From Polyangiaceae bacterium (lineage in GTDB: Bacteria; Myxococcota_A; Polyangia; Polyangiales; Polyangiaceae), in assembly GCA_009780955.1 (NCBI GenBank), contig WQZB01000010.1, forward strand, positions 1 to 64,000: a stretch of 64,000 bases of DNA. Reading direction: 5' to 3'. The notes below the pieces were generated by a model. It made no database searches. It had not been told where the DNA came from and saw only the letters and a program-made list of their open reading frames with translations. The number at the start of each line of letters is the position of its first letter. Positions within the stretch are counted from its first letter, which is position 1. The translations under genes and the position numbers were made by a program. Of the stretch, positions 1-64,000 are shown in pieces.

Positions 1-559
1 CTGCGACTCCAACTCCAGGATTCCATTGCCTATTTACAGCATCAAACCAACCCCACGCGCTGTCGCCTTGCGCGGCAGCTCGGGCACGAACCTCCTTAAG
101 ATCTACAACCGCTGAAGCCGTCGCAATACCATTGGTCGGACCCGCCATGAGATGCTCTGGGTGAGCCTTCAATTCCCCGTACGTTTTGACGATGCGATCT
201 CCGGCTCCAACCACGATCCCTTTTATTGTATCAAACTTAGCCTCGTCGACTCCAGAGTTGAATTGCATACCCGCGTCGACGATTGGGGCAATTTCCTCTT
301 TCGCAGCATGCGCGGCTTGCTTGGCGTTCGCCATGGCGTTCTTCGCAAAATCTGCTGCATCGCTGGCCATTTGGTCGAGCGTGGCTTGCGATGGCTCGGG
401 CGCCTCGGCCAAGTGGACAACCGAGGCGGCTGCTTCTTTGGCTTTTGAAATAGCGGCGCCGGCTTCTTTCTCCACCTTCGAGACGGCTTTGTGGGCTTCT
501 TCTTCCGCTTCGGTAAACTTCTCGCGCGCACGCGATGAAACAGAATCGAACCAGCTCAT
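1..559 (-). CDS. Hypothetical coiled-coil protein, C-terminus cut by the window edge
   Basis: The reading frame runs from an ATG at 559 to the window edge without a stop, giving at least 186 residues (MSWFDSVSSRAREKF...). The first hundred residues are very rich in Ala, Lys and Glu and should form a long helix or coiled coil. The visible end contains an aromatic stretch (WGWFDAVNRQWNPG) that looks like the start of a folded domain. There is no signal peptide or membrane segment. It points away from the neighbouring cysteine synthase, whose stop lies about 60 bases upstream on the same strand. I do not recognise the family. An Ala-rich helical N-terminus before an unseen C-terminal domain is compatible with a secreted or toxin-like protein, but nothing visible proves that. 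Confidence 0.6.
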   Translation of the reverse strand, partial: MSWFDSVSSRAREKFTEAEEEAHKAVSKVEKEAGAAISKAKEAAASVVHLAEAPEPSQATLDQMASDAADFAKNAMANAKQAAHAAKEEIAPIVDAGMQFNSGVDEAKFDTIKGIVVGAGDRIVKTYGELKAHPEHLMAGPTNGIATASAVVDLKEVRARAAAQGDSAWGWFDAVNRQWNPGVGVA

Positions 560-621
560 GAACCATCATTCGGCCACAACCAAAAAAAGTTGCGTAAAAA
601 AGTAAAAATCGGTCAGGCAAG

Positions 622-1557
622 TCAGGCCGTGAGATAGCGCTCGCCATCATCGGCGATGACGGTAACAACAGGACCGCTTGTACCGCTTGCACCGCTTGTA
701 CGGGCTGCGACTTCGCAGGCAGCGTGAACGTTTGCGCCCGAAGATATGCCTGCCAAAATGCCTTCCACGCACGCCAGGCGGTGCATCATTGCCTCGGCCG
801 CGGCGTCGCTCACGCGCACGACCTCGTCGATGAGCGACCGATCCAGCACGGCAGGCACGAAGCCAGCGCCAAGCCCCTGAATGGCGTGGCGGCCAGGCTT
901 GCCACCCGACAACACCGCCGAGTTTTCAGGTTCGACCGCAACGATGCGTGCGCTCGGCCGCTCGGCTTTGAGCACTCGGGCAACGCCCGTGATCGTTCCA
1001 CCGCTTCCAACACCAGCGACGAAAGCAGCAACATCCGAACTCGCCGCGAGGATCTCCCGCGCCGTTGTGCGCTCATGAATCTCGGGGTTCGTTGGATTTT
1101 CGAATTGACGCGGCATGAACGCATTGCCTGCCTTTTGCATGATGCTCTCGGCCTCGGCGAGAGCGCCTTTCATGCCGGCGTCGGCAGGCGTAAGAACAAC
1201 TTCAGCGCCGTAGGCGCGCATAATCCTGCGCCGCTCAATGCTCATGTGCTCGGGCATGACGAGCACGCAGCGATAGCCACGCACGCAAGCGATCATGGCA
1301 AGGGCGATGCCCATGTTTCCGCTCGTTGCTTCCACAATGACACTACCTTTGCGGAGAATCTGCGCGCGCTCGGCCGCCTCGACCATAGCAAGCGCCGCGC
1401 GGTCTTTGACGCTTCCGGTCGGGTTGTTGGATTCAAGTTTTGCAAGCACCGTCGTTCCTGCAGCCGCCACGCGCTGCAGTCGGACCATGGGAGTATCTCC
1501 AACGAGTTCGAGCATGCTTGTTCGAGTGCTCATGCGAGTGCTCATGACAGCGAGCAT
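622..1557 (-). CDS. cysM: Cysteine synthase (O-acetylserine sulfhydrylase family, PLP-dependent)
   Basis: Fold-type II PLP enzyme that makes cysteine from O-acetylserine (or a related activated serine) and sulfide or thiosulfate in the cytoplasm. The PLP lysine lies in NPTGSVKDR (Lys51 from the first ATG). The phosphate/substrate loop ATSGNMG, the glycine loop GVGSGGT and the C-terminal GISSGAN loop are all present, and 311 residues is the family length. The SVKDR form is closer to CysM or cystathionine beta-synthase than to classic CysK, while RQFENPTNPEIHE is CysK-like, so the symbol is tentative. Several in-frame ATGs (1557, 1545, 1533, 1515) leave the start uncertain, and conservation begins near LELVGDTPM. 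It is divergent from the sigma-factor operon, with repeat R2 between them. Confidence 0.88.
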   Translation of the reverse strand: MLAVMSTRMSTRTSMLELVGDTPMVRLQRVAAAGTTVLAKLESNNPTGSVKDRAALAMVEAAERAQILRKGSVIVEATSGNMGIALAMIACVRGYRCVLVMPEHMSIERRRIMRAYGAEVVLTPADAGMKGALAEAESIMQKAGNAFMPRQFENPTNPEIHERTTAREILAASSDVAAFVAGVGSGGTITGVARVLKAERPSARIVAVEPENSAVLSGGKPGRHAIQGLGAGFVPAVLDRSLIDEVVRVSDAAAEAMMHRLACVEGILAGISSGANVHAACEVAARTSGASGTSGPVVTVIADDGERYLTA

Positions 1558-1661
1558 AAAGCAGAGCCTCGAGCAAGCTCAATGCCGCGATCTGCGTCTT
1601 TGGCAGATCGCACGGAGCATTCACCCGTTTATATATTGCGATGCCAAGCAAGTCCTCTCTT

Positions 1662-1806
1662 AGAGCGTGTTTACCAGCCTGCTGCGCGAATCGATGCTTC
1701 GGTTGGACGCTGCGGTGCCTGCGCACGTACGACAAGTACGCTTACGCGGGCTCCTCGCGCCCGCCCTAGCCTCAATTCGCTCGCGACGGCTGGGTAAACA
1801 CGCTCT
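1662..1806 (+). repeat. R2 element, copy 1 (MITE-like, with terminal inverted repeats)
   Basis: A 145-bp element bounded by inverted ends AGAGCGTGTTTACCAGCC and GGCTGGGTAAACACGCTCT. The interior matches, in reverse orientation, the element at 31201-31344 along nearly its whole length (for example the shared block GTGCCTGCGCACGTACGA). It fills most of the non-coding interval between cysM and the sigma-factor gene, and I see no gene in that interval. It has no coding capacity of its own. Confidence 0.85.
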
Positions 1807-1931
1807 TACCTGCTCAAAGGACCACCACTGGCAAGCTCACGCGGGCAGATCGGCGGAAGCATGGCGCGGCAGACATCGGTTCGCGGTACGCTGTGGTGTC
1901 CGCGAACCCCAACTTGCCCTTGATCCACGCG

Positions 1932-2564
1932 ATGATCGCGCCCCACCCAGCGCCGGCCCCGTCCGACGAGACCCTCATGCTCCTTTATCAGCAAGGGGAC
2001 CGCACAGCCTTCACGCAGCTTGTTCGGCGCCATCAAAAACCGCTTTACAACTTCGTGCTCCGCCAGGTGCGCATGAACCAAGTCGCTGAAGATATCGTAC
2101 AAGAGGCATTCGTGCGTATTGTGCAAAATGCACGCAATTTCAAGCCTGAGGCGCGCTTTACCACCTGGGTCTACACCATCACGCGCAACCTCTGCATCGA
2201 CCAGCTCCGCCAGCGCGCCGTCCGCAAGCATATGTCGCTCGACGAGCCGAAAAGCGACGGGAAAAACGGCGCCACCTTGGCCACTGTGGGTGACCAAACC
2301 GCCGATCCGCGCGCGCACGCGGACGCCGAGCGCAACGCATCGGCGACCGAACTCAAAAGGCGAATCGTTCGCGCGGTCGACATGCTGCCAGACGATCAAC
2401 GCGAAGTGTTTTTGCTACGCGAGGTGTCGAGTTTGCCCTTCAAAGAAATTGCCGAAATCACTGGCACGCCCGAGAACACGGTAAAAAGTAGGATGCGCTA
2501 TGCACTCGAGCGTCTTCAAGAAGCCCTATCCGAATTCGAGGATTACGCTCGAGCGCTCCGCTAG
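1932..2564 (+). CDS. ECF-type RNA polymerase sigma factor
   Basis: Sigma-70 family extracytoplasmic-function factor of 210 residues. Region 2 is clear (EDIVQEAFVRIVQNA, then RFTTWVYTITRNLCIDQLRQ), and so is region 4, which binds the -35 element (LPDDQREVFLLREVSSLPF and the helix-turn-helix TPENTVKSRMRYALERL). Regions 1 and 3 are absent, as expected for the group. The first ATG near the conserved part is at 1932; a GTG at 1893 would add 13 residues. The next gene, 30 bases downstream, encodes a zinc-finger anti-sigma factor, so the two probably form a sigma/anti-sigma operon for an envelope or redox signal. Which signal it senses cannot be read from the sequence. Confidence 0.92.
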   Translation: MIAPHPAPAPSDETLMLLYQQGDRTAFTQLVRRHQKPLYNFVLRQVRMNQVAEDIVQEAFVRIVQNARNFKPEARFTTWVYTITRNLCIDQLRQRAVRKHMSLDEPKSDGKNGATLATVGDQTADPRAHADAERNASATELKRRIVRAVDMLPDDQREVFLLREVSSLPFKEIAEITGTPENTVKSRMRYALERLQEALSEFEDYARALR

Positions 2565-2594
2565 TCCGGTCGACCACACCAAGAGATCTTTCCC

Positions 2595-3710
2595 ATGGAA
2601 TGCGAGAAGTTCGAACCCCTGCTCCTCGACGAGCTCTATGACGAGCTCGACGAGCTGACGAGCGCGGCGGTCAAGCGCCACGTCTCGGGGTGCTCGCGCT
2701 GCGCGTCCATTCTGAACGGCATGCGCGGCACACGGCAGCTCGTGAGCCTTCCGGTGCTCGAGCCGCCACCCGATTTTGCAGAGCGCATCATCGCAGCAGC
2801 GCGTGAAACGCAAAAGGTTACCTCGTTCCGCAGCCAAGGCATGCGCGCGTTGTCGTGGGCCGGCAGTTGGGCGATGCGCCCGCAAACAGCCATGGCAGCG
2901 GTCTTCTTGCTCATGGTGGGCTTTAGTGCGGTTCTTTTGCGTGCCAATCAGCGGCAATCGGCGCGCTCTGCCGAAGTTTCGGTCACAGTCGTTGGCGAGC
3001 CCGTGGCCCCTCCAAGTCCTGAAGTAGCTGCAGCCCCTGCCCTCCCTCCCGTTCCCGCACCGGCGGGCCGCGCAAGCCTCGCGAACGCTGACACCAGCGG
3101 TGGCGGCGATGCACGCGATCGCGCGATTGCAGCACCCACAGCCGCGCAGGACGCAATGGAGGTGCCGCAACAACGGCGGGGCCAACGGGACAAGGGGCAG
3201 GATCCATTCTCGAGCGCAATGGCAGCGTATCGTGCGGGTAACTTCGGCGCAGCAACGCGCCAGTTCGATCTCGTCGCGGCCAATGCTGGTGACGCGAACG
3301 CCGAAAGCGCGGCGATCTGGGCAGCACGGAGCGTAAGAGATGGCCGTGGGTGTGCCGCCGCACTCGGCCGCTACGATGCCGTGGCTCAGAAGGCCGGGGG
3401 TTCGCAAACCGGCAACGACGCGCTTTTCGAGTCCGCCAACTGTCAAATCAAGCTCGGTCAGATCGACGCGGCGCGAGACAAACTCAATCGGCTACTTGGT
3501 GCTCCTGAGTACGAGGTACGTGCGCGACAGGCACTTGGAGATCTCAATGTGATCGCCGCACGCAAAGTTGCAACGAGCCGCGGGGCTGCACCTGCATTGG
3601 AGGGGGCCGCCGCCTCACCTCCAGCAGCTGCGAGAGCAACAAAACCAGCCGCCGCTGCAAGACCAGCTGCACCGGCGGAGGTTCCAGCAGGGAAGAGCAC
3701 GCCGAAGTAG
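2595..3710 (+). CDS. Anti-sigma factor: zinc-finger (zf-HC2), membrane anchor, TPR-like C-terminus
   Basis: Predicted membrane regulator that holds the upstream ECF sigma factor inactive. The N-terminus has the ZAS signature, Cys3 followed by His29-x3-Cys33-x2-Cys36 (RHVSGCSRCAS). A single hydrophobic segment follows at about residues 95-113. After a Pro/Ala-rich linker come helical repeats resembling tetratricopeptide units (AYRAGNFGAATRQFDL, DALFESANCQIKLGQ), and the tail is Ala/Pro-rich. The layout (cytoplasmic zinc finger, one membrane span, periplasmic repeats) suits sensing of an envelope condition. At 371 residues it is longer than minimal anti-sigma factors because of the repeat domain. 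It starts 30 bases after the sigma gene. Confidence 0.85.
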   Translation: MECEKFEPLLLDELYDELDELTSAAVKRHVSGCSRCASILNGMRGTRQLVSLPVLEPPPDFAERIIAAARETQKVTSFRSQGMRALSWAGSWAMRPQTAMAAVFLLMVGFSAVLLRANQRQSARSAEVSVTVVGEPVAPPSPEVAAAPALPPVPAPAGRASLANADTSGGGDARDRAIAAPTAAQDAMEVPQQRRGQRDKGQDPFSSAMAAYRAGNFGAATRQFDLVAANAGDANAESAAIWAARSVRDGRGCAAALGRYDAVAQKAGGSQTGNDALFESANCQIKLGQIDAARDKLNRLLGAPEYEVRARQALGDLNVIAARKVATSRGAAPALEGAAASPPAAARATKPAAAARPAAPAEVPAGKSTPK

Positions 3711-3724
3711 ATAGGTGCGTAGAC

Positions 3725-4378
3725 ATGCGCAAAGAGGACGTGATGCGTGCAATGACCGCGTGGTGCGAAAACGACGATGCGTGCGCAATTCACGCGGCGG
3801 ACCGCGATGCTGTGCGAACGACCGAGGCGCTGCGAGCGCTGGTGCTCGAACTTTCGCAATGCGGAGAGTCGACTGCCCGAGATCTCTTCAACGCATGCGC
3901 ACGCCTCGGCGGGGCTTTGGCCGATGCTGGCGCATCACCGTCCCTTGCTGCGACCACGCTCGACGGCGCTGCCATGGCGATGGCACGCGCGGGCATTGCC
4001 ATCGATGGTGCCCACCTCGCTGCAGCACGCGCATCGCTTGTCGAAGGTTACGTTCTTGCGGCGATCGAGGGCGAGCGCAAGGCGCAGAAACGCAGTTGGG
4101 AGTACCCGGCATGCGCAGTTCGCGTGGACTCCGAGACCCTGGCCGTTGTCGCCGGGTACCCCGACGACGATGCCGAAAGTTTAGCAAACTGGGCTGCACG
4201 CGTTGCCCTCAGCGCTCGCCGAGACGGCATCCGGCGCGTCATCCTTGGAGGTGCGCGCGGACACGGACAAGACGCCGCGCGCACGGAGCTTGCGCAAACA
4301 TTTGGCCTTCTTGGAATTGCCATCACCGATCGACTCGAAAAGAGCGGATGGTTACGTCTCCCGTTTTGCAAGGGTTAG
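3725..4378 (+). CDS. Hypothetical protein, 217 aa, in the sigma-factor operon
   Basis: A soluble Ala-rich protein starting 14 bases after the anti-sigma stop, so probably co-transcribed. The N-terminal half is helical ([27 protein letters not shown]). The C-terminal half looks alpha/beta ([20 protein letters not shown], then [12 protein letters not shown]). There is no signal peptide, membrane segment or recognised catalytic motif. I do not recognise the family. Its place behind the sigma/anti-sigma pair suggests an accessory role, but that is inference from position only. It is also the last gene before the ATPase/DUF4276 module, which starts 14 bases later, so the module may ride on this operon's transcript. 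Confidence 0.7.
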
Positions 4379-4392
4379 TAAGGAGTCCTCTG

Positions 4393-5643
4393 ATGGCCAA
4401 CCGGTCACCCTCCAATCCGACGACTGCGCGGACCGAAACTGCGCGAGTCGAATACCTCAAGGTCGAAAACTTCCGCGCTCTCAAGTCCATCGAGCTCAAG
4501 GATCTCACTCCTTTGACCGTCTTGCTCGGGCCCAACGGAAGTGGCAAGTCCACTATTTTTGACGTCTTCAACTTCCTCTCGGAGTGCTTTCAACTCGGGT
4601 TGCGATCCGCTTGGGATCGCCGAGGTCGCGCCAAAGAGCTGCGCACGCGAGGTCAAGACGGTCCTATCACGATCGAGCTGCAGTATCGTGAGCGCCCCAA
4701 TCTACCGGTCATTAGGTATCACCTGTCGATCGCAGAAGGTAAAAAGGGGCTAGAAGTCTCGGAAGAGTGGCTTCATTGGACACGAGGAAGGCGAGGGAGA
4801 CCCTTTCGTTTCCTCGATTTTTCTCGCGGCAAAGGGAAGGTCATTAGTGGCGAGATGCCGGACGAGAAGGCTCATCGCGACGAGACCAAGCTGCGATCTC
4901 CCGACGTGATTGCGGTGAGCACGCTTGGGCAGTTCGCCGATCACCCGCGGGTTGCTGCGCTCCGCGAATTCATCACGGACTGGTACGTCTCGTACCTCTC
5001 GGTGGATAAGATGCGTGAACAGCCGGAGGCTGGCCCTCAAGAGCGATTGAGCAAAACCGGAGACAATCTCGCCAACGTTATTCAGCACCTCAAGGAAATG
5101 CACCCCCGCCGGCTGGAGGAGATCTTCTCCCACTTGCGTCAGCGGGTTCCTCGTATCGACCGCATTCTCGCGGAATCCATGCAAGATGGCCGACTGCTCT
5201 TAGGGATCAAGGATGCTCCCTTTGAGCAGCCAGTGCTGGCCAAGTTCGCCTCCGACGGCACCTTGAAAATGCTGGCTTACTTGCTGATGCTCCATGATCC
5301 CAACCCACCGCATTTCATCGGCGTAGAGGAGCCAGAAAATTTCCTTCATCCCCGATTGCTTCAAGGACTGGCGGAGGAATGCCGGACGGCGGCCGAGCGC
5401 TCCCAGATGCTGGTCACCACGCATTCGCCGTTCTTCGTCAACGGGCTGCGCCCCGAAGAAGTGCGCGTTGTCTATCGCACTACGGAAGGCTTCACGCAGA
5501 CGACGCGTGCCTCCGATATCCGGGGAATTCGCGAATTCATGGACAACGGAGCTTTGCTTGGCGACCTCTGGCTGGAAGGTCACCTCGGCGTCGGCGACCC
5601 ACTCGTCAACGCGGGCGCTCCGGTTATCAGGAGGGGGCGATGA
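4393..5643 (+). CDS. AAA15/21-type ATPase (SMC/OLD-like), first gene of a putative defence pair
   Basis: Predicted 416-residue ATPase of the SMC-like class found in OLD nucleases and several anti-phage systems. The start is the ATG at 4393, preceded by AGGAG eight bases upstream. The N-terminus reads [17 protein letters not shown] followed by Walker [10 protein letters not shown] (residues 46-54). The C-terminal half carries an ABC-type signature region ([12 protein letters not shown]), Walker B with the catalytic Glu ([13 protein letters not shown]) and the switch histidine ([10 protein letters not shown]). No nuclease domain is fused to it. The stop overlaps the start of the next gene (ATGA), so the two are translationally coupled. 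The combination with a TOPRIM-like partner parallels PARIS (AriA/AriB) and split OLD/Gabija systems. Confidence 0.88.
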
Positions 5644-6275
5644 CCGTGACGCACCTCGAAGTCTTGGTTGAGGAGCCGTCTGCGGAGACCGCGCTATCCC
5701 TGCTGCTGCCGAAGATGCTCGGAAACGTGTCCTTCAAAATCTATCCACATCAAGGCAAGGACAATTTGCTTCGCAAACTGCCCAATCGGCTTCGTGGTTA
5801 TGCGGATTGGCTTCCCGAAGACTGGCGGATTCTTGTCGTAATCGATCGAGACGGTGAATGCTGCGATGAGCTGAAACAACGGCTGGAGACGATGGCTGCC
5901 GAGGCTGGATTGGCCACGCGCTCGAAATCTCGGAAAGCCTGGCGCGTGGTCAACCGACTGGCCATCGAAGAGCTCGAAGCCTGGTTTTTTGGCGACTGGA
6001 TTGCGGTCCGCAAGGCTTTCCCCAGGGTCCCAGAGTCGGTGCCGTCGCAAACCAAGTATCGAGATCCTGACGCAATCAAGGGAGGGACCTGGGAAGCCTT
6101 CGAGCAAATTCTCAAGAAGACAGGATATTTCTCCGGCGGTCTTCGAAAGATCGAGGCAGCGCGCAAGGTCGCCGAGCTCATGGAGCCCGCGCGCAATTCC
6201 TCGGCGAGCTTTTGTGCTCTGCGCAACGTGTTGAGTGAGCTCTCCTCTTCTGTCTCCTTGCAGCATTCTGGATGA
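5640..6275 (+). CDS. DUF4276 family protein, TOPRIM-like putative effector of the ATPase pair
   Basis: A 211-residue protein that overlaps the ATPase stop by four bases (ATGA). It carries the family hallmarks: an N-terminal strand with acidic residues ([12 protein letters not shown], Glu11/12 and Glu16), a DxD strand end (VVIDRDGE, Asp69 and Asp71) and the conserved block [11 protein letters not shown]. An early Glu followed by DxD is the metal-binding pattern of TOPRIM nucleases, so a nuclease effector controlled by the upstream ATPase is a reasonable inference. DUF4276 itself has no function that I can state as established. No signal peptide or membrane segment is visible. The pair sits between ordinary chromosomal genes, with no integrase or repeat seen at its borders. 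Confidence 0.85.
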
Positions 6276-6288
6276 TCGATCACGGTCC

Positions 6289-6684
6289 TTAATCAACGCC
6301 GCGCAAATACGCGATGGTCTTGATCACTTCGACGAGGCGTTCGCGCGCGTCGAGCGTGAGGCCCACAAAACGGATGCCCATGCCGGGGTTCGGGTTGTCG
6401 CCGTTTTTCCTCACACGGTTGATCCAAACTACCGCGCCCTCGAGCACAAACGGATCGGTCCCCGGCGGCGCGAACGAAAGGCGTAGATGCGTGCCAACAG
6501 GCGGCGGCGTGACCGTGCGGACGAAGATTCCCATAGCGCTAATGTTGGCGATCGAAGCAAAAAGGAACGTGTCGCCCTTGGCCGCGCAATCGACCGACCA
6601 CTCGACGTCGTGGCGATCGAGTGCGCGCCGACAGACAGCGACCTCACTGTCATTTCGCGCTGCTCGTCGTTCGTTTTCGCTCAT
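6289..6684 (-). CDS. PilZ-domain protein
   Basis: A small cytoplasmic protein of 131 residues from the ATG at 6684. It carries a PilZ-like beta-barrel with the NISAMGIFVRT strand, then GTHLRLSFAPPG, the outer strand GAVVWINRVR and the end GMGIRFVGL, which match the myxobacterial PilZ subfamily (I recall it as TIGR02266). The N-terminal RRAxR-like segment (ERRAARND) may help bind cyclic di-GMP. Family members are c-di-GMP receptors or degenerate partners that act on motility or envelope functions, and the specific target is unknown. A longer frame starts at 6762 but would overlap the end of the glycosyltransferase gene, so the internal ATG is preferred. No strong Shine-Dalgarno is seen. Confidence 0.82.
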   Translation of the reverse strand: MSENERRAARNDSEVAVCRRALDRHDVEWSVDCAAKGDTFLFASIANISAMGIFVRTVTPPPVGTHLRLSFAPPGTDPFVLEGAVVWINRVRKNGDNPNPGMGIRFVGLTLDARERLVEVIKTIAYLRGVD

Positions 6685-6739
6685 TGTCCGGCCGCCGTTC
6701 GGGCGCGTCCGTAACTCGGCTCGGCAACGAGCACAAGCC

Positions 6740-9727
6740 TCATTGCACGCGGATGGAACCACCGCTGATACGGTTGTCCGAATCTGCCGGACCGGACTTG
6801 ACCTTCATGCGAACTTCGCCGGCAAAAAGCCCAAGGTAAAGCGAGTAGTTACCAGGGCCAAAGTTTGGTTCAAGGGTGAATTCGTAGTCGTCTACGATCA
6901 CGTCGTCTTTGAGCCAGAGTGACAATGGGTACTTGCCTTCGGCCAACTTGTGATCGCCGTTGTGGCGCTTGCGCCCCCCATCGATGTGGATGAACATTTC
7001 CCACTCCGATGAAATTGGCATAAGAACTTTGAAATATGTTCTGATATGAAATTTTTTGCCCGCCACAACGTATTGAACAAGATTTAAATTGGTATCGGTA
7101 ATGTCGTAACCAAGCACCATAAGCTTGTCTTCCAAGTTGACATCGAGCTTGTGCTGCAGGTTTGGCGCGTGGGATAGCACGATACGATCCAGCGGGTTGT
7201 CGTTCTGCTCGCCTCCGCGTAAGGACGATGCCACAAGCAAAATTTGGCTCGATCGCGCATCGAGGACCGGCAAATTTTGCCTAATCGGTCTTGGCGTCGT
7301 GCGTTCGCGGTAGGCGTGGTTGAGGTGCGCGAGCTCTTCGGACCGCGCGGCGATGAAGCGCCGCGACGACGGCTCGCTCGCCATGAGCCACTCGTGAGCC
7401 GCCGTCGTGTCGCGCAAAATGAGCGGCTGACCGCCTGCGTAGTACGCCGCGGTGCGGCCACCGACACCGAAAAGTGCGAGCGGCTCGGTGCCTTGGCGCA
7501 AGCGCTGATAGCTTTCGAAAATTTCCTTTGGTGAGAGCTGGTTGGCGAGCGCCGGATAATAGGACACACACAAAATGCCAACAACTACCGCTGCCCAACC
7601 AACGAGAAAAGCGGCTCGACTGCCACGGAGTACATCGCCAATCACCCCAAGCACGAGGAAGAGCACAACGCCGGAAAGCAATGCAGCCAAGGCTCGCATG
7701 AACCCTTGCCCTTCGAACACACCGGCGTGGGTCATTGCTTTGAACACGATGGCCGGCACTTGCAGAAACATGAGCGGCGCAACAATGAAAAGCGCTACCC
7801 CGGCTACCCCATTGGCATTGGCGCCGTTGTCGAAAGTGAGCCCTGATGATCGGATATGCGCAAGGAGATCTTTGAATGGCAAAAAGCCCCTTTTCAACGA
7901 TTCGTGAGACAGCGGGCGAGCGCCTTCAAAAGTCCAAAGCCACACGTCGCACCAGAACAAGGCACCAAAAACGATGGCAAGGGGCACGAAGGCCACGACC
8001 CACCACGCATTGAGCACCGCGTTATGCATGGGCGACGAGAGCACAGGAAGCCAACGTGCGTGCAGAAAGCCACCAACCCACACCACCAACCCTGCGAGCG
8101 ATGCACCTGCAACCGATGCGAGGTATGCGAGCGAGAGCATGCCGTCCCACGCATCGCGAAGCGCGCACAAAACTCGCAAGTAGACCTGCGGGTCAAAAGG
8201 CTTTCGGCTAGGTTGCTCTATGCTTGCTGTGACTCGCGCAACCAGGCCGGTGTCGGTGCGCCAGGGGCGATAGCGCTCGACGAACGTGAGCAGCACAACG
8301 GCAGCGAACCCTCCCAGCACGACCCACCACAGCGTGAGTGCTTGCGGCTTGAAGCTCTCAGGAAAAGTCGCGGGCGCAACGGCGAAAACGTTGAAGGCCT
8401 TCTCAGGCATGTTGTGCAGCTCATGATGCAGCAGCGCGAGCAGCACCGCGGTGCCAACCCCCACGGCGAGCGACGGGTGCGCGCCGCGCTCGTAGTCGCA
8501 GAGAGCAATGCCGCAACCTGCAGCAAGCACCGCGGGCGCGGCGAAAGCAATGAGATCGGTGCGTGCAGCGAGCCAGCCGTGAGCGAACAGCGCGACGCCA
8601 GCAGCCATGAGCAGCGCGGTGCGTGCAGCGCTTTCGCGGCACCAGACGCTTTGTTCTCGTTCTTGCGCTCGCGCCGTGGGAGCCCAAAAGAGGCGGCCAA
8701 ATGCAAACGGAATGAAGGCGCTCCACGGTGCCAGCGCTTCGGCGATGTGACCTATCGCGAAGTCGAACGTAGGGTACTTCGCCGGCGTTTTGATCATGGC
8801 GCCAACCAGCGGATTGAGATCCGCAGGCGACGATGAAGCAAGTGCCGACAAACCTAACCAAGCGAAGATGCCGCCCGCGATGAGCGAGCCGATGCCGGTA
8901 ATGAGTGCAAAGTAGTCGAAGCGGACGTGACCGCTCACAACGAGCACGCCAAACGTGAGACCAACCGAAAGCGCGGGAGCGGCAACGCCGAGGACCCCGC
9001 CGCGGGTGAAGTAGCCGCTGACGAGGCCGACGATGCCAACAACGAGCCAGCCGACGCGTTCGCCTGCGCCGATTGCGCGGATGCCGCCCACGGCACTCGT
9101 TGGCTCTACGTCTGCATGTAGACCACCGAGCATGGCCACGAGAAGGCCACCAAACGCCATGGCAAAGGCACTCATCGTGACGATGTCGCCAAGCATGGTG
9201 CGCGCTTGCACGAAGTAGAGCGGCATGGTCGTGAGCGCGATCGCTGAGAAGAGTCCTGCACGGCGATCGACCAAACGCGCCACGAAGCCGTAGGTTACGA
9301 CTACGCCTGCAAGGCCCCAGATCCCGAGTGGCGCGCGACCTGCCCACTCGTGAAGACCAAAGAACTTGAAGCCAAGAGCGATTGACGTGAAGGGCAGCTG
9401 GGGTCGGCCGAGATCGTTCAGATGCGGCAGCGAGTTGTCGGCACCCTGAAGCGCAAGGTTCGTTGCGCCATGCAAATTGATCGCGATACGCCGCGCGAGA
9501 TCCGCGACATTGAGCTCGTTCGGATCCCACAAGCCGGCGCGGGTGAGCGGAGGAATCACGAAGAAGAAGAGGACAGGCAGGCCAATGGCTATCGCGAGCG
9601 GCAGCCACGAGCCCCACGAGCTCGAAGGTGCAGCGTCTGCAACACCAGCGTCATCCGCGCCGGAGTCGCTCGAGGGCAATGGTGCATCGGAGGACGAAGG
9701 CTCGAGCCTCGAAGTTGGATCCGCCAT
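6740..9727 (-). CDS. GT39/ArnT-like membrane glycosyltransferase with a long C-terminal domain
   Basis: A 995-residue integral inner-membrane protein. The first membrane span (WLPLAIAIGLPVLFFFVIPP) is followed by an acidic loop, LWDPNELNVAD, in the place where GT39/ArnT-type enzymes keep their catalytic Asp/Glu. Many further hydrophobic segments follow up to about residue 720. Such enzymes move sugars from polyprenyl-phosphate donors onto lipids or proteins on the outer face of the membrane. The last 270 residues or so are hydrophilic and include a beta-rich part (HIRTYFKVLMP, EMFIHIDGG, YSLYLGLFAG), making it almost twice the usual length. The N-terminal 40 residues are Ser/Asp-rich and disordered. 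It lies upstream of the PilZ gene on the same strand. The substrate is unknown. Confidence 0.82.
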   Translation of the reverse strand: MADPTSRLEPSSSDAPLPSSDSGADDAGVADAAPSSSWGSWLPLAIAIGLPVLFFFVIPPLTRAGLWDPNELNVADLARRIAINLHGATNLALQGADNSLPHLNDLGRPQLPFTSIALGFKFFGLHEWAGRAPLGIWGLAGVVVTYGFVARLVDRRAGLFSAIALTTMPLYFVQARTMLGDIVTMSAFAMAFGGLLVAMLGGLHADVEPTSAVGGIRAIGAGERVGWLVVGIVGLVSGYFTRGGVLGVAAPALSVGLTFGVLVVSGHVRFDYFALITGIGSLIAGGIFAWLGLSALASSSPADLNPLVGAMIKTPAKYPTFDFAIGHIAEALAPWSAFIPFAFGRLFWAPTARAQEREQSVWCRESAARTALLMAAGVALFAHGWLAARTDLIAFAAPAVLAAGCGIALCDYERGAHPSLAVGVGTAVLLALLHHELHNMPEKAFNVFAVAPATFPESFKPQALTLWWVVLGGFAAVVLLTFVERYRPWRTDTGLVARVTASIEQPSRKPFDPQVYLRVLCALRDAWDGMLSLAYLASVAGASLAGLVVWVGGFLHARWLPVLSSPMHNAVLNAWWVVAFVPLAIVFGALFWCDVWLWTFEGARPLSHESLKRGFLPFKDLLAHIRSSGLTFDNGANANGVAGVALFIVAPLMFLQVPAIVFKAMTHAGVFEGQGFMRALAALLSGVVLFLVLGVIGDVLRGSRAAFLVGWAAVVVGILCVSYYPALANQLSPKEIFESYQRLRQGTEPLALFGVGGRTAAYYAGGQPLILRDTTAAHEWLMASEPSSRRFIAARSEELAHLNHAYRERTTPRPIRQNLPVLDARSSQILLVASSLRGGEQNDNPLDRIVLSHAPNLQHKLDVNLEDKLMVLGYDITDTNLNLVQYVVAGKKFHIRTYFKVLMPISSEWEMFIHIDGGRKRHNGDHKLAEGKYPLSLWLKDDVIVDDYEFTLEPNFGPGNYSLYLGLFAGEVRMKVKSGPADSDNRISGGSIRVQ

Positions 9728-9815
9728 AGAAGGCTTGCTTTACGGTCTCGAGAATCTCGTGGCAAGGGGTGCCATCGCGCCCTACGCCGATGTGTCACAT
9801 CGTGCGGATCCACAG

Positions 9816-10601
9816 TCACGGGCTAGTGCCCATGTTCTTTCCCGCGGGCAGCTTCGACTGGAAGCGATGGGTCGTCGTGATCGCAATGGGGACTGCGTTT
9901 TCGAGACCTAGCGTGCGAAGGTTTTTTGCCATTCGGTGCTCGGAGGTGCCAACACGCAAACGAACGGAGCCGGGCGAATGGATGGTCTGCCAGCCGCGCA
10001 CGTCGATGTGCGTGCGAATCAACTGGGCGTCCAATCGAGTGTACGTCACCACATCGATTGGAGGTGCTGGCAAGCCACGTCCAAGCTCGCCTGAGAGCGT
10101 GACAATGACGTCGGTTCCTCCTGGATCATGCACGGAAGTCTCGACGCTTCGTCCTTCTAGGCGAAATGAGATGTCGGTAACAAACTTCGGATAGCCCCAA
10201 ATTTCGCGCCCAGCCGCATTCGCTGCATGCGTGGTCACGGGAAGATCGACAACCCAAGCCGCGCTTCGGCGTAGCTTTGCTGGCAACACGGTGTCGGTCA
10301 CCGAAAGCAAGCGCGATGGCTCGCCATCCCTTCGTGCGAAGATCGCCGTACCAACCTCGTTGTACGAACCAATGGATGTATCGCGATATTCGTAGAACGA
10401 CAGCGCGGCGAGCACGCGCTGCCGACCCGCGTTGTCGGCCACGAGGCCGGTGCCTACAAGAAGCTCTTCGGCGCCTTCATGCGGCACGAGAAAAAGGGCG
10501 ATGACGTTGGTGACATCGCGATACAGAATCGGCAGCTTGACGGGCCCTTCGCTCGTCGTATGTACACTGCGCGGAACATCGAAGAATGACTTGCGGATCA
10601 T
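9816..10601 (-). CDS. Acetoacetate decarboxylase family protein
   Basis: A 261-residue soluble protein of the acetoacetate decarboxylase-like (ADC) superfamily. The ATG at 10601 (MIRKSFFDVPRS) is chosen because GAAAGAGGA precedes it at good spacing; an upstream ATG at 10700 lacks this. The motif GREIWGYPKF contains the Lys that would correspond to the Schiff-base lysine of true acetoacetate decarboxylase, and SYNEVGTAIFA precedes it as in the family. Relatives decarboxylate or hydrolyse small keto-acids, but many have unassigned substrates, so only the family is asserted. It is transcribed away from the lipoprotein gene at 10918. Confidence 0.8.
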   Translation of the reverse strand: MIRKSFFDVPRSVHTTSEGPVKLPILYRDVTNVIALFLVPHEGAEELLVGTGLVADNAGRQRVLAALSFYEYRDTSIGSYNEVGTAIFARRDGEPSRLLSVTDTVLPAKLRRSAAWVVDLPVTTHAANAAGREIWGYPKFVTDISFRLEGRSVETSVHDPGGTDVIVTLSGELGRGLPAPPIDVVTYTRLDAQLIRTHIDVRGWQTIHSPGSVRLRVGTSEHRMAKNLRTLGLENAVPIAITTTHRFQSKLPAGKNMGTSP

Positions 10602-10917
10602 GAAAAATCCTCTTTCTTGCCTATGGATTTCGTGATCAGCGTAACTGGGTTGCGCTGTAAGGCGATACGGTACAGGTTTGAGTCGGGACATATAGCTCAA
10701 CCGAATTTGGACACGAAAAATTTCTTCCTATTGTACAAAAGGATGATTTCGTAAAGATATTCATGTGTTACCTGCTACCAAAAGGCCCGGCGGGTATGCC
10801 CCTGAACGCCCTTTTGTGATTTTTGAGGAAACTTTTGAAGAAACTGTCCAATGGGGAAAGGCGAGGCACTCTGCAGTAACGTGATCCCGCAACAACTTAT
10901 CAATCTTGGAGAACCAA
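10602..10917. other. Non-coding divergent promoter region
   Basis: About 316 bases between the ADC-like gene (minus) and a lipoprotein gene (plus). The part near 10680-10770 is clearly more AT-rich than its surroundings, as expected for promoters in a GC-rich genome. A weak inverted repeat (CAAAAGG near 10780 and CCTTTTG near 10812) could form a hairpin. I see no convincing gene, riboswitch or repeat-family copy here. Confidence 0.5.
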
Positions 10918-11568
10918 ATGAGAGTTCGCATTCTTTTCGCGCCGGCACTTCTCGCAGCGGTGGTTTTCGCATGTTCGTCAAATTTGACGACTCCGGACGA
11001 CAATACGGGCGGCAGTGACGGAACGAACGCGGGTACCAAAACAGATGCCGGTGACGGAACAGGCGGCAGTAGTAACGCAACAGACGGAGGTGACAGAACG
11101 GATGCGGGTACCAAAACAGACGCCGGCTACGGACATGCCTCGATAACATTCGCCTTCGCGGGTGGCGATTTCACGGGCAACTCTGTCCGTATTTGCGGCT
11201 CACGCCCAGCACCGGATGAGACGTACGAGTGCAGCCCACTTCTGTCATGCTCGTGTTTCAACTTCAACGCGGATGGCAATCTCGTGGACAGCACGGGTGC
11301 CCTTGCCGTGGTCACGGGCCTCTGCCCTTCTGCGGACTCTCCATCCGCGAATTGGAGTTTCGATTATGGGCTTTTCTCCGCGCCCGATTGCGGGGGAACA
11401 CAGCTCAATGATGGGACGCATAACTCCGTATGCTACGACTCCACGGACATTGCCACGCAGGCTTTCCCGAACCAGTCCACCAATGTTGTATTGAATCCGG
11501 GTCTGAATACTAACCATATCCTCTGCAATGCTACTCCTTTCGCGGAAGCCGCTGCCGCACAAGACTAA
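10918..11568 (+). CDS. Secreted lipoprotein with Thr/Asp/Gly-rich linker
   Basis: A 216-residue predicted lipoprotein. The ATG at 10918 follows GGAGA at ideal spacing. The signal peptide (MRVRILFAPALLAAVVFAC) ends in a lipobox with Cys19. Next comes a low-complexity linker with the unit GTKTDAG repeated (NAGTKTDAGDG, DAGTKTDAGYG), typical of surface lipoproteins in myxobacteria. The C-terminal part (ITFAFAGGDFTG onward) is Cys-rich, with at least eight Cys that may form disulfides, including SPLLSCSCFNF. No known domain is recognised. It is flanked by the ADC-like gene and the convergent serpin gene, and its function is unknown. Confidence 0.8.
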   Translation: MRVRILFAPALLAAVVFACSSNLTTPDDNTGGSDGTNAGTKTDAGDGTGGSSNATDGGDRTDAGTKTDAGYGHASITFAFAGGDFTGNSVRICGSRPAPDETYECSPLLSCSCFNFNADGNLVDSTGALAVVTGLCPSADSPSANWSFDYGLFSAPDCGGTQLNDGTHNSVCYDSTDIATQAFPNQSTNVVLNPGLNTNHILCNATPFAEAAAAQD

Positions 11569-11657
11569 CACCACCCGGCAAGCTCCCAGTCGTTACTCAT
11601 CAGCGGCACGAACGTTGTTGCGTATGTCCCGCGAGGTGCCCTCGAGGTGTTTCAATA

Positions 11658-12947
11658 TCAACTGCCGACGTAACGACCTTGGAAGAGGATGGTGCCGGTG
11701 GCTGAATCGCGAAGGAAAAACACGAAGGGCTTGTCGATCGTGAGCGTCACCTGCTTCGGGGGGGCTGGGCTGGTGCTGCCGTTTGTCACTACCGCTGTGG
11801 CGGCCGCAGCCTCGGTGCCTTTTTCATCGACGCTGATGAAGGCCTGGTGAACAACGTCGGATACGAAGAGCGGCTCGCTCTTCGAGATGCCTGAGAGATC
11901 TGCCTGGTCGCCGAAGAGTGTTGTGGTGCCCAGTGTCTGGAGGGCGCTCTTGAGGCTGAAGCTAGTGCCTTTGATCTCGAATTTGGGTAGCGTCAAATTT
12001 ACCGTTGCCTGTTCGAACGAACCATCCGTGCTTGCGAGGCTCGCGAGCATGGTTGCATCGAGGGAGGACTCAAACGACGCGAGATCGTCGGGAACGATGG
12101 CGGTGAAAGTGACTCCGCCATCGTAGGGGAGCACAACGCATTGCCAACCCGTACCTGCGCCGTACAAAAGCGAAGCGTTCTTCGTCATCATCTGCGCGGT
12201 GCTGTCGCCGTTGACGCCGTGGAAGGTGCCGGCGGTGGTTGCACTCTGCGAGAATGGCGAGCTCCAGCCGCCGTTGAAGTACATCGCATTGACGAGCACC
12301 ACGCGCGTGATGCTCGTGATCGCGCCTTCAGACAAGAGATCTTGGATCTTGTCTTCTGTTTTGTCGGCGACCCAGTTGTTGATGGTGTTTCGCGATGCCT
12401 CGGGGTTGTTGATGAAATCGGTGAGGTAAACGCCAGTGCCGTAGTTGACAGCGAGGGTATCGAGGAAAGGCTGCTCGAAGGTCGTCGTGATCTCGCCCCA
12501 CATCGAATTGGCGACACGAAGCGTGAGTGGCACTTGGCCATCGGTCGCCTGCGGGCGCGACGACAGCGACAGGTCCAGGGCATTGAACGCCGCGTGCAGC
12601 CGATCGTCTGGCAGCGTAAAGTGCATCGTGTTTTTGAGTTCGCTCGCCGTGTCGCCGCGTGCACCGGCATACGTCATGGCAAGGGCAACCGAAACAGAAT
12701 AAGGCGAGAAGAAAAGATTCTTGTTTGCAAACGACGGATCGTTTCGCAACGTCGCGTAGAGGTCGGCGGCGAATGCCGTGTTGCCGTCGCGGAGGGCTGC
12801 GGCTTCTGCGTCGGCTACGTTCGGCGAGGTGTCTCGCGTCAGATCCGAAGCTGCCATCGGCACGGCGCCCGGAGAGTCCGTTTTCGACGACGAGCAACCG
12901 GAGGCAAAAGCAAGGATGGTGCAAAGGATGGGAAGGCTCGAGCGCAT
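11658..12947 (-). CDS. Serpin family lipoprotein (predicted protease inhibitor)
   Basis: A 429-residue secreted lipoprotein whose signal peptide ends LAFASGC. The serpin domain is complete, with FFSPYSVSVALAMTYAGARG, NAMYFNGGWSSPF, FTAIVPDD and the final strand block KPFVFFLRDSATGTILFQGR. The hinge GTEAAAATAVVT has the small residues required for insertion of the reactive loop, so it should be an inhibitory serpin that traps serine or cysteine proteases. Counting from the hinge Glu as P17 puts Ser at P1 within TNGSTSP, but this is approximate. The ATG at 12947 gives the shortest good signal peptide; an ATG at 12977 is also in frame. The gene is convergent with the lipoprotein at 10918. Serpins are uncommon in bacteria. 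Confidence 0.9.
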   Translation of the reverse strand: MRSSLPILCTILAFASGCSSSKTDSPGAVPMAASDLTRDTSPNVADAEAAALRDGNTAFAADLYATLRNDPSFANKNLFFSPYSVSVALAMTYAGARGDTASELKNTMHFTLPDDRLHAAFNALDLSLSSRPQATDGQVPLTLRVANSMWGEITTTFEQPFLDTLAVNYGTGVYLTDFINNPEASRNTINNWVADKTEDKIQDLLSEGAITSITRVVLVNAMYFNGGWSSPFSQSATTAGTFHGVNGDSTAQMMTKNASLLYGAGTGWQCVVLPYDGGVTFTAIVPDDLASFESSLDATMLASLASTDGSFEQATVNLTLPKFEIKGTSFSLKSALQTLGTTTLFGDQADLSGISKSEPLFVSDVVHQAFISVDEKGTEAAAATAVVTNGSTSPAPPKQVTLTIDKPFVFFLRDSATGTILFQGRYVGS

Positions 12948-12977
12948 GACAACGCACGTCAGCACGGGTTGTGCCAT

Positions 12978-12994
12978 AGGATGTTTACCAGCAA
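12978..12994 (-). repeat. R2 end fragment
   Basis: The sequence AGGATGTTTACCAGC matches one terminal inverted repeat of element R2 (AGAGGATGTTTACCAGCC at 31201). Only the end is present, just upstream of the serpin start, so it may be a decayed remnant. At this length a chance match is possible but not likely. Confidence 0.45.
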
Positions 12995-13044
12995 AAACGT
13001 AGATTCTTTCCCACTCTCCATGACAGTGACGTCTGGATTGCGGT

Positions 13045-14445
13045 CTATTCGTTCGCACCAACGCGGGCAAGGAGCGACTCTTGCTCGTCTTCGATGACGG
13101 CAAGGCGATTGATTTCGTTGGTGCCCTCGAAAATCTGCGTGAGACGGACATCGCGAAACGCTTTCTCGACGCGCTTTTCGTGGAGCACGGCGTGGTTGCC
13201 GAGCAGATCCATCGCTTGCTCGCAAACTCGTCGCGCAACATCCGTTGCATAAAACTTCGCCGCCGAGGCCTCGGCTTGCCGCGGTTTCCACGAGCTCGCA
13301 GCCTGCCAGACCATCGCGCGAATGGCACTTGTTTCCGCCATCATTTGCGATAGCTCAGTCTGCACTTCCTGCCGATCGATGAGACGTCGCCGGCCAAGTT
13401 GGAAAGTGCAGGCAAAGTCGATCGCAAGGTCTGTGGCTGCTTGAGCAAAGCCCACGGCCATGGCCGCAACAGGAATGCGCGACATGTTGAGCGTGGCGCG
13501 GTTGATGGCCCAGCCACCACGCAGCCCGCCGACAACATCGCGGTCGGATACGAACACGTCATCGAGATCGAGCTCCGTCGCGCCCGAAGCGCGCATTCCC
13601 ATTTTCATTTCCGTGCGCACCGCTCGGAAACCTGGCGTTTTTGAATCGACGAGAAACGCTGTCCACGATTCCATTCCTTCGCCTTGCAACGCAGCCAAAA
13701 CGACGACGTACGAAGCGATGTCGCCTCCACTGATGAAACACTTGCGCCCGCGAAGCAAAAACCCTCCTTTTACCCGTCGCGCAGTGACACCGGGCGCGTG
13801 CGTTGTCGCGCCGTAGCTATCTTCAACGTCGGACCCACCGCTTGGTTCGGTGATCGCAAACGCAAAAACGCATGGTTCGCCGCGCGCGCACGCTCGGAAT
13901 GCGGGCACGAGATAACGAGAAATCAAGCGAGGATTGCCGGAAAGGAGGACCGGCGCGACACCAAGGGTGTGGGCGCAAACAAGGAGCATGAGCCCACCGT
14001 CGGCTCGACTGAGCTCCTCGGTCTTCAAAGACTGGATCATCCACAGTGGATGGCGCAACAGCCGTGGCGAGAGTGTTCCTATTGGGCGTGGAAGCAGATC
14101 AGAGAGCAGCCCTTTGCTCGCCGCGGCTTTGAGCACATCGCGGCTGAGTGGGTGGAGATCGCCTAGAGCAGAATGCGGAGCCGTGTCGACATCGAGCGCG
14201 TGCGGCGCGATCCAACGCTCGGCGAACGACCGCATGCGACGCCGGTACTTCGCGAGCTCCGGGGCAAGGCGCGCCGTATCGCGTTCCCATGGGTCCATGG
14301 GATCGTAGACAACCAAGGGTCGAACCACGCGGGCGATGTGCTCGAAGGCGCGGCGCGGCGAAAGCGGGTGTGACGGCAAAACGTGCCCGCCGACACCGCG
14401 AGCACCGCCAAAACCAGTTGATGGGTGAGACGCTGAATCAACCAT
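13045..14445 (-). CDS. Acyl-CoA dehydrogenase (catalytically complete subunit)
   Basis: A 466-residue FAD enzyme that oxidises an acyl-CoA to the 2-enoyl-CoA. It shows the FAD/substrate motif AFAITEPSGGSD, the following KCFISGGD strand block, and near the end RLTQIFEGTNEINR, where the Glu of EGTNEI is the catalytic base. The N-terminus is longer than usual by roughly 80 residues. The ATG at 14445 overlaps the stop of the next upstream gene by eight bases (ATGGTTGA), indicating translational coupling with that second acyl-CoA dehydrogenase-like protein. Together they may form a heteromeric enzyme. The natural substrate is not evident. It lies downstream of the partner and upstream of the serpin on the same strand. 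Confidence 0.87.
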   Translation of the reverse strand: MVDSASHPSTGFGGARGVGGHVLPSHPLSPRRAFEHIARVVRPLVVYDPMDPWERDTARLAPELAKYRRRMRSFAERWIAPHALDVDTAPHSALGDLHPLSRDVLKAAASKGLLSDLLPRPIGTLSPRLLRHPLWMIQSLKTEELSRADGGLMLLVCAHTLGVAPVLLSGNPRLISRYLVPAFRACARGEPCVFAFAITEPSGGSDVEDSYGATTHAPGVTARRVKGGFLLRGRKCFISGGDIASYVVVLAALQGEGMESWTAFLVDSKTPGFRAVRTEMKMGMRASGATELDLDDVFVSDRDVVGGLRGGWAINRATLNMSRIPVAAMAVGFAQAATDLAIDFACTFQLGRRRLIDRQEVQTELSQMMAETSAIRAMVWQAASSWKPRQAEASAAKFYATDVARRVCEQAMDLLGNHAVLHEKRVEKAFRDVRLTQIFEGTNEINRLAVIEDEQESLLARVGANE

Positions 14446-15556
14446 TGAGCCGCTCCCACTCGGAGGTGATGAGCCCGAGTTCGACAGGAGTTCCAGCAAG
14501 CACGCGCAAGTGATTGAGATCGCGCACGGCTTTTTCGAGCCCAACGTCGCGCATGTAGCCCATGCCTCCGAAAACTTGCAGCGCGTCGTTCACGCCGCCA
14601 CAAAGTGCAGGATGTGCCCAGGCGCGAAGCGTGAAGATTGGCGCGAGCATCCGGGCTAGATCGCCTGGATCGCGCGAGTGCAAAGGTGTGCGAGCAAGCG
14701 ATTCGAGTGCCACCGAGACATTGGCGATCGCACGACGGCTTTGCGCAAGGAGCAACGCGACAGCCGGGTGCCGGTCGATGAGCATCCCGCCTTGCCTGCG
14801 TTCGGCCGCGAACGAACGCGCCTTTTCGTGCGCACGCGACGCCACCCCAAGAGCGATGGCGACCAGGCCCAGCGCGTTCATGGCGAGCGCTTGCGCAAAA
14901 ACGCCAAGCTCGTCGTCGCGAACGGAACTAGCGGACTCTGAATCGTTGGAAGAAGACAAAGGTTCAATGGAAAACACGGCGAGATCGTCGAAGCCGTGAG
15001 AATGCAGGTGACGCGTGCAGCGTGCATCTTTCTGCGTCAGGCGTGTCCACACGATGGTTTGCTTGCGTTCATCGAATAGCGGCCAAAGCACGCCATCGTA
15101 GGATAGTGCCGATGTTACGAGTCGAGCGCGCGAACCGTAGATGTCCTTCAGAACGGCGTGGTCGTCTTCGTTGAGTGAGCCGTGCGCGATGAGTTTGGCA
15201 AACGACTCGCGCCCCAAGCCGAAAGAGCCCTCGAGAGCGATGATGTTAGCCCCAAAATGATCGAAGCCAAGCCTTCGTTCGACGACACGTGCAAGCGCTT
15301 CGACATGAATGGCCTTTGCAACCGACGAATTGGCAAAAGCCAAGCGCCTGATCGCAAGAACGGAACGAAGGGGTCCAGCGTCTGTATCTTCCCACAATCC
15401 AAGGCCGCGCTCTTGTCCGGCAATGAGCCCGATCACGCGCGCTCGATCGAGCACCGAGTCGAGATCGACAGGCTGGACAACACGCTCTGCTAAGCGATCG
15501 ACCGACGCCAGCATCATCGCGTCGTCGCTGCCCTCTTCGAACGAGGCGTTTTGCAC
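14438..15556 (-). CDS. Acyl-CoA dehydrogenase-like protein lacking the usual catalytic Glu
   Basis: A 372-residue protein with the C-terminal fold and motifs of acyl-CoA dehydrogenases: the helix ASRAHEKARSFAAERRQ and the block ALQVFGGMGYMRDVGLEKA followed by VRDLNHLRVLAGTP. Where active enzymes read EGT this one reads AGT, so the catalytic base of the common subfamily appears replaced by Ala. The N-terminal domain is weakly conserved and the ESTGGSD-type FAD loop is not evident. It is coupled by overlap to a complete acyl-CoA dehydrogenase, the arrangement of known alpha2beta2 FadE heteromers in actinobacteria, in which only one subunit keeps the base. A non-catalytic partner subunit is the favoured inference; degeneration is the alternative. 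Confidence 0.75.
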   Translation of the reverse strand: MQNASFEEGSDDAMMLASVDRLAERVVQPVDLDSVLDRARVIGLIAGQERGLGLWEDTDAGPLRSVLAIRRLAFANSSVAKAIHVEALARVVERRLGFDHFGANIIALEGSFGLGRESFAKLIAHGSLNEDDHAVLKDIYGSRARLVTSALSYDGVLWPLFDERKQTIVWTRLTQKDARCTRHLHSHGFDDLAVFSIEPLSSSNDSESASSVRDDELGVFAQALAMNALGLVAIALGVASRAHEKARSFAAERRQGGMLIDRHPAVALLLAQSRRAIANVSVALESLARTPLHSRDPGDLARMLAPIFTLRAWAHPALCGGVNDALQVFGGMGYMRDVGLEKAVRDLNHLRVLAGTPVELGLITSEWERLNG

Positions 15557-15584
15557 AATTTAAGCTAGATCGAGCGCCAGTAGC

Positions 15585-16979
15585 ATGTCGAGTTTCGAGT
15601 TTCGGACGACCCATGGGATGCCTGCCGGTTCGCACGGCCGGCCGCTGGTCGTCATTGTCGGGCGACCGAATGTCGGCAAGTCCACACTTGTCAACCGCCT
15701 CGCGCGAAAGCGCATCGCCCTCGTTGCCGATGAGCCCGGCGTGACGCGCGATCGGCACTACGTCGACACAACGGCTTTCGGCCGCGACTACACGCTCGTC
15801 GACACCGGCGGCTTCGACCCTGACACGGGCGATCCGATGAAGAGCGGAATTACTCGCCACGTCAAAGCCGCCATCGAGGAAGCCGACGTCATCGTCTTCG
15901 TGACCGACGCCGAAGTGCCGCTCACATCGGCTGACCGCGTTGCCATCGATCTCTTGCGCGCGTGCAAGCAGCCCGTTCTCTACGCGGCCAACAAAGCCGA
16001 CTCGCCGAAAATGGACGCCGATGCCTTTGAGGTTTACCGCCTTGGCGTTGACAAGGTGTACCCAATAAGCAGCTTGCACGGTCGTGGCATCGGCGAGCTC
16101 GAAGCCGCGATTGACCGGGCCATGCCGCCAACCATCGCGCCATCCAGGACCGACCACAACGAATTGCTTCCGCGAATTGCTATTTGTGGCAAACCGAATG
16201 CAGGCAAATCAAGCCTGATGAATCGCATTCTCGGCGAAGATCGAATGATCGTCGATACTCGCCCCGGCACGACGCGCGATGCCATCGAAGCGCTCGTGGA
16301 GCGCTCGGGCGAGCGGTACATTTTTGTGGATACCGCAGGACTTCGAAAGAAAGGCAAAGTCACCAAAGCAGCCAACGTGACGGAAGCCGCAAGCGTTGGA
16401 CTTGCCGTCAAGGCCATGGAGCGGTCGAGTGTCATCGTGCTTTTGTGCGACGCACACGAAGGCGTTGCCGAACAAGACGCAAAAATCTTGGGCCTCGCAG
16501 AAGACCGCGGGCGCGGCATGATCATCGCGCTCAACAAAATGGATTTGCTTTCAAAAGCGAGCCACAAAAAGGCCGAAGAAGCGGCGCGCGACAAAATCTC
16601 ATTTTGCCCTTACGTGCCTGTGGTGCCAATTAGCGCGAAAACCGGGCGCGGCGTGGGCACGCTTTTCAAGACCATCGACGAGGTAGCAACGGCGTTTCAC
16701 AAGCGCATTGGCACTGGAATGCTCAATCGCTTTTTCGAGCAGGTACTCGAGGTCAAGCCGCCGCCAACGAGCGGTGGGCGGGCCCCGCGCCTTTATTACA
16801 TTACGCAGGCCGAAACGGCTCCGCCCTTGTTCGTCGTGCAATCGAGCTCGCCCGAGTCGGTGCATTTTTCGTATCAGCGATTCGTCATCAACCAGCTGCG
16901 TGAGCAATTCGGTTTCGAAGGCGTGCCGGTGCGCGTGGTTTATCGGGAACGGCGAAGGGGGAAGAGGAAGGCGGGTTGA
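15585..16979 (+). CDS. der: Ribosome-assembly GTPase Der (EngA)
   Basis: Essential double-GTPase needed for 50S subunit maturation. Two G domains are present: the first with GRPNVGKST, DTGGF and NKAD, the second with GKPNAGKSS, DTAGLRKKGKV and NKMD. The C-terminal KH-like domain follows (FFEQVLEVKPPP, YYITQAETAPPLFVV, RVVYRERRRGKRKAG). Length 464 fits the family. The true start may be the ATG at 15618 (MPAGSHGRPLVV), because the first eleven residues are not conserved in the family. Its stop codon is also the first bases of an IS-end-like sequence at 16977, suggesting that something inserted exactly at the gene's end. Confidence 0.96.
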   Translation: MSSFEFRTTHGMPAGSHGRPLVVIVGRPNVGKSTLVNRLARKRIALVADEPGVTRDRHYVDTTAFGRDYTLVDTGGFDPDTGDPMKSGITRHVKAAIEEADVIVFVTDAEVPLTSADRVAIDLLRACKQPVLYAANKADSPKMDADAFEVYRLGVDKVYPISSLHGRGIGELEAAIDRAMPPTIAPSRTDHNELLPRIAICGKPNAGKSSLMNRILGEDRMIVDTRPGTTRDAIEALVERSGERYIFVDTAGLRKKGKVTKAANVTEAASVGLAVKAMERSSVIVLLCDAHEGVAEQDAKILGLAEDRGRGMIIALNKMDLLSKASHKKAEEAARDKISFCPYVPVVPISAKTGRGVGTLFKTIDEVATAFHKRIGTGMLNRFFEQVLEVKPPPTSGGRAPRLYYITQAETAPPLFVVQSSSPESVHFSYQRFVINQLREQFGFEGVPVRVVYRERRRGKRKAG

Positions 16980-17036
16980 ACTTCACCCGATTTTGTGGAC
17001 ATCTGAGAAGGCCCGAGATGACATGGGCCCTCTGGA
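16977..17036 (+). mobile_element. IS3-family-like terminal remnant, copy A
   Basis: TGAACTTCACCCGATTTTGT begins at the der stop codon and resembles IS3-family left ends, which I recall as starting TGAACCGCCCCG. The downstream bases continue in similarity with copy B at 57055 (shared CCCGATTTT, TGGACA and GAGATGACATG). No transposase frame or right end is visible, so this is at most a remnant. It separates der from the AAA ATPase gene. Confidence 0.5.
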
Positions 17037-17039
17037 GCG

Positions 17040-18653
17040 ATGCCGATGACCCGACACTTCAACACCGCTGGCCCCAATCAACCCGCGGAGCACTACAGCA
17101 TCGATTCTTTCACGCGGATCAACTGGCCCGAGATCCAGGAGCTCATCGACGCGAAAAAGTACTTCGTCCTTCACGCGCCCAGGCAGACGGGGAAGACGAC
17201 GCTCTTGCAGGCGATCGTCGACCGGCTCAACGGCGAGGGGCGCTACGAGACGATGAGGTTCAGCGTGCAATCGGCGCAGGCTGCGCGCGACGACATCGGC
17301 GTGGGGAACCGGATCATTGCCGAGCAATTGCTCCTTCGGGCGCAGCTCGGACGACCACAGAGCTGGCTCGCCTCCGAGGGCCCATCCGTCGTGGAGAAAG
17401 TAGCGCCCGGGAGCATGTTGACGGTGCTGCTCGCGCAGTGGGCGGCTCATTCGCCCAAGCCTATCGTGCTGCTCATCGACGAGATCGATGCGCTGGTGGG
17501 AGATACGCTGGTTTCGGTCCTGGGGCAGCTCCGAGATGGGTACATCTCGCGCCCGGATCCGTTCCCCCACTCCGTGATCCTCTGCGGCGTGCGCGACGTG
17601 CGCGACTACCGCATCCACACATCCAAGGGCGAGATCATCACGGGGGGAAGCGCCTTCAACATCAAGACCGAGTCGCTGCGGCTGGGGAATTTCTCGGAGG
17701 CCGAAGTTCGTGAGCTTTACGAGCAACACACGGCCGAGACGAAGCAGGTCTTCGAGGAGTCGATCCATCCGAAGGTGATGGCGCTGACCGGTGGGCAGCC
17801 TTGGCTGGTCAACGCGCTGGCGCGAGAGCTCACCGAGAAGATGCCGGCGCTTCAAGACCGCTCGCGCCCCGTCACTCTCGACGACGTAGATGAAGCCAAG
17901 GAGCGACTCATTCTCCGGCGCGACACGCACCTCGATCAGCTCGTGGACAAGCTCAAAGAGCCACGCGTCCGGCGCGTCATTGCACCCATTCTCGAAGGTG
18001 GCGAGTGGAGCCAGTCGGCATCGACCGAAGATCGCCAATATGTCGTTGATCTAGGACTCATCACGGTAGAGCGTTCCAGTGGGGTCCGCATCGCCAACGA
18101 GATTTATCGGGAAATCATCCCCCGAACACTCACGTCCATGCTCCAGGACGACTTCGCAGCCAAGGTGCCAAGCACCGCCTTCGTTCTTGCCGACGGTCGT
18201 CTCGACTTCCGCGGGCTACTCGCGGGCTTTCAGCAGTTCTATCGAGAGAATTCCGAGGTCTGGAACAAGCGAGCGGTCTACGAAGAAGCAGCGCCGCAGC
18301 TCTTGCTGCAGGCCTGGTTGCAGCGTGTGGTCAACGGTGGTGGTCGCATCGAGCGAGAGTATGCGCTGGGAAGAGGGCGCGCGGATCTCTTCGTGCGGTA
18401 CTTCCGACAGATAGATGGGAAGCGGGCCGAGCAGCGATTCGTGGTGGAGATGAAGGTGGTGCGCGAGCGCCGATCGCTCGAGGCGACGATCGAGGAAGGA
18501 CTCTCGCAGACGGCGAGGTACGCCGACAAGTGCCACCCCGATGAAACTCACTTGATCGTTGTCGACCCAAGCGAAAAGCGAAGTTGGGACGAGAAAGTCT
18601 TCGTGCAAGAGCGCAGCGCCGATGACCGCTCGATCACGATCTGGGGCATGTGA
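17040..18653 (+). CDS. AAA ATPase with C-terminal PD-(D/E)XK-like region
   Basis: A 537-residue protein. Its N-terminal P-loop ATPase has Walker A APRQTGKTT (about residue 49), Walker B VLLLIDEIDAL and a sensor-like LCGVRDVRDYR. The middle (GGQPWLVNALARELTEKM) is the helical lid seen in STAND/AAA_35-type ATPases. The C-terminus contains GRGRADLFVRY followed by FVVEMKVVRERR, spaced like the D...ExK core of restriction-endonuclease folds. Proteins of this architecture are widespread, often on mobile DNA, and their role is not established. Either of two ATGs (17040, 17046) may be used. Placement behind an IS-like remnant and between unrelated genes suggests a transferred gene. Confidence 0.82.
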   Translation: MPMTRHFNTAGPNQPAEHYSIDSFTRINWPEIQELIDAKKYFVLHAPRQTGKTTLLQAIVDRLNGEGRYETMRFSVQSAQAARDDIGVGNRIIAEQLLLRAQLGRPQSWLASEGPSVVEKVAPGSMLTVLLAQWAAHSPKPIVLLIDEIDALVGDTLVSVLGQLRDGYISRPDPFPHSVILCGVRDVRDYRIHTSKGEIITGGSAFNIKTESLRLGNFSEAEVRELYEQHTAETKQVFEESIHPKVMALTGGQPWLVNALARELTEKMPALQDRSRPVTLDDVDEAKERLILRRDTHLDQLVDKLKEPRVRRVIAPILEGGEWSQSASTEDRQYVVDLGLITVERSSGVRIANEIYREIIPRTLTSMLQDDFAAKVPSTAFVLADGRLDFRGLLAGFQQFYRENSEVWNKRAVYEEAAPQLLLQAWLQRVVNGGGRIEREYALGRGRADLFVRYFRQIDGKRAEQRFVVEMKVVRERRSLEATIEEGLSQTARYADKCHPDETHLIVVDPSEKRSWDEKVFVQERSADDRSITIWGM

Positions 18654-18702
18654 TCGAGTTTGACTCGAAGTCTTACGTGACCGGGTGAAGCATGCTGCGC
18701 CC

Positions 18703-21700
18703 CTACTCCGCAGGCACCGGCTCGGCGGCCTTGGCGTGAATGTGCTCGCCGGCGTGCACCTTGGCGAGCAGCACGTAGATAACAGGCACGACGAACAGCG
18801 TGAAAAAGCTTCCGATGGCCATGCCGCCAACGAGCACGATGCCGATCGAATTTCGCGCTACGGCGCCTGGCCCTGATACGAGCGTGAGCGGGAAGTGGCC
18901 GGCGATCGTGGCCGTCGTGGTCATGAGAATTGGGCGCAGGCGCGTGGTTGCGGCCTCGCGCACCGCGTCGATTTTGCTTAAGCCGAGTTCCTGTTGTGCA
19001 TTCGCGAATTCGACAATGAGAATGCCATTTTTCGCCACGAGCCCGACGAGAGTGACGAGCCCGACTTCGGAGTAGATGTTGAGCGTCGTTGTCCAGCCCT
19101 CGGTCAGCGGGAAGCGCAGACTCGGGGGACCGGCGAACTTGAGAAAGGTGAAAATGAGTGCGCCGAACATCGCGAGTGGCACCGAGCCGGCGAGGATCAC
19201 GAGCGGATCGCGAAACGAATTGAACTGCGCCGCAAGGACCAAAAAAATGAGCAGAATGGCAAGCCCCATCGCGGGAAGGAACTTGCCGCCCTCTTGCCGA
19301 AGCTGCCGCGACTGACCTGTGTAGTCTACATGGTAACCCTCGGGTAGCGTCTTCGCGGCAGCCGTTTCGAGCATCTGCAGGGCACCCTCGAGAGACTGCG
19401 TGGCAACACCGGAGAGCTTGACGGCGTTCAACTGCTGAAAGCGATTGAGCGATCGTGGCTCAATGCCATCTTGTAGTGTTGCGACCGAGCTCAAGGGAAT
19501 GAGCTTCCCGTCGGGACCCATGATGTGAATGTCGCGAAGCTGATTGGCTGTCAGGCGACTCGCACGCTCGACTTGCGGAATGACCTTGTAGGCACGGCCG
19601 TCGATATCGAAACGGTTGACGAAGTTGGCACTGAAGGCCGAGGCAAGGTCGTCGCCCACCTGCTGCATCGTCAGGCCCATGGAAGCGATTTTGTCGCGAT
19701 CGAGGACGATGTCGGTTTTGGCCTGATCGATTCTTACGTCGAGAACGGGTGGAAACGCGAATTTGCCGCTTTTCGTAGCCTCGGCCGCGATCTGGTCGGC
19801 AAAGCGGACAATCTCTTCGTGGTCGGCGGTGGACGAGATGACGAATTCAACTGGGAAAAGCCCCGGGTTTGGCAAAGCCGCCGGCAAAAACATGGGCGCT
19901 CGCACGCCCGTGATGCGGCCGGTTTTTTGATTGAGATCGTTGACGATGGGAAAGATCTTTCGCTGCCTTTCGCTCCAGGGTTTGACGAGCATTCCACCGA
20001 AACCCATGGTTGGCAGTGAGATTTGAAAAGAATGATCGAACTCGGGCTCTGACTCGAATATTTTTTCGACCTGCGCCGAGTACGCCGCCACTTGCTCGAG
20101 ACTCGCATTCGCGGGCACATCGAGCGCGGTAAACGCGCCGCCCTGGTCTTCGTTCGGTGCGAGCTCTTGACCGGAAAAGAGGTAGAGCGGAATCACGAGC
20201 AGCGAGAGCGCGCCCCAAACGACGTAAACCGCAGGCCGTATTCCGAGCGCGACACCGAGCATGCGGTGGTAGGCGCGACGAATGGTGTCGAAACCACTGT
20301 CGATCATGCGCGCCAAACGGCTGCCGCCGTGCTCGGAAGCGATGAGACGCGACGACATCATGGGCGACAGCGTCAGCGCCACGATCCCTGAGATGAAAAC
20401 GGCGCCGGCAAGGGTAAAGGCAAATTCGCGGAACAGAGCGCCGGTGAGCCCGCCCTGAAAGCCCACCGGAATGTACACGGCCGCCAGCGTGATCGTCATG
20501 GCCACGATGGGGCCAACGAGCTCGCGCGCGCCTTCGATCGCGGCCTGCATCGGCGTTCGACCTTCGCGGATGTGCCGCTCGACATTTTCGACCACGACGA
20601 TGGCGTCGTCGACGACGAGGCCGACCGAAAGCACGATGGCGAGCAGGGTGAGCAAGTTGAGCGTGAAGCCAAGCGCCTGCATCAAAAAAATCGCTCCGAC
20701 GAGCGACAGCGGCACCGCGACCACGGGAATGAAGACCGTGCGCAGCGAGCCGAGAAACAGGAAGATCACCACGACGACGATGAGGATCGTTTCGAACAGC
20801 GTGTGCACGACTTCGTGAATCGCGTTGTCGATGTACGTCGTCGAGTCGAAGGCAACGACCGCCTGCATGCCTGTCGGCAGCTCGCGTTGAATCGCCGAGA
20901 TCTCGTCGCGCACGTTTTTGATCACGTCGAGCGAGTTGGCGTTTGGCAAAACCCAAACGCCCATGAAAACAGCGCGCTCGCCCGACATGCGAACGGCTTG
21001 ATCGTAGGTTTCGGCGCCGAGCACGACATCGGCGACCTCCTCGAGCCGCACCAACGCGCCCTGCCGCTGCGCGACCACGAGCTTCTTGAATTCGTCGACC
21101 GTGTGCAGATCGGTCTTTGCCGTAAGGTTCACTTGGACGAGAGCGCCCTTCGTTTGTCCTACGGCTGCGAGGTAGTTGTTCGAAGCGAGCGCCCTTCGCA
21201 CATCCGCGGGGCTAACGTTGTGCGCAGCCATTTTTTCGGCGTTGAGCCACGCGCGGATCGCGAAAATGCTCCCGCCAAGGATGTCGGCGCGCTGCACGCC
21301 AGCAATGGCCGACAGCCGCGGCTGCACGACACGTAGCAAGTAATCGGTGACTTGGTTGTCTGCGAGGATCTTCGAGCCGAAGCTGAGATACATCGCGGCG
21401 ATTTGCGCATCGGACGGCTCGATGGTGATCGCTGGAATTTCGGCTTCTGGCGGCAGGTCGGCGCGCACCTGGTTGACGCGCGTGCTGATGTCGGCAAGCG
21501 CGCCCGCGGCGGGGAAGTTCAACTTGAGCCGCACGTTGATGGTCGATAACCCTTGGACGCTCTGCGACTCGACGTAGTCGATGCCGTCGGCAGCCGCGAT
21601 GGATCGTTCGAGCGGTGTCGTGATGAAGCCGCGGACGAGAGCTGCGTTCGCGCCTACGTAAACCGTGGTCACTTTGATCGTCGCGCTATCGAGCTTTGGG

Positions 21701-21810
21701 TACTGGCGGACGTTGAGCGAGCGCATCGCCTGAAGCCCGGCGACAAGGAGGACCAGATTGACGACGATCGCAAGGACCGGGCGGCGAATGAAGATGTCGG
21801 TGAACTTCAT
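18703..21810 (-). CDS. RND-family multidrug efflux permease (AcrB/MexF type)
   Basis: A 1035-residue inner-membrane proton antiporter that expels drugs or metabolites. The start MKFTDIFIRRPVLAIV is the canonical RND N-terminus; the longer open frame upstream of it overlaps the adaptor gene and is not conserved. The paired proton-relay aspartates in the fourth membrane span are present (LVVDDAIVVVENVERH). The porter-domain motifs (TTPLERSIAAADGIDYV) and the late spans (VTLVGLVAKNGILIVEF, ARNSIGIVLVGGM) are complete. It starts 10 bases after the adaptor gene, forming an adaptor-permease operon. No TolC-like outer-membrane factor gene is present in the window. Confidence 0.95.
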   Translation of the reverse strand: MKFTDIFIRRPVLAIVVNLVLLVAGLQAMRSLNVRQYPKLDSATIKVTTVYVGANAALVRGFITTPLERSIAAADGIDYVESQSVQGLSTINVRLKLNFPAAGALADISTRVNQVRADLPPEAEIPAITIEPSDAQIAAMYLSFGSKILADNQVTDYLLRVVQPRLSAIAGVQRADILGGSIFAIRAWLNAEKMAAHNVSPADVRRALASNNYLAAVGQTKGALVQVNLTAKTDLHTVDEFKKLVVAQRQGALVRLEEVADVVLGAETYDQAVRMSGERAVFMGVWVLPNANSLDVIKNVRDEISAIQRELPTGMQAVVAFDSTTYIDNAIHEVVHTLFETILIVVVVIFLFLGSLRTVFIPVVAVPLSLVGAIFLMQALGFTLNLLTLLAIVLSVGLVVDDAIVVVENVERHIREGRTPMQAAIEGARELVGPIVAMTITLAAVYIPVGFQGGLTGALFREFAFTLAGAVFISGIVALTLSPMMSSRLIASEHGGSRLARMIDSGFDTIRRAYHRMLGVALGIRPAVYVVWGALSLLVIPLYLFSGQELAPNEDQGGAFTALDVPANASLEQVAAYSAQVEKIFESEPEFDHSFQISLPTMGFGGMLVKPWSERQRKIFPIVNDLNQKTGRITGVRAPMFLPAALPNPGLFPVEFVISSTADHEEIVRFADQIAAEATKSGKFAFPPVLDVRIDQAKTDIVLDRDKIASMGLTMQQVGDDLASAFSANFVNRFDIDGRAYKVIPQVERASRLTANQLRDIHIMGPDGKLIPLSSVATLQDGIEPRSLNRFQQLNAVKLSGVATQSLEGALQMLETAAAKTLPEGYHVDYTGQSRQLRQEGGKFLPAMGLAILLIFLVLAAQFNSFRDPLVILAGSVPLAMFGALIFTFLKFAGPPSLRFPLTEGWTTTLNIYSEVGLVTLVGLVAKNGILIVEFANAQQELGLSKIDAVREAATTRLRPILMTTTATIAGHFPLTLVSGPGAVARNSIGIVLVGGMAIGSFFTLFVVPVIYVLLAKVHAGEHIHAKAAEPVPAE

Positions 21811-21820
21811 GGCGCTTCGC

Positions 21821-23002
21821 TCAATGGTTCTCGGGGTGCGGGTTGAGTTCCGGCTTGGGGTTGGCCGCACCGTCACTCTCGATGATGGGTGAACCGTTAC
21901 GCAACTTGAAGGCACCCGAGACAACGACGCGCGCGCCAGCGTCGAGACCGTCAGCAATGGCGACAAAGTCTCCGCGCGCTTCACCCGCGCGCACGAACTG
22001 CTGACGCGCGATGCGCACGGGCTTTCCGTCCGGCGTTGTGGTCATGCCCGGCGAACCTGGCTTCTTGTCTTCGACGATGAAGACTGTGTCGCCATACGAC
22101 GCGTGGACAACCGCAGTGGCAGGAACCACAACGAGCTTGGCGCGATTCGGCAGCACAACGGAAACGTCGACGAACATACCGGATCGGAGCTTTTCTTCCT
22201 TGTTAGGCACGGCAGCACGGAGGCGAATCGTGCGTGTCGAAGTGTCGACCGCAGGATCGATCGCGAAAATGCTGCCAGCTATCGGCGGTTCGCTGGTGCC
22301 GGCGACTTTGGCTTGGATGGGCAAGCCGACCGACAGATCGCCGAGGCGCTGCTGCGGCAGCGTGAAGTCGACGTAGACCGTTTCGGTTGCTTCGAGGGAT
22401 GTCACGGCAGTGCCAGGATTCAGGTACTGCCCAAGGTTGATGGCGCGGATGCCAAGCTTGCCAGCGAACGGGGCGCGCACGGTTTTTCGTGCAATCTGCG
22501 CCCTGAGCGCGTCGACATCGCTGGTTGCACTTTTGCGCGCAGCTTCGTCGGTATCGAGCTGCGAAGGCGATACGGCTCCGGTTTCGACGAGCGAACGGGT
22601 GCGCCGCTCGTTCGTTTCGGCAAGCTCGGCGCGCGCGTGCATGGCTTCGAGCTGCGCACGCTCGACGCTCGTATCGAGCTCCACGAGCACATCGCCCGCT
22701 TTGACCTTTTCGCCGGACTCGAAGTGAATGCGCGTGACAATGCCCGCAGCGTCGTTGCTCACCGCAACGCCTTTGGCCGCGGCAACGCTTCCGATAGCGG
22801 AGAGTGTTCCCTCCCAGTCATGCGATTCGGAAAGGGCAGTTGCTACCGATTCCGGAGGTGGACCCGCAGCCGCGGCCTTTGCGCCGAAACCCATGAGAGT
22901 GCGAATTTGCGTAAATTTGATCGCTGCAAGCACCCCGACAATCACGAGCAGGCCCGCGAAAACGGCAATGTAATAGGCGATCTTCGATGGTTTGGATGGC
23001 AT
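21821..23002 (-). CDS. RND efflux periplasmic adaptor (HlyD/AcrA family)
   Basis: A 393-residue membrane-fusion protein linking the downstream permease to an outer-membrane channel. The N-terminal membrane anchor is YYIAVFAGLLVIVGVLAAI. The lipoyl-like barrel halves surround a helical hairpin (VLVELDTSVERAQLEAMHAR, then APFAGKLGIRAINLGQYLNP), and the beta-barrel and membrane-proximal regions follow (PAVDTSTRTIRLRAAVPN, RSGMFVDVSVVLPN). The ATG at 23002 (MPSKPSKIAYY) is chosen because the charged residues directly precede the anchor; ATGs further upstream are less likely. The last residues are Pro/Asn-rich. It precedes the permease by 10 bases on the same strand. Confidence 0.93.
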   Translation of the reverse strand: MPSKPSKIAYYIAVFAGLLVIVGVLAAIKFTQIRTLMGFGAKAAAAGPPPESVATALSESHDWEGTLSAIGSVAAAKGVAVSNDAAGIVTRIHFESGEKVKAGDVLVELDTSVERAQLEAMHARAELAETNERRTRSLVETGAVSPSQLDTDEAARKSATSDVDALRAQIARKTVRAPFAGKLGIRAINLGQYLNPGTAVTSLEATETVYVDFTLPQQRLGDLSVGLPIQAKVAGTSEPPIAGSIFAIDPAVDTSTRTIRLRAAVPNKEEKLRSGMFVDVSVVLPNRAKLVVVPATAVVHASYGDTVFIVEDKKPGSPGMTTTPDGKPVRIARQQFVRAGEARGDFVAIADGLDAGARVVVSGAFKLRNGSPIIESDGAANPKPELNPHPENH

Positions 23003-23173
23003 GGTATCGAAAGCGGTAGATCCCACGTTTAGGAAAGATGCGCGCGCCATACTAGTGCCGAACGGCCGAAGTGAGACTGGATTTGGCCGAGTTTGCACAA
23101 GTTGACGCAGGCAACGCGAAATTGTGAGCAAACCGAGGGACGCAACTGCGCGGTCCGGCATCGTAGTGGCGTT

Positions 23174-24130
23174 GTGCGCATCGTCGTTGCCGGCGGCACT
23201 GGATTCATCGGTCGGAAGCTCGTGAGATCTCTCTGCGAGCGCGGCGACGACGTCGTCATCCTCACGCGCAGCAGCTGCAACGGCCACGGTAGCTTGCACC
23301 ACGAAGGCCTTGGCGCTCGCCCAGCTTGCTGTCGCGGAAGCGGCAAGGTCGAGCTTTTACCATGGACGCCAGATCGCCCGGGCGATTGGCAGAAACTCGT
23401 TGACGACGCCGACGCCATCGTAAACCTGGCGGGTGCCGGGATTTTCGATGAGCGCTGGACCCGCGAGCGCAAAGAGGTGCTGCGAGAAAGCCGCGTTCGT
23501 TCAACCAAGCTTTTGGCCGAGGCCATTGCGCGCGCAACGAAGAAGCCGAGCGTTTTCGTCAGCGGATCGGCCACGGGCTATTACGGCACCCATTGCGGCG
23601 CTCGCACCATTACCGAGGACGACTCCACGGGCACCGATTTCCTCGCGCGACTCGCCATGGAATGGGAGGCGGCCGCCGAGCCGGCGCGAGAAGCGGGCGT
23701 TCGTGTGTGCCACCCACGGATAGGCATCGTTCTTGGAACCGACGGCGGAATGCTTGCGAAGCTTTTGCCTCTGTTTCGATCTTACATGGGTGGGCCTGTT
23801 GGCAACGGCGTACAGTATATCGCTTGGATCCACGCGGCCGACGTGGTTCGTGTGCTCGAACACGCAATCGATCATGAATCGATGTCAGGGCCTTTCAATG
23901 CGGTGGCGCCAGAACCTTCGACCATGAACGACTTCGCACACAAGCTTGGGAAGGCGCTTGGCCGCCCATCTTCTGTTCGTGTGCCAGCGCTCGCCGTGAA
24001 GCTCGCACTTGGCGAGGGCTCGAGCGCCGTGCTCACCGGGCAGCGCGCAGTGCCTCGGCGCCTGGTCGCCGAAGGCTTTGCGTTCCTTTTCCCGGACCTT
24101 ACGTCTGCGCTAGCCGATTTGGTATTATGA
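23174..24130 (+). CDS. TIGR01777-type NAD-dependent epimerase (SulA/YfcH-like)
   Basis: A 318-residue short-chain dehydrogenase-like protein. A GTG at 23174 is the likely start, since it puts the Rossmann motif at the N-terminus (VRIVVAGGTGFIGRKLV), as in the family. Other family marks are NLAGAGIFDERWTRERK, SGSATGYYG (the catalytic Tyr region), RIGIVLGTDGG and the C-terminal DUF1731-like end (VPALAVKLALGEGSS, PRRLVAEGFAF). The substrate and role of the family are not well defined. The last six bases overlap the convergent MaoC gene, so no terminator lies between them. Confidence 0.88.
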   Translation: MRIVVAGGTGFIGRKLVRSLCERGDDVVILTRSSCNGHGSLHHEGLGARPACCRGSGKVELLPWTPDRPGDWQKLVDDADAIVNLAGAGIFDERWTRERKEVLRESRVRSTKLLAEAIARATKKPSVFVSGSATGYYGTHCGARTITEDDSTGTDFLARLAMEWEAAAEPAREAGVRVCHPRIGIVLGTDGGMLAKLLPLFRSYMGGPVGNGVQYIAWIHAADVVRVLEHAIDHESMSGPFNAVAPEPSTMNDFAHKLGKALGRPSSVRVPALAVKLALGEGSSAVLTGQRAVPRRLVAEGFAFLFPDLTSALADLVL

Positions 24131-24982
24131 TGTGGTTGCCCAAGCCCCGCTAAGCACCACCTCGCTACGCTCTTTCACACTGACTTGCAGCGCGATCTTA
24201 CCTGGCGCAACCTTCCAGCCTTCCGTTACGAGCGTGTCGCCCGGCCACACGGGCTTCTTGAAGTGACCTTCGAAGCCGGAAATCTTCGTTGCATCGCCTT
24301 GGCACGCGCCTTTGGCAACATGACGAACCATGTAGCCGTAAGTGCAAAGACCATGAAGAATGGGCCCGCGTGCAAAGCCGACACGCGCCGCAAAGTCTGG
24401 ATCCGCATGGAGCGGATTGAGATCGCCTGAAAGTCGGTAAAGCAGCGCCTGCTCTGGCGATGTTGTTTCCTCGATACGGAAATCCGCCGGGCGCCCCTTC
24501 GGGATCTCGGCCACCTTATCTTCTTTGCCTTCCTTTGGCGGCAGTGTGCCACCAAATCCGCCTTCGCCGCGAAAGATGATCTGCGAGGTCGTATCAAATA
24601 GAATATGATTTTCTTGGGTTTTTGTTTCCGTATCAACCACCACGATGGCGAATTTTCTATAATCGTAAATGCCGCGAATTTTCGCCGTGGTGGCAAGTGT
24701 GGCGGCCGCTGGGATTGGCCCTCGCAACCGAACGCGCTCGGCACCGTGCACGACCATCGCAAGATCGCCCCCAGTCTGGGCGACGAGCTCGAACATCGGG
24801 CCAAACATGGGAACCACTGCGAAGCTAGGAATGACCCTTGGGCCTCGCCCTTCGTAAAGGGTATCGAGTTCGTCTTTCTTCGCGCCAATGCCGAGCGCGT
24901 AAAGAACGGTGTCTTTCCACGTGTACGAAAAGAGCGAGGGAAGGCTCTCTTTGCCGATGAGCGAGAGATCGAGCGTCATAGA
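24125..24982 (-). CDS. MaoC-like enoyl-CoA hydratase (hydratase 2 family)
   Basis: A 285-residue double hot-dog protein that hydrates 2-enoyl-CoAs to (R)-3-hydroxyacyl-CoAs or the reverse. The catalytic Asp/His motif is intact in the C-terminal half (YRLSGDLNPLHADPDFA, then GPILHGLCTYG). The N-terminal half, SLFSYTWKDTVLYALGIGA, matches eukaryote-like hydratase 2 proteins. The start at 24982 (MTLDLSLIGKES) follows the family; an ATG at 25006 would add eight residues. It fits with the acyl-CoA dehydrogenases elsewhere in the window as part of fatty-acid or polyhydroxyalkanoate metabolism, but there is no operon link. Confidence 0.9.
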   Translation of the reverse strand, partial: SMTLDLSLIGKESLPSLFSYTWKDTVLYALGIGAKKDELDTLYEGRGPRVIPSFAVVPMFGPMFELVAQTGGDLAMVVHGAERVRLRGPIPAAATLATTAKIRGIYDYRKFAIVVVDTETKTQENHILFDTTSQIIFRGEGGFGGTLPPKEGKEDKVAEIPKGRPADFRIEETTSPEQALLYRLSGDLNPLHADPDFAARVGFARGPILHGLCTYGYMVRHVAKGACQGDATKISGFEGHFKKPVWPGDTLVTEGWKVAPGKIALQVSVKERSEVVLSGAWATTS

Positions 24983-25101
24983 TCTTTCGATATAATCCAT
25001 GGGCATCGAGAGCCGTCAAGCCGCTCGAACCGCAAAAATTGCCGTTGCATGCATCCCACGATTGACGCGCGACCAAAACTTGGTCGATTGTCTGGCGCTC
25101 A

Positions 25102-25821
25102 ATGCCCATGAACCTGCCGCCGATCGACGATCTCGCCGCGATGGGGCTCGCTTGGGCGCGCGTCATGCCAACGGTCACGCTCGTGCCTGCGTTCGGGCTG
25201 AAAGCACTGCCAACGTCGGCGCGCGGCATCCTTGGACTTGCGCTCGCCGCCGCCATTTATCCGTCCCTCGTACCCATTGTCGTCGCGGAACGCTCATTGC
25301 CTTGGGCCTTCATGGCGCTCGAGCAAATGGCGCTCGGTATGCCCGTCGCTCTCGCCGCTGCCATTCCTCTCTGGGCTGCGGCCCAAGCGGGCGGGCTGGT
25401 CGATGTCCTGCGCGGTTCGCCCGACGGGCCTGGCCTCGCCGTCATCGAAGGGCGGGCGTCGAGCTTTGGCGTGCTCTTTGGTGTGTTCGCGAGCGTTGTT
25501 TTTCTTTCGACAGGCGGAGCCGCGCGCGCGGCCGAAGCGCTCTCGATCACGATGAATTCCACGCACCCCGTATTTGCCTTATTGGTCGTTGCCCGGAATC
25601 TGGTCTCAGGGATCACTCTGTCTCTCGCCATCGGGGCACCGGTGCTTGCGGCATCGATCGTGCTCGAACTAACTTTCGCGCTCATCGCACGCGCAGCAAG
25701 CCCCGCGCAGGTCCACGCGCTCTTTGCACCGGTCCGCGCGCTTGGCCTGCTCGCCATCGTTGCCATCGTGCTCGAGCGCATTGCCTCGCTCATTGCACTC
25801 ACGGTTCGCGCGCCTTTCTGA
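25102..25821 (+). CDS. SctT/FliR-type export apparatus membrane protein (orphan)
   Basis: A 239-residue, almost wholly hydrophobic inner-membrane protein of the FliR/SctT (YscT/HrcT) family, which lines the core of type III secretion and flagellar export gates. The N-terminal block (GLAWARVMPTVTLVPAFGLKALPTSARG) is diagnostic. The LPLWAAAQAGGLVDVLRG-like loop before the central spans fits SctT better than FliR, lacking the QMGxxxAxxxDP motif of FliR. None of its obligatory partners (SctR, SctS, SctU, SctV) is in the window, so it is an orphan here. Its stop codon TGA abuts a fragment of repeat R1 (CTGCTTTCGATTTG). Confidence 0.82.
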   Translation: MPMNLPPIDDLAAMGLAWARVMPTVTLVPAFGLKALPTSARGILGLALAAAIYPSLVPIVVAERSLPWAFMALEQMALGMPVALAAAIPLWAAAQAGGLVDVLRGSPDGPGLAVIEGRASSFGVLFGVFASVVFLSTGGAARAAEALSITMNSTHPVFALLVVARNLVSGITLSLAIGAPVLAASIVLELTFALIARAASPAQVHALFAPVRALGLLAIVAIVLERIASLIALTVRAPF

Positions 25822-25835
25822 CTGCTTTCGATTTG
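25819..25835 (+). repeat. R1 left-arm fragment at the sctT-like stop codon
   Basis: TGACTGCTTTCGATTTG matches the left arm of repeat R1 (GACCGCTTTCGATTTGACGC) with one mismatch over the first 16 bases. It begins within the TGA stop of the SctT-like gene. The rest of the element is missing. The orientation is the same, relative to the gene, as in the complete copies. Confidence 0.55.
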
Positions 25836-25950
25836 CGGACATCGGGCACCGGCCTCCCGGCTCGTGGAGATAGCTCTCCACGGGCTCACCGTTCTTCAGC
25901 GTGTGAAGCAGCTCATGGCCCATCCAGATATTGAACCGCCCCGGAATCAT

Positions 25951-26481
25951 CTACCAAGTGTTGCCTTCGTTCGGAGGCGCGGCATCTTGCTCGGGAGCTG
26001 CGCCTGCGTCGGTCGTGCCCGATTGGTGGCGGAAACAAAACTTGATTGAAGACAGGGGAAGTTGCATGTCCTGGTTGCTCGGATCCCGCGGGGGAAATAG
26101 CCTTTCTCCGTGCGTGGCCGCAGGGTTGTAGGAGAATACGTCCGCCCTCCACTCGTCTCCGCTGACAATGACCACGGCGATGGGAGTGGTTGCCGACCAA
26201 TCGAAGTGTGTTCCGTCCGAATTGAAGACGATTGCGGTCTCCCCATGGCTCAAATCGAGAATGCCGTCCGCATCGCCAAAGTGCGTTGCCGAATAGAGGA
26301 CATCGTCGGCCGCGGCAACACCTACATTGCATTCGGTATCCCGAGTGAGCGGCTGGACCGAGTCGCTCGCCCCTGATTGGGTCTCCGACTGGGTGTTGCC
26401 ATGGGTGGAGCAAGCGCCAATCCCAAGTACGGATGCGAGTGCAATGGGTGCATTATACACAATAGAGCTGACGAATCGCAT
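25951..26481 (-). CDS. Hypothetical lipoprotein
   Basis: A 176-residue predicted lipoprotein. The ATG at 26481 is preceded by GGGGAGA. The signal peptide (MRFVSSIVYNAPIALASVLG) ends in the lipobox GIGAC. The mature part begins with a Ser/Thr/Gln-rich linker and contains a compact beta-rich stretch (GILDLSHGETAIVFNSDGTH, IAVVIVSGDEW). No family is recognised. The same frame stays open for about 40 codons past the TAG stop, including a HELLH motif, so the gene may once have been longer. Confidence 0.7.
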   Translation of the reverse strand: MRFVSSIVYNAPIALASVLGIGACSTHGNTQSETQSGASDSVQPLTRDTECNVGVAAADDVLYSATHFGDADGILDLSHGETAIVFNSDGTHFDWSATTPIAVVIVSGDEWRADVFSYNPAATHGERLFPPRDPSNQDMQLPLSSIKFCFRHQSGTTDAGAAPEQDAAPPNEGNTW

Positions 26482-26679
26482 CGAATATCTCCCCTTTTCC
26501 CCGCGAACCCCGGCTCGATATGAAACGGGGATCCGTGGAAACGTGATGCAATCCGCTTGCCTTAAGCTTGTGGTAGCCATATGCGCGGAAAGGGGCGCAC
26601 GATTGGGTGCGTAATGCCACGCGTTGCACAACACGACTGCCGCGGAAGTCCTGCCGGCAGTCGTGCTCCTTCGTTCAAT

Positions 26680-28338
26680 TCACCACGTGACTGCGTCGAT
26701 GTACGCCGTACCGGAATACGCTCGACTGGTGACAAACTCCACACCCATCGAGTCAAGTGGGAAAACGGCGTTCCTTGGTACTGTGACAGTCAATGTGTTC
26801 CAGGCATTCGCGGTCAGTTGCGCAATGGCCGTCCACGTGTCTGTCCATGCCCAATTGCCGGCTGCACCCTGCTTGACGAAGGGTGCAACCGCAGTCAGAG
26901 CGCTGCCGCTTGGCACCCACACGTGAAATGTGACAACTGTGCCGCCAACGGTTGGCAATGGGCCTGAAAGCGTCATGGCATCTCCCACCCCAACTGCTGT
27001 TCCAGAGAATACGACGGCAAGGGAATTGGTGCCAAACTGTGCCTGGTTTGCCGAAGGTGCAACGGCAGTAACAGGACTGGCTGCCAAAAATGTCCAATTC
27101 TGCGTATTGCTACATTCAAAATTGTATTGTGACTTGTCCGCGGAAACGGAAATGGTACCTGCGTTTGCGTTCCAATTTAGACTGGTTGCCCCGTCGGGAC
27201 TGAAAACGCCAAACTTAATGGTGTAGTCTTTCTTGGGTTGCGCAACGCTCGTTGGCGCGGCCCAGTTCCATGTCAAGGAGTTTGTTCCGTTTGCCGCGGT
27301 CGACTGGGCCTGGGAACTTTGATCTACCTTCGTCGTGCCGTCCCATACTTCGATATCCAACATTCCATTGTACGCAACGTCGTTCGTGTTCGTGAACGTT
27401 GCTTTCATGGAACTCGATCCAGATCCTGCCACGAGACAGGTTGGATTGACAGATAAGGTGGATGAATAGGTGGGTAAAGTGGATGAGGGAGAAGTGCCCG
27501 AGCCACTGCTGCAGCCCTGACTGGAATAGGGAGGCGTGCACACGTTGCCGTTCCACGAACCTCCATTGTAATCGTCGTTATTGACTGAGGTCTTGTAGGC
27601 CGCAACGTACGTATCGTAATCGTATGGCGCGGCACCGGATAGGTAGTGATAGGGATCGGTTGGGTAGTTGTAGGGACCAAAAAGGCCATAGCGCCAGTAA
27701 TAAGCGACCTGACGCAAGAGATCATCGCTGCTTGTTCCTGCTGGATTTTTCTTCTTGAGCAGGTAGTACATGGGGGCCGCATAACCGCTACTGTATCGAT
27801 CCAGATTAGCGAACGGGTCGTTCCATGCATCGCAGCCCAAGGATGTCACGTCGTTCATGTTGATCCACGGGCAAAGTCCATATTGTGTACAATAATAAGG
27901 TATCCTCATATTGGTTTGCCATGCTGAATTCGACTGATCCGGAGCGCGAAGGTTTTCTGGATATAGAAACCCCATGTGATCTGGATTGGTAAGCTGCATA
28001 AGACCAAAGCCCGTCGTAGAATCTCCAACGCAATTTCGCGGTCCTGTCAAGGATGCTGCGTTGAAAGTGCTTTCGCGATGGGCTTCCGCAAAATAGAACC
28101 ATCGGGGAATGTTGTACTTGATGGTTGCCCTTCTTATCGCATCGGGAACGCCTTGATTGGCGCAATCCGAGCCTGCACGACATTCGGTAGGCACCCAGGT
28201 ATATAACTTCTGACTCACCGATTCGGTGTTGTCGTTGTGGGCGGGATCCATTCCGTTGTCGGCACAAGATGATGATCCAAGGGAAATAGCGAGTATACAG
28301 AGTCCATACTGCAGATGCTTAACGATTGGCTTTTGCAT
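26680..28338 (-). CDS. Secreted lipoprotein with lysozyme-like (SLT-type) domain and C-terminal beta-sandwich
   Basis: A 552-residue predicted outer-membrane or surface lipoprotein (lipobox at SLGSSSC). Residues about 60-250 resemble a transglycosylase/lysozyme-like domain: AEAHRESTFNAASL holds the candidate catalytic Glu, and TTGFGLMQLTNPD matches the GLMQL motif of soluble lytic transglycosylases. A Ser/Gly/Thr-rich linker (SSGSGTSPSSTLP) leads to two beta-sandwich modules: one like an Ig/CARDB domain (LSVNPTCLVAGSGSS), and a C-terminal carbohydrate-binding-like jelly roll (TVVTFHVWVPSG, AYIDAVTW). A role in cutting peptidoglycan, of self or prey, is plausible but not shown. The start is the ATG at 28338; the TTG six bases upstream is less likely. 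Confidence 0.78.
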   Translation of the reverse strand: MQKPIVKHLQYGLCILAISLGSSSCADNGMDPAHNDNTESVSQKLYTWVPTECRAGSDCANQGVPDAIRRATIKYNIPRWFYFAEAHRESTFNAASLTGPRNCVGDSTTGFGLMQLTNPDHMGFLYPENLRAPDQSNSAWQTNMRIPYYCTQYGLCPWINMNDVTSLGCDAWNDPFANLDRYSSGYAAPMYYLLKKKNPAGTSSDDLLRQVAYYWRYGLFGPYNYPTDPYHYLSGAAPYDYDTYVAAYKTSVNNDDYNGGSWNGNVCTPPYSSQGCSSGSGTSPSSTLPTYSSTLSVNPTCLVAGSGSSSMKATFTNTNDVAYNGMLDIEVWDGTTKVDQSSQAQSTAANGTNSLTWNWAAPTSVAQPKKDYTIKFGVFSPDGATSLNWNANAGTISVSADKSQYNFECSNTQNWTFLAASPVTAVAPSANQAQFGTNSLAVVFSGTAVGVGDAMTLSGPLPTVGGTVVTFHVWVPSGSALTAVAPFVKQGAAGNWAWTDTWTAIAQLTANAWNTLTVTVPRNAVFPLDSMGVEFVTSRAYSGTAYIDAVTW

Positions 28339-28377
28339 GGTCAAACCCTACTAATGAGGATGTGTCAGGATAACTTA

Positions 28378-28438
28378 CAGCGGACCGGCGGTTGCTTCGC
28401 GCAGCGTAGTCAGCATCGCGTCAAATCGAAAGCGGTCA
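28378..28438 (-). repeat. R1 element, shortened copy at the end of the TPR/HEAT gene
   Basis: On the minus strand, TGACCGCTTTCGATTTGACG begins exactly at the stop codon of the TPR/HEAT gene. A short interior match (AGCGGACCGG) lies about 40 bases further on. Most of the right half is missing. The left arm is the one next to the gene, as in all other copies. Confidence 0.75.
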
Positions 28439-30274
28439 GATTGCGATTCCCCGTGCGTGCATGACATCGCGAAGCAAAGCCTGCATGTCGGGTGTCGCGG
28501 TATACATCGTCGTTCGCGCAAGCTCGGTGAATCTGCCGCCGCGCGAACGCTGAAGAGCGTGGAGCGCCGAAGTGCGATCCGTTGGCGATCCGTGTTCGAG
28601 CGTACCAAGCAGGAACTCCGCGGCTTCGATCGTGTCGACCCGCGACAAAGCTCGCAGTGCCGCCGCCCGCACCGCAGGCTCGGGTGCTTCGCGGACAATG
28701 CGCGAGAGCGGATCGAACGCGTGCTGGAAGAAGAGAGACTCGACGGCCACAGTTGCATGCTGCACAACGGCCGGATCCGAATCGCGAAGCCCGGCGCGCA
28801 CCGTGACGAAGCTTCGCTTGAAAAATAGCTGCTGCATCGCCGAAAGTACCGCAATTTTCACGGCTTGCTCGCCGCCTGCAAAAAGCTTCTCGAGCGGTGA
28901 AAGCACCGCAAAGAGTTGAAGTTGCCGGAGATCGTCGGCAAGCTTAACTCGCAGCGCGATGGCGGGCGCTCGGGTCATCTCGTGCGGCTGGTTTTCAACG
29001 GCCAATGCAGTCAGGCGCGCGAGCATGGCTTTGCGCCGAATGAGGTCCGGCCAACGCTTACCATCGAGCAAAACGTCGGCACACGCCTCGGCGGCACTCC
29101 CCTGCTCTTCCCATTCGATGAGATCGACGTGCCACACTTCCGGGAAATGGCTGTCTTGCCGCACGTGCGCCGGAAGCGCGGTGGTTTCGATCGCTTCGTC
29201 GCGCACACCCTCGTAGCGCTTCGCGGCGCGCGCATAGTGCGCCTTCCTCTGCGGGTCGAGATCCATCGTCGCCAAGTCTGTGTAGAGCGCACCTATCCGC
29301 GCGAAGGAACCGACCTCGCCGAATGCCAGAATGGCGGCGAGCAGCGCGTTCTCGGCGATCTCGGGTGGAGCGCCGCGCGCAAGGTGTTGCTTGGACACTT
29401 CGCGCCAAAGCTCGGCCTGCATGACGGTGTAGTGCGCCGAGGTGCCTTGCATCGCGAGCGTGCGCGCGTAGTCGGAAGCTTCGCGCGCGAGCGTGGCCGC
29501 GGCCGACAGCTCGCCCCGCTCTTTGGCAGCGCTGAGCGCATCTTCGAAGCACTGAAGCGCAAAGTATTTAAGGTGGTCTTCGCGTAAGATTCGAATGCAG
29601 TTGATGAAGCCTTCGAGCACGTCTTCGAAGGTTCCGCTTTCGCGCCCGATCTGAACAAGCACCTGGAAGCAGTCGAAAGCGCGCTCACGCTGACCAATGC
29701 TCTCGAAGTAGTCGGCCGCCTCCTCGAGCAGGCGCACGGCACTGACAGCCGCCTCGCGTGCTTGTTTCGGATCGGCACAAAGGTTAGCGCAGCGGGCAAG
29801 GTTATACTGAACGAGGGCTGCATTGTAGGCATCGGCGCACTTCGATGCGACAACGGCAAGACGCGACCAAAGAGCGCGCGCTTGGCTGTATGATCCAGCT
29901 TTCTCCCGCCATATTGCGGCGGCGGCAAGGAGGCCCGCATCTTCCATCTCACGCGCGGCGCCCTCCATGTCGCCCACGGCCGCGCGCGAACGGGCGCGGT
30001 CAACGGCCGGCACGCTGGCGAGCAGCGATCCGACACGCCCCCATACGTTGGGATCCGACGACGCCATGTACCAAACCACGGTCAGTGCGCTGCGCGGATC
30101 GTTACGCCGTACAAAGAGCTCGAAGAGCGGACGAAGCACCGAGAGGTAGGCGCTTTCGGGTACGTGCGTGTGTGCGGCAGCCGCGAGCAGCGAGTTTGTA
30201 GCGACGTCGAGATCGCCTCGCTGCATCGCTACCCGACCGCGCTCGCAAAGCTGGTTGAAATCGTCAACAACCAT
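28436..30274 (-). CDS. TPR/HEAT-repeat protein, 612 aa
   Basis: A soluble protein made almost entirely of helical repeats. The first 380 residues or so are TPR-like pairs (CERGRVAMQRGDLDVATNSL, YFESIGQRERAFDCFQVLVQ, LKYFALQCFEDALSAA). The last 200 resemble HEAT/PBS-lyase repeats (VAVESLFFQHAFDPLSRIVR, AVRAAALRALSRVDTIEAAEF, DRTSALHALQRS). Such proteins are scaffolds and no catalytic residue is visible. It lies 21 bases downstream of pssA on the same strand and is probably co-transcribed. Its TGA stop coincides with the edge of repeat R1. The function is unknown. Confidence 0.78.
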   Translation of the reverse strand: MVVDDFNQLCERGRVAMQRGDLDVATNSLLAAAAHTHVPESAYLSVLRPLFELFVRRNDPRSALTVVWYMASSDPNVWGRVGSLLASVPAVDRARSRAAVGDMEGAAREMEDAGLLAAAAIWREKAGSYSQARALWSRLAVVASKCADAYNAALVQYNLARCANLCADPKQAREAAVSAVRLLEEAADYFESIGQRERAFDCFQVLVQIGRESGTFEDVLEGFINCIRILREDHLKYFALQCFEDALSAAKERGELSAAATLAREASDYARTLAMQGTSAHYTVMQAELWREVSKQHLARGAPPEIAENALLAAILAFGEVGSFARIGALYTDLATMDLDPQRKAHYARAAKRYEGVRDEAIETTALPAHVRQDSHFPEVWHVDLIEWEEQGSAAEACADVLLDGKRWPDLIRRKAMLARLTALAVENQPHEMTRAPAIALRVKLADDLRQLQLFAVLSPLEKLFAGGEQAVKIAVLSAMQQLFFKRSFVTVRAGLRDSDPAVVQHATVAVESLFFQHAFDPLSRIVREAPEPAVRAAALRALSRVDTIEAAEFLLGTLEHGSPTDRTSALHALQRSRGGRFTELARTTMYTATPDMQALLRDVMHARGIAI

Positions 30275-30295
30275 GGATGGTCACGAGCAAGCACT

Positions 30296-31138
30296 TCAAG
30301 ACGCTGGTGGAAAGCTTTCGGGCGGCTCATCGTGCGTGATGCCATGGATCCGGCGCTTGGCGAGCGCGCGGCGCCGAGCATGATCAAGGGCTTCAACGAG
30401 ACCAATCATGACGTAAAACGACAACAGCCAAACGAGTACGATGGCTGGTTCTGTTTTGAACGAGATGACAGCGCTCGAAACAACAGCAAAAAGCACGAGC
30501 CCAATGGTGCGTGCGTTGAGTGTGAGATCTTTGAAGGAGCGAAAGCGAATCGTTGAAATCTGTAAGAATGCTAGAAATACCGTAAGCCCCATCATGGGCC
30601 AAACGTAGCGCTCGCTCGATAAGCTGCCGCCCACGGCGTGATTGGCAACAACGAGCGAAACAAGAATGCCGGCCGCGCCGGGAACAGGAAGACCAACGAT
30701 GTACTTGCTTGGCTTCTGAGGCTTGCCGCCCTCGCCCATCGACAGAACGTTGAAACGCGCGAGCCGCACAGCGCCGGCAGCAGCAAAGGCAAAAGAGACG
30801 ACGAGCCCGAAGGTCGACAGGTGAAACAGCGACCACTTGTAAACGAGCAGCGCCGGCGCAATGCCAAACGAGACGACGTCGGCAAGCGAGTCGATCTGCA
30901 AGCCGAAGGCGCTCTGCGTTTTCGTGAGCCGGGCGACGCGCCCGTCGAGCATGTCGAAAAACAAAGCGTAAACGAGCAAGAGCGAGGCTCGGTAATAGTC
31001 GTCGTCACCCCCTTCGAGACTTGCGCCGCCGCTCAAACGAATCGAGTCGAACCCACAGAAAATGCTCGAAAGCGTGATCATGTTCGGCAAAAGAAACAGC
31101 GTTTTCCGAAGATCAAGCTTGACTCGAGAACCCGCCAT
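30296..31138 (-). CDS. pssA: CDP-diacylglycerol-serine O-phosphatidyltransferase
   Basis: Inner-membrane enzyme making phosphatidylserine, the precursor of phosphatidylethanolamine. The CDP-alcohol phosphotransferase motif DG-x2-AR-x8-G-x3-D-x3-D is intact in DMLDGRVARLTKTQSAFG followed by LQIDSLADVVSFG. The start (FLLPNMITLSSIFCGFDSI) matches bacterial class II PssA, and several membrane spans follow. Its 280 residues fit the family. No psd (decarboxylase) gene is adjacent. Element R2 lies in the interval just upstream (31201-31344), between this gene and the reductase-like gene that precedes it on the same strand. Confidence 0.93.
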   Translation of the reverse strand: MAGSRVKLDLRKTLFLLPNMITLSSIFCGFDSIRLSGGASLEGGDDDYYRASLLLVYALFFDMLDGRVARLTKTQSAFGLQIDSLADVVSFGIAPALLVYKWSLFHLSTFGLVVSFAFAAAGAVRLARFNVLSMGEGGKPQKPSKYIVGLPVPGAAGILVSLVVANHAVGGSLSSERYVWPMMGLTVFLAFLQISTIRFRSFKDLTLNARTIGLVLFAVVSSAVISFKTEPAIVLVWLLSFYVMIGLVEALDHARRRALAKRRIHGITHDEPPESFPPAS

Positions 31139-31200
31139 ACAAATGCCGCCTTTGCCGCAACTTTGCCCCAGGTTGCGCCAACCGTAAAGCAGTTGTCAGG

Positions 31201-31344
31201 AGAGGATGTTTACCAGCCGTCGCGAGCGACGCGAGGCCAAGGCGAGCGCGAGGAGCCCGCGTAAGCGTACTTTTCGTACGTGCGCAGGCACCGCAGGGCC
31301 CAACGAAGGCATCGCGGCGCGCAGCAGGCTGGTAAACATCCTCT
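31201..31344 (-). repeat. R2 element, copy 2 (perfect 18-bp terminal inverted repeats)
   Basis: A 144-bp element bounded by AGAGGATGTTTACCAGCC and its exact reverse complement. It matches copy 1 (1662-1806) in opposite orientation. On the minus strand it begins with the last base of the TGA stop of the reductase-like gene (TGAGAGGATGTT). It has no coding capacity. The size and perfect inverted ends are those of a MITE or REP-like element, and they could also form a long stem in RNA. Confidence 0.88.
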
Positions 31345-32081
31345 CAGTCGTAGCGTTCGCTATGTACCTGTTTGCGATCCACACCCATTTGCTTGCGCAA
31401 GAGATCGCGCACGGCAGATACCATGCGTTCGAGCCCGCAAATGTAGGCATGAGGCGCGCCGTTGCCTTTTGCCGAGAGTTCGTGCCAAAGGCGCTCGACG
31501 TGCGTTTGCACGTACCCGGTGCGCCCCTCCCAGTCGTCGGCTGCACGTGAAATTGTGTATTCTACACGAACTTGCTGGTGCTTGCGCGTGAGCTCTTGGA
31601 ATTGCTCGAGGTAGAGCCGATCGCGCTCGTGGCGCGCACCCACGATGAGCCAAAGAGGCGACGCGTCGCCCGCATCGAGCGCATCGAGCATCATACTGCG
31701 AAGTGGCGTAATGCCCGTGCCAACGCCGATGAACAACGACGGGTGGGATTGCTGCGTCGGGCGTGTGAAAAAGCCGGATGGGCCAATCGCACGAAGCACG
31801 GTGCCTTCGCGTAGCTCGTGCAAGTACGTGGAGCCAGGACCGCCGTCGACACGAGTAATGGCAAGCTCGAAGGTCGAATCATGTTTCGACGCGCTCGGTG
31901 CCGAAGCAATCGAATACGAGCGACGGGCTTCGCCTTCGACTAAGGGGAGCACGAGGCTAACCCATTGGCCGGCCTGAAACTCGAAAGGCAAGCCGTCAAC
32001 TCGGCTGAATGTCAACTCGCGAACGCGCGGCGAGAGCATTCGTGCACCTTGGAGTTGAATGTCGAACGTGGGCAATTGCAT
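31344..32081 (-). CDS. FAD/NAD(P)-binding oxidoreductase (ferredoxin-NADP reductase family)
   Basis: A 245-residue soluble flavoprotein. The FAD motif is RRSYSIASAP, the pyridine-nucleotide loop is FIGVGTGITPLRSM, the NAD-side motif is AYICGLERMV, and the C-terminus is SERYD. The N-terminal FAD barrel starts with ELTFSRVDGLPFEFQAGQWV. There is no iron-sulfur domain, so it is a stand-alone reductase that would pass electrons from NAD(P)H to ferredoxin, flavodoxin or a partner oxygenase; none is adjacent. Its stop codon is the beginning of element R2. The length is typical of bacterial ferredoxin-NADP reductases. Confidence 0.87.
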   Translation of the reverse strand: MQLPTFDIQLQGARMLSPRVRELTFSRVDGLPFEFQAGQWVSLVLPLVEGEARRSYSIASAPSASKHDSTFELAITRVDGGPGSTYLHELREGTVLRAIGPSGFFTRPTQQSHPSLFIGVGTGITPLRSMMLDALDAGDASPLWLIVGARHERDRLYLEQFQELTRKHQQVRVEYTISRAADDWEGRTGYVQTHVERLWHELSAKGNGAPHAYICGLERMVSAVRDLLRKQMGVDRKQVHSERYD

Positions 32082-32124
32082 AGCTTTTGTGGCACCTCAG
32101 CACGCATCTGCAACGAAAGCCAAG

Positions 32125-32244
32125 CCCGCTTTCAAGTTGGCGCGAGGTCGAGGCGGCGGCGAGGAGCGGACCGGAATAGCCTCTTCCGGCTTTGAGGACC
32201 GCACCGCAGCCGCCAACGAAGAGATCGCGTCAAATCGAAAGCGG
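32125..32244 (-). repeat. R1 element, full copy encoding the end of the upstream gene
   Basis: A 120-bp copy with both arms: CCGCTTTCAAGTTGGCGCGA on the distal side, and the left arm next to the gene at 32230. The last five codons of that gene and its TGA lie inside the element. The interior holds the family core (GAGGAGCGGACCGGAATAGC and GAGGACCGCACCGCAG). Confidence 0.88.
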
Positions 32245-32907
32245 AGGAAGGTGGTCGATGCGGTAGGCAAAGCTCGCCTTGACCCGAGACGAACTTCGAA
32301 AAATGAGTTCCATTCGCAGAAGAGCGTCAAGCACGGCACCGGTCGATAAGCGCCGCTGCCTGGCCTCATTCACAACGCGCTCGATCGGTTCGCGTGCATC
32401 GGGAGGATGGTGAAAGGCACCTGGCAGCACGAGGAGCATGAACAGGCTGCCCAAAGCAACGACCCGAGCATCGATCAAACCCTCGGCGTGCTCGAACGCG
32501 ATGGCTTGCGCCTCGTCGACGTGACGAACGAGAAACTCGGCACCCGACCATAGATCGACCATGCGCGCACCGCGACCATCGACATCTTCGGCCACGAAGA
32601 GGCCACGATGGCTCATTGCAAGCGGCTCTGCCAAGGCGCCCGCGTACTTCGCGAAGTTGGCGCTTGCCGAGTTGGAAGGGGGCAAAGGTGCTACCTTCGC
32701 GAACTGCTGGGTGGTCAGGGCGTCGTCCCAGAATGCTCGGCTCCGAACCTCGAACCACGGATCTTCCGGTCGGAAAGCTCCGGTTCGACTCTCGAATACC
32801 TTGCGCATGGCCGCGATTTTCTCGCTCGCGGCGCCAAGCTCGCAGATCGAGTCGTAGACCGCGAGAAATTCGCCTGGCGTGATATCCTCAAGACAAGAGT
32901 GTTGCAT
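32230..32907 (-). CDS. Hypothetical protein, 225 aa, C-terminus formed by repeat R1
   Basis: A soluble protein with no signal peptide. It has a helical N-terminus (GEFLAVYDSICELGAASEKI), a middle beta-rich part (MSHRGLFVAEDVDGRGARMV, GAEFLVRHVDEAQAIAFEH), and a helical end (EPIERVVNEARQRRLSTGAV). I do not recognise the family. The last residues, PPLSI and the stop, are encoded by repeat R1, so the natural C-terminus was probably replaced or trimmed. Its ATG (32907-32905) overlaps the ATG of the divergent gene at 32906 in the tetranucleotide CATG, so one of the two starts may be misplaced. Without R1 the frame would continue differently. Confidence 0.7.
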   Translation of the reverse strand: MQHSCLEDITPGEFLAVYDSICELGAASEKIAAMRKVFESRTGAFRPEDPWFEVRSRAFWDDALTTQQFAKVAPLPPSNSASANFAKYAGALAEPLAMSHRGLFVAEDVDGRGARMVDLWSGAEFLVRHVDEAQAIAFEHAEGLIDARVVALGSLFMLLVLPGAFHHPPDAREPIERVVNEARQRRLSTGAVLDALLRMELIFRSSSRVKASFAYRIDHLPPLSI

Positions 32908-33244
32908 GCCAAATCGGGTCTTTTTCCCACAAGCCGCAATCGATCAATTTTGCATCGATGGAACGGTCGACATGAAAGACGGCGGCGAGCTCATTTTGCT
33001 CGCACAGAGGCGCACCTACAAGGTCACAGAAGCAGTGCACGTCGTTGCCGAGGTTGCCGGCACTTGTGATGCGCACGGCGTTGTTGGCAAAGTCAAGCCA
33101 AAAAGCTTTTTCGACGAGCTCGGCGCCGAGATCCTCGGAAACTCGATGATCCTTGGCGACAACGCCTACGATGTCGTTCCAGGGTGGATGGTGGGCGCGG
33201 ACGAAGTGCTGCTTACGCAGCTGCTCGAAACCAAGCATTCGTAG
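32906..33244 (+). CDS. Conserved hypothetical protein, 112 aa
   Basis: A small soluble protein (MPNRVFFPQAAIDQFCIDGT...), beta-rich with an early element GGELILLAQRRTYKVTEAVH and a late element GWMVGADEVLLTQLLET. The ATG at 32906 overlaps the start codon of the divergent neighbour; a GTG at 32879 is the alternative. It ends 15 bases before the hemX-like gene, so it may be the first gene of the hem operon. I recall no named family. The conserved order with tetrapyrrole genes would be worth testing, but nothing in the sequence ties it to heme. Confidence 0.65.
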   Translation: MPNRVFFPQAAIDQFCIDGTVDMKDGGELILLAQRRTYKVTEAVHVVAEVAGTCDAHGVVGKVKPKSFFDELGAEILGNSMILGDNAYDVVPGWMVGADEVLLTQLLETKHS

Positions 33245-33259
33245 GACGGTGACGGTGCC

Positions 33260-34150
33260 TTGAACGAGCTCGCTGCGGCCAACGTTCTGTTCGTGTTGAC
33301 GATCGCGGCGTACTTGGCTGCATGGGGCATCTTTTTGCGCTTCCTCATTCGCGGCAAAGGCGACGTTGGCAAGCTTGGACCGCGCCTCATGGCTCTCGCC
33401 GCAGTGCTGCACGCAGGGCACATTGGCGTGGCGTCGTTCGTCGCCAGCGTATGCCCCGTGGGCGGAATTCATTTCCCGATGAGCGTTGCATCAATGCTCA
33501 TGTGCGTTGCGTACCTTGCTCGCCGCCGGCATTTGCGCATCGACGTTGCCGGTGCATTCATCGCCCCCCTTGCACTTACTTCACTCATGGCTTCGCGCTT
33601 CGTTGGCGGTGGCGCCGAGCCAGGCGAGCGCATCAAGAGCTTAATTTTGCCATTTCACGTCACCATGAACCTCTTCGGCCTCGCCCTTTTTGGCCTCGCA
33701 TTCTCCGCGGCATCGCTGTATCTCGTGCAGGAAAGGCTCGTAAAACGGAAGCAAATCGACGGTGTTTCGCGCAGGCTCCCGCCTCTCGATGCGCTCGATC
33801 GCGCCGAACATGGCTTTCTGCTCGCAGGCTTTCCCCTGTTGACCATTGGAATCATCACCGGAACGATTTGGTCACACCGCGTTGAAATGGGCGCGCCAGG
33901 CGATGTGCTTCGCGCTGTCTTTGGTTACGTCGCGTGGCTGGTGATTGCCGGCGTTTTGTTTCTTCGATCGGCCGCGGGCTGGCGCGGCAGGCGCGCGGCG
34001 TACGGAACCATTGCAGGCTTCGGCTTCACGGTGCTCGTGCTCGTTCTCTATCTCGTTCGCAGCGAGCCGCAGCCGGGCGCTGCCGACGCGAGTGAAATGA
34101 TGCGCCTGCTTGCGGCCATGAGCGCCGCACCTGCGAGGACCACACGATGA
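33260..34150 (+). CDS. hemX: HemX/CcsA-like cytochrome c assembly membrane protein
   Basis: A 296-residue inner-membrane protein of the cytochrome c assembly (CcsA/HemX) family with about eight hydrophobic spans. The family region includes the histidine in ILPFHVTMNLFGLALFGLAF, the segment ASLYLVQERLVKRKQ and the later span TIGIITGTIWSHRVEMG. The start codon is TTG at 33260. In many bacteria hemX precedes hemA, and HemX modulates glutamyl-tRNA reductase levels or takes part in heme handling. Here its stop overlaps the hemA start (ATGACATT: TGA and ATG overlap by four bases), which supports that pairing. Confidence 0.82.
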   Translation: MNELAAANVLFVLTIAAYLAAWGIFLRFLIRGKGDVGKLGPRLMALAAVLHAGHIGVASFVASVCPVGGIHFPMSVASMLMCVAYLARRRHLRIDVAGAFIAPLALTSLMASRFVGGGAEPGERIKSLILPFHVTMNLFGLALFGLAFSAASLYLVQERLVKRKQIDGVSRRLPPLDALDRAEHGFLLAGFPLLTIGIITGTIWSHRVEMGAPGDVLRAVFGYVAWLVIAGVLFLRSAAGWRGRRAAYGTIAGFGFTVLVLVLYLVRSEPQPGAADASEMMRLLAAMSAAPARTTR

Positions 34151-35520
34151 CATTACCAGTGGTTGTCATCGGGTTGTCGCACAAAACCGCGCCGGTCGAT
34201 GTGCGCGAACGCTTCGCCGCGGGCAAGGAAATCTTGCCGGAAATTCTCGCGCGCCTCATGCAGAAACCCGATCTGGAAGAAGCCATGTTTCTCTCGACGT
34301 GCAACCGCGTCGAAATCATCGCAATGCCGAAGCGCAGCGCGGCACCCGAAGAGGCAACGCTCCTTGCGTCGCGCGCCATTCGCGAAGCGCTCCGCGAGCA
34401 CATCGGCGCATCGAGCACGGGCGAGCTCGCCGATTGGCTCTACGAGCGAAGCGGCGACGATGCCGTGCGCCACATCTTTCGCGTTGCTTCGAGTCTCGAC
34501 TCCATGGTGCTTGGCGAGCCGCAAATCCTTGGCCAGGTCAAATCGGCCTACGACGCAGCGGTCGCGGCGGGCGCGCTTCGCAGCCACCTGGCGCGATGCG
34601 TGCGCCGCGCCTTCACCGTAGCCAAGCGCATTCGCACCGAGACTCAGCTCGGCACAGGAGCCGTCAGCATTTCAAGCATTGCAGTCGATCTTGCCAAGCG
34701 CATTTTCGGCGATCTGTCAGACAGCACGGTGCTCCTCGTCGGCGCCGGCGAAATGGCCGAGGCGTCGGCCAAAAGCCTCGGCAAAGGCGCACGCGCCATG
34801 CGCGTTTGCAACCGCAGCTTCGAGCGGGCAGCGAACCTCGCAAGCGCTTTCGGTGGTGCGGCCGCCCCGCTCGATCAGCTCGAGGCCGAACTCGTCATTT
34901 CCGATGTCGTCGTCACGAGCACGGCAGCCTCACACTTCGTCATCACACGCGACTTGGTCAAGCGCGTGATGAAGCAGCGCAAAGGCCGCACCCTCTTTTT
35001 CATCGACATTGCGGTGCCGCGCAATGTCGACCCGCTCGTCCACGAGCTTGACAATACGTACGTCTTCAACATTGACGATCTCGAGCAAGAAGTGATTGAG
35101 AACATGAAGGCACGGAAGCAGGAAGTCATCGCCGCCGAGGCCATCGTCGAGACAGAAATGCATGATTGGTCAGCATGGGCGCGCGGCCTCGAGGTGACCC
35201 CCACGGTCATCGCGCTTCGGGCGCGTACGCGTGGCATGCTCATGGCCGAGCTCGAACGAACTTTGAATGGTCGACTCAAGCACCTCGGCGAAGGGGATCG
35301 CGCGGCTCTTTTTCAGATGATGGAAAGCGCAACGAACAAGCTTTTGCACGCCCCCACGACGCGCTTGAAAGCCACCGCGCAGTCGAGCGACGGGGGCGAT
35401 CTCGTCGAAGCGCTCGTCGATCTGTTCGACTTGCCGGCTGTCCTCGATAGCGTCGAGAGCGCAAACGACGCAAACGGGGCAAACGAAAAAAGCGACACAA
35501 CCAGCGCAAGGTGCCAATGA
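34147..35520 (+). CDS. hemA: Glutamyl-tRNA reductase
   Basis: First committed enzyme of C5-pathway tetrapyrrole synthesis, reducing Glu-tRNA to glutamate-1-semialdehyde with NADPH. The catalytic Cys lies in FLSTCNRVEI. The N-terminus VIGLSHKTAPVDVRERF, the block LDSMVLGEPQILGQVKSAY and the Rossmann loop LLVGAGEMAEASAK are all intact. The C-terminal dimerisation domain follows. Length 457 is normal, with an extra Asn/Ser-rich tail. It overlaps hemX upstream and hemC downstream by four bases each, so the three genes are one coupled operon. Confidence 0.96.
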   Translation: MTLPVVVIGLSHKTAPVDVRERFAAGKEILPEILARLMQKPDLEEAMFLSTCNRVEIIAMPKRSAAPEEATLLASRAIREALREHIGASSTGELADWLYERSGDDAVRHIFRVASSLDSMVLGEPQILGQVKSAYDAAVAAGALRSHLARCVRRAFTVAKRIRTETQLGTGAVSISSIAVDLAKRIFGDLSDSTVLLVGAGEMAEASAKSLGKGARAMRVCNRSFERAANLASAFGGAAAPLDQLEAELVISDVVVTSTAASHFVITRDLVKRVMKQRKGRTLFFIDIAVPRNVDPLVHELDNTYVFNIDDLEQEVIENMKARKQEVIAAEAIVETEMHDWSAWARGLEVTPTVIALRARTRGMLMAELERTLNGRLKHLGEGDRAALFQMMESATNKLLHAPTTRLKATAQSSDGGDLVEALVDLFDLPAVLDSVESANDANGANEKSDTTSARCQ

Positions 35521-36425
35521 AATTCACGTACGCGACACGCGGCTCCGCACTTGCTCTCGCACAAGCTCGCGCCTTCGTCTGCCAGATTGCCGCATCTCAC
35601 CCTGGGATTGCGCTCGTCGAAGAGAAAGTCGTCACCACCGGAGATCGCATTCTCGACAGGCCGCTGGCCGATCTTGGGGGCAAGGGCCTATTCATCAAAG
35701 AGATCGAAGAGGCACTCTTGTCAGCACGCGCCGACTTTGCCGTGCATTCGATCAAAGACGTACCCGGTATTTTGCCGCCAGGCCTAGTCATCGTATGCAT
35801 TCCGGTGCGCGAAGACGTGCGCGATGTGCTCGTTGCACCTCGGCATGGCTTGCTGGGCGCATTGCCAAAAGGCGCCCGAATCGGGACAAGCAGCCTTCGC
35901 CGCGCAGCAAGCCTCCGCGGCGCACGGCCCGATCTCGAAATCGCGCCCGTTCGCGGCAACATCGACACGCGCTTGCGCAAAGTCGATAGTGGTGAGTTCG
36001 ACGCCATCATCCTCGCGCGTGCAGGACTCTTGCGGCTTGGGCTCGAGCATCGTGCAACCGATGTACTTTCTCCAGATGTTTCACTTCCTGCCGTTGGCCA
36101 AGGCGCGCTTGGCATCGAGTGTCGGCAAGACAACGATCAGGTGTGTGCGCTACTTGCGCCACTGCATGACGAATTGTCGAGCCGCTGCGTCGCGGCCGAA
36201 CGCGGCGTTCTCGTCGCACTCGAAGGCGACTGCAAAACGCCCATCGCGGCCTACGCTGAAAAGCTTGGCGGCTCAGGTGAGCCTTCGCACATTCACCTTC
36301 GCGCATTCGTGTGCAATCCCGATGGAACGAACATGCGGCGGGCGCAGCAAACCATGGCGTGGCCCACCTCCGATGCAGAAGCAGAGGCATTCGGAAGCCG
36401 TATCGGTCAGAGCCTTTTACGCTAG
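35517..36425 (+). CDS. hemC: Porphobilinogen deaminase (hydroxymethylbilane synthase)
   Basis: Joins four porphobilinogen units into hydroxymethylbilane. The start ATG at 35517 overlaps the hemA stop (ATGA); a GTG six bases upstream is not needed. Motifs seen: ATRGSALALAQ, GGKGLFIKEIE, the catalytic Asp region AVHSIKDVPG, TSSLRRAASL, and the cofactor Cys in LEGDCKTPIAA that carries the dipyrromethane. Length 302 is normal. The next pathway enzyme, HemD, is not found downstream. Directly after the TAG stop comes repeat R1, interrupted by palindrome R3. Confidence 0.96.
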   Translation: MKFTYATRGSALALAQARAFVCQIAASHPGIALVEEKVVTTGDRILDRPLADLGGKGLFIKEIEEALLSARADFAVHSIKDVPGILPPGLVIVCIPVREDVRDVLVAPRHGLLGALPKGARIGTSSLRRAASLRGARPDLEIAPVRGNIDTRLRKVDSGEFDAIILARAGLLRLGLEHRATDVLSPDVSLPAVGQGALGIECRQDNDQVCALLAPLHDELSSRCVAAERGVLVALEGDCKTPIAAYAEKLGGSGEPSHIHLRAFVCNPDGTNMRRAQQTMAWPTSDAEAEAFGSRIGQSLLR

Positions 36426-36462
36426 CCCGCTTTCGATTTGACGCGATCTCTTCGTTGGCGCG
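36426..36462 (+). repeat. R1 element, left part, interrupted by R3, after hemC
   Basis: Begins at the base after the hemC stop (CCCGCTTTCGATTTGACGCG), continues with the family interior (ATCTCTTCGTTGGCG), and is then broken by palindrome R3. A possible vestige of the right end (CTAGAGCGG) lies about 15 bases beyond R3. The left arm faces hemC, as with other copies. Confidence 0.8.
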
Positions 36463-36490
36463 GTAGGGGCGTATGGCCATACGCCCCTAC
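36463..36490. repeat. R3, perfect 28-bp palindrome, copy 1
   Basis: GTAGGGGCGTATGG followed immediately by its exact reverse complement. The identical 28 bases occur at 56096-56123 inside ribE. Here it sits inside a copy of R1 downstream of hemC, and appears to have inserted into it. Confidence 0.9.
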
Positions 36491-36537
36491 GCCTTGCCGG
36501 CTAGAGCGGCTTGACTATGCTGCAGCAGTAATTGTTT

Positions 36538-37284
36538 ATGCGCCGCTTGCCCATCGCTTTGCTTTGCTTTTTGCCAATCGTTGCAACGCTACTTCCCCAC
36601 GCGGCATGGGCCAAAAGCAGTGTCGACTTTGGCGAACCGCTGCGCCTCGAAGTGCCGAATGCACCGGACGCGTACTACTTCAAGCCAAGCTCGAAAGGCA
36701 CCAAGCCTGTTGTGATGTACCTGCACGGGCGCGGCGGAAACCCCGCAGCAGACTGCAAAAAATGGGCTCGCGTTGCCACGGCATTCGGCTGGGTCGTGTG
36801 CCCCTCGGGCCCCGGCGATGCAGACAGCGGTGGGCGCACCTGGTCGACCGGCGCCGGCGACGCGCAGCGCATCATCGACGCAACCGTGAATGCATTACGT
36901 GCAAAATACAAAAGCCGCGTTCAGCGCCACGGCAACGTTCTCATCGGCTTCAGCGAGGGTGCATTCATCGCCATGCAGGTGGGTTTGAAAGATCAGAGCA
37001 CGTGGAACAAGTGGCTCATTCTCGCAGCGAGCGATCAGTATTGGGGCGGCATCGAGGCCGAGCAATGGCTCGACAAAGACAAGCGCAAAGTGCGCCGCGT
37101 TTATTTGCTAACCGGCGAAAACGATGGCGTTGCGCAAAATACGGTGCGCGTGGGTGAAGTGCTCAAGAAAAACAACGTGAGAGTGATCGTCAAAATCATT
37201 CCTAACATGGGCCATGAAGTGCCGAGCGACCGCATGATAAGCACGTACCGCCGCCCGCTGCTCTGGCTGATTCGCGCCAAGTGA
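36538..37284 (+). CDS. Secreted alpha/beta hydrolase (esterase-like)
   Basis: A 248-residue protein with a signal peptide (MRRLPIALLCFLPIVATLL to about AWA-K). The alpha/beta hydrolase fold shows the oxyanion strand VVMYLHGRGGN, the nucleophile elbow GFSEG (Ser in GxSxG), the acid TGENDG and the histidine in MGHEVPS, so the Ser-Asp-His triad is complete. It is probably periplasmic or secreted and acts on an ester or a short peptide; the substrate is unknown. A TTG at 36532 is also in frame, but the ATG at 36538 is preferred. No operon partner is seen. Confidence 0.82.
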   Translation: MRRLPIALLCFLPIVATLLPHAAWAKSSVDFGEPLRLEVPNAPDAYYFKPSSKGTKPVVMYLHGRGGNPAADCKKWARVATAFGWVVCPSGPGDADSGGRTWSTGAGDAQRIIDATVNALRAKYKSRVQRHGNVLIGFSEGAFIAMQVGLKDQSTWNKWLILAASDQYWGGIEAEQWLDKDKRKVRRVYLLTGENDGVAQNTVRVGEVLKKNNVRVIVKIIPNMGHEVPSDRMISTYRRPLLWLIRAK

Positions 37285-37310
37285 CAGCCTACGGCTGGTC
37301 ACACACGCTG

Positions 37311-37835
37311 TTACTTTGGTGGGATTAGCTCCACTTCCCAGTCGACGAGCGTGTCGGAGCCGCTCCACGGCGGGAACGTGAGATTCGTAAACGCCATCTC
37401 AACGCAATTGCCGACGGACGTACCGCGGTACGGCGCCGGGACGGTTACGCCCTTCGAGTGACCATTGTGACCAAGGTCGACCTGCACAACGGCCTTGCCC
37501 CACGGACCCGCGGCTTTGCCTGATTCGTCTTTCGCCGCGCCGCAGTTGTTCTTCACCTGTCGGGCCGCGCGCTTGAGAACGACTTCGGTGTGCTCTTTGT
37601 CGTACTGATCGACACGCACGGCCGATGGCTCGTTGAGCACGGCACCCGAGAAGTTCTTGGCCAACGGTGCATTGGTTGGTGACTGAGATACGGCCGAAGG
37701 CGACGGCGATACGCCCTCCCACTTCGGTGGGGGTTCGCCCTCGGGAGCAACCGTTGTATCCGTTGAGGGACCTTTCGCCGGGGGAGACGAGCTACACGCG
37801 GCGAGACCAAGGATGAGCAGGATACGCGCACGCAT
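37311..37835 (-). CDS. Lipoprotein with AgmX/PglI-like C-terminal domain
   Basis: A 174-residue lipoprotein (signal peptide MRARILLILGLAAC with Cys14 as the lipid site). A Pro/Ser-rich linker follows. The C-terminal hundred residues carry the pattern of the myxobacterial AgmX/PglI C-terminal domain (TonB-like): NCVEMAFTNLTFPPW at the end, and the earlier VVQVDLGHNGHSKGV. The same domain ends the protein at 49110-50810. It is convergent with the esterase gene. The role in envelope energy coupling or motility is inference from the family. Confidence 0.72.
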   Translation of the reverse strand: MRARILLILGLAACSSSPPAKGPSTDTTVAPEGEPPPKWEGVSPSPSAVSQSPTNAPLAKNFSGAVLNEPSAVRVDQYDKEHTEVVLKRAARQVKNNCGAAKDESGKAAGPWGKAVVQVDLGHNGHSKGVTVPAPYRGTSVGNCVEMAFTNLTFPPWSGSDTLVDWEVELIPPK

Positions 37836-37905
37836 GAGTAAAACGTAGCACCTTGGAACCAAAAGGTGCATGGTGCATTGCAAACAACGCGAGTGACATG
37901 GCACT

Positions 37906-38889
37906 TCAAAGATCGGAAATTTTGTAATCTTTGATTTTGTAAAGCAGTGCTCGATGACTGATTTCGAGCAATTCGGCCGCACGCGTCCGATTGCCGTTTG
38001 TTTTCTGCAAAGCTCGGCGGATGAGGATCTGTTCGATCGCTATCGTTGTTTTCTTTATGGAAAGCTCACCCGACGCAAGCTGCATCGTGACCGGGTCGGC
38101 GGCCTGACGCAGGCGCTCGGGCAGATCGCGAGTGCCAATCACGTCACCGTCGCAAAGGACCATCGCACGCTCGATGGTGTTTTCAAGCTCGCGGACGTTG
38201 CCCGGCCAGGCATAATCGAGCAATAGTTTGCGTGCGTCGGGCAAAACGCCGCGGATGCATGTACCAAGCCGGGCATTATGCCGCAGAAGAAAATGATCGA
38301 CCAAAAGGTCAATATCACCTTGGCGCACGCGAAGCGGCGGGATCACAATGGGCAAAACGTTGATTCGGTAAAAAAGGTCTTCGCGAAAGCGCCCTGCCTT
38401 TGCCTCCGCTGCGAGATCGCGGTGCGTGGCTGTGATGATGCGCACGTCGACTTTGACATCGCACGAGGCGCCCAACGGCCGAATGGACTCTTCCTCGAGC
38501 ACGCGCAATAGCTTCACTTGGAGGTTCTGCGGAAGGTCGCCAATCTCGTCGAGAAAAAGGGTGCCGCCGTTGGCCTGTTCGAAAAAGCCCTGCCGATCGG
38601 CGTTCGCGTCGGTGAACGTACCTTTCTTGTGACCGAAGAGTTCGCTTTCGAGCAAGTTATCGGGAATGGCCCCGCAGTTGATCGCAATGAAAGGCTCGTT
38701 CCTACGGCTCGATCGGCGATGAATGGCGCGCGCAACGAGCTCTTTGCCTGTGCCGCTTTCACCCTGGATGGACACCGTTGTTTTGAGATCAGCGACTTTC
38801 ACGAGGGTCCGGAAGACGGTCATCATCGCGTCGCTTTGCGCGAGAATCGATTCAAACGGAATCTCTTTCCCCATCGGATCGTCGGACAT
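37906..38889 (-). CDS. Sigma-54-dependent transcriptional activator (no sensor domain), variant GAFTGA loop
   Basis: A 327-residue enhancer-binding protein consisting of the AAA+ domain and a Fis-type helix-turn-helix only. Walker A is GESGTGKE, Walker B is GGTLFLDEIGD, and the arginine-finger region is GRFREDLFYRINVLPI. The C-terminal helices (ALQKTNGNRTRAAELLEISH) bind DNA. The sigma-54-contacting loop, normally GAFTGA, reads GTFTDA, so two of six positions differ. There is no receiver, GAF or FHA domain, so control must come from a separate protein or from expression level. It lies 22 bases downstream of the gene at 38912 on the same strand. Its target promoters are unknown. Confidence 0.92.
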   Translation of the reverse strand: MSDDPMGKEIPFESILAQSDAMMTVFRTLVKVADLKTTVSIQGESGTGKELVARAIHRRSSRRNEPFIAINCGAIPDNLLESELFGHKKGTFTDANADRQGFFEQANGGTLFLDEIGDLPQNLQVKLLRVLEEESIRPLGASCDVKVDVRIITATHRDLAAEAKAGRFREDLFYRINVLPIVIPPLRVRQGDIDLLVDHFLLRHNARLGTCIRGVLPDARKLLLDYAWPGNVRELENTIERAMVLCDGDVIGTRDLPERLRQAADPVTMQLASGELSIKKTTIAIEQILIRRALQKTNGNRTRAAELLEISHRALLYKIKDYKISDL

Positions 38890-38911
38890 AGTGGAAACCA
38901 GCGGAGCGTCA

Positions 38912-39547
38912 CTATTTATGTGGCGAAGATTCGAGATCTTCCGCGAGATAATTTAGAATTACTTCGTCGAGCGACTTGTCATTAATGAGGTCGTCGCTAA
39001 AAATCGACGACAGATGTCGCGATGGATCGCTGAAGATCGACGAGGACCGCGCACGCGCATAGCGCCCGGCGTGCTGCACCCGAGCTCTTGCAGGGGATTT
39101 GGCAGGCGCTTTGGAGTTGCTTGCTATCCAACGCGATTCGGGAGGCAAATCCGATGCAGCGGCAAGCGGTGGCGTGGCCTGCTTAGTGGGCAAGCTCTCA
39201 CGGGTTTGTGCACTTGGCGCGTGCGGGGCAGACGAGTGGGCGGACTGCGTTGCTTTTACCGAGCTAGGATCGAAAAGTGAATCGAACTGCCCATCGCACA
39301 AGGCAACAATCATGGCCGTGTGCTGGTCTTTCATCATCGTGCGGACGATATCGCGCACGGTGTCGGTGCCAACGTGCTCGGCATACGACTGCTTGATGCT
39401 TTTGAGGATACGACCGCCATCCATAAATAAATGCGTGATGACGTGCGGCCGGTTGATGCCAGAGTCCTCCGTCTGGACATGAAACATCCGATTCTTATGT
39501 CGGACGTTGTTGTTGTAGCCGAGCAAAGGCGATTGGAACGTGGCCAT
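38912..39547 (-). CDS. Hypothetical protein in a pair with the sigma-54 activator
   Basis: A 211-residue protein. The conserved N-terminal 90 residues (MATFQSPLLGYNNNVRHKNR, then FHVQTEDSGINRPHVITHLF and DGGRILKSIKQSY) are of a kind I recall from myxobacteria, where no function is assigned. The remainder is Ser/Pro/Ala-rich and disordered, ending in an acidic segment (LDEVILNYLAEDLESS). An ATG at 39562 would add five residues. It sits immediately upstream of the sigma-54 activator, so the two may be functionally linked, for instance as regulator and partner. This is inference from position. Confidence 0.7.
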   Translation of the reverse strand: MATFQSPLLGYNNNVRHKNRMFHVQTEDSGINRPHVITHLFMDGGRILKSIKQSYAEHVGTDTVRDIVRTMMKDQHTAMIVALCDGQFDSLFDPSSVKATQSAHSSAPHAPSAQTRESLPTKQATPPLAAASDLPPESRWIASNSKAPAKSPARARVQHAGRYARARSSSIFSDPSRHLSSIFSDDLINDKSLDEVILNYLAEDLESSPHK

Positions 39548-39668
39548 CGCGACAACCCTCATAAACGCTACCACGCTTTTCGAAGTACGCGAGGCGCTCG
39601 CCACCAACTCGCCCAGGCGGCTCGGGCGTCCGTAGCGCGATGTGGGTGCGCCGCGTAGCGCATGGTCG

Positions 39669-42053
39669 TCATTCACCCACGATGGATGCAAGGCACCGCT
39701 CGCGTGTTCGACGGATGGTTTCCACAGCCACGCGCACAGTGTGGCTGCCCGTGGTGATGACGAGTGCATCGCCACCAACCTTGCCAAGCTTTACACAACG
39801 AACATCCGCGTCGCAGGCGCGCTGCACGACGTCGGCTTCGTCGGCACTTCGCACGGACACGACGATGCGCGACGGTGCCTCGCTGAAAAGCGTTGCTGCG
39901 ATCGTTTTGGACAGAGCAATGTTCAGCGTTGCACCGATGCCCGCGCGCCAATCGGGGCCTGTCGCGCAGCACTCCGCGAGGGCCACAGCGAGCCCGCCAT
40001 CGGCTACGTCATGGGCACTTGCGAGCTTGCGCAAGCGCGCCAGATCGAGCACGAGTTTCTGAAGCTTGCTTTCCGCGTCGAGATCGATGAGGCACAAAGG
40101 CCCGCCCACTCGACCTGTGGTGAGTGCTTGGTACTCGCTTGCACCGAGACGCAAAGAGTCACCCGCGTCGCCAAGCAGCAGCACGACATCGCCATCGTTT
40201 TTGAACCATTGCGTCACGATGTCGCCCGCATCACGCACCAGCCCAACGGCTGCCACGGTGGGCGTTGGCAAGATAGGCAGGCGCTTTCGATTCGGCCCTT
40301 CGCCGTCACTCGTCTCGTTGTAAAGGCTTACATTGCCACTCACAATCGGCACACCAAGGGCACGGCACGCTTCGGCGAGCCCGTCAACGGCGCGGGCAAA
40401 CTGGTCCATGGTTGTCGCATCTTCCGGGCTCGCAAAGTTCAGGCAATCCGTAATCCCAATGGGCTCAGCACCCGAGCAAACAAGGTTGCGGCACACTTCG
40501 GCAACGGCCATTTTCGCACCCTGTTCCGGCGCGAGCTCCACGAACCGCCCATTGCAGTCGACCGCGAACGCAAGGTGCTTTTCGACAACCTGCGGGCTTT
40601 TGCCCTCACGCGTGCACAATACACGCACAACCCCCGCATCCGAACCGGGACGCACAACGGTGCCGCCACGCACGATGTGATCGTACTGGCGCCAGATCCA
40701 TGCACGTGAACCAACGTTTGGCGAACCAAGGAGCGCCAACAAATCCTGGCCTGGATCGGTGCTCTCGAGAACGGCGACATCGGCCGGTGCAAGAGCCTTT
40801 TCGCGCGGCCGGTCGTAGACGGGCGCATCGTCGGTGAGCACGCTGACCGGAATGTCGGCCGCGATTTTCTTCTCGCTGTGAGCGCCACCAGGAACGAGTG
40901 GGTCGCGGGCAAGCGGATCGTAGCCGGGCGTTGCCTTGACGACCCAACGCGACGTAGCGGTGACCTGGCCAATGATGGCGGCGTCGAGATCCCATTTCTT
41001 GCATATTGCAAGGACTCGCTCTTCACACCCGCGCTTGGCAACCAGAAGCATGCGCTCTTGCGACTCGCTGAGAAGGATCTCGTACGGCGTCATCCTGTGA
41101 GCGCGGCGCGGGACGAGATCGAGATCGATCTCGATGCCGCTCTTCGCACGCCCGGCCATCTCGACGCTCGACGAGGTAAGACCGGCCGCGCCCATGTCTT
41201 GGATCCCTTCGAGCACATCGGCTTCAAAGAGCTCGAGACATGCTTCGAGCAAAAGCTTGCCCATGAACGGATCGCCAACCTGCATCGTCGAGCGCACACC
41301 TTTCTTGACCGCGCTTGCCGTTGCAAGTTCACCCGTGCCTTCCTTTGCTGAGCCGAACTCGTCGGAGGCCATCGTGGCGCCGTGAATTCCATCGCGCCCG
41401 GTTTTCGCACCAATGTAGAGGATCGGATTTCCGATGCCCGCGGCGCGTCCATAAAAGATGCGGTCCGTACGCACCACGCCGCACGTAAAAGCATTGACCA
41501 GAATGTTGCCATCGTACGAAGGGTCGAATTGCAATTCGCCGCCCACGGTGGGCACCCCAATGGAGTTACCGTAGCCGCCAATGCCTGCCACGACGCCGCG
41601 CAGCAGTTCGGGCGTGCGCGGATGATTGGGCCGGCCAAAGCGCAGCGAATTCAGCGACGCGATGGGACGCGCGCCCATCGTGAAAACGTCGCGAAGAATG
41701 CCGCCAACGCCGGTGGCTGCGCCCTGATGGGGTTCGATGAAGCTTGGGTGGTTGTGCGACTCCATCTTGAAAACGGCAGCAAAGCCGTCGCCAATGTCGA
41801 CGACACCCGCATTCTCGCCAGGCCCTTGGATGACACGCGGCCCTTCGGTTGGCAGCCGCTTGAGATGCATGCGCGACGACTTGTAGGAGCAGTGCTCGCT
41901 CCACATCACGCTGAAAACGCCGAGCTCGGTGTACGAGGGCTTTCGACCAAGCGCCCGCTCGATGCGCGCATATTCTTCGGCCGACAGCTTGTGCTGCTTG
42001 ATCACGGCCTCGTCGATGGGCAGATCGCCCGGGAAAGTCGCCGGAGTGTTCAT
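39669..42053 (-). CDS. purL: Phosphoribosylformylglycinamidine synthase II, small form
   Basis: Synthetase subunit of the fourth step of de novo purine synthesis (FGAR to FGAM), 794 residues. The start is the ATG at 42053, at proper distance from GGAGAG. Motifs: the N-terminal [12 protein letters not shown], the ATP/substrate region [30 protein letters not shown], and the second lobe [12 protein letters not shown]. This short form requires PurQ (glutaminase) and the small PurS. PurQ is divergent and adjacent, and no purS is visible. The gene lies back to back with purQ across a 77-base promoter region. Confidence 0.95.
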
Positions 42054-42130
42054 CAACATACTCTCCTAGTTATCGGGGCCATTCCAAGGCAAGCCTTTTG
42101 CGCCTTTCTGTCCCGTGCTACGTGGGCGCC

Positions 42131-42805
42131 ATGCGCGCCGCCGTCGTTCTATTTCCGGGTCTCAATGCCGACGCCGAAATGATCCGCACGCTCGAACTCG
42201 CAGGAGCCAAGGTCACCACAGCGTGGTACGGCGACACGTCGTTGCCTGCGGGCACCGATCTCGTCGCGATCCCCGGGGGCTTCAGCTACGGCGACTACTT
42301 GCGCTGTGGTGCCATCGCAAAGGTTGGCCCCATCATGCCGGCGATCAAAGCGCACGCCGCTCGCGGTGGTTTCGTGCTCGGTGTTTGCAACGGCTTTCAA
42401 ATCCTCACCGAGTGCGCGCTGCTGCCCGGCGCCCTGACCCGCAACGCACACCTGCGCTTCGAGTGCAAAGACGTGTTCGTGAAGGCCGTGGCCAAAGGGC
42501 CATTTTCGCCCCACGCGGGGAGCATTCTCCGCCTTCCCATCGCGCATGGCGAGGGTCGCTACCAAGCAAGCTCGGAAGTGCTCGCGCGGCTCGCCGACGA
42601 AGGCCGCATCGCTTTCGTGTATTGTACAAATAACGGCACAGTCACCACGGAAGCGAATCCGAATGGGTCCGACAACAACATCGCCGGCCTCTATGGTGGC
42701 CCCTCGAACAACGTGCTCGGCCTCATGCCCCACCCCGAGCGCATGAGCGAAAACTGCCTCGGCGGTGTCGACGGCCTGTCGCTGTTCGAGGCAGCCGTGG
42801 GCTAG
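42131..42805 (+). CDS. purQ: Phosphoribosylformylglycinamidine synthase, glutaminase subunit
   Basis: A 224-residue class I glutamine amidotransferase that supplies ammonia to PurL. The nucleophile Cys is in GVCNGFQIL. The oxyanion region is IPGGFSYGDYLRCG, and the catalytic His-x-Glu near the end lies in LMPHPERM. The start is the ATG at 42131 (MRAAVVLFPG), the conserved N-terminus. It is divergent from purL, whereas in most bacteria purL, purQ and purS are collinear. It is followed eight bases later by rseP, which starts with GTG. Confidence 0.94.
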   Translation: MRAAVVLFPGLNADAEMIRTLELAGAKVTTAWYGDTSLPAGTDLVAIPGGFSYGDYLRCGAIAKVGPIMPAIKAHAARGGFVLGVCNGFQILTECALLPGALTRNAHLRFECKDVFVKAVAKGPFSPHAGSILRLPIAHGEGRYQASSEVLARLADEGRIAFVYCTNNGTVTTEANPNGSDNNIAGLYGGPSNNVLGLMPHPERMSENCLGGVDGLSLFEAAVG

Positions 42806-42813
42806 CGATTAGC

Positions 42814-44574
42814 GTGGACCTTCTTTACTTCGTTCTTTTCATTGGCATTCTCATCTTCATCCACGAGTTTGGGCATTTCGCGTTCGCGAAGCTTTTCGGG
42901 GTGAAGATTCTGACATTTTCCATTGGTTTTGGGCCAAAGGTCCTTCGAATTCGAGGCAAAGAAACAGAGTATTGTATCGCGCTCCTGCCCTTCGGCGGAT
43001 TTGTGAAAATGCTCGAAGAAGGCACGGCCGAAGAGCCCATTTTGCCGGAAGAACGCCACCGCACCTTCGAGGCACTTGCCGTGTGGAAGCGCGTTGTCGT
43101 CGTGCTTGCGGGTCCGGCCATGAACATCCTTTTCCCAATTGCACTTTACACTTCGGTGTATCTCGAGGACCGCGAGTTCCTTCCCCCCACCGTCGGCACG
43201 GTTTTGCCGGGCAAGCCCGCCGAGGGCAAGCTTTACCCAGGCGATACCATTGTCTCGGTTGGCGATGTGGCTGTTGCAAGCTTTCCCGACGTACAAAAAG
43301 CGTTTGCAGCGCATGCCGGTGTTTCCATGCTCGTCACCGTAGAGCGCGACGGCAAGCCCGTCACGGTCACCATCACACCGTCGGACGAAACCGAGGTCGT
43401 CGAGCCAAGCGAACTCGAGATTTTCGAACACGTCGGGCGCGTAGGGATCGCGCCAACGTATGCCGCGCCCGTCATCGGTGTGCCGTACACCGACTCACCC
43501 GCGTGGCGCGCAGGGCTTCGTACGTTCGACCGCATCACCGAGGTCAATGGCCACGCTGTAGACACCTTCGTCGACCTGCTCCGAGCGCTCACGCAACACC
43601 GCGGTGAAAGCGTGCGCATGACGTATCTGCGTCCGGTGCCTGTGGAGCGCGCGCTCGGCGGTTTGTGCCATATCGCCGTGCTCGAAACGGGCATCGCCGC
43701 CGTTGCACCGCGTCCGCTCGATGGCGGTGGAGTCACGCGAGACGGTGATCCCGACACGCGCGCCAAAGACGTGCTCGATCGCACAGGCATCGAGAGTGCA
43801 GAGATGTATGTTGCATTCGTTCCCGAAGGGTCGAGCGAGTGGCGCGCAGGGCTTCGCGCCGGAGATCGCATTACACACCTCGACGGCGTCGCGCAGCGGG
43901 CGTGGAAAGTCGACCGCCGCAATGGTCACGCGCTCGACGACACCACGATGGTTGGCCAACTGCTTGCCGCTCCGAACCGCGTGCACGAGCTCGAGTGGAC
44001 GCGCGACGGCGAACGAATGAGCGGCACATTCCAGCTTCGCAAAGAGAGGTGGGACGACGAGCTTGGCCAGCACTACGAACGCTACGTTTTCCGAAGCACG
44101 CATTGGGTGCCGCGCGCAAACAGCAAGTTTGTACCGAATGCGCACCCGATTCTTTACGCCATACGGCGCGGTTTCGAAGAAACGAGAAACGGAATCAAGT
44201 TCGTTCTCGTTGGCGTCGTACGCCTCGCACAAGGGCGCGTGAGTCTCACGACGGTGAGCGGGCCCATTACGCTCTACGATGTTGCCGGCGATGCCGGCTC
44301 CAAGGGCGCAACGTATTTCGTGTGGGCCATGGCCGTGACAAGCATCAACCTCGGGCTCATCAACCTTCTTCCAATTCCGGTGCTCGACGGCGGACACCTC
44401 GTTCTGCTCTTCGTCGAGTGGGCGCGAAGGAGGCCAGTCAGCCATCGCGTTCGCGAGATGTCTAGCCTCGTTGGCATGAGCATTTTGGTTCTTGTCATGC
44501 TCGTTGCCTTCAAAAACGACGTGTCGCGCAAATGGGATGTCATCGTTCTTCAAGTGCGTGAAATTGCGCGATAG
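42814..44574 (+). CDS. rseP: Site-2 membrane metalloprotease RseP with PDZ domains
   Basis: A 586-residue inner-membrane zinc protease that cuts transmembrane anti-sigma factors after a first-site cleavage. The start codon is GTG (42814). The zinc motif HEFGH is in the first span (FIGILIFIHEFGHFAFAKLF). Two PDZ-like regions follow (PGKPAEGKLYPGDTIVSVGD; AGLRAGDRITHLDG). The last spans contain the second site motif NLLPIPVLDGGHLVLL, with the metal-binding Asp. It is longer than the typical 450 residues because of the extended PDZ region. It could act on the zinc-finger anti-sigma factor at 2595, but that is not shown. Confidence 0.93.
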   Translation: MDLLYFVLFIGILIFIHEFGHFAFAKLFGVKILTFSIGFGPKVLRIRGKETEYCIALLPFGGFVKMLEEGTAEEPILPEERHRTFEALAVWKRVVVVLAGPAMNILFPIALYTSVYLEDREFLPPTVGTVLPGKPAEGKLYPGDTIVSVGDVAVASFPDVQKAFAAHAGVSMLVTVERDGKPVTVTITPSDETEVVEPSELEIFEHVGRVGIAPTYAAPVIGVPYTDSPAWRAGLRTFDRITEVNGHAVDTFVDLLRALTQHRGESVRMTYLRPVPVERALGGLCHIAVLETGIAAVAPRPLDGGGVTRDGDPDTRAKDVLDRTGIESAEMYVAFVPEGSSEWRAGLRAGDRITHLDGVAQRAWKVDRRNGHALDDTTMVGQLLAAPNRVHELEWTRDGERMSGTFQLRKERWDDELGQHYERYVFRSTHWVPRANSKFVPNAHPILYAIRRGFEETRNGIKFVLVGVVRLAQGRVSLTTVSGPITLYDVAGDAGSKGATYFVWAMAVTSINLGLINLLPIPVLDGGHLVLLFVEWARRRPVSHRVREMSSLVGMSILVLVMLVAFKNDVSRKWDVIVLQVREIAR

Positions 44575-44594
44575 CCTTTTATAAACGAACGCTC

Positions 44595-45938
44595 TTGAAC
44601 AAACCACACGTGCCTCGACCTCGCCTCGTTCCAACGGCTCGCTCGGTTGCCTTGAGCGTGCTCGTGCGTGTCGCACGCGATGGGGCTTTTGCAGCCGCGG
44701 CGCTCGATACCGAACTCGATCGCAACGTGCAGCTCGAACCGCGGGATCGAGCGCTCGCGACCGAGCTTGTCTACGGCACACTCCGCCTTCATGGCTGGCT
44801 CGAGCAGCGTCTCGCAAGGCACGCGCCGCGCGGCCTTTCGAGGCTCTCTCACGAGGTGCGCGCCGTGCTCGCGATTGCGGCCTACCAGATCTTGGCGCTC
44901 GAGCGCGTGCCCGCCTTTGCTGCCGTGCACGAGGCCGTGTCGGCCGCTCGGGCTTTGTCGGATGACCGCGTATCAGGCTTTGTGAATGCCATTCTAAGAA
45001 AGCTTGCGAACGAGCCGCGCCCGACCGAGGACGATTTGACGCGCGCTGCCTTTGCTTCTGCCGAACCGGCGCTCGCCCGTGCCATTGTCGAATCCATTGG
45101 GCAGCAGGCTGCACTCGAGTGGTTTGGTAGCAGCGAGCCGCCGCCACAAGGTGTGCGTGTCGAAGATCCGTCGGCGCGACCGTTATGGATGGCACGCTTG
45201 CGCGACGCGCGCCCCAACGCAAAAGTTGAGGCTGGGCGCGCTTGTCCTCATGCTTTGCTCGTACGCGGCGCCGGACGTCTTACCGATTTACCAGGCTATC
45301 GCGAAGGCGCGTGGACGCCTCAAGAGGAAGGCGCCCAAGTCGTGGCCCTCGCACTCGGAGCACGTGAAGGCGATGTCGTTCTCGACGCGTGCGCTGGCCG
45401 AGGCAACAAAAGTGGAATTCTTGCGCGCTCTGTTGGGCAATATGGCGCAGTCGACGCCGCCGATCTTCACCCCAAGAAACTCGATTGTCTCGAGCGCGAA
45501 CTCGAACGCATCGGCGTTCGCGTTCGTCGCACGTTCGCCGTCGACTGGTCCAAAGGCATGGGCGGCGTCACAGGCCCTTACGATCGAATTCTTGTCGATG
45601 CGCCGTGTTCCGGCACGGGCACCGTGCGGCGGCGCCCCGAACTGCTGCTCCGACGCACCGCGAGCGATCTTGAAAGCTTTCGGGATCTCGAGCGCGCCAT
45701 TTTCGCACGCGCAGCCGCACTCGTGCGCCCCGGCGGGCGCGTTGTCTATGCAGTTTGCAGCATTCTTCGCGAAGAGGCCGAAGCCGTTGTGGCATCGGCA
45801 AGTGAATTCGGACTAAAGCCCATAGCATTCGATGCGCCGATCGCGCTTTCGGTTGCGTCCGCCAATGCCACGAGCTTCCGGCTTCTTCCGCATGTTCACG
45901 GCACCGACGGTTATTTCGTCGCCTCATTCGTTCGTTGA
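44595..45938 (+). CDS. rsmB: 16S rRNA m5C967 methyltransferase RsmB
   Basis: A 447-residue S-adenosylmethionine-dependent rRNA methyltransferase. The N-terminal NusB-like domain (ARSVALSVLVRVARDGAFAA) is followed by the Rossmann catalytic part: the SAM motif VVLDACAGRGNKSGILA, the catalytic motif VDAPCSGTGTVRRRPE and the second cysteine in VYAVCSILREEAE. The start codon is TTG at 44595, after the rseP stop. Its stop is followed four bases later by repeat R1. The order rseP-rsmB is not the usual one. Confidence 0.93.
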   Translation: MNKPHVPRPRLVPTARSVALSVLVRVARDGAFAAAALDTELDRNVQLEPRDRALATELVYGTLRLHGWLEQRLARHAPRGLSRLSHEVRAVLAIAAYQILALERVPAFAAVHEAVSAARALSDDRVSGFVNAILRKLANEPRPTEDDLTRAAFASAEPALARAIVESIGQQAALEWFGSSEPPPQGVRVEDPSARPLWMARLRDARPNAKVEAGRACPHALLVRGAGRLTDLPGYREGAWTPQEEGAQVVALALGAREGDVVLDACAGRGNKSGILARSVGQYGAVDAADLHPKKLDCLERELERIGVRVRRTFAVDWSKGMGGVTGPYDRILVDAPCSGTGTVRRRPELLLRRTASDLESFRDLERAIFARAAALVRPGGRVVYAVCSILREEAEAVVASASEFGLKPIAFDAPIALSVASANATSFRLLPHVHGTDGYFVASFVR

Positions 45939-45942
45939 TTCG

Positions 45943-46065
45943 CCCGCTTTCGATTTGACGCGATTTCTGCGTTGGCGGCTGCGGTCCGGTCCTCAAAGCC
46001 GAAGCAGGCTGTTCCGGTCCGGTCCTCGCCGACCGCCTTGAACTCGCGTCAACTTGAAAGCGGGC
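45943..46065 (+). repeat. R1 element, full copy after rsmB
   Basis: Begins four bases after the rsmB stop with CCCGCTTTCGATTTGACGCG and ends with GCGTCAACTTGAAAGCGGG, about 123 bp. Interior copies of CGGTCC blocks match the family. It lies in the 211-base interval between rsmB and the dihydrolipoyl acyltransferase gene, and no other feature is seen there. Confidence 0.88.
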
Positions 46066-46149
46066 TAGAGCAACTCGCGAAATTGATACTGCTTGTTTTA
46101 CGGCGAAGCCCTTGAGAGCCAAGCATGCGTAAGGTAGTAAGATATCTCG

Positions 46150-47589
46150 ATGCTCGATATTACAGTGCCGAGTGCCGGCGAAAGCGTTACGGAAGGTTCG
46201 ATCTCGAAGTGGCTCGTCTCCGAGGGCGATATCGTTGAAGAGGGCCAGCCCGTTGCGGCCATTGGCACGGACAAAACGGACGTCGAAGCACGCGCGCCTG
46301 CGAGCGGTCGCATCGTCAAGCTCATTGGCCAAGAAGGCGATGTTGTCCCGGTCGGATCGGTGATCTGCCATCTCGAAGAAGGCGTCACCGCGCGCCCAGA
46401 AAAGCAGGCAGAGGAGCCGACCACGAAAGACGCACCAGCGCCGGCGACTGCAGCCACAGAAGCGCAAGGCGCAGAGCCTTCAGCGAAGTCGCAGGGCTCG
46501 CTCGGACCTCTCGCTTCTCCAACAGCACGCCGAACCGCACTCGAGCAGGGCGTGAATCTGGGCGATGTCCAAGGCTCGGGCGAGCGAGGTCGCATCACAC
46601 GCGACGATGTCCTTCGCGCGGTACGCGCGCCGTCATTGCAAGCCGAGTCGCACGAGTCGCCCATACAGGCACCGGCACCTCGCACTCAGGCCGACACCCA
46701 GCTGGCTGCGCCTGTACCGCCCGAATTGCTTGCCCCGCGCGCCGAGCGGCTCGACAACGCCGCCACCCTAGCGCAGATGATGAATGCCCAGATGCCAAAT
46801 GCCCAGCTGATGACTAACGGCGGTTTCGTTCCGCCCATTCCGGGTGCTGGGTTCGGCGCATTCAAAGTGCCTGCGTACCGTCAGAGCCCGGGCGACACCA
46901 TCGTTCCCTTCTCGCGCCGCCGCCGTATCACTGCCGACCACATGGTCTACTCGAAGTTCGCTTCGCCCCACGTGGTGACCGTGGCCGAGTGCGACATCCA
47001 CAAATCGGCGCGCCTGCGCGAAGCTCATAAAGATCGCTACAAAAAAGAAGGCATGGGCCTCACCATGCTGGCTTTCCTCGTTGTCGCGGCCGCTCGCGCC
47101 TTGCGCGAAAACCCAACGATGAATGCGCGCGTTCTCGACGATGCCTTTGTCATCTTCAAAGACATCAATATTGGCGTTGCTGTCGACTCTCCTGGCGGTC
47201 TCGTAGTTCCGGTCGTTCGCCGCGCCGACGAGCTTGGCGTGCGCGGCATCGTTCGCTCCATCGACGACATTGCGGAGCGCGCACGAAGCGGCAAAATCAC
47301 GGTCGACGATCTGTCCGGCGCAACGTTTTCCGTTACGAATCCTGGCCTGAAAGGCAATCTTTTTGGCGGCGCAATCATTAATCAGCCCAACGTCGGCATT
47401 TTGCGCATGGGCGAAATCAAAAAGCGCGCGGTGGTTGTCGAGGGAGCGGACGGCGAAGATCACATTGCCATTCACCCGGTGATGTACATGGCACTAAGTT
47501 ACGATCACCGGATTGTCGACGGCGTCGCGGCGAATTCGTTCTTGTGGCGCGTCCGCGAGATTCTTGAGAAGGCTGAATTCGAAGTCTGA
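46150..47589 (+). CDS. Dihydrolipoamide acyltransferase (E2) of a 2-oxoacid dehydrogenase
   Basis: A 479-residue E2 core enzyme. The lipoyl domain is at residues 1-76 (lipoyl Lys in GTDKTDVEA). After a flexible Ala/Pro/Glu linker comes the peripheral-subunit-binding domain (SPTARRTALEQGVNLGDVQ, GRITRDDV). The C-terminal catalytic domain contains the essential SYDHRIVDG. The lipoyl GTDK form resembles 2-oxoglutarate or branched-chain complexes; sucB/odhB is possible but the substrate cannot be told. No E1 or E3 gene is adjacent, so it is encoded alone here. It lies between R1 and a small secreted protein. Confidence 0.9.
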   Translation: MLDITVPSAGESVTEGSISKWLVSEGDIVEEGQPVAAIGTDKTDVEARAPASGRIVKLIGQEGDVVPVGSVICHLEEGVTARPEKQAEEPTTKDAPAPATAATEAQGAEPSAKSQGSLGPLASPTARRTALEQGVNLGDVQGSGERGRITRDDVLRAVRAPSLQAESHESPIQAPAPRTQADTQLAAPVPPELLAPRAERLDNAATLAQMMNAQMPNAQLMTNGGFVPPIPGAGFGAFKVPAYRQSPGDTIVPFSRRRRITADHMVYSKFASPHVVTVAECDIHKSARLREAHKDRYKKEGMGLTMLAFLVVAAARALRENPTMNARVLDDAFVIFKDINIGVAVDSPGGLVVPVVRRADELGVRGIVRSIDDIAERARSGKITVDDLSGATFSVTNPGLKGNLFGGAIINQPNVGILRMGEIKKRAVVVEGADGEDHIAIHPVMYMALSYDHRIVDGVAANSFLWRVREILEKAEFEV

Positions 47590-47787
47590 AATCGAATTGT
47601 AGCCAGGAGTGGACCGGCACGGCCACAACCGGCTTTAACTTACATAAATTCTTCCGGAAACTGCGCGCGAAGTGATGGTGTGGTGGGACCATTTTGCACT
47701 TTGATGCGGCACGCGCTTGCACTCTGTGAAAAATGCCGCATACCACTTGGTGACGGACGTCAGCCCCGGTGCGGAGGCAAATTCAAA

Positions 47788-48465
47788 ATGATCAAGTCTC
47801 ACAAATTCATCTTCGGCGGAACACTCTTCGTCACACTTGCACTTTCATCGAGTGCGTATGCACAAGCGATATCGAGCCCTAACGCGACCACGGACATCGT
47901 GCTCACGAGCGATTGGCCCAACACCATGCTCACGCACGAAGTGGGTACATCTGTTGGCACGGCCGCAATCGGCTGGCGCACCGGAGTCGTCACAATGGTG
48001 CAGTCCGAGAATGTTTGTCGGGCGCCGTGCAGAGCGACGGTTCCCACGGAGGGTGCCTATACCGTCAACGCATCTGGAATGCAGGCACGGAAGTTCAACC
48101 TTCCCGTCGGCAGCCAGGCGCTCAGGCTGCATGTGACGGGGGCAAGCCCGTTGCCGAAGACGTTGTCGTGGATCGGGTTTACTATTGGCATGAGTTTCGC
48201 GATCCTGGGCGGCACGCTTTGGGCTACGCAGGGCTACATCAATTCAACGTCCTCCGACGACGACACATATTCAGGAAAGTCCAGCACATCACCCTATCAA
48301 ATTATGACCTTTGCCGGCGCTGGAGTCATGATCGCCAGCATCATTGGCCTCATCGTGTCACCGAGCACCCATGTGGACGCCGACAACGGCGAGCGGCTCG
48401 ATGCGAAGCTTACTCCCGCACCGCGTTCGGGCGTGCGTTTCACGCCAGCGGGCTTTACGTTCTGA
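47788..48465 (+). CDS. Hypothetical exported protein, 225 aa
   Basis: The start ATG at 47788 is preceded by GGAGG at good distance. A signal peptide (KFIFGGTLFVTLALSSSAYA) is clear. The mature part has two hydrophobic segments (LSWIGFTIGMSFAILGGTLW and MTFAGAGVMIASIIGLIVS), so it may be membrane-inserted after cleavage. It resembles no family that I recognise, although a PEGA-like region is possible before the spans. It stands alone, with unrelated genes on both sides. Confidence 0.7.
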   Translation: MIKSHKFIFGGTLFVTLALSSSAYAQAISSPNATTDIVLTSDWPNTMLTHEVGTSVGTAAIGWRTGVVTMVQSENVCRAPCRATVPTEGAYTVNASGMQARKFNLPVGSQALRLHVTGASPLPKTLSWIGFTIGMSFAILGGTLWATQGYINSTSSDDDTYSGKSSTSPYQIMTFAGAGVMIASIIGLIVSPSTHVDADNGERLDAKLTPAPRSGVRFTPAGFTF

Positions 48466-48577
48466 GCGCATCTTCGCATAGCATTAGGCTGTTTATCAAC
48501 GACTTAGCAGACTGCCGAGAAAGGGATCAGCAACCTACTAGGTTCGAGTAAGGTCGGATGACCTTACAAAGAAATCG

Positions 48578-49037
48578 ATGCCCAATCATATCCTAACGTG
48601 CCCGAACTGCACGGCACCCCTCACGCTACCAAGTCCTTTCGCGAAAAGTGTAGTTTGCAGGCACTGCAACACCACGGTTTTGATCGATCTGGCATCGGCC
48701 TATCGCGCCGCGTTCGCACGCTGGAACGCGCCAGAAACTCACGGCTTCGGCTCGTGGTGCACCGTCGGAAACACCAAGTGGGCGATGGGCGGCAAGCTCG
48801 CGTCGGACGCAATGAGTGACGTGTACGTTGTGGAGCGCGCGCGCTGGCCGATCCGCAGCTTCTTTTCATGGCCGTTGGTGACGCGACGAGTGACGAAGCA
48901 CCGCTGCAGGTGGGTCAGTTCGAAACCACCGCGGAGCTCATGGATCAGTGGCTCACATGGACGTTCCTTCGTGATCGACGGCGCGCCGGCGGCGTGTGTG
49001 TGCACTATGCACGCACACGCCATCGCACCGCGAAATC
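48578..49037 (+). pseudogene. Zinc-ribbon protein, broken by a frameshift
   Basis: The N-terminus starts as a zinc-ribbon protein with two Cys pairs (LTCPNCTAP and VVCRHCNTT), continuing to SDVYVVERAR. After this, in a GC dinucleotide run near 48836-48843, the frame must shift: the natural continuation (ADPQLLFMAVGDATSDEAP, then FETTAELMDQWLTW) is in another frame. The original frame continues only as low-information sequence. A decayed R1 copy follows from 49038, replacing the normal end. The simplest reading is a pseudogene by slippage, unless programmed frameshifting occurs, for which there is no other sign. Confidence 0.72.
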
Positions 49038-49103
49038 AGAGGACCGCAGCGCAGCCCCCCAACGAGCCAACGAGAAGAGGCGGCGTCCAATCAAAAGCGG
49101 TCT
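49038..49103 (-). repeat. R1 element, decayed copy
   Basis: Matches the second half of R1: GAGGACCGCAGCGCAG, then a poorer arm, GGCGTCCAATCAAAAGCGGTC. It starts six bases after the stop of the TonB-like gene at 49110 on the minus strand, with the left arm facing that gene. Confidence 0.7.
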
Positions 49104-49109
49104 ACGTCA

Positions 49110-50810
49110 TCACTCGCCCGGAGTGAACGTGATCGGATAGATGACCGTGACGATGCCGCCTTCGGGCTGCGGGAACGAAAGGTTTCCGAAGGCGCGGACG
49201 ACGCACGACACGACACCCTGGTCGGGCAACTGGGAACCGCCGTCTTGTGTGGTGGAAACAGCGCCGGAACGGTCGACGACGAATCTCACCGCGACGCGAC
49301 CCGACAGGCTTGGGTTATTGCGTAGGCCATTCTCGTAACAAAGACGAAAGCGGCCGAAGTTCTGGCGAACGATGCGCTGAATGACTTCCGGCGGCAGGCG
49401 TCCGTTGACCGTTATGGGGCCTGTTCTCATCGGGAGCGCCTTCGGCGTGTGCACGCCGGGAGGACGCCCGTGGCTGAAAGGAACCCCATTGCCGCGGCTG
49501 CCAGGAGGACCGCCCAGGTTATGGTCACGCCCCACGTCGTGACCAAAGAGGGAAGAATCTGGACCACCAAGACCGATGATCCCGCTAGTACCACCGCCTC
49601 CAATGCCTGGGCCCGTAAGATCGAGACCACCCGGGCCGAATGCATCTTCGATCGTTGTGCCAAACATTTGGCCGTTCGCGCTAAGCGGATCATAGCCGCT
49701 CGAGTCGTCGCGACCCCACGGCGACGTTGGGGCCTTCGGATCACCGCCACCGCCACTGGTGAGTATGCCTATTAACCCGCCTTCTCGCACTTTCTGAAGC
49801 TCCCTCTCGCGTGCAAGGTGCGGGTCGAGATTGTCGGCCGGGCCTCGAACACCCCAGCGCCCGTTCGTTCGGGTGCTGTTCGGATTGCCCATGGCTCCTT
49901 CTTCGCCAGGCGCGCGCTGACCACCGCCACCTTGGTCACCGTTATCGTTCGCACCGTTCGCACCGTTCGCTCCTTGCTCGGCGGCCTTCTCTGCTTGCTC
50001 GCGCATCGCAGATGCATCGAGCAATTTTCTCGCGGTGTCGAGCTGGCCACGGTCGAGCAAATCGCTGTCGTCGCCGCTCATCTTGGGCATGAAGAACGCC
50101 ATGGAGGCGAGCACACCCGCATGAAAGAGGAACGACAGACCGGAAAAGAGAATGGATGCGGGATCGAAGCTCGGAGACGCGTCCAGAACTTTGCCGGCGT
50201 TGACAGCGCTTACCTCGAACACGAGGCTCGAGTCGTGTAGCGCGATACGTGCTTTTGCGTTGTGTGGAAGCTCGAACTCGTGGCTCCCTGAAAGCTCGCT
50301 CGACGACTTCGCTCGCCCCGACGCGATGAGATCTTGAAACGTGAAAGTGCCTTGATCCGGGATCTCGACGGTGCCAATCGAGCGCGGAAGCATGATGAGC
50401 ACTGCGGTCATGCCGCGCGCAACGACGATGGGCGCGCGGTCGGTACCGAGGATTTCTTTCGGGATGTAGTAGTCGCAACCAAGTTGCTTTTTATGGACGA
50501 CATGGCTCTTCGCTTCGCCTACGAAAAAGCTTTTGGGCGGGCTCGAGTGCGAAACGTGGAGCGTGTTTGAATCCCATTTGACGAGGACTTCAATCGCGGC
50601 ATCGAGGCTCTCGACATCTTCCGGGCGCACGGCCGGACCGCTTTTCAAGAGCTCGTAGGTGTACGGCTGGTTCGGATCGAAATCGCTGCCGCCCGGTGCA
50701 TTGATGCCATAGCCCTGATCCGCAGCCGATGCGATGAAGGGGTTTGCTGGCGCAAACGGAACCAAATGGGTGGATGCGAACGTCGGTGCAATCTTTGTTT
50801 TGCCTTCCAT
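49110..50810 (-). CDS. AgmX/PglI-type TonB-like protein (Gly-rich), 566 aa
   Basis: A predicted inner-membrane protein. The N-terminus is soluble (LVKWDSNTLHVSH and so on, with beta-rich parts). A single membrane span is at about residue 225-245 (ILFSGLSFLFHAGVLASMAF). A long Gly/Asn-rich region follows. The C-terminal domain matches AgmX/PglI (PEVIQRIVRQNFGRFRLCY, VVDRSGAVST, VVSCVVRAFGNLSFPQPEGG). Such proteins act with TolQR/ExbBD-like motors in gliding or envelope transport, and no motor gene is adjacent. The order (soluble domain, then span) differs from TonB proper. Confidence 0.82.
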   Translation of the reverse strand: MEGKTKIAPTFASTHLVPFAPANPFIASAADQGYGINAPGGSDFDPNQPYTYELLKSGPAVRPEDVESLDAAIEVLVKWDSNTLHVSHSSPPKSFFVGEAKSHVVHKKQLGCDYYIPKEILGTDRAPIVVARGMTAVLIMLPRSIGTVEIPDQGTFTFQDLIASGRAKSSSELSGSHEFELPHNAKARIALHDSSLVFEVSAVNAGKVLDASPSFDPASILFSGLSFLFHAGVLASMAFFMPKMSGDDSDLLDRGQLDTARKLLDASAMREQAEKAAEQGANGANGANDNGDQGGGGQRAPGEEGAMGNPNSTRTNGRWGVRGPADNLDPHLARERELQKVREGGLIGILTSGGGGDPKAPTSPWGRDDSSGYDPLSANGQMFGTTIEDAFGPGGLDLTGPGIGGGGTSGIIGLGGPDSSLFGHDVGRDHNLGGPPGSRGNGVPFSHGRPPGVHTPKALPMRTGPITVNGRLPPEVIQRIVRQNFGRFRLCYENGLRNNPSLSGRVAVRFVVDRSGAVSTTQDGGSQLPDQGVVSCVVRAFGNLSFPQPEGGIVTVIYPITFTPGE

Positions 50811-51077
50811 GGCTTAAACCTTTCGACAGAATTGCTTCGTATTGCGCACGGCAAAAGGATTGTGAAAATCTCTTTGGTCATCCTTTCGCGTCAATACGAT
50901 TCGAAAACATTCCCATGAATGACGTTAGCGCCAGTGGTGGCAGAGAGAAAATGACTTCAATCGACTTCATCAATTGCTTTTAATTGATGAAGTCAATTGA
51001 CCAAGAAATTTACGCCCGAATTATATTTTTGTTGCCATGGCGGCAAACAATTCTATGACGGCAGCACAAATATAATA
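50811..51077. other. AT-rich non-coding region with a long hairpin
   Basis: This 267-base stretch is strikingly AT-rich compared with the rest of the window. It holds the hairpin listed separately and a second, weaker inverted repeat near 51030-51052 (TTGTTGCC / GGCAAACAA). No gene is supported. It should hold the promoter of the TonB-like gene at 50810 and the transcript end of the gene at 51078. Confidence 0.5.
50957..51000. terminator. Long hairpin (19-bp arms), possible terminator or operator
   Basis: TCAATCGACTTCATCAATT and AATTGATGAAGTCAATTGA pair over 18 of 19 positions around a 6-base loop. It lies downstream of the gene at 51078 (minus strand), so it may end that transcript. An operator palindrome for the gene at 50810 is the other option. 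No strong U-tract is seen after it. Confidence 0.45.
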
Positions 51078-51533
51078 TTAACAGCCAAACTCGTGCTTAA
51101 GCACGTTGTCCCAAGTGTCGGCAACGCGACCTACCGTGTCGAGCAGATCCTCGAACTCTTCGTAGTCAAGCCCCGAAAGGCGGCGCAAAGCGCGCACGAC
51201 AACTTCGTCTTTCGCCGAGTCGATGGCAAAGGCACAGTCGGCCGTGGTCAGAAACGAGAGCTCCAAAATGCGACGGTAAAATGCTTCTCGCCGATCTTTT
51301 GGCACCGGCATGATGGGTGCGATGATGAGAAGCACACCGTGATCATCGACAACGTTGATGCCGATGGTGGCGGATCCCCTGCGAGCTTGGGTGTAGCCGC
51401 TCTCATCTAGGGGTCTGATCGGCAAGCCAGCGCGCTGCTCGAAACGTGCGACGTAGGCGTTCACCATGGCCACTGCGTTGGGGAAAACGTGACCCGTGGT
51501 TCGGTCGGAGTAAGTTGGAGCGTCGAGATGCAT
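51078..51533 (-). CDS. YbjN-like / CesT-fold hypothetical protein
   Basis: A 151-residue soluble protein. The sequence GYTQARRGSATIGINVVDDH followed by LLIIAPIMPVPKDRR and RRILELSFLTTADCAFAIDS has the strand order of YbjN / type III secretion chaperone-like folds. The ATG at 51533 (MHLDAPTYS) is more likely than the one at 51563. Proteins of this kind are often chaperones or regulators. The end is acidic (DYEEFEDLLDTV). The family assignment is by pattern only. Confidence 0.65.
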   Translation of the reverse strand: MHLDAPTYSDRTTGHVFPNAVAMVNAYVARFEQRAGLPIRPLDESGYTQARRGSATIGINVVDDHGVLLIIAPIMPVPKDRREAFYRRILELSFLTTADCAFAIDSAKDEVVVRALRRLSGLDYEEFEDLLDTVGRVADTWDNVLKHEFGC

Positions 51534-51569
51534 GCGGATTATGATGATAGCCTTGCACCGCAATAAACC

Positions 51570-51588
51570 GCGTCAAATCGAAAGCAGC
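51570..51588 (-). repeat. R1 left-arm fragment
   Basis: GCGTCAAATCGAAAGCAGC is the left arm of R1 with one change. It lies seven bases from the end of the next full copy, so the locus holds a run of R1 units (one fragment and two full copies). Confidence 0.6.
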
Positions 51589-51593
51589 CAGTA

Positions 51594-51714
51594 GACCGCT
51601 TTCAAGTTGACGCGAGATCGAGGCGGGGCCGAGGAGCGGACCGGAATAGCCTCCTTGCGCTTTGAGGACCGCACCGCAGGTCCCAACGAAGAGATCGCGT
51701 CAAATCGAAACCCG
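51594..51714 (-). repeat. R1 element, tandem copy 1
   Basis: A full copy with both arms. It appears identical over about 115 bases to the next copy (51719-51840), indicating a recent duplication. It lies between the gene at 51078 and the Nudix gene. Confidence 0.9.
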
Positions 51715-51718
51715 GCTT

Positions 51719-51840
51719 AACCGCTTTCAAGTTGACGCGAGATCGAGGCGGGGCCGAGGAGCGGACCGGAATAGCCTCCTTGCGCTTTGAGGACCGCACC
51801 GCAGGTCCCAACGAAGAGATCGCGTCAAATCGAAAGCGGT
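51719..51840 (-). repeat. R1 element, tandem copy 2, encoding the end of the Nudix gene
   Basis: A full copy whose left arm contains the last codons (PLSI) and TGA stop of the Nudix gene. It shares the interior CGGACCGGAATAGCCTCC with copy 1. Confidence 0.9.
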
Positions 51841-52754
51841 GGGGCGTGTTCGGCGAGCCATTGGCCCCTGCGCAGCACATAGCGCGACGGACCTCCGACG
51901 CGCGCCTGCTGGACATCGTGTTCGGGATCGCCAGGCAACACGAGCGCCAAGGTCTCATTTGGCGTGCCTTTGTCTTGCGCGGTGAGCTTCGGGCAGATGG
52001 GATCGAGCGAGCTAGCTTGTGCGAGCGCGATGACTTCTTCGGTGGTTGTGCACGATGAGAGCACGAGCAATGTGCGATGTGTTGGTGGCACGAGAGTGAC
52101 TTCGCCGGATTCGAACCTGCGCAGCGCATCTCTGGGGCTTGCCCAGAAGCTGGCTACGGTCTCGTGCTCGTCGTGGGCACCACTTTGCCCTCGCGGAAGA
52201 GCGGCCACGAAGAAGCGTGCGTCGAACCGGCGCGACTCCGTCGTGGGCGTGATCCATCGCGCCAGCGGGTGGAGCGACGCAAGATCGAGCAAAACTTCAT
52301 GCTGGCGGAGAAATGCGGTGAGCGCACTCGTATCTGTGCGCAGGCGCGATCGCAGCGCAAGGATATCGGCGTCGGCAATCGCACGAGCTGGGTCTGCGTT
52401 TGCTCCGACGCGCGACACCGCGAGCAAGATGGCTGCTTCTTCGAGGGTTTCGCGGGCGGCGGCAATCGCGAGTGCTCGGAAGTGTGTCGCGTTGTTGGCG
52501 AAAGGCACGAGGGAAGTTCGCTCAGGGCGTGGCAAAGTCACGCAATCGAGCCATGCCTCGCTCGCATCATCTGTTTCGAGCTTGCCGCCAGGGAATACGA
52601 GTGCTCCGCCCATGAATCGATTCGACTTGTTTCGTTCGACAAAGAAGATCTCAATTCCGTGGGCGCCGCGCGCATGGGGAGCGTCGCGCACGAGGACTAC
52701 GGTGGCTGCATCCGCTGGTGCAATGGCGGTGCGATTTGGATCCAAATCTAACAC
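51825..52754 (-). CDS. Nudix hydrolase (NUDT19-like), C-terminus formed by repeat R1
   Basis: A 309-residue enzyme that hydrolyses nucleoside-diphosphate-linked compounds. The Nudix box is split by an insertion: VFPGGKLETDDAS and, about 45 residues later, AARETLEEAAILL, as in NUDT19/CoA-diphosphatase-type relatives. The start is uncertain: a GTG at 52754 avoids overlap with the upstream gene, while a TTG at 52781 would overlap it by 25 bases. The last residues APPLSI and the stop are from repeat R1, so the end has been altered. It is the last gene of the nusB-rib operon. Confidence 0.82.
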   Translation of the reverse strand: MLDLDPNRTAIAPADAATVVLVRDAPHARGAHGIEIFFVERNKSNRFMGGALVFPGGKLETDDASEAWLDCVTLPRPERTSLVPFANNATHFRALAIAAARETLEEAAILLAVSRVGANADPARAIADADILALRSRLRTDTSALTAFLRQHEVLLDLASLHPLARWITPTTESRRFDARFFVAALPRGQSGAHDEHETVASFWASPRDALRRFESGEVTLVPPTHRTLLVLSSCTTTEEVIALAQASSLDPICPKLTAQDKGTPNETLALVLPGDPEHDVQQARVGGPSRYVLRRGQWLAEHAPPLSI

Positions 52755-52756
52755 GT

Positions 52757-53290
52757 CTATTGTGTACCACGCCGTATACAAAGCGCGCCTCTGTGCTGCT
52801 CGGCCACACGCCTCTCGATACGTTTTTGCCCGTCGATATCTTCGACCAATGTGAGTGCATCGTGCACATTATCGTGCGCGAGATCGAGCAAGATCTCGGC
52901 GGCACGTTCGGAATCGAACAGATCGCCCGTGCGCCCAGGGAGTTGTACCACCGCCTTTTTCACGAGCAGCCCCGCAAGCGTGTCCAGCATGCGCCCTAGC
53001 ACCCGACGAAATGTTGCATCGTCAAAACCACTGCGTGGACCAAGCCCACACACCAGGAGATTGTCGAAGCGAAGCTTGTGTCGCACCGGCACGATGAGCA
53101 CTTCGCCCACTTCACCAACGAGAAAACCTTGGCGTAGCAGTTGGCTGAGACGTCCCGCCAGGCGCCAATCGACCAAGCTGCTCAATCCTTGCATTGGCCT
53201 TTCGTCTTTCCAGATGCACGATACAATTACCTCGGCACTTATCTCATCGAGGCGTCGCAAGTCGGGCACAACGAAGCGAAGATCGAGCAT
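52757..53290 (-). CDS. Stand-alone M17 aminopeptidase N-terminal-domain protein
   Basis: A 177-residue protein resembling the N-terminal (macro-like) domain of leucyl aminopeptidase: GEVLIVPVRHKLRFDNLLVC then GLGPRSGFDDATFRRVLGRM. The C-terminal metallo-peptidase domain (with its NTDAEGR and metal ligands) is absent, so it is not a peptidase. Its start overlaps the nusB stop by one base (TGATG). It may be regulatory or a ligand-binding module; the function is unknown. Confidence 0.68.
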   Translation of the reverse strand: MLDLRFVVPDLRRLDEISAEVIVSCIWKDERPMQGLSSLVDWRLAGRLSQLLRQGFLVGEVGEVLIVPVRHKLRFDNLLVCGLGPRSGFDDATFRRVLGRMLDTLAGLLVKKAVVQLPGRTGDLFDSERAAEILLDLAHDNVHDALTLVEDIDGQKRIERRVAEQHRGALCIRRGTQ

Positions 53291-53706
53291 CAGGCGGTGC
53301 GCCCAAGATCGCTTGCAATTCGGTCGAGCACACCGTTGACAAAGCCACTCGACTCTTCGCTGCCAAACGACTTCGCGAGTTCAACGGACTCGTCGAGGAT
53401 GACGGCACGCGGCACGTCGGGCTTGAACATGAGCTCCCAAGTGCCAAGCCGAAGCAAGTTGCGATCGACTCGCGACATGCGCATAAGGCGCCAATTTTGC
53501 GAAGCCTCCTCGATTTTCTTGTCGATCTCGCTCAGGCTGCTTTCAACGCCACACACGATTTGCTCGGCGTAAGAGCGACCCTCTGGATCGGCATCTTCAA
53601 ACATGCGCCAGAACAGATCAATCGCACGCTCGGCGCTCACGGCTGACGCCTCGAGCTGAAAAAGCATCTGCAGGGCTGCTTGTCGACCCGAATGGCGTGC
53701 CCCCAT
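53290..53706 (-). CDS. nusB: Transcription antitermination factor NusB
   Basis: A 138-residue all-helical protein that binds boxA RNA with NusE to keep rRNA transcription going. Motifs: the N-terminal GARHSGRQAALQMLFQLEAS and the C-terminal VPRAVILDESVELAKSFGSE with ESSGFVNGVLDRIA. The Shine-Dalgarno is AAGGAG. It follows ribH, the order ribE-ribBA-ribH-nusB being common in proteobacteria. Confidence 0.94.
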   Translation of the reverse strand: MGARHSGRQAALQMLFQLEASAVSAERAIDLFWRMFEDADPEGRSYAEQIVCGVESSLSEIDKKIEEASQNWRLMRMSRVDRNLLRLGTWELMFKPDVPRAVILDESVELAKSFGSEESSGFVNGVLDRIASDLGRTA

Positions 53707-53744
53707 TGTGTTTCTATCGCTCCTTCGCCTTGGTGATCGCTGCT

Positions 53745-54236
53745 TTAGAACGCGATGCTTTCGAGAGCTCGCGCAAGCGAAACCATTTCAATTGCGCTGA
53801 GCGCGGCGTCCCAGCCTTTGTTGCCGGCCTTGGTTCCGGCGCGCTCGATTGCCTGCTCGATCGTGTCGGTAGTGAGCACGCCGAACGCGACAGGCACGCC
53901 ATGCTCGAGGGCGATGGCTGCGATGCCTTTCGATACCTCGTTCGCGACGTAGTCGAAGTGTGGTGTTGAACCGCGAATGACCGCGGACAAAGCAATGATG
54001 GCGTCGACCTTGTGGGACTTGGCAATGCGCGCGACGGCGAAGGGCACTTCCCAGGCGCCAGGAACGCGCACGAGTGTGATGTTGCTCTCGTCGCAACCGT
54101 GCCGCCCAAGGGCGTCGAGCGCACCATCAATCAGGCGATCCGCGATGAAATGATTGAAACGGCCCGCGACGATCGCAAACTTCGCGCTCTTCGGGACAAT
54201 GAGATCCCCCTCAACCGTGCGCGGTAGAAAACTCAT
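53745..54236 (-). CDS. ribH: 6,7-dimethyl-8-ribityllumazine synthase
   Basis: A 163-residue penultimate enzyme of riboflavin synthesis. The motifs [52 protein letters not shown] (with the catalytic His in HFDYV) and [20 protein letters not shown] are all present. The Shine-Dalgarno AAAGGAGC precedes the ATG. It lies 54 bases after ribBA. Confidence 0.96.
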
Positions 54237-54290
54237 TTTGCTCCTTTGGGTTTCAAATCAAGAGCGCACTATACGACGAAACTTCCAAGC

Positions 54291-55472
54291 TTACCCCAGA
54301 TGAGACGCGTTCGCGGCGTTCGTGCTAAGTGCAACGCTGCCGGTTACCTCGAGACCGAAGCCCGAGAGCCCGGCAATCTTACGCGGATTGTTCGTGAGCA
54401 AGCAGATCTTGTGCAGCCCAAGATCTGCCAAGATCTGCGCACCAATGCCGAACTCGCGCAGGGGACTGTCGGCTGTTTCCTCTGTCGGAATTGCCGCCTC
54501 GTCAGCAAGGGCAAGTTGCATGAGCTCGGCAGCCACGGACGAGCGCGGCGGAAGGTAAACGATGATGCCGCGCCCGGCTTTCTCGATGCGGCGGATGGCT
54601 TCTCGAAGGTTCCAGCCGCCATCGTGTGGCGTTGACGCAAAGACGTCGCCAAGGGTCGATCCCGAGTGCATACGACAGAGCACGGGGTCGGCTCCCGCGG
54701 ATGAAAGATCACCCTTGCATAGTGCAATGAATTGGCGTTGATCGGTCGATACTTCGTAGGCTCTGGCTGTCCACTCCGTTGACGTTTCATCGAGCGTAAT
54801 GGTGCCGGTGGCAACGCGCCGAACGAGCCGCTCGGTTTGCAGGCGGTACTGGACGAGATCGGCAATCGTGAGGATGCGAAGGCCGTGCTTCTTGCTGAAG
54901 ACTTCGAGGTCCGGCATGCGGGCCATCGATCCGTCATCACTCATGATCTCGCAGATGACACCGGCTGGTGTGAGGCCTGCGAGGCGCGCGAGGTCGACGG
55001 AGCCTTCGGTTTGCCCGGTGCGCACAAGCACTCCTCCGTTACGTGCGCGGAGCGGAAAGACGTGGCCCGGTGTCACGAGCTCCTCGGGGCGGCACGCGGG
55101 ATTCGTTGCGACACGGATTGTGTGTGCCCTGTCGGCCGCGCTGACGCCTGTGGTTACGCCGTGCCGCGCTTCGATGCTTACGGTGAATGCGGTGCCAAGT
55201 GTGGGACCCGAGCGGCCAGGAGCCGCCATCATGGGTAGTGCAAGCCGATGAATCTGCTCTTCGGTCATCGTGAGGCAGACAATGCCGCGGCCGTGAGTGA
55301 CCATGAAGTTGATCGCTTCAGGCGAGACGAACTTGGCTGCCATCGTGAGATCGCCTTCGTTTTCGCGGTCTTCATCGTCGACGAGGATGACCATCTTGCC
55401 GGCGCGAATGTCGGCAATGGCAGCGTTCACGCGCTCAAGAAGGTTCGGTTCAATGTTGAGAACAGGAGCCAT
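54291..55472 (-). CDS. ribBA: RibBA-type protein: DHBP synthase with a degenerate GTP cyclohydrolase II domain
   Basis: A 393-residue protein. The N-terminal RibB domain (3,4-dihydroxy-2-butanone 4-phosphate synthase) is intact: VDDEDRENEGDL, THGRGIVCLTM, RHGVTTGVSAADRA, PGHVFPLRARNGGV. The C-terminal RibA-like domain is not: the zinc site SECLTGD is SGSTLGD here, the CDC pair is replaced by PHD, and the catalytic QEGRxIGL is replaced by PPRSSVAAEL. All three zinc cysteines are therefore gone. The protein should make only DHBP; a separate GTP cyclohydrolase II must exist elsewhere. A start at 55472 (MAPVLN) is preferred over the TTG at 55487. Confidence 0.9.
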   Translation of the reverse strand: MAPVLNIEPNLLERVNAAIADIRAGKMVILVDDEDRENEGDLTMAAKFVSPEAINFMVTHGRGIVCLTMTEEQIHRLALPMMAAPGRSGPTLGTAFTVSIEARHGVTTGVSAADRAHTIRVATNPACRPEELVTPGHVFPLRARNGGVLVRTGQTEGSVDLARLAGLTPAGVICEIMSDDGSMARMPDLEVFSKKHGLRILTIADLVQYRLQTERLVRRVATGTITLDETSTEWTARAYEVSTDQRQFIALCKGDLSSAGADPVLCRMHSGSTLGDVFASTPHDGGWNLREAIRRIEKAGRGIIVYLPPRSSVAAELMQLALADEAAIPTEETADSPLREFGIGAQILADLGLHKICLLTNNPRKIAGLSGFGLEVTGSVALSTNAANASHLG

Positions 55473-55496
55473 ATCGAAAATACCCAAAAGTGCGTA

Positions 55497-56234
55497 TTAC
55501 AAGTATCCGGCGCGTTGAAGGCGCTCGAGCCACGCGCTGTCGTCACCAGGGCTTGCTCCGCCACCGGTGCGGGTCTCGAGCAGGCGCGCAACATAGCGGG
55601 CGAGCAGATCGACCTCGATGTTGACCTTCGCGCCCACGAGCAGAGTATCGAGCGAAGTTTTTTCTTGTGTGTGGGCGATGATCATCACATCGAACGTGCC
55701 CTCCGCAACGCCGTTGACGGTGAGGCTGACGCCGTTGATGCAGATGGATCCTTTGGGTGCAATGAAGCGGTCTAGTGAGTCTGGAACGCAGAAAGTCATT
55801 TTTACAGAGGCGCCCTCTGGCGATCGGCTTTGGAGGACACCGATGCCGTCAACGTGGCCGCTAACCCAATGCCCGCCCATGCGCCCGCCCACGAGAACCG
55901 CGCGCTCGAGGTTCAAGGTTGCACCGACTTCGAGCGTGCCGAGGGTCGTTTTCGCAAGGGTCTCGGTTGACACGTCGGCTTCGAAAACGCTTGGCTTTCC
56001 TGCGCTGCCGGGCTCTTGAATGGCGGCAACGGTCAAGCACACTCCGTCAACGGCAATGGATTCGCCAATGGCAAGCGGCTCTCGACCCAAGCCCTGTAGG
56101 GGCGTATGGCCATACGCCCCTACGTGGTTCACACCAGCCAAGCCAAAGTCGCCGCGAATGACAAGGCGCGCATCACGCCCATGCGCCATACGGCGCACGA
56201 GCGTACCTTTCACTTCGACCAAACCCGTAAACAT
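55497..56234 (-). CDS. ribE: Riboflavin synthase alpha subunit with a palindrome inserted in frame
   Basis: A 245-residue enzyme that forms riboflavin from two lumazine molecules. Both lumazine-binding barrels are present (MFTGLVEVKGTLVRR, IAVDGVCLTV, MGGHWVSGHVDGIG, CINGVSLTVNGV). Within the first barrel, between RLVIRGDFGLAG and REPLAIGES, there is an extra segment, VNHVGAYGHTPLQGLG, largely encoded by the 28-bp palindrome R3. The frame is kept. The extra loop lies between strands where relatives have a short turn, so the enzyme is probably still active. It is the first gene of the rib-nusB operon; no FMN riboswitch is seen upstream. Confidence 0.92.
   Translation of the reverse strand: MFTGLVEVKGTLVRRMAHGRDARLVIRGDFGLAGVNHVGAYGHTPLQGLGREPLAIGESIAVDGVCLTVAAIQEPGSAGKPSVFEADVSTETLAKTTLGTLEVGATLNLERAVLVGGRMGGHWVSGHVDGIGVLQSRSPEGASVKMTFCVPDSLDRFIAPKGSICINGVSLTVNGVAEGTFDVMIIAHTQEKTSLDTLLVGAKVNIEVDLLARYVARLLETRTGGGASPGDDSAWLERLQRAGYL
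56096..56123. repeat. R3, perfect 28-bp palindrome, copy 2, inside ribE
   Basis: Identical to the palindrome at 36463-36490 (half-site GTAGGGGCGTATGG). It lies within the ribE reading frame and encodes part of the peptide VGAYGHTPL, without a frameshift or stop. A palindrome that remains open in frame can insert into a gene with little damage, as described for Rickettsia palindromic elements. Confidence 0.9.
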
Positions 56235-56394
56235 TGATTTGAAAGCGGTCTAACGAGGATCCCAGGCCGCGTCAAAGCCAACCGACTCAAAGCCAACATG
56301 GGCGCAAGCACTTTCGCGTGTGCCTCTGTACAGGCATGATAGTGGCGTGCCTGTTGCCAAATTTTTTTTCAGATACCGCGTACGCGGCGTGAGC

Positions 56395-56985
56395 ATGGCA
56401 GGTCTGTTCGCGCTCGCGTGGGCTGCAGCGTGCGCTTGTGGTCCGAGCTTTCAGGCCATCTACGAGGGCAACGCGCGCTTTGAACATTGCTACGCGCTCG
56501 AGGAAAATCCGCGAACAACCATGCGAGCCAAAGCCGACTGCTGGCGCGATTGGTCAGAGCACTACACCTACGGGCAAACGCGCGACCGCGTCGAGTACGC
56601 AGTGGCTCGTTATGTTGCACTGTCGCGTCTGCGATCGGCGCCAACCGACGAAGCCATGATGAACGCTGCACCCGGCATGAGACCGCGCGTGACAACCATT
56701 ACGGCGCCGGCGCCAACGAACGCATTCGCGCCACCGCCAAAGATCCTCGTGGAGCTGGGCGATGCGCAGGCTCCTCGTTCGCTGGTTACAGGCCTGGCTC
56801 CGCGCGAGGCCGCATCCGTTTCCGTTGCGTCACCAACGCCAGGTGCGGTGTGCGCCGATCGATGCTTGAAGACCTTTCGCACATGCGGTCTGTCATGCGA
56901 AGGTGCTGGCTCAAGTTCTGCTGGCGCGCCCTGCAATGCATGTGATGGAAGCTATCGCACGTGCATGCGCGCATGCTTCAAATAG
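56395..56985 (+). CDS. Cys-rich hypothetical lipoprotein
   Basis: A 196-residue predicted exported protein. The hydrophobic start (MAGLFALAWAAACACGPS) has Cys at the lipobox position. The next part, AIYEGNARFEHCYALEENPR to DWSEHYTYGQTRDRVEYAVA, has a compact helical pattern. A Pro/Ala linker follows, then a Cys-rich end (CADRCLKTFRTCGLSCEG, CNACDGSYRTCMRACFK) with ten cysteines. The start may be a GTG or ATG further upstream (56320). No family is recognised. Confidence 0.7.
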   Translation: MAGLFALAWAAACACGPSFQAIYEGNARFEHCYALEENPRTTMRAKADCWRDWSEHYTYGQTRDRVEYAVARYVALSRLRSAPTDEAMMNAAPGMRPRVTTITAPAPTNAFAPPPKILVELGDAQAPRSLVTGLAPREAASVSVASPTPGAVCADRCLKTFRTCGLSCEGAGSSSAGAPCNACDGSYRTCMRACFK

Positions 56986-57008
56986 GCCGACCCCGTAGGC
57001 CGACCCCG

Positions 57009-57028
57009 CGTCAACTTGAAATCGGTCC
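57009..57028 (+). repeat. R1 right-arm fragment
   Basis: GCGTCAACTTGAAATCGGTC is the right arm of R1 with one mismatch, lying 23 bases after the stop of the Cys-rich lipoprotein. The left half is missing. Its orientation fits a former copy facing that gene. Confidence 0.6.
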
Positions 57029-57050
57029 AGAGGCCAAAGGGTTGGGGCGA

Positions 57051-57107
57051 CACCGACTGAATCGCCCCGATTTTATGGACACCAGAGGAAACCTGAGATG
57101 ACATGAG
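57051..57107 (+). mobile_element. IS3-family-like terminal remnant, copy B
   Basis: TGAATCGCCCCGATTTTATG matches copy A at 16977, and the shared GAGATGACATG follows about 20 bases later. It resembles IS3-family left ends. No transposase is visible. It stands in the interval between the Cys-rich lipoprotein and the nitroreductase gene (convergent). Confidence 0.5.
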
Positions 57108-57125
57108 CCGACAGCGACGCGCGGC

Positions 57126-57782
57126 TCAGATATCCGTAAACAGCGCCTCCGCTGGAAATCGCGACTTGGGCAGATTGGCATTGAAGTCGTCCGCGCTGTG
57201 GTAGCCCAACGACACGAGCGCGGTGCCTGTAAAGCCACGCTCGCGCAGGCCGAGTTCGCGGTCGAGCACGTCGCTATCGAACCCTTCCAAGGGTACGGCA
57301 TCCAGTTCCAGCGCTGCCGCGCCCATCAGCAAGATGCCCAGCGCAATGTAGACTTGCTTTTCCATCCAAGCTTGTACGTCGCGGCGCGCATACCGGTGCA
57401 TGTCCGCATAACTGAACAGCGTTTCACGCCGGATTTGCCGGACTTGCGTGCTGGGAAGGCGGCCATCGTGCGCTTCCTGTTCGAGGATGGCGTCGACATG
57501 CGCGTCGGTGAGCGTATGCCGAGTGCACAGCACGAACACGTGCGAGGCATTGACGATCTTGGGCGCGTTGTAGTCGTAAATGCCGTGTGTGGCCTTGGCG
57601 ATACTCGCTTTGCCTGCGTCGGTCGAGGCAACAACGAAATGCCATGGTTGCAAATTGACCGACGACGGTGACAAGCGCAAAAGCGCGCGCAACTGCTCGA
57701 TGAGCGGCGAGGGGATCTTGCGCGCGGGGTCATAGGCTTTGGTGGCGTGACGGGTGTGCGCGTAGGGGAGAAGATCGATCAT
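57126..57782 (-). CDS. Oxygen-insensitive NAD(P)H nitroreductase (NfsB-type)
   Basis: A 218-residue FMN enzyme that reduces nitroaromatics and quinones. The ATG at 57782 (MIDLLPYAHTRHATKAYDPA) matches the NfsB start, and the length is near that of E. coli NfsB. Family marks: RLSPSSVNLQPWHFVVAS, the Lys/Arg cofactor positions near ARKIPS, and the end GYHSADDFNANLPKSRFP. It is unusually close to gammaproteobacterial NfsB for this kind of genome. With the IS-like remnant at its 3' side this is compatible with transfer, but not proof. Confidence 0.88.
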   Translation of the reverse strand: MIDLLPYAHTRHATKAYDPARKIPSPLIEQLRALLRLSPSSVNLQPWHFVVASTDAGKASIAKATHGIYDYNAPKIVNASHVFVLCTRHTLTDAHVDAILEQEAHDGRLPSTQVRQIRRETLFSYADMHRYARRDVQAWMEKQVYIALGILLMGAAALELDAVPLEGFDSDVLDRELGLRERGFTGTALVSLGYHSADDFNANLPKSRFPAEALFTDI

Positions 57783-57875
57783 GCGGAGGTTTCTTACCAT
57801 CCGCGGGATGTTTTCGAGAGTGAACCGCCCCGCGATTATCGGAGGCTCCGAGCTTTGATGAAGATGGGGCGAGGT

Positions 57876-58670
57876 TCAGGCACGAAAATGACGGCGAAAG
57901 CGGCGTTCGGCATTTTGCGTGGTAGCTGCCGCAACTTCCTCGAGCGATATGCCGCGAAGCATGGCTACGCGCTCGGCAACGTGAACGACGAATGCTGGCT
58001 CGCACCGCTTGCCTCGCATGGGCACCGGCGCAAGATACGGACTGTCGGTTTCGACAAGAATTCGATCGAGCGGAGCCCATGCCGCGACGTCGTGAACGGC
58101 TTTGGCGTTGGGAAACGTAACAATGCCAGAAAACGAAGTATCGAAGTCGAGGTCGAAAGCGTTTTCTGCAAATGCGCGATTTTCGCTGAAGCAATGGATG
58201 ACACCGCCTACGTCGCGCGCGCCTTCGCTTTTGAGCACACTGAGCGTGTCGGAAGCCGCCTCGCGCGTATGAACGACAATGGGCTTTCCGAGTTTCCTCG
58301 CAAGCCCTACTTGGCGAACGAAGGCCGCGCGCTGAACTGTGCGCGGCGAGTGGTCGTAATGGTAATCAAGGCCAATTTCGCCGATGGCAACAACGAACGG
58401 CTCACGCGCAAGCTCCGCGAGCTCGGAAAAGACTTTGTCATCCAAAACCCTCGCCTCATGAGGATGAATGCCAATTACCGCGCCAACGCGTTCAGGCAGT
58501 CGCTTGGCAAGCGCGATGGCATGACGAGCCGGCGCGAGATCGTGCCCAACGCCAACGGCAACAAAGCCTTGCACCCCGGCAAGAACGGCCCGCGAGATCA
58601 CCTCGTCAGGACCTGATGGGCAGTGTTTGGCATCGAGGTGGCAATGCGAGTCAACGAGGGTCGCAGTCAT
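57876..58670 (-). CDS. tatD: TatD family metal-dependent hydrolase (DNase)
   Basis: A 264-residue TIM-barrel metal enzyme. The ATG at 58670 follows AGGA at good spacing; the longer open frame upstream overlaps the PrkA gene. Metal ligands: HCH in VDSHCHLD, the Glu in AIGEIGLDYHYD, VVHTREA, GVIHCFSEN and the Asp in LVETDSPYLAP. TatD enzymes are 3'-5' exonucleases or deacylases in quality control and DNA fragmentation. It lies 13 bases downstream of prkA. Confidence 0.93.
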   Translation of the reverse strand: MTATLVDSHCHLDAKHCPSGPDEVISRAVLAGVQGFVAVGVGHDLAPARHAIALAKRLPERVGAVIGIHPHEARVLDDKVFSELAELAREPFVVAIGEIGLDYHYDHSPRTVQRAAFVRQVGLARKLGKPIVVHTREAASDTLSVLKSEGARDVGGVIHCFSENRAFAENAFDLDFDTSFSGIVTFPNAKAVHDVAAWAPLDRILVETDSPYLAPVPMRGKRCEPAFVVHVAERVAMLRGISLEEVAAATTQNAERRFRRHFRA

Positions 58671-58683
58671 ATCTTTTCCTATG

Positions 58684-60948
58684 TCATACAACGATGTCGC
58701 TGTAACGCTTGCGCACGAGTGTGCTTGCCGTGTCGGCCGCGCAAAAGTCGCAATATCCGAAGCGTGCCGCGAGCGTATCAAGCATGGTGCGCGCCGCGCG
58801 CCGGCGGCTGCTCTCGAGCCCCACACCGTCATCGCGCACCAACACGACGATGTCACGCGCACGCCGTGCGACCTCCGCGCGCTTGTCGGCGAAAATGGCA
58901 TCGCGCAGGCGCCTCAAATGCGGAGCAAAAACATTGTGACTGTCGACTTTTTGCTCGGGATGATCGATGGCCCACGCCGCAATCGTGCTGATCATCTGCC
59001 CCCTGGCCTCGGCCACACTGCCTTTGACGCCAAGCAAGCGTTCAACCTCGCGCATCATGCCCTCATCAGGCTCGTCGTACTCGCCGGTGATCTTGTTGAA
59101 AATGCGCTCCTTTTTGGTCCACACGCTGACGTGCTGCACGTAGCGCTCGAACAAATCGTCGTACTGCTCTTCCGCCACGATACCGCTCGCCGAGTAAAGC
59201 TCTTGCTCCCACCTGCCAAGAAGGCGCCCGAAGAGCAGCTCGCGAAATAGCTTCACATCGTGATAACCGCCGGCCTGCGTGTCTTCTTGCAGCCACTCGA
59301 ATTCATCCTTGCGTGCGCAAAGTTGTTCGATTTGTTCCAATACCGCGAGCGGCGAGAGGCACTTGTACACGGGCGATTGCGCGGCATCGAGCAGAACGAC
59401 GTGCATTTCGCGGGGGCTCGCACCAATGCGGCCCTCGTAGATCGACTGCGAGTCGCTCTGTTCGAACACCTCGCGCACGCTCGCGCGAAGGATCATTTGT
59501 GCGTCTGGTTCGAGGCGCTCGGGAACGCGGCCTGTCGCGTAGAGATCCATTTTCTCGACGACCGAAAGCCCCGCGAGCGCGTTCGACAGTGCACGCGGAT
59601 GCTTGTCGGTGCTCGGCTTGCGCATGCGCGTAAGCACCGCGAATTCGGCAGCCATGGAGGTTGCGTGGGGGGCGACATGCCGCCGAATGTGGGGCACGAC
59701 GTGCGTGTCGTAGATTTTCTGCTCGTCGACAAAGCTCCGAATGTATGGCGTGCGAACGAGTTCGAGCCGTCCTCGGAAGCTCGGGAACTCCGGATGCTCG
59801 CGGAACGCGTCGAGATGAAGCTCGTTTGCGCTGCCCATCATCACGCAGTTGAGTGTGACGTTCTGCTGGCTCAGCGCGACTTCGCCAGTTTCGATCGTGA
59901 GCTGAAGGTACTTGTAGGCGTCGAGCGGCCGCTTGAGAACGTCGGAGAATTCGAGAATGCCACCAGCAGCGTCAACGAGCTCGCCCTTCGCTTCGTATAG
60001 CGGAATTGCCTGCAGCGACGGCGGAAGCGACGAAAGCGAGCGATCCATCGTGATCTGACGCTCGGACGCGTCGACGCTCATCTGCGGGCCGATGGTGATC
60101 GCTCCAACGCGGTAGCGCCGCGAGATGAAATAGCGCTCCACCTGCACATGTTTGAGGACATCGGTGTACGAGCCGCCGTAGCTTGAAAGAAGCGCCTCGA
60201 AAACCTGCTGGCTTTTGTGTGAGAGTTCGCCGCGCAAAATCCAATCGCACCAATCGCGTACGCCGTCGTCACGGCAAGCGCCCGCGCTTTGGAGCATTCG
60301 ATCGAGCAAGGCCGCACGATCGCTCACCGGCACAAGGAACAGCGGATGATCGCGTACGTCGACGAGAAGCTTGGCGTCGATTTGATCGTCGGACAGGCGG
60401 GCAAACGTGAGACTGTCGACGGCTTCTTCTTTCTTGCCGAAGCCGAGCCCTCCGCGCAGTGTTTTGTTCGAAGGGAAAACCCAATTGAAGCGGTAGAGCG
60501 CGCCTTCGTCGAGCGTGCAATAGTGCTCGAGCGCGCGCATCATGCAAAGTACAATTGTACTTTTTGCCGAGCCGTTCGGGCCGTGCAGCAAAATCAGACG
60601 ATTGGGCCTTCCTTCACGCACGAAGTTCGAAAGCGATCGGTAAATTTCTTCTTGGACGTGCTCTTGCCCAACGAGCGCGTGGTGTGCCTGCGTCGCATCC
60701 GCCTCTTCCCATGGCAAATCGAAAAGCTTGTAACGCGTGAAGTTACCCCACGGGCGCACGATTTGGACCGTGCCATAGTGATCGAAACAGTCGCGCAAAT
60801 AACGGCTCGCATCGCGCGAGAAACGTGTTGGATCGCTCGCGAAAAGATCGAGATATTCCGAGAACGCCAGAACGCGCCGCCCCTTTTGGAACTTCTTCTC
60901 GACACTCGCAGCGACCGCACCAATCTCGGAGGCTACCGTCGAAGTCAT
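58684..60948 (-). CDS. prkA: PrkA-family serine kinase (AAA-type)
   Basis: A 754-residue cytoplasmic protein with an AAA domain typical of PrkA (LILLHGPNGSAKSTIVLCMM is Walker A) and the helical C-terminal PrkA domain (MMREVERLLGVKGSVAEARG and so on). PrkA is known in Bacillus as a sporulation-related kinase or protease-like factor, and its homologue YeaG acts in stress and nitrogen starvation in E. coli. The length is about 110 residues more than usual. It is followed by tatD, and the two share a strand. Usual partners (YeaH/SpoVR) are not in the window. Confidence 0.92.
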   Translation of the reverse strand: MTSTVASEIGAVAASVEKKFQKGRRVLAFSEYLDLFASDPTRFSRDASRYLRDCFDHYGTVQIVRPWGNFTRYKLFDLPWEEADATQAHHALVGQEHVQEEIYRSLSNFVREGRPNRLILLHGPNGSAKSTIVLCMMRALEHYCTLDEGALYRFNWVFPSNKTLRGGLGFGKKEEAVDSLTFARLSDDQIDAKLLVDVRDHPLFLVPVSDRAALLDRMLQSAGACRDDGVRDWCDWILRGELSHKSQQVFEALLSSYGGSYTDVLKHVQVERYFISRRYRVGAITIGPQMSVDASERQITMDRSLSSLPPSLQAIPLYEAKGELVDAAGGILEFSDVLKRPLDAYKYLQLTIETGEVALSQQNVTLNCVMMGSANELHLDAFREHPEFPSFRGRLELVRTPYIRSFVDEQKIYDTHVVPHIRRHVAPHATSMAAEFAVLTRMRKPSTDKHPRALSNALAGLSVVEKMDLYATGRVPERLEPDAQMILRASVREVFEQSDSQSIYEGRIGASPREMHVVLLDAAQSPVYKCLSPLAVLEQIEQLCARKDEFEWLQEDTQAGGYHDVKLFRELLFGRLLGRWEQELYSASGIVAEEQYDDLFERYVQHVSVWTKKERIFNKITGEYDEPDEGMMREVERLLGVKGSVAEARGQMISTIAAWAIDHPEQKVDSHNVFAPHLRRLRDAIFADKRAEVARRARDIVVLVRDDGVGLESSRRRAARTMLDTLAARFGYCDFCAADTASTLVRKRYSDIVV

Positions 60949-61032
60949 GACGCAAGCCTATCAGCGCCCCGCACCCGTTCGTTACAAACGCAAGCGAGGC
61001 AGAGAGCCTCTGCCTCGCAATTACGCTTGTCT

Positions 61033-61167
61033 GACCGCTTTCAAGTTGACGCGAGGTCGAAGCGGCGGCGAGGAGCGGACCGGAACAGCCTGCTGCGGCT
61101 TTGAGGACCGCACCGCAGCCGCCAACGAGCCAATCGCGAAAGAGGGCGCGTCAAATCGAAAGCGGTC
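61033..61167 (-). repeat. R1 element, full copy after the small exported protein gene
   Basis: A copy of about 135 bp, a little longer than others owing to a short interior insertion (GAAAGAGGGC). Both arms are present. On the minus strand the left arm (TGACCGCTTTCGATTTGACG) starts in the TGA stop of the gene at 61166. It fills the space to prkA. Confidence 0.88.
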
Positions 61168-61498
61168 ACCGGTGCGTTGGATAGACCGGCACGTATATCG
61201 GGCCTCTGCAATGATCGTGGCGGCAAACGTACGCCTTGACCGTTCCGTCGCACCTTGGGCCGCTGAACTTCGCCTCGCGATCGCTCACATAAACCCTTTC
61301 GCCCCTGTCCCACCGCCACGGGGCCCGGTCGTTTACGTGCCACCCCCCTACCCCCCAAACGGTGAGCTCACCATGCACACACCTGGTCATGACAAGATCT
61401 TCATCACGACGTTGCGCTTCTGATGGCGAGCTCAACAAGATCGCTCCAACCGCGAGCGCCACCGCAACCAAAGAACCAAAAACCTTCGACACTCGCAT
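61166..61498 (-). CDS. Small exported protein, 110 aa
   Basis: The start ATG at 61498 has GGAGA upstream. A signal peptide (KVFGSLVAVALAVGAILLSS to about SEAQ) is clear. The mature part has four Cys (CVHGELTVWG, RCDGTVKAYVCRHDHC) and ends PIYVPVYPTHR. No family is recognised. The TGA stop is part of repeat R1. Confidence 0.75.
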   Translation of the reverse strand: MRVSKVFGSLVAVALAVGAILLSSPSEAQRRDEDLVMTRCVHGELTVWGVGGWHVNDRAPWRWDRGERVYVSDREAKFSGPRCDGTVKAYVCRHDHCRGPIYVPVYPTHR

Positions 61499-61679
61499 CG
61501 TTTAGTCTCCTTTTGCCGGCACTAGATTTCCGCCGGTTAGCGTTTTCATTCAGTAGAGTCAATTGGTGGATCAGCGGCTCGTTTGACGAACGCTAATGCT
61601 CCGATCTTCATTTAACACGCATTGGCCCTATTGGCCTTGCTTCGAGATTTCCCTGCGAAGGTAGAGCTAAAAACCCATC

Positions 61680-62717
61680 ATGTCGGAACCTCCGCCTCTA
61701 CTTCGCGTTTGCGATCTGGTGACGACGTTTCGTACGGACCGCGGCCCGCTTCGCGCAGTCGACGAGGTTTCGTTCGATGTGGCCGAGGGCGCAACGCTCG
61801 GCATCGTTGGCGAGAGCGGCAGCGGAAAGAGCGTGACGGCGCTAAGCATTCTTCGACTCATCGCCCCTCCGCAAGGGATGATCGATCGCGGCACCATCGA
61901 ATTTCGTGGCAAGAACCTCTTGCAGATGACCGAGCGGCAGATGCAGGACGTGCGCGGCAACGAGATTTCGATGATCTTCCAAGAGCCGATGACGAGCCTG
62001 AATCCCGTCTACACCGTGGGAACGCAAATCGTCGAAGCCATACGGCTACACGAAAGGCAATCGCGGCGCGCGGCGCGTGAAAAGGCCATCGAGATGCTTC
62101 GTCTCGTCGGCATTGCATCGGTCGAAACGAACATCGACGCCTATCCGCACCAGCTGTCAGGTGGCATGCGTCAACGCGTGATGATCGCCATGGCGCTTGC
62201 CTGTAACCCCAGTCTGCTCATCGCTGACGAACCAACGACGGCACTCGATGTAACCATCCAGGCGCAGATCCTCGAGCTTCTGGCCACGCTGAAAAACAAG
62301 CTCGGCATGAGCATCGTGCTCATCACGCACGATCTCGGTGTCGTAGCCGAAGCTTGCACAGACGTCATTGTCATGTACGCCGGGCGCATCGTCGAGAGCG
62401 CAAAGGCTCGAGCCCTGTTCGACCGCCCGCGCCATCCTTATACGCGCGGCCTGCTACGCAGTTTGCCAAGCTTCGACGCAATACCGCTCGAACCGCTCGA
62501 AAGGCGGCCTCGTTTGCCCGTCATCGAAGGCCTTGTGCCCGATCTGTTCACGTTACCGCGAGGCTGCCGCTTCCAAGAACGCTGTCCGATGGCCATCGAT
62601 GCGTGCCGCGAGCAAGAGCCCGAGCTACTACCCGTCCCAATGCCCGCCATAGCGCACGGTGAGGTCGCGCAGAGTGCCATGCACCTGTCGCGCTGCATTC
62701 GCGCAAAAGAGGTATGA
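61680..62717 (+). CDS. oppD: Oligopeptide/dipeptide ABC transporter ATP-binding protein (OppD/DppD)
   Basis: A 345-residue ATPase of a peptide importer. Walker A is GESGSGKSV, the Q-loop is [14 protein letters not shown], the signature is [16 protein letters not shown] and Walker B is [12 protein letters not shown]. The C-terminal oligopeptide extension includes the Cys region [15 protein letters not shown], which in this class binds an iron-sulfur cluster or zinc. It overlaps oppF by four bases. Permeases and binding protein are not in the window. Confidence 0.94.
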
Positions 62718-63769
62718 TACAAGAATCTACGATGGCGGGTAGCGAGAACATCGCAAACGAAGCAAACGTAACGAGACGGCCGCGCACTCTCGTCGCGACC
62801 GATCGCGTGGGCAAGTACTACCCGGTCCGTCGAGGACTCTTTTCACGTGAGCCGCGTGGTGAGCCCGTGCTGCGTGCCGTCGACGGCGTGTCGATCCGCG
62901 TGCGGCGCAAAGAAACCGTCGGCCTCGTTGGTGAAAGCGGTTGCGGCAAAAGTACACTCGGCCGTCTTCTTCTTCGCCTCGTCGAACCAACGTTCGGCCG
63001 CGTGGTGTACGACGGGCGCGACATCATCCCGCTCTCGGAAAAACAGCTCCGTCCGCTCCGCAGAAAAATGCAGATTATCTTTCAAGACCCGTATTCGAGT
63101 CTGAATCCGCGCATGACTGTGCGCGAGATCGTCGGCGAGGCCATCGAGATTCACTCGCTCGCCAAAACGAACCAAGAGCAAGAAGCCATGGTCGAGGCCC
63201 TGCTCGTCAAAGTCGGGCTGCGGCCCGAGGTAATGGGGCGCTACCCGCACGAGTTTTCCGGAGGGCAACGCCAGCGCATTGGCATCGCACGCGCACTTGC
63301 CGTCAAACCCGAGTTTCTCGTGTGCGACGAACCAATCAGCGCGCTCGACGTGTCGATTCAAGCGCAAATCGTCAACCTGCTCATGGATCTGCAAGACGAG
63401 CTCGGCGTCGCGCTGCTTTTCATTTCGCACGACTTGCGCGTCGTGCGCCACATCAGCCAGCGCGTCTGCGTGATGTACCTCGGCAAGATCGTCGAGCAAG
63501 CCGCGGCCGAAATGATCTACGCGTCTCCGTTGCACCCGTACACACGCGCGCTGCTCTCAGCCGTGCCAACGCCCGATCCAGAAAAGAAACGGCTCCGCAT
63601 CGTGATTCAAGGCGACGCACCTTCGGCGATCGACCCACCCAAGGGCTGCACTTTCCACCCTCGCTGCCCGCGCGCCGTGGCCGGCACGTGCGATCACGAA
63701 ATCCCAGTTCTGCATGAGCAGGTGCCAGGCACCGGCCATAAAGTTTCGTGCTGGAACCCACACACGTAA
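62714..63769 (+). CDS. oppF: Oligopeptide/dipeptide ABC transporter ATP-binding protein (OppF/DppF)
   Basis: A 351-residue partner ATPase. Walker A is GESGCGKST, the Q-loop is [13 protein letters not shown], the signature is [15 protein letters not shown] and Walker B is [13 protein letters not shown]. The C-terminal Cys-rich region is [15 protein letters not shown]. The start ATG overlaps the oppD stop (ATGA); a second in-frame ATG at 62732 is possible. It is followed by a protein-kinase gene two bases after the stop. Confidence 0.94.
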
Positions 63770-63771
63770 AA

Positions 63772-64000
63772 ATGAGTTCGACCCCTATCCGTCCCCGCCT
63801 CGCCTCGCTCGCCACACTCACCACGATTGAGCTGCCGCCAGCGATCGGGCGCTACCGCGTCGAGCGTCTGCTCGGCCAAGGCGGCATGGGCCGCGTGTGG
63901 CTCGCGCGCGACACCGTGCTCGATCGCAAGGTCGCCATCAAAGTGCTGCGTGGCGATCTGGCGCTGCCTCCTCGGGTTCACGACGAACTCATCATGCGCA
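63772..64000 (+). CDS. Ser/Thr protein kinase (Hanks type), start only, cut by the window edge
   Basis: The frame runs from the ATG at 63772 to the window end (76 residues). The kinase glycine loop is [20 protein letters not shown] and the ATP lysine lies in VAIKVLRG. The rest of the kinase domain lies outside the window. It begins two bases after the oppF stop, so it may be co-transcribed with the transporter. Such kinases are numerous in myxobacteria. Confidence 0.88.

Follow-up and report, generated by a model that had tools for sequence, protein, structure and literature searches.

The gene at 11658-12947 raises the question of whether this bacterium carries a working serpin on its surface, and which proteases such a serpin would trap. 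It was analyzed within a stretch of 64,000 nucleotides, here called the window, and the following features were assigned.

11658..12947, minus strand: serpin gene, 429 amino acids, ATG at 12947 (open frame and Pfam PF00079)
12894..12947, minus strand: predicted signal peptide MRSSLPILCTILAFASG with Cys18 as the predicted lipidation site, lipobox ASGC (sequence and lipobox pattern rule)
11661..12785, minus strand: serpin fold domain, residue 55 to the end (Pfam, AlphaFold2 model, cleaved serpins as nearest structures)
11796..11825, minus strand: hinge EKGTEAAAAT, P17-P8, residues 375-384 (68 of 108 aligned serpins have ExGTEAAAA)
11739..11795, minus strand: bait segment of the reactive centre loop, residues 385-403, AVVTNGSTSPAPPKQVTLT (loop alignment entropy)
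11772..11777, minus strand: predicted scissile bond P1-P1', Ser391-Thr392, alternatively Thr392-Ser393 (17-residue count from E375)

A full-length serpin with a predicted lipoprotein signal

The frame running from 12947 to 11658 on the minus strand encodes 429 amino acids and has no internal stop. A second in-frame ATG at 12977, ten codons upstream, is an equally possible start, and the lipobox is reached from there too. Pfam-A assigned a single family to the protein, PF00079 (Serpin), with 343.3 bits and an E value of 2.6e-102; the score lies above the curated cut-off of 27, and the match covers residues 55-427 and profile positions 2-368 of 370, indicating a full-length serpin domain. This agrees with the first-pass annotation, which had placed a serpin on this strand and at these coordinates. 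The search of NCBIfam returned no family for the protein. Among PDB chains, 199 distinct sequences matched at E ≤ 0.001, the best being a leukocyte elastase inhibitor (E 1.2e-66), which we take to be mouse SERPINB1, followed by SERPINB3. Judged by these sequence matches, the identity of the predicted product as a serpin is far beyond chance.

Residues 1-17 form a short predicted signal peptide, followed by the lipobox candidate FASG-CSSS, with Cys18 as the predicted lipidation site; Cys270 is the only further cysteine in the mature part. The lipobox call was made with a simple pattern rule in place of a trained signal predictor. An earlier version of the rule, which gave 46/81, was discarded because its limit truncated the signal region and left the window gene undetected; the limit and, slightly, the hydrophobicity rule were revised. 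With the revised rule, a lipobox was found in the window serpin (MRSSLPILCTILAFASG followed by CSSS), in 63 of 81 order-level serpins, where shuffled N-terminal stretches gave 2.8 on average, and in 17 of the 27 serpin frames at loci recovered from named bacterial and archaeal genomes. The lipoprotein signal that had been proposed for this protein was thus recovered, and Cys18 would be lipidated, holding the protein on a membrane. Under the E. coli rule, Ser at +2 permits outer-membrane sorting, so the Ser at this position of the window serpin would allow it; the lipobox points to lipidation but to neither face of the membrane, and the anchoring outside that had been proposed is a possibility.

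Hinge, bait loop and structure model

In inhibitory serpins, the hinge follows the motif ExGTEAAAA at P17-P9 (PMC8233489). The hinge of the window serpin, EKGTEAAAA at residues 375-383, fits this motif and is fully canonical over P17-P8, so that the inhibitory-type hinge claimed earlier stands. In the loop table, which kept 108 of 113 distinct serpin frames after the partial ones were dropped, ExGTEAAAA was present in 68 sequences and the variant ExGTEAAAV in 17. When 17 residues were counted from Glu375, P1 fell on Ser391 and P1' on Thr392, in keeping with the Ser previously predicted at P1. Since many relatives have T-S at P1-P1', the bond may lie one residue later, at Thr392/Ser393. The small or beta-hydroxy residues around P1 suggest an elastase- or subtilisin-like enzyme, and either bond position would suit such a protease. 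Few columns of the family alignment vary as much as that of P1, and the entropy at P3-P1 was 3.2-3.4 bits versus a core mean of 1.97 over the 81 order-level rows. In these rows, the window serpin included, P1 was Thr in 23, Gly in 13, Arg in 7, and Ser, Lys, Ala or Glu in 5 each, and P1' was Ser in 36.

Across 23 aligned serpins, positions N77, S81, P82, S84, N190, T197, N220 and W228 (window numbering, offset 44) were invariant, as were P321, E375, A380-A382, T384, P407, F408 and G424; this alignment contains the window serpin, and its invariant columns include window residues by construction. Some of these columns presumably correspond to shutter and breach residues. An AlphaFold2 model computed from residues 45-429 and 22 relatives reached a pLDDT of 87.6 and a pTM of 0.85. 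It shows P15-P2 as a beta strand, i.e., the inserted or relaxed state, with the bait loop beyond at low confidence. All of the 50 PDB matches listed for the model were serpins (TM up to 0.93 by target); the top Foldseek match was the cleaved serpin 1hle at 2.2 Å, and cleaved miropin (5ncu and 5ncw) fitted at 1.7 Å. The model is consistent with loop insertion, but it is no proof of inhibition, because structure predictors habitually draw serpins in the inserted state.

We read the window protein as a lipid-anchored, inhibitory serpin, with a probability of about 0.75. Its PDB relatives include the inhibitory serpins SERPINB1, SERPINB3/B4, antithrombin and chloropin (8gxv), which counts for this reading. 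Against it count the uncommon Ser at P1 (5/81 versus 23/81 order-level rows for Thr) and the stretch YFNGGW, in which Asn replaces the Lys of the relatives' consensus (YFKG). Most likely, the protein would act as a suicide inhibitor shielding the envelope from elastase- or subtilisin-like proteases. After export and lipidation of Cys18, the serpin would sit on a membrane, where a serine protease of either kind would attack the bait loop; some serpins also take cysteine proteases. The cut loop would then insert into sheet A as an extra strand, and the enzyme would be trapped as an acyl complex. The probable benefit is that envelope proteins would be guarded from extracellular proteases, own or foreign.

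Distribution and family tree

Serpin matches were found in 43 of 58 near genomes, the own genome included, in 11 of the 12 genomes of the genus, and in 56 of 140 genomes sampled across the phylum; a set of 14 well-known control genomes gave three. Bacterial serpins had been called uncommon in the first-pass annotation, and this holds for bacteria at large, where they are described as "sparsely distributed" (PMC8233489), but not for this lineage. Since such serpins are common in this bacterial group, the window gene is an ordinary one. When named bacterial and archaeal genomes were scanned with the window protein, a search that may leave out near relatives, 26 loci were returned, the best from Fermentibacterota at 40% identity. 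The largest number of matches in the 140-genome sample was 13 in a single genome, some of them partial. At two loci (L073 in G003:C4 and L065 in G007:C175), the match to the window protein splits in two around residues 277-315 of that protein, where an insert or a diverged stretch may lie.

A quick tree of 83 serpins, which takes in relatives of the order and two Fermentibacterota serpins, grouped the window gene with L029, from another genus of the same order (G027; 50% identity over 370 columns), and with L072, at a support of 88; this group lies within a starred set of 36. The own genome (4.2 Mb, 112 contigs) holds a second serpin (L001, C32:30722-31837). Like the window serpin, it has a serpin domain, a canonical hinge (EEGTEAAAAT) and a lipobox candidate; it differs in its bait, RTTGM, and is 34% identical. 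The main division of the tree separates it from the window gene and places it among serpins from several genomes of the genus.

Genomic neighbourhood

Upstream of the serpin gene, two acyl-CoA dehydrogenase-like ORFs lie on the same strand, and an acetoacetate-decarboxylase-like ORF lies downstream. The first of the dehydrogenase-like neighbours had relatives at ≤37% identity among the genus matches listed, and the decarboxylase-like one had no relative in the other 11 genomes of the genus. The Pfam scan of ten nearby ORFs showed neither an operon nor a protease partner, and the promoter and terminator scan gave nothing at the start of the serpin gene. None of 20 compared loci, the nearest serpins included, had flanking genes in common with the window serpin; a few further matches in this comparison involve distant window ORFs. 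The GC content gave no sign of a recent foreign origin, being 0.592 for the serpin gene and 0.598 for the window.

An open frame of 318 amino acids at 12141-13097 on the plus strand runs antisense to the serpin; it is most likely a shadow, since its matches elsewhere overlap serpin genes on the opposite strand. At 10906-11568 on the plus strand, convergent with the serpin, lies a putative lipoprotein of 220 amino acids for which Pfam gave no family. It belongs to a multi-copy, Cys-rich family with 9 matches in the own genome, 19 in G010, 4 in G004 and none in the other nine genomes of the genus, some of these matches being pieces of a single copy. The N-terminal module is common to the family; the relatives run on into longer, partly differing C-terminal parts, and the window copy is shorter.

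Bait-loop divergence in tandem copies

Neighbouring serpin genes were compared in 12 arrays, chosen by eye from the near genomes, the named genomes and the phylum-wide sample and not exhaustive, two of which (L037 and L046) come from other phyla; one of the two copies at L112 was dropped, as its frame ends in the hinge. In the closest pair of each array, the loop was more divergent than the body in 11/12 arrays (Wilcoxon p 0.0015), e.g., 0.58 versus 0.17 in L087, 0.28 versus 0.06 in L155 and 0.50 versus 0.12 in L153. Compared with body windows of the same length, the loop ranked among the 5% most divergent in 8/12 closest pairs and in 15/25 over all pairs. The ratio of pN in the reactive centre loop (RCL) to that in the body lay between 1.2 and 5.4 in 23 of 25 usable pairs, the exceptions being L109 (0.82) and L156 (0.87), with the caveats that array pairs are not independent, that 14-20 loop codons are few and that gap placement matters. 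In the L073 pair, the RCL had a pN of 0.40 versus a pS of 0.03, and the body pN was 0.126. The group L096/L098/L099, from three genomes, had a body identity of 0.79-0.88 and a loop identity of 0.89-0.94. Set beside the loop-diverging arrays, this loop-keeping group gives the impression that one target has been retained by some serpins, while others have been re-aimed. At L152 (G064:C1:3464000-3481000), five serpin genes follow each other head to tail in a stretch of about 7 kb, and no two of them have the same bait loop. The divergence of loops in tandem copies suggests a target-driven diversification.

Which proteases the serpin may counter

The first-pass suggestion that the serpin protects a predatory cell from its own or prey proteases is speculative. 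For the serpins of Clostridium thermocellum and for miropin, a role as guard against proteases that the cell itself secretes or keeps in its periplasm has been proposed (PMC6718151, PMC4404884), and the own genome offers candidates, with 3 subtilase and 14 trypsin-fold matches. No protease gene adjoins the window serpin among the ten nearby ORFs scanned (serpin included), however, and serpin number showed no clear tie to protease number beyond genome size. Over 58 genomes, with counts that include partial matches and with genome size corrected, the partial r was 0.03 (p 0.85) for subtilases and 0.28 (p 0.03) for trypsin-fold proteases, the latter falling to 0.19 (p 0.22, not significant) when the genus was removed. 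Co-scaling of serpins with own proteases was thus rejected as mostly an effect of genome size, and we regard the own-protease guard as doubtful. It is improbable that the protein is no longer inhibitory and acts in binding or storage: a Streptomyces clade has been suggested to be non-inhibitory though many of its members keep the hinge (PMC8233489), but in the window serpin the hinge is canonical throughout P17-P8 and the invariant core positions are kept.

Slightly better placed than the own-protease guard, and still tentative, is that the window gene belongs to a diversifying repertoire in which duplicates re-aim their bait loops at proteases of competitors, prey, phages or hosts. The 11 arrays whose loops change more than their bodies speak for it, as does the lack of a conserved genome place for serpin loci. 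Yet the window gene is solitary, its nearest relative is 50% identical, and the loop pattern comes from the copies of relatives; the loop is not accelerated in L109 and hardly so in L156, the between-species group L096/L098/L099 keeps its loop, and relaxed constraint or gap placement could raise loop change too. For the phylum as a whole, it is conceivable, if rather unlikely, that its serpins form a lipid-anchored repertoire with tandem copies of constant body and fast-changing bait loops, the window gene being a diverged member; if true, this would be a bacterial counterpart to the serpin arms races of animals.

Comparison with known serpins

Miropin of Tannerella forsythia, which carries a lipid anchor, has the same fold as the window serpin, and its cleaved structures named above are 29-30% identical to it. 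It inhibits elastase, cathepsin G, trypsin, papain, gingipain and subtilisin (PMC6718151); it differs in its bait loop and comes from a host-associated organism. Chloropin of Chlorobium limicola (8gxv) is likewise bacterial, has a signal peptide, matches the window protein at E 1.5e-58, and its loop starts EKGTEAAAATAVV like that of the window serpin. Unlike the latter, it has Arg at P1, and it inhibits thrombin and KLK7 with DNA as accelerator; the part of the source consulted mentions no lipid anchor for it (PMC10090351). Besides L029, relatives of the same order include the genus group L059/L069/L024; identity was 45-47% for L059, L069 and L060/L024, and the genus loci compared have no flanking genes in common with the window serpin. 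These relatives have the hinge in common with it and differ in their bait residues; a lipobox is present in most serpins of the order.

In open-licence PMC literature, judged by titles and abstract starts, nothing was found that linked serpins with myxobacteria or with predation, or that dealt with loop diversification in bacterial tandem copies. The window gene alone adds one more bacterial serpin, and the fast-changing bait loops of its relatives are the more interesting pattern. To explain why few bacteria keep serpins has been named a major goal (PMC8233489), and this lineage, in which 43 of 58 near genomes have a serpin, a single sampled genome gives up to 13 matches and the bait loops of tandem copies diverge, offers a direct testing ground for serpin retention.

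Follow-up and report, generated by a model that had tools for sequence, protein, structure and literature searches.

A palindromic element, probably a REP, read in frame within riboflavin synthase and other genes of a Polyangiaceae bacterium

The gene for riboflavin synthase in a Polyangiaceae bacterium carries within its reading frame a perfect 28-bp palindrome that is very probably a double-foot REP of the GTAG superfamily, mobilized by RAYTs and retained within genes where it falls in tolerant loops. A reading made from the sequence alone had proposed that a repeated palindromic element forms part of the coding frame of this gene, and this core of the proposal is supported by what we describe here. 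On motifs and on the placement of the repeats, the closest known kind appears to be the GTAG/double-foot REP that accompanies a RAYT of subclass 2.4.

The window, by which we mean the whole 64,000-nucleotide stretch of DNA that was analyzed, contains the palindrome (GTAGGGGCGTATGGCCATACGCCCCTAC) twice in exact form, against no copies expected from shuffled sequence. Both copies lie where the sequence-only reading had put them, one in ribE and the other after a gene that we take, following that reading, to be hemC (Table 1). As single-stranded DNA, the 28 nucleotides fold into a hairpin of 12 bp closed by a 4-nt loop (−12.6 kcal/mol, z = −5.65), in which the GTAG foot pairs with CTAC. The palindrome is identical on either strand, and its three frames read VGAYGHTPL, RGVWPYAPT and a third with a TAG stop. 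A search of the literature for the encoded peptides and the arm sequence turned up nothing relevant. An Rfam identity was also considered and rejected, the sole match being to a microRNA, below its gathering score and attributable to chance.

Table 1. Positions of the palindrome, its second copy and the neighboring riboflavin genes in the window.
Feature	Coordinates	Strand	Basis or remark
Perfect 28-bp palindrome, probable double-foot REP, GTAG...CTAC, core TATGGCCATA	56096..56123	.	Sequence and inverted-repeat search (I8/I9)
Second exact copy of the palindrome, intergenic, ~38 bp past the hemC stop	36463..36490	.	
ribE, riboflavin synthase alpha chain, 245 aa	55497..56234	-	ORF and Pfam PF00677
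RibE codons VGAYGHTPL from the palindrome	56097..56123	-	Translation; base 56096 opens the next codon
ribBA-like gene, directly downstream of ribE	54291..55487	-	ORF

RibE contains two lumazine-binding stretches (Pfam PF00677, E=1.9e-43), and its neighbor is presumably a DHBP synthase/GTP cyclohydrolase II, a name that we draw from recognized sequence features. Translation bears out the earlier proposal that the palindrome encodes VGAYGHTPL. The idea of an inserted element would have been undone by homologues sharing these residues without the palindrome; all nine RibE homologues compared from the genus lack VGAYGHTPL, and the idea is not refuted. The segment sits in a loop whose length varies across the genus, with differences of up to 19 residues. 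The loop in our protein is 8 residues longer than that of the nearest genus homologue (from genome G010), which is 66% identical, and 4 to 19 residues longer than those of the others; a close relative with an empty site was not found among them. Against solved riboflavin synthases, the residues of RibE before position 52 do not align. Since ribE is the only match in a search of the genome, the protein is presumably functional with its segment in place, and the loop peptide is probably harmless or neutral. The description of the palindrome as inserted in frame survives only in part. It is indeed read through in frame in ribE, but an insertion of exactly 28 bp would shift the frame, 28 not being divisible by three, and a further change in length is needed.

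The genome from which the window comes (4.2 Mb in 112 contigs, 98.7% complete) holds 77 exact, perfectly conserved copies of the 28-mer, which disposes of the possibility, allowed for by the sequence-only reading, that no exact match existed beyond the two it had seen. Looser searches returned 121 matches with up to three mismatches and 121 with the same arms around any 10-bp core, the two sets being different. Alongside the 28-mer are sister families built on the same 9-bp arms, GTAGGGGCG-N10-CGCCCCTAC, with other palindromic cores (for example CAGCATGCTG and CGATTCATCG), and asymmetric single-foot units with these arms, such as GTAGGGGCGCCATTCATGGCGCCC, are mixed into the same clusters. Further REP half-sites lie within 150 bp of 38 of 52 copies, forming BIME-like clusters; high copy number with dimers or clusters is likewise a mark of GTAG REPs. 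No target-site duplication of three or more bases was seen at any of 50 copies. The absence of such duplications is expected of the HUH/Y1 single-strand chemistry of the IS200/IS605 group. The CT dinucleotide at which other TnpA-REPs are reported to cleave is not enriched beside the copies (4 of 100 flanks).

We surveyed the context of 63 copies, those that come first in the contig listing and hence a non-random sample, and 12 of them (about a fifth) lie in frame within ten real genes. Besides RibE, the carriers are an AMP-dependent ligase, a ketoacyl synthase, OpcA, a GltD-like oxidoreductase, a polysaccharide deacetylase, LuxE, a PP2C phosphatase, BioF and a large protein with three copies, which we take to be an exonuclease subunit. 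Eleven of the 12 in-frame copies use the V-G-A frame. Compared with its counterpart in G010, OpcA is longer by 28 residues, a whole REP cluster being present there. A 1076-aa ORF (locus L173, G000:C37 16300-21200) has three in-frame double-foot REPs, at positions 1472, 1535 and 3362, two with the core TATGGCCATA and one with CAGCATGCTG.

Three RAYT-like genes reside in the same genome, on contigs C60, C56 and C12. The Pfam Y1_Tnp model at its default threshold found none of them, since the domain is broken up by REP units inside it; they were recovered with a relaxed Y1_Tnp threshold and the NF047646 profile. The C12 protein matches the latter (REP_Tyr_transpos) with E=2.3e-13 and 50 bits, under the 80-bit cut-off of the profile. 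The C60 protein has the motifs NHLH, WQRNY and YIHNNP, the C56 protein NHVH and YIRDNP, and the C12 protein NHLH, WQRNY and YVRDNP. REPs are linked to these genes and also lie inside them. In C60, an exact 28-mer stands 22 bp upstream of the ATG, there are REP units downstream too, and an in-frame REP dimer lies between HUH and Tyr. C56 is flanked on both sides by REP units, and a REP dimer sits within it at the corresponding position; its ORF ends within the REP region, and the internal copy looks frameshifted. C12 contains three tandem in-frame units, GTAGGGGCGGCCCCCCGTGGCCGCCCC, between HUH and Tyr, and no REP units were found just outside the gene. REP units recur at this HUH-Tyr spot in RAYT-like proteins of the genus relative G010, where they are in frame, and of a Zixibacteria locus (L085). 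A search of PDB sequences with the C60 protein gave no match at E<=1. A different, longer Y1 protein of 368 aa (L142, G056:C420) has GTAGGGG shortly before its gene and again inside it.

How do these elements compare with systems already described? Binding and cleavage of single-stranded REPs, in which GTAG is a key motif, have been shown for the TnpA-REPs of E. coli, Stenotrophomonas and Marinomonas (PMC8266576). Subclass 2.4 (PMC6006769; Bertels group 4) combines double-foot REPs, defined by GT[AG]G at the 5' end and its reverse complement at the 3' end, with in-frame REPs inside the RAYT, generally between HUH and Y. The likeness is close: a long REP with GTAG at the 5' end and CTAC at the 3' end, RAYTs with the NHxH, WQ and Y-x-x-x-NP motifs that make up the Y1/HUH signature, REPs flanking the RAYT in C60 and C56, and REPs in frame between HUH and Tyr in C12 and C60. 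The differences are that the hydrophobic residue of HUH is L in two of our three genes whereas the published consensus is I/F/V, that the Y motif is DNP rather than NNP in two of the three, and that Myxococcota are not named in the main text of that paper. With the GTAG-tagged REPs of Di Nocera et al. 2013 (PMC3733652), the palindrome shares the tag, the high copy number, the dimers and clusters, and some read-through of genes; theirs, however, have an unpaired GTAG at one end, whereas here both feet pair. GTAGGGG does not occur in the main text of PMC3733652.

The sequence-only reading had likened the palindrome to the Rickettsia elements. As an analogy this is fair, both being palindromic elements that sit in frame within genes, but the family is the wrong one: the Rickettsia repeats belong to CGTC families, whose REPs have no dedicated transposase, or to the longer RPE-1 (PMC3733652), whereas ours has a GTAG tag and resident RAYTs. 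Nor is such an element unexpected outside Rickettsia, as that reading had it, since REPs within genes, DNA-repair genes included, were reported for many species (PMC3733652) and REPs inside subclass 2.4 RAYTs have been described as well (PMC6006769).

Several other explanations can be put forward for the palindrome. One is that it never moves at all and is a regulatory or structural site (an operator, a terminator hairpin or a site for a nucleoid protein) held by selection at each place. The extreme identity of 77 copies and the strong hairpin would suit such a site, and yet about a fifth of the inspected copies lie in coding genes at unrelated positions, several cores share the same arms in one genome, the copies are grouped with further REP units and adjoin RAYT genes, and 10 of 11 genus mates do without the palindrome. 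We consider this very improbable. That the extra residues of RibE are an ancient functional feature, serving oligomerization for instance, and palindromic by coincidence, is scarcely credible: the reading frame is kept and ribE is apparently intact, but at least seven other, unrelated proteins of the genome share these nine residues and the nine genus homologues lack them, both of which already contradict the idea.

A closer contender accepts a mobile REP but has it spread by copying and replacing, through hairpin template switching or gene conversion or through the collapse of an inserted dimer, and not by clean insertion of 28 bp. Relative to G010, the net change is −2 residues in the ketoacyl synthase, +5 in LuxE and +8 in RibE, where about +9 or +10 might be looked for, and such changes in single-copy genes are at odds with the clean insertion of 28 bp; there is also the suggestion in PMC6006769 that double-foot REPs could come from a central deletion in an inverted dimer. 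Against this, the relatives compared are only about 65 to 75% identical, so replacement and later indels are indistinguishable; the loops vary in all of them, later indels explain the lengths equally well, and the existence of 77 identical copies speaks for the 28-mer itself as the multiplying unit. We regard copying and replacing as unlikely. The ketoacyl synthase and LuxE comparisons would likewise allow a double-foot REP that spreads by overwriting, swapping loop codons with little or no change in length, a notion of which we are decidedly doubtful.

Our preferred reading, a double-foot REP mobilized by RAYTs, would work as follows. The palindrome would be a non-autonomous element whose single-stranded form folds into the 12-bp hairpin and offers a GTAG foot on either strand. 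The resident RAYTs (TnpA-REP, HUH/Y1) would recognize and bind the hairpin together with a guide sequence, cleave nearby single-stranded DNA and join the copies to DNA elsewhere; it is these enzymes that we infer to be the agents of movement. Copies kept within genes would be those in protein loops that tolerate changes in length, free of stops and with a net change that preserves the frame, and the copy in ribE would be one of these, adding VGAYGHTPL.

The element has a wide reach. Among the matches listed in a GTDB scan were at least 118 stretches with at least 124 copies and at least 60 distinct cores. In the listed matches, 86 cores are perfectly palindromic and 33 are mismatched at a single one of their five pairs, a symmetry that chance would not give. 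To go by record titles, the same arms occur in at least about 20 phyla among the matches listed, and some of the listed copies from other phyla are likewise translated as part of long ORFs, using the same frames. That the nine-base arms recur across so many phyla suggests that RAYTs of this type widely share one rule of recognition. Within a sample of 284 genomes of the phylum, the palindrome was present in seven. RAYTs were found in six of these seven carriers versus 155 of the other 277 genomes, a difference in the same direction that is not significant (Fisher p=0.12). A relative from the same family (G098) has 11 copies of the palindrome and a best RAYT match of only E=0.096, which could mean either that its enzyme has diverged or that its REPs are a relic population. 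In the public loci L127 (29-1324) and L129 (3511-3538), the palindrome lies between matching flanks, CTTACGCACAGATGC... and ...ACCACCATCT, which recur inverted in L127, as if the REPs there were located in the ends of insertion sequences.

Double-foot REPs that are read within genes are already in the literature as a kind. What we add is a host lineage unnamed in the main texts of those papers, a high proportion of copies residing in genes and the question of insertion versus replacement. The genes concerned are apparently working ones and include the sole riboflavin synthase found and an enzyme of the biotin pathway, and such an in-gene population of REPs with RAYTs lends itself well as a natural experiment on REP movement and on the tolerance of proteins.

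One further repeat in the window deserves mention. The motif CGCGTCAAATCGAAAGCGGTC has 14 matches with up to three mismatches, against 0.01 expected, at 28417, 32226, 36425, 45942, 46045, 49082, 51569, 51594, 51696, 51719, 51821, 57007, 61033 and 61147. It is possibly another repeat family. Several copies form facing pairs spaced by about 25 to 115 bp, and one stands immediately ahead of the REP palindrome at 36463.
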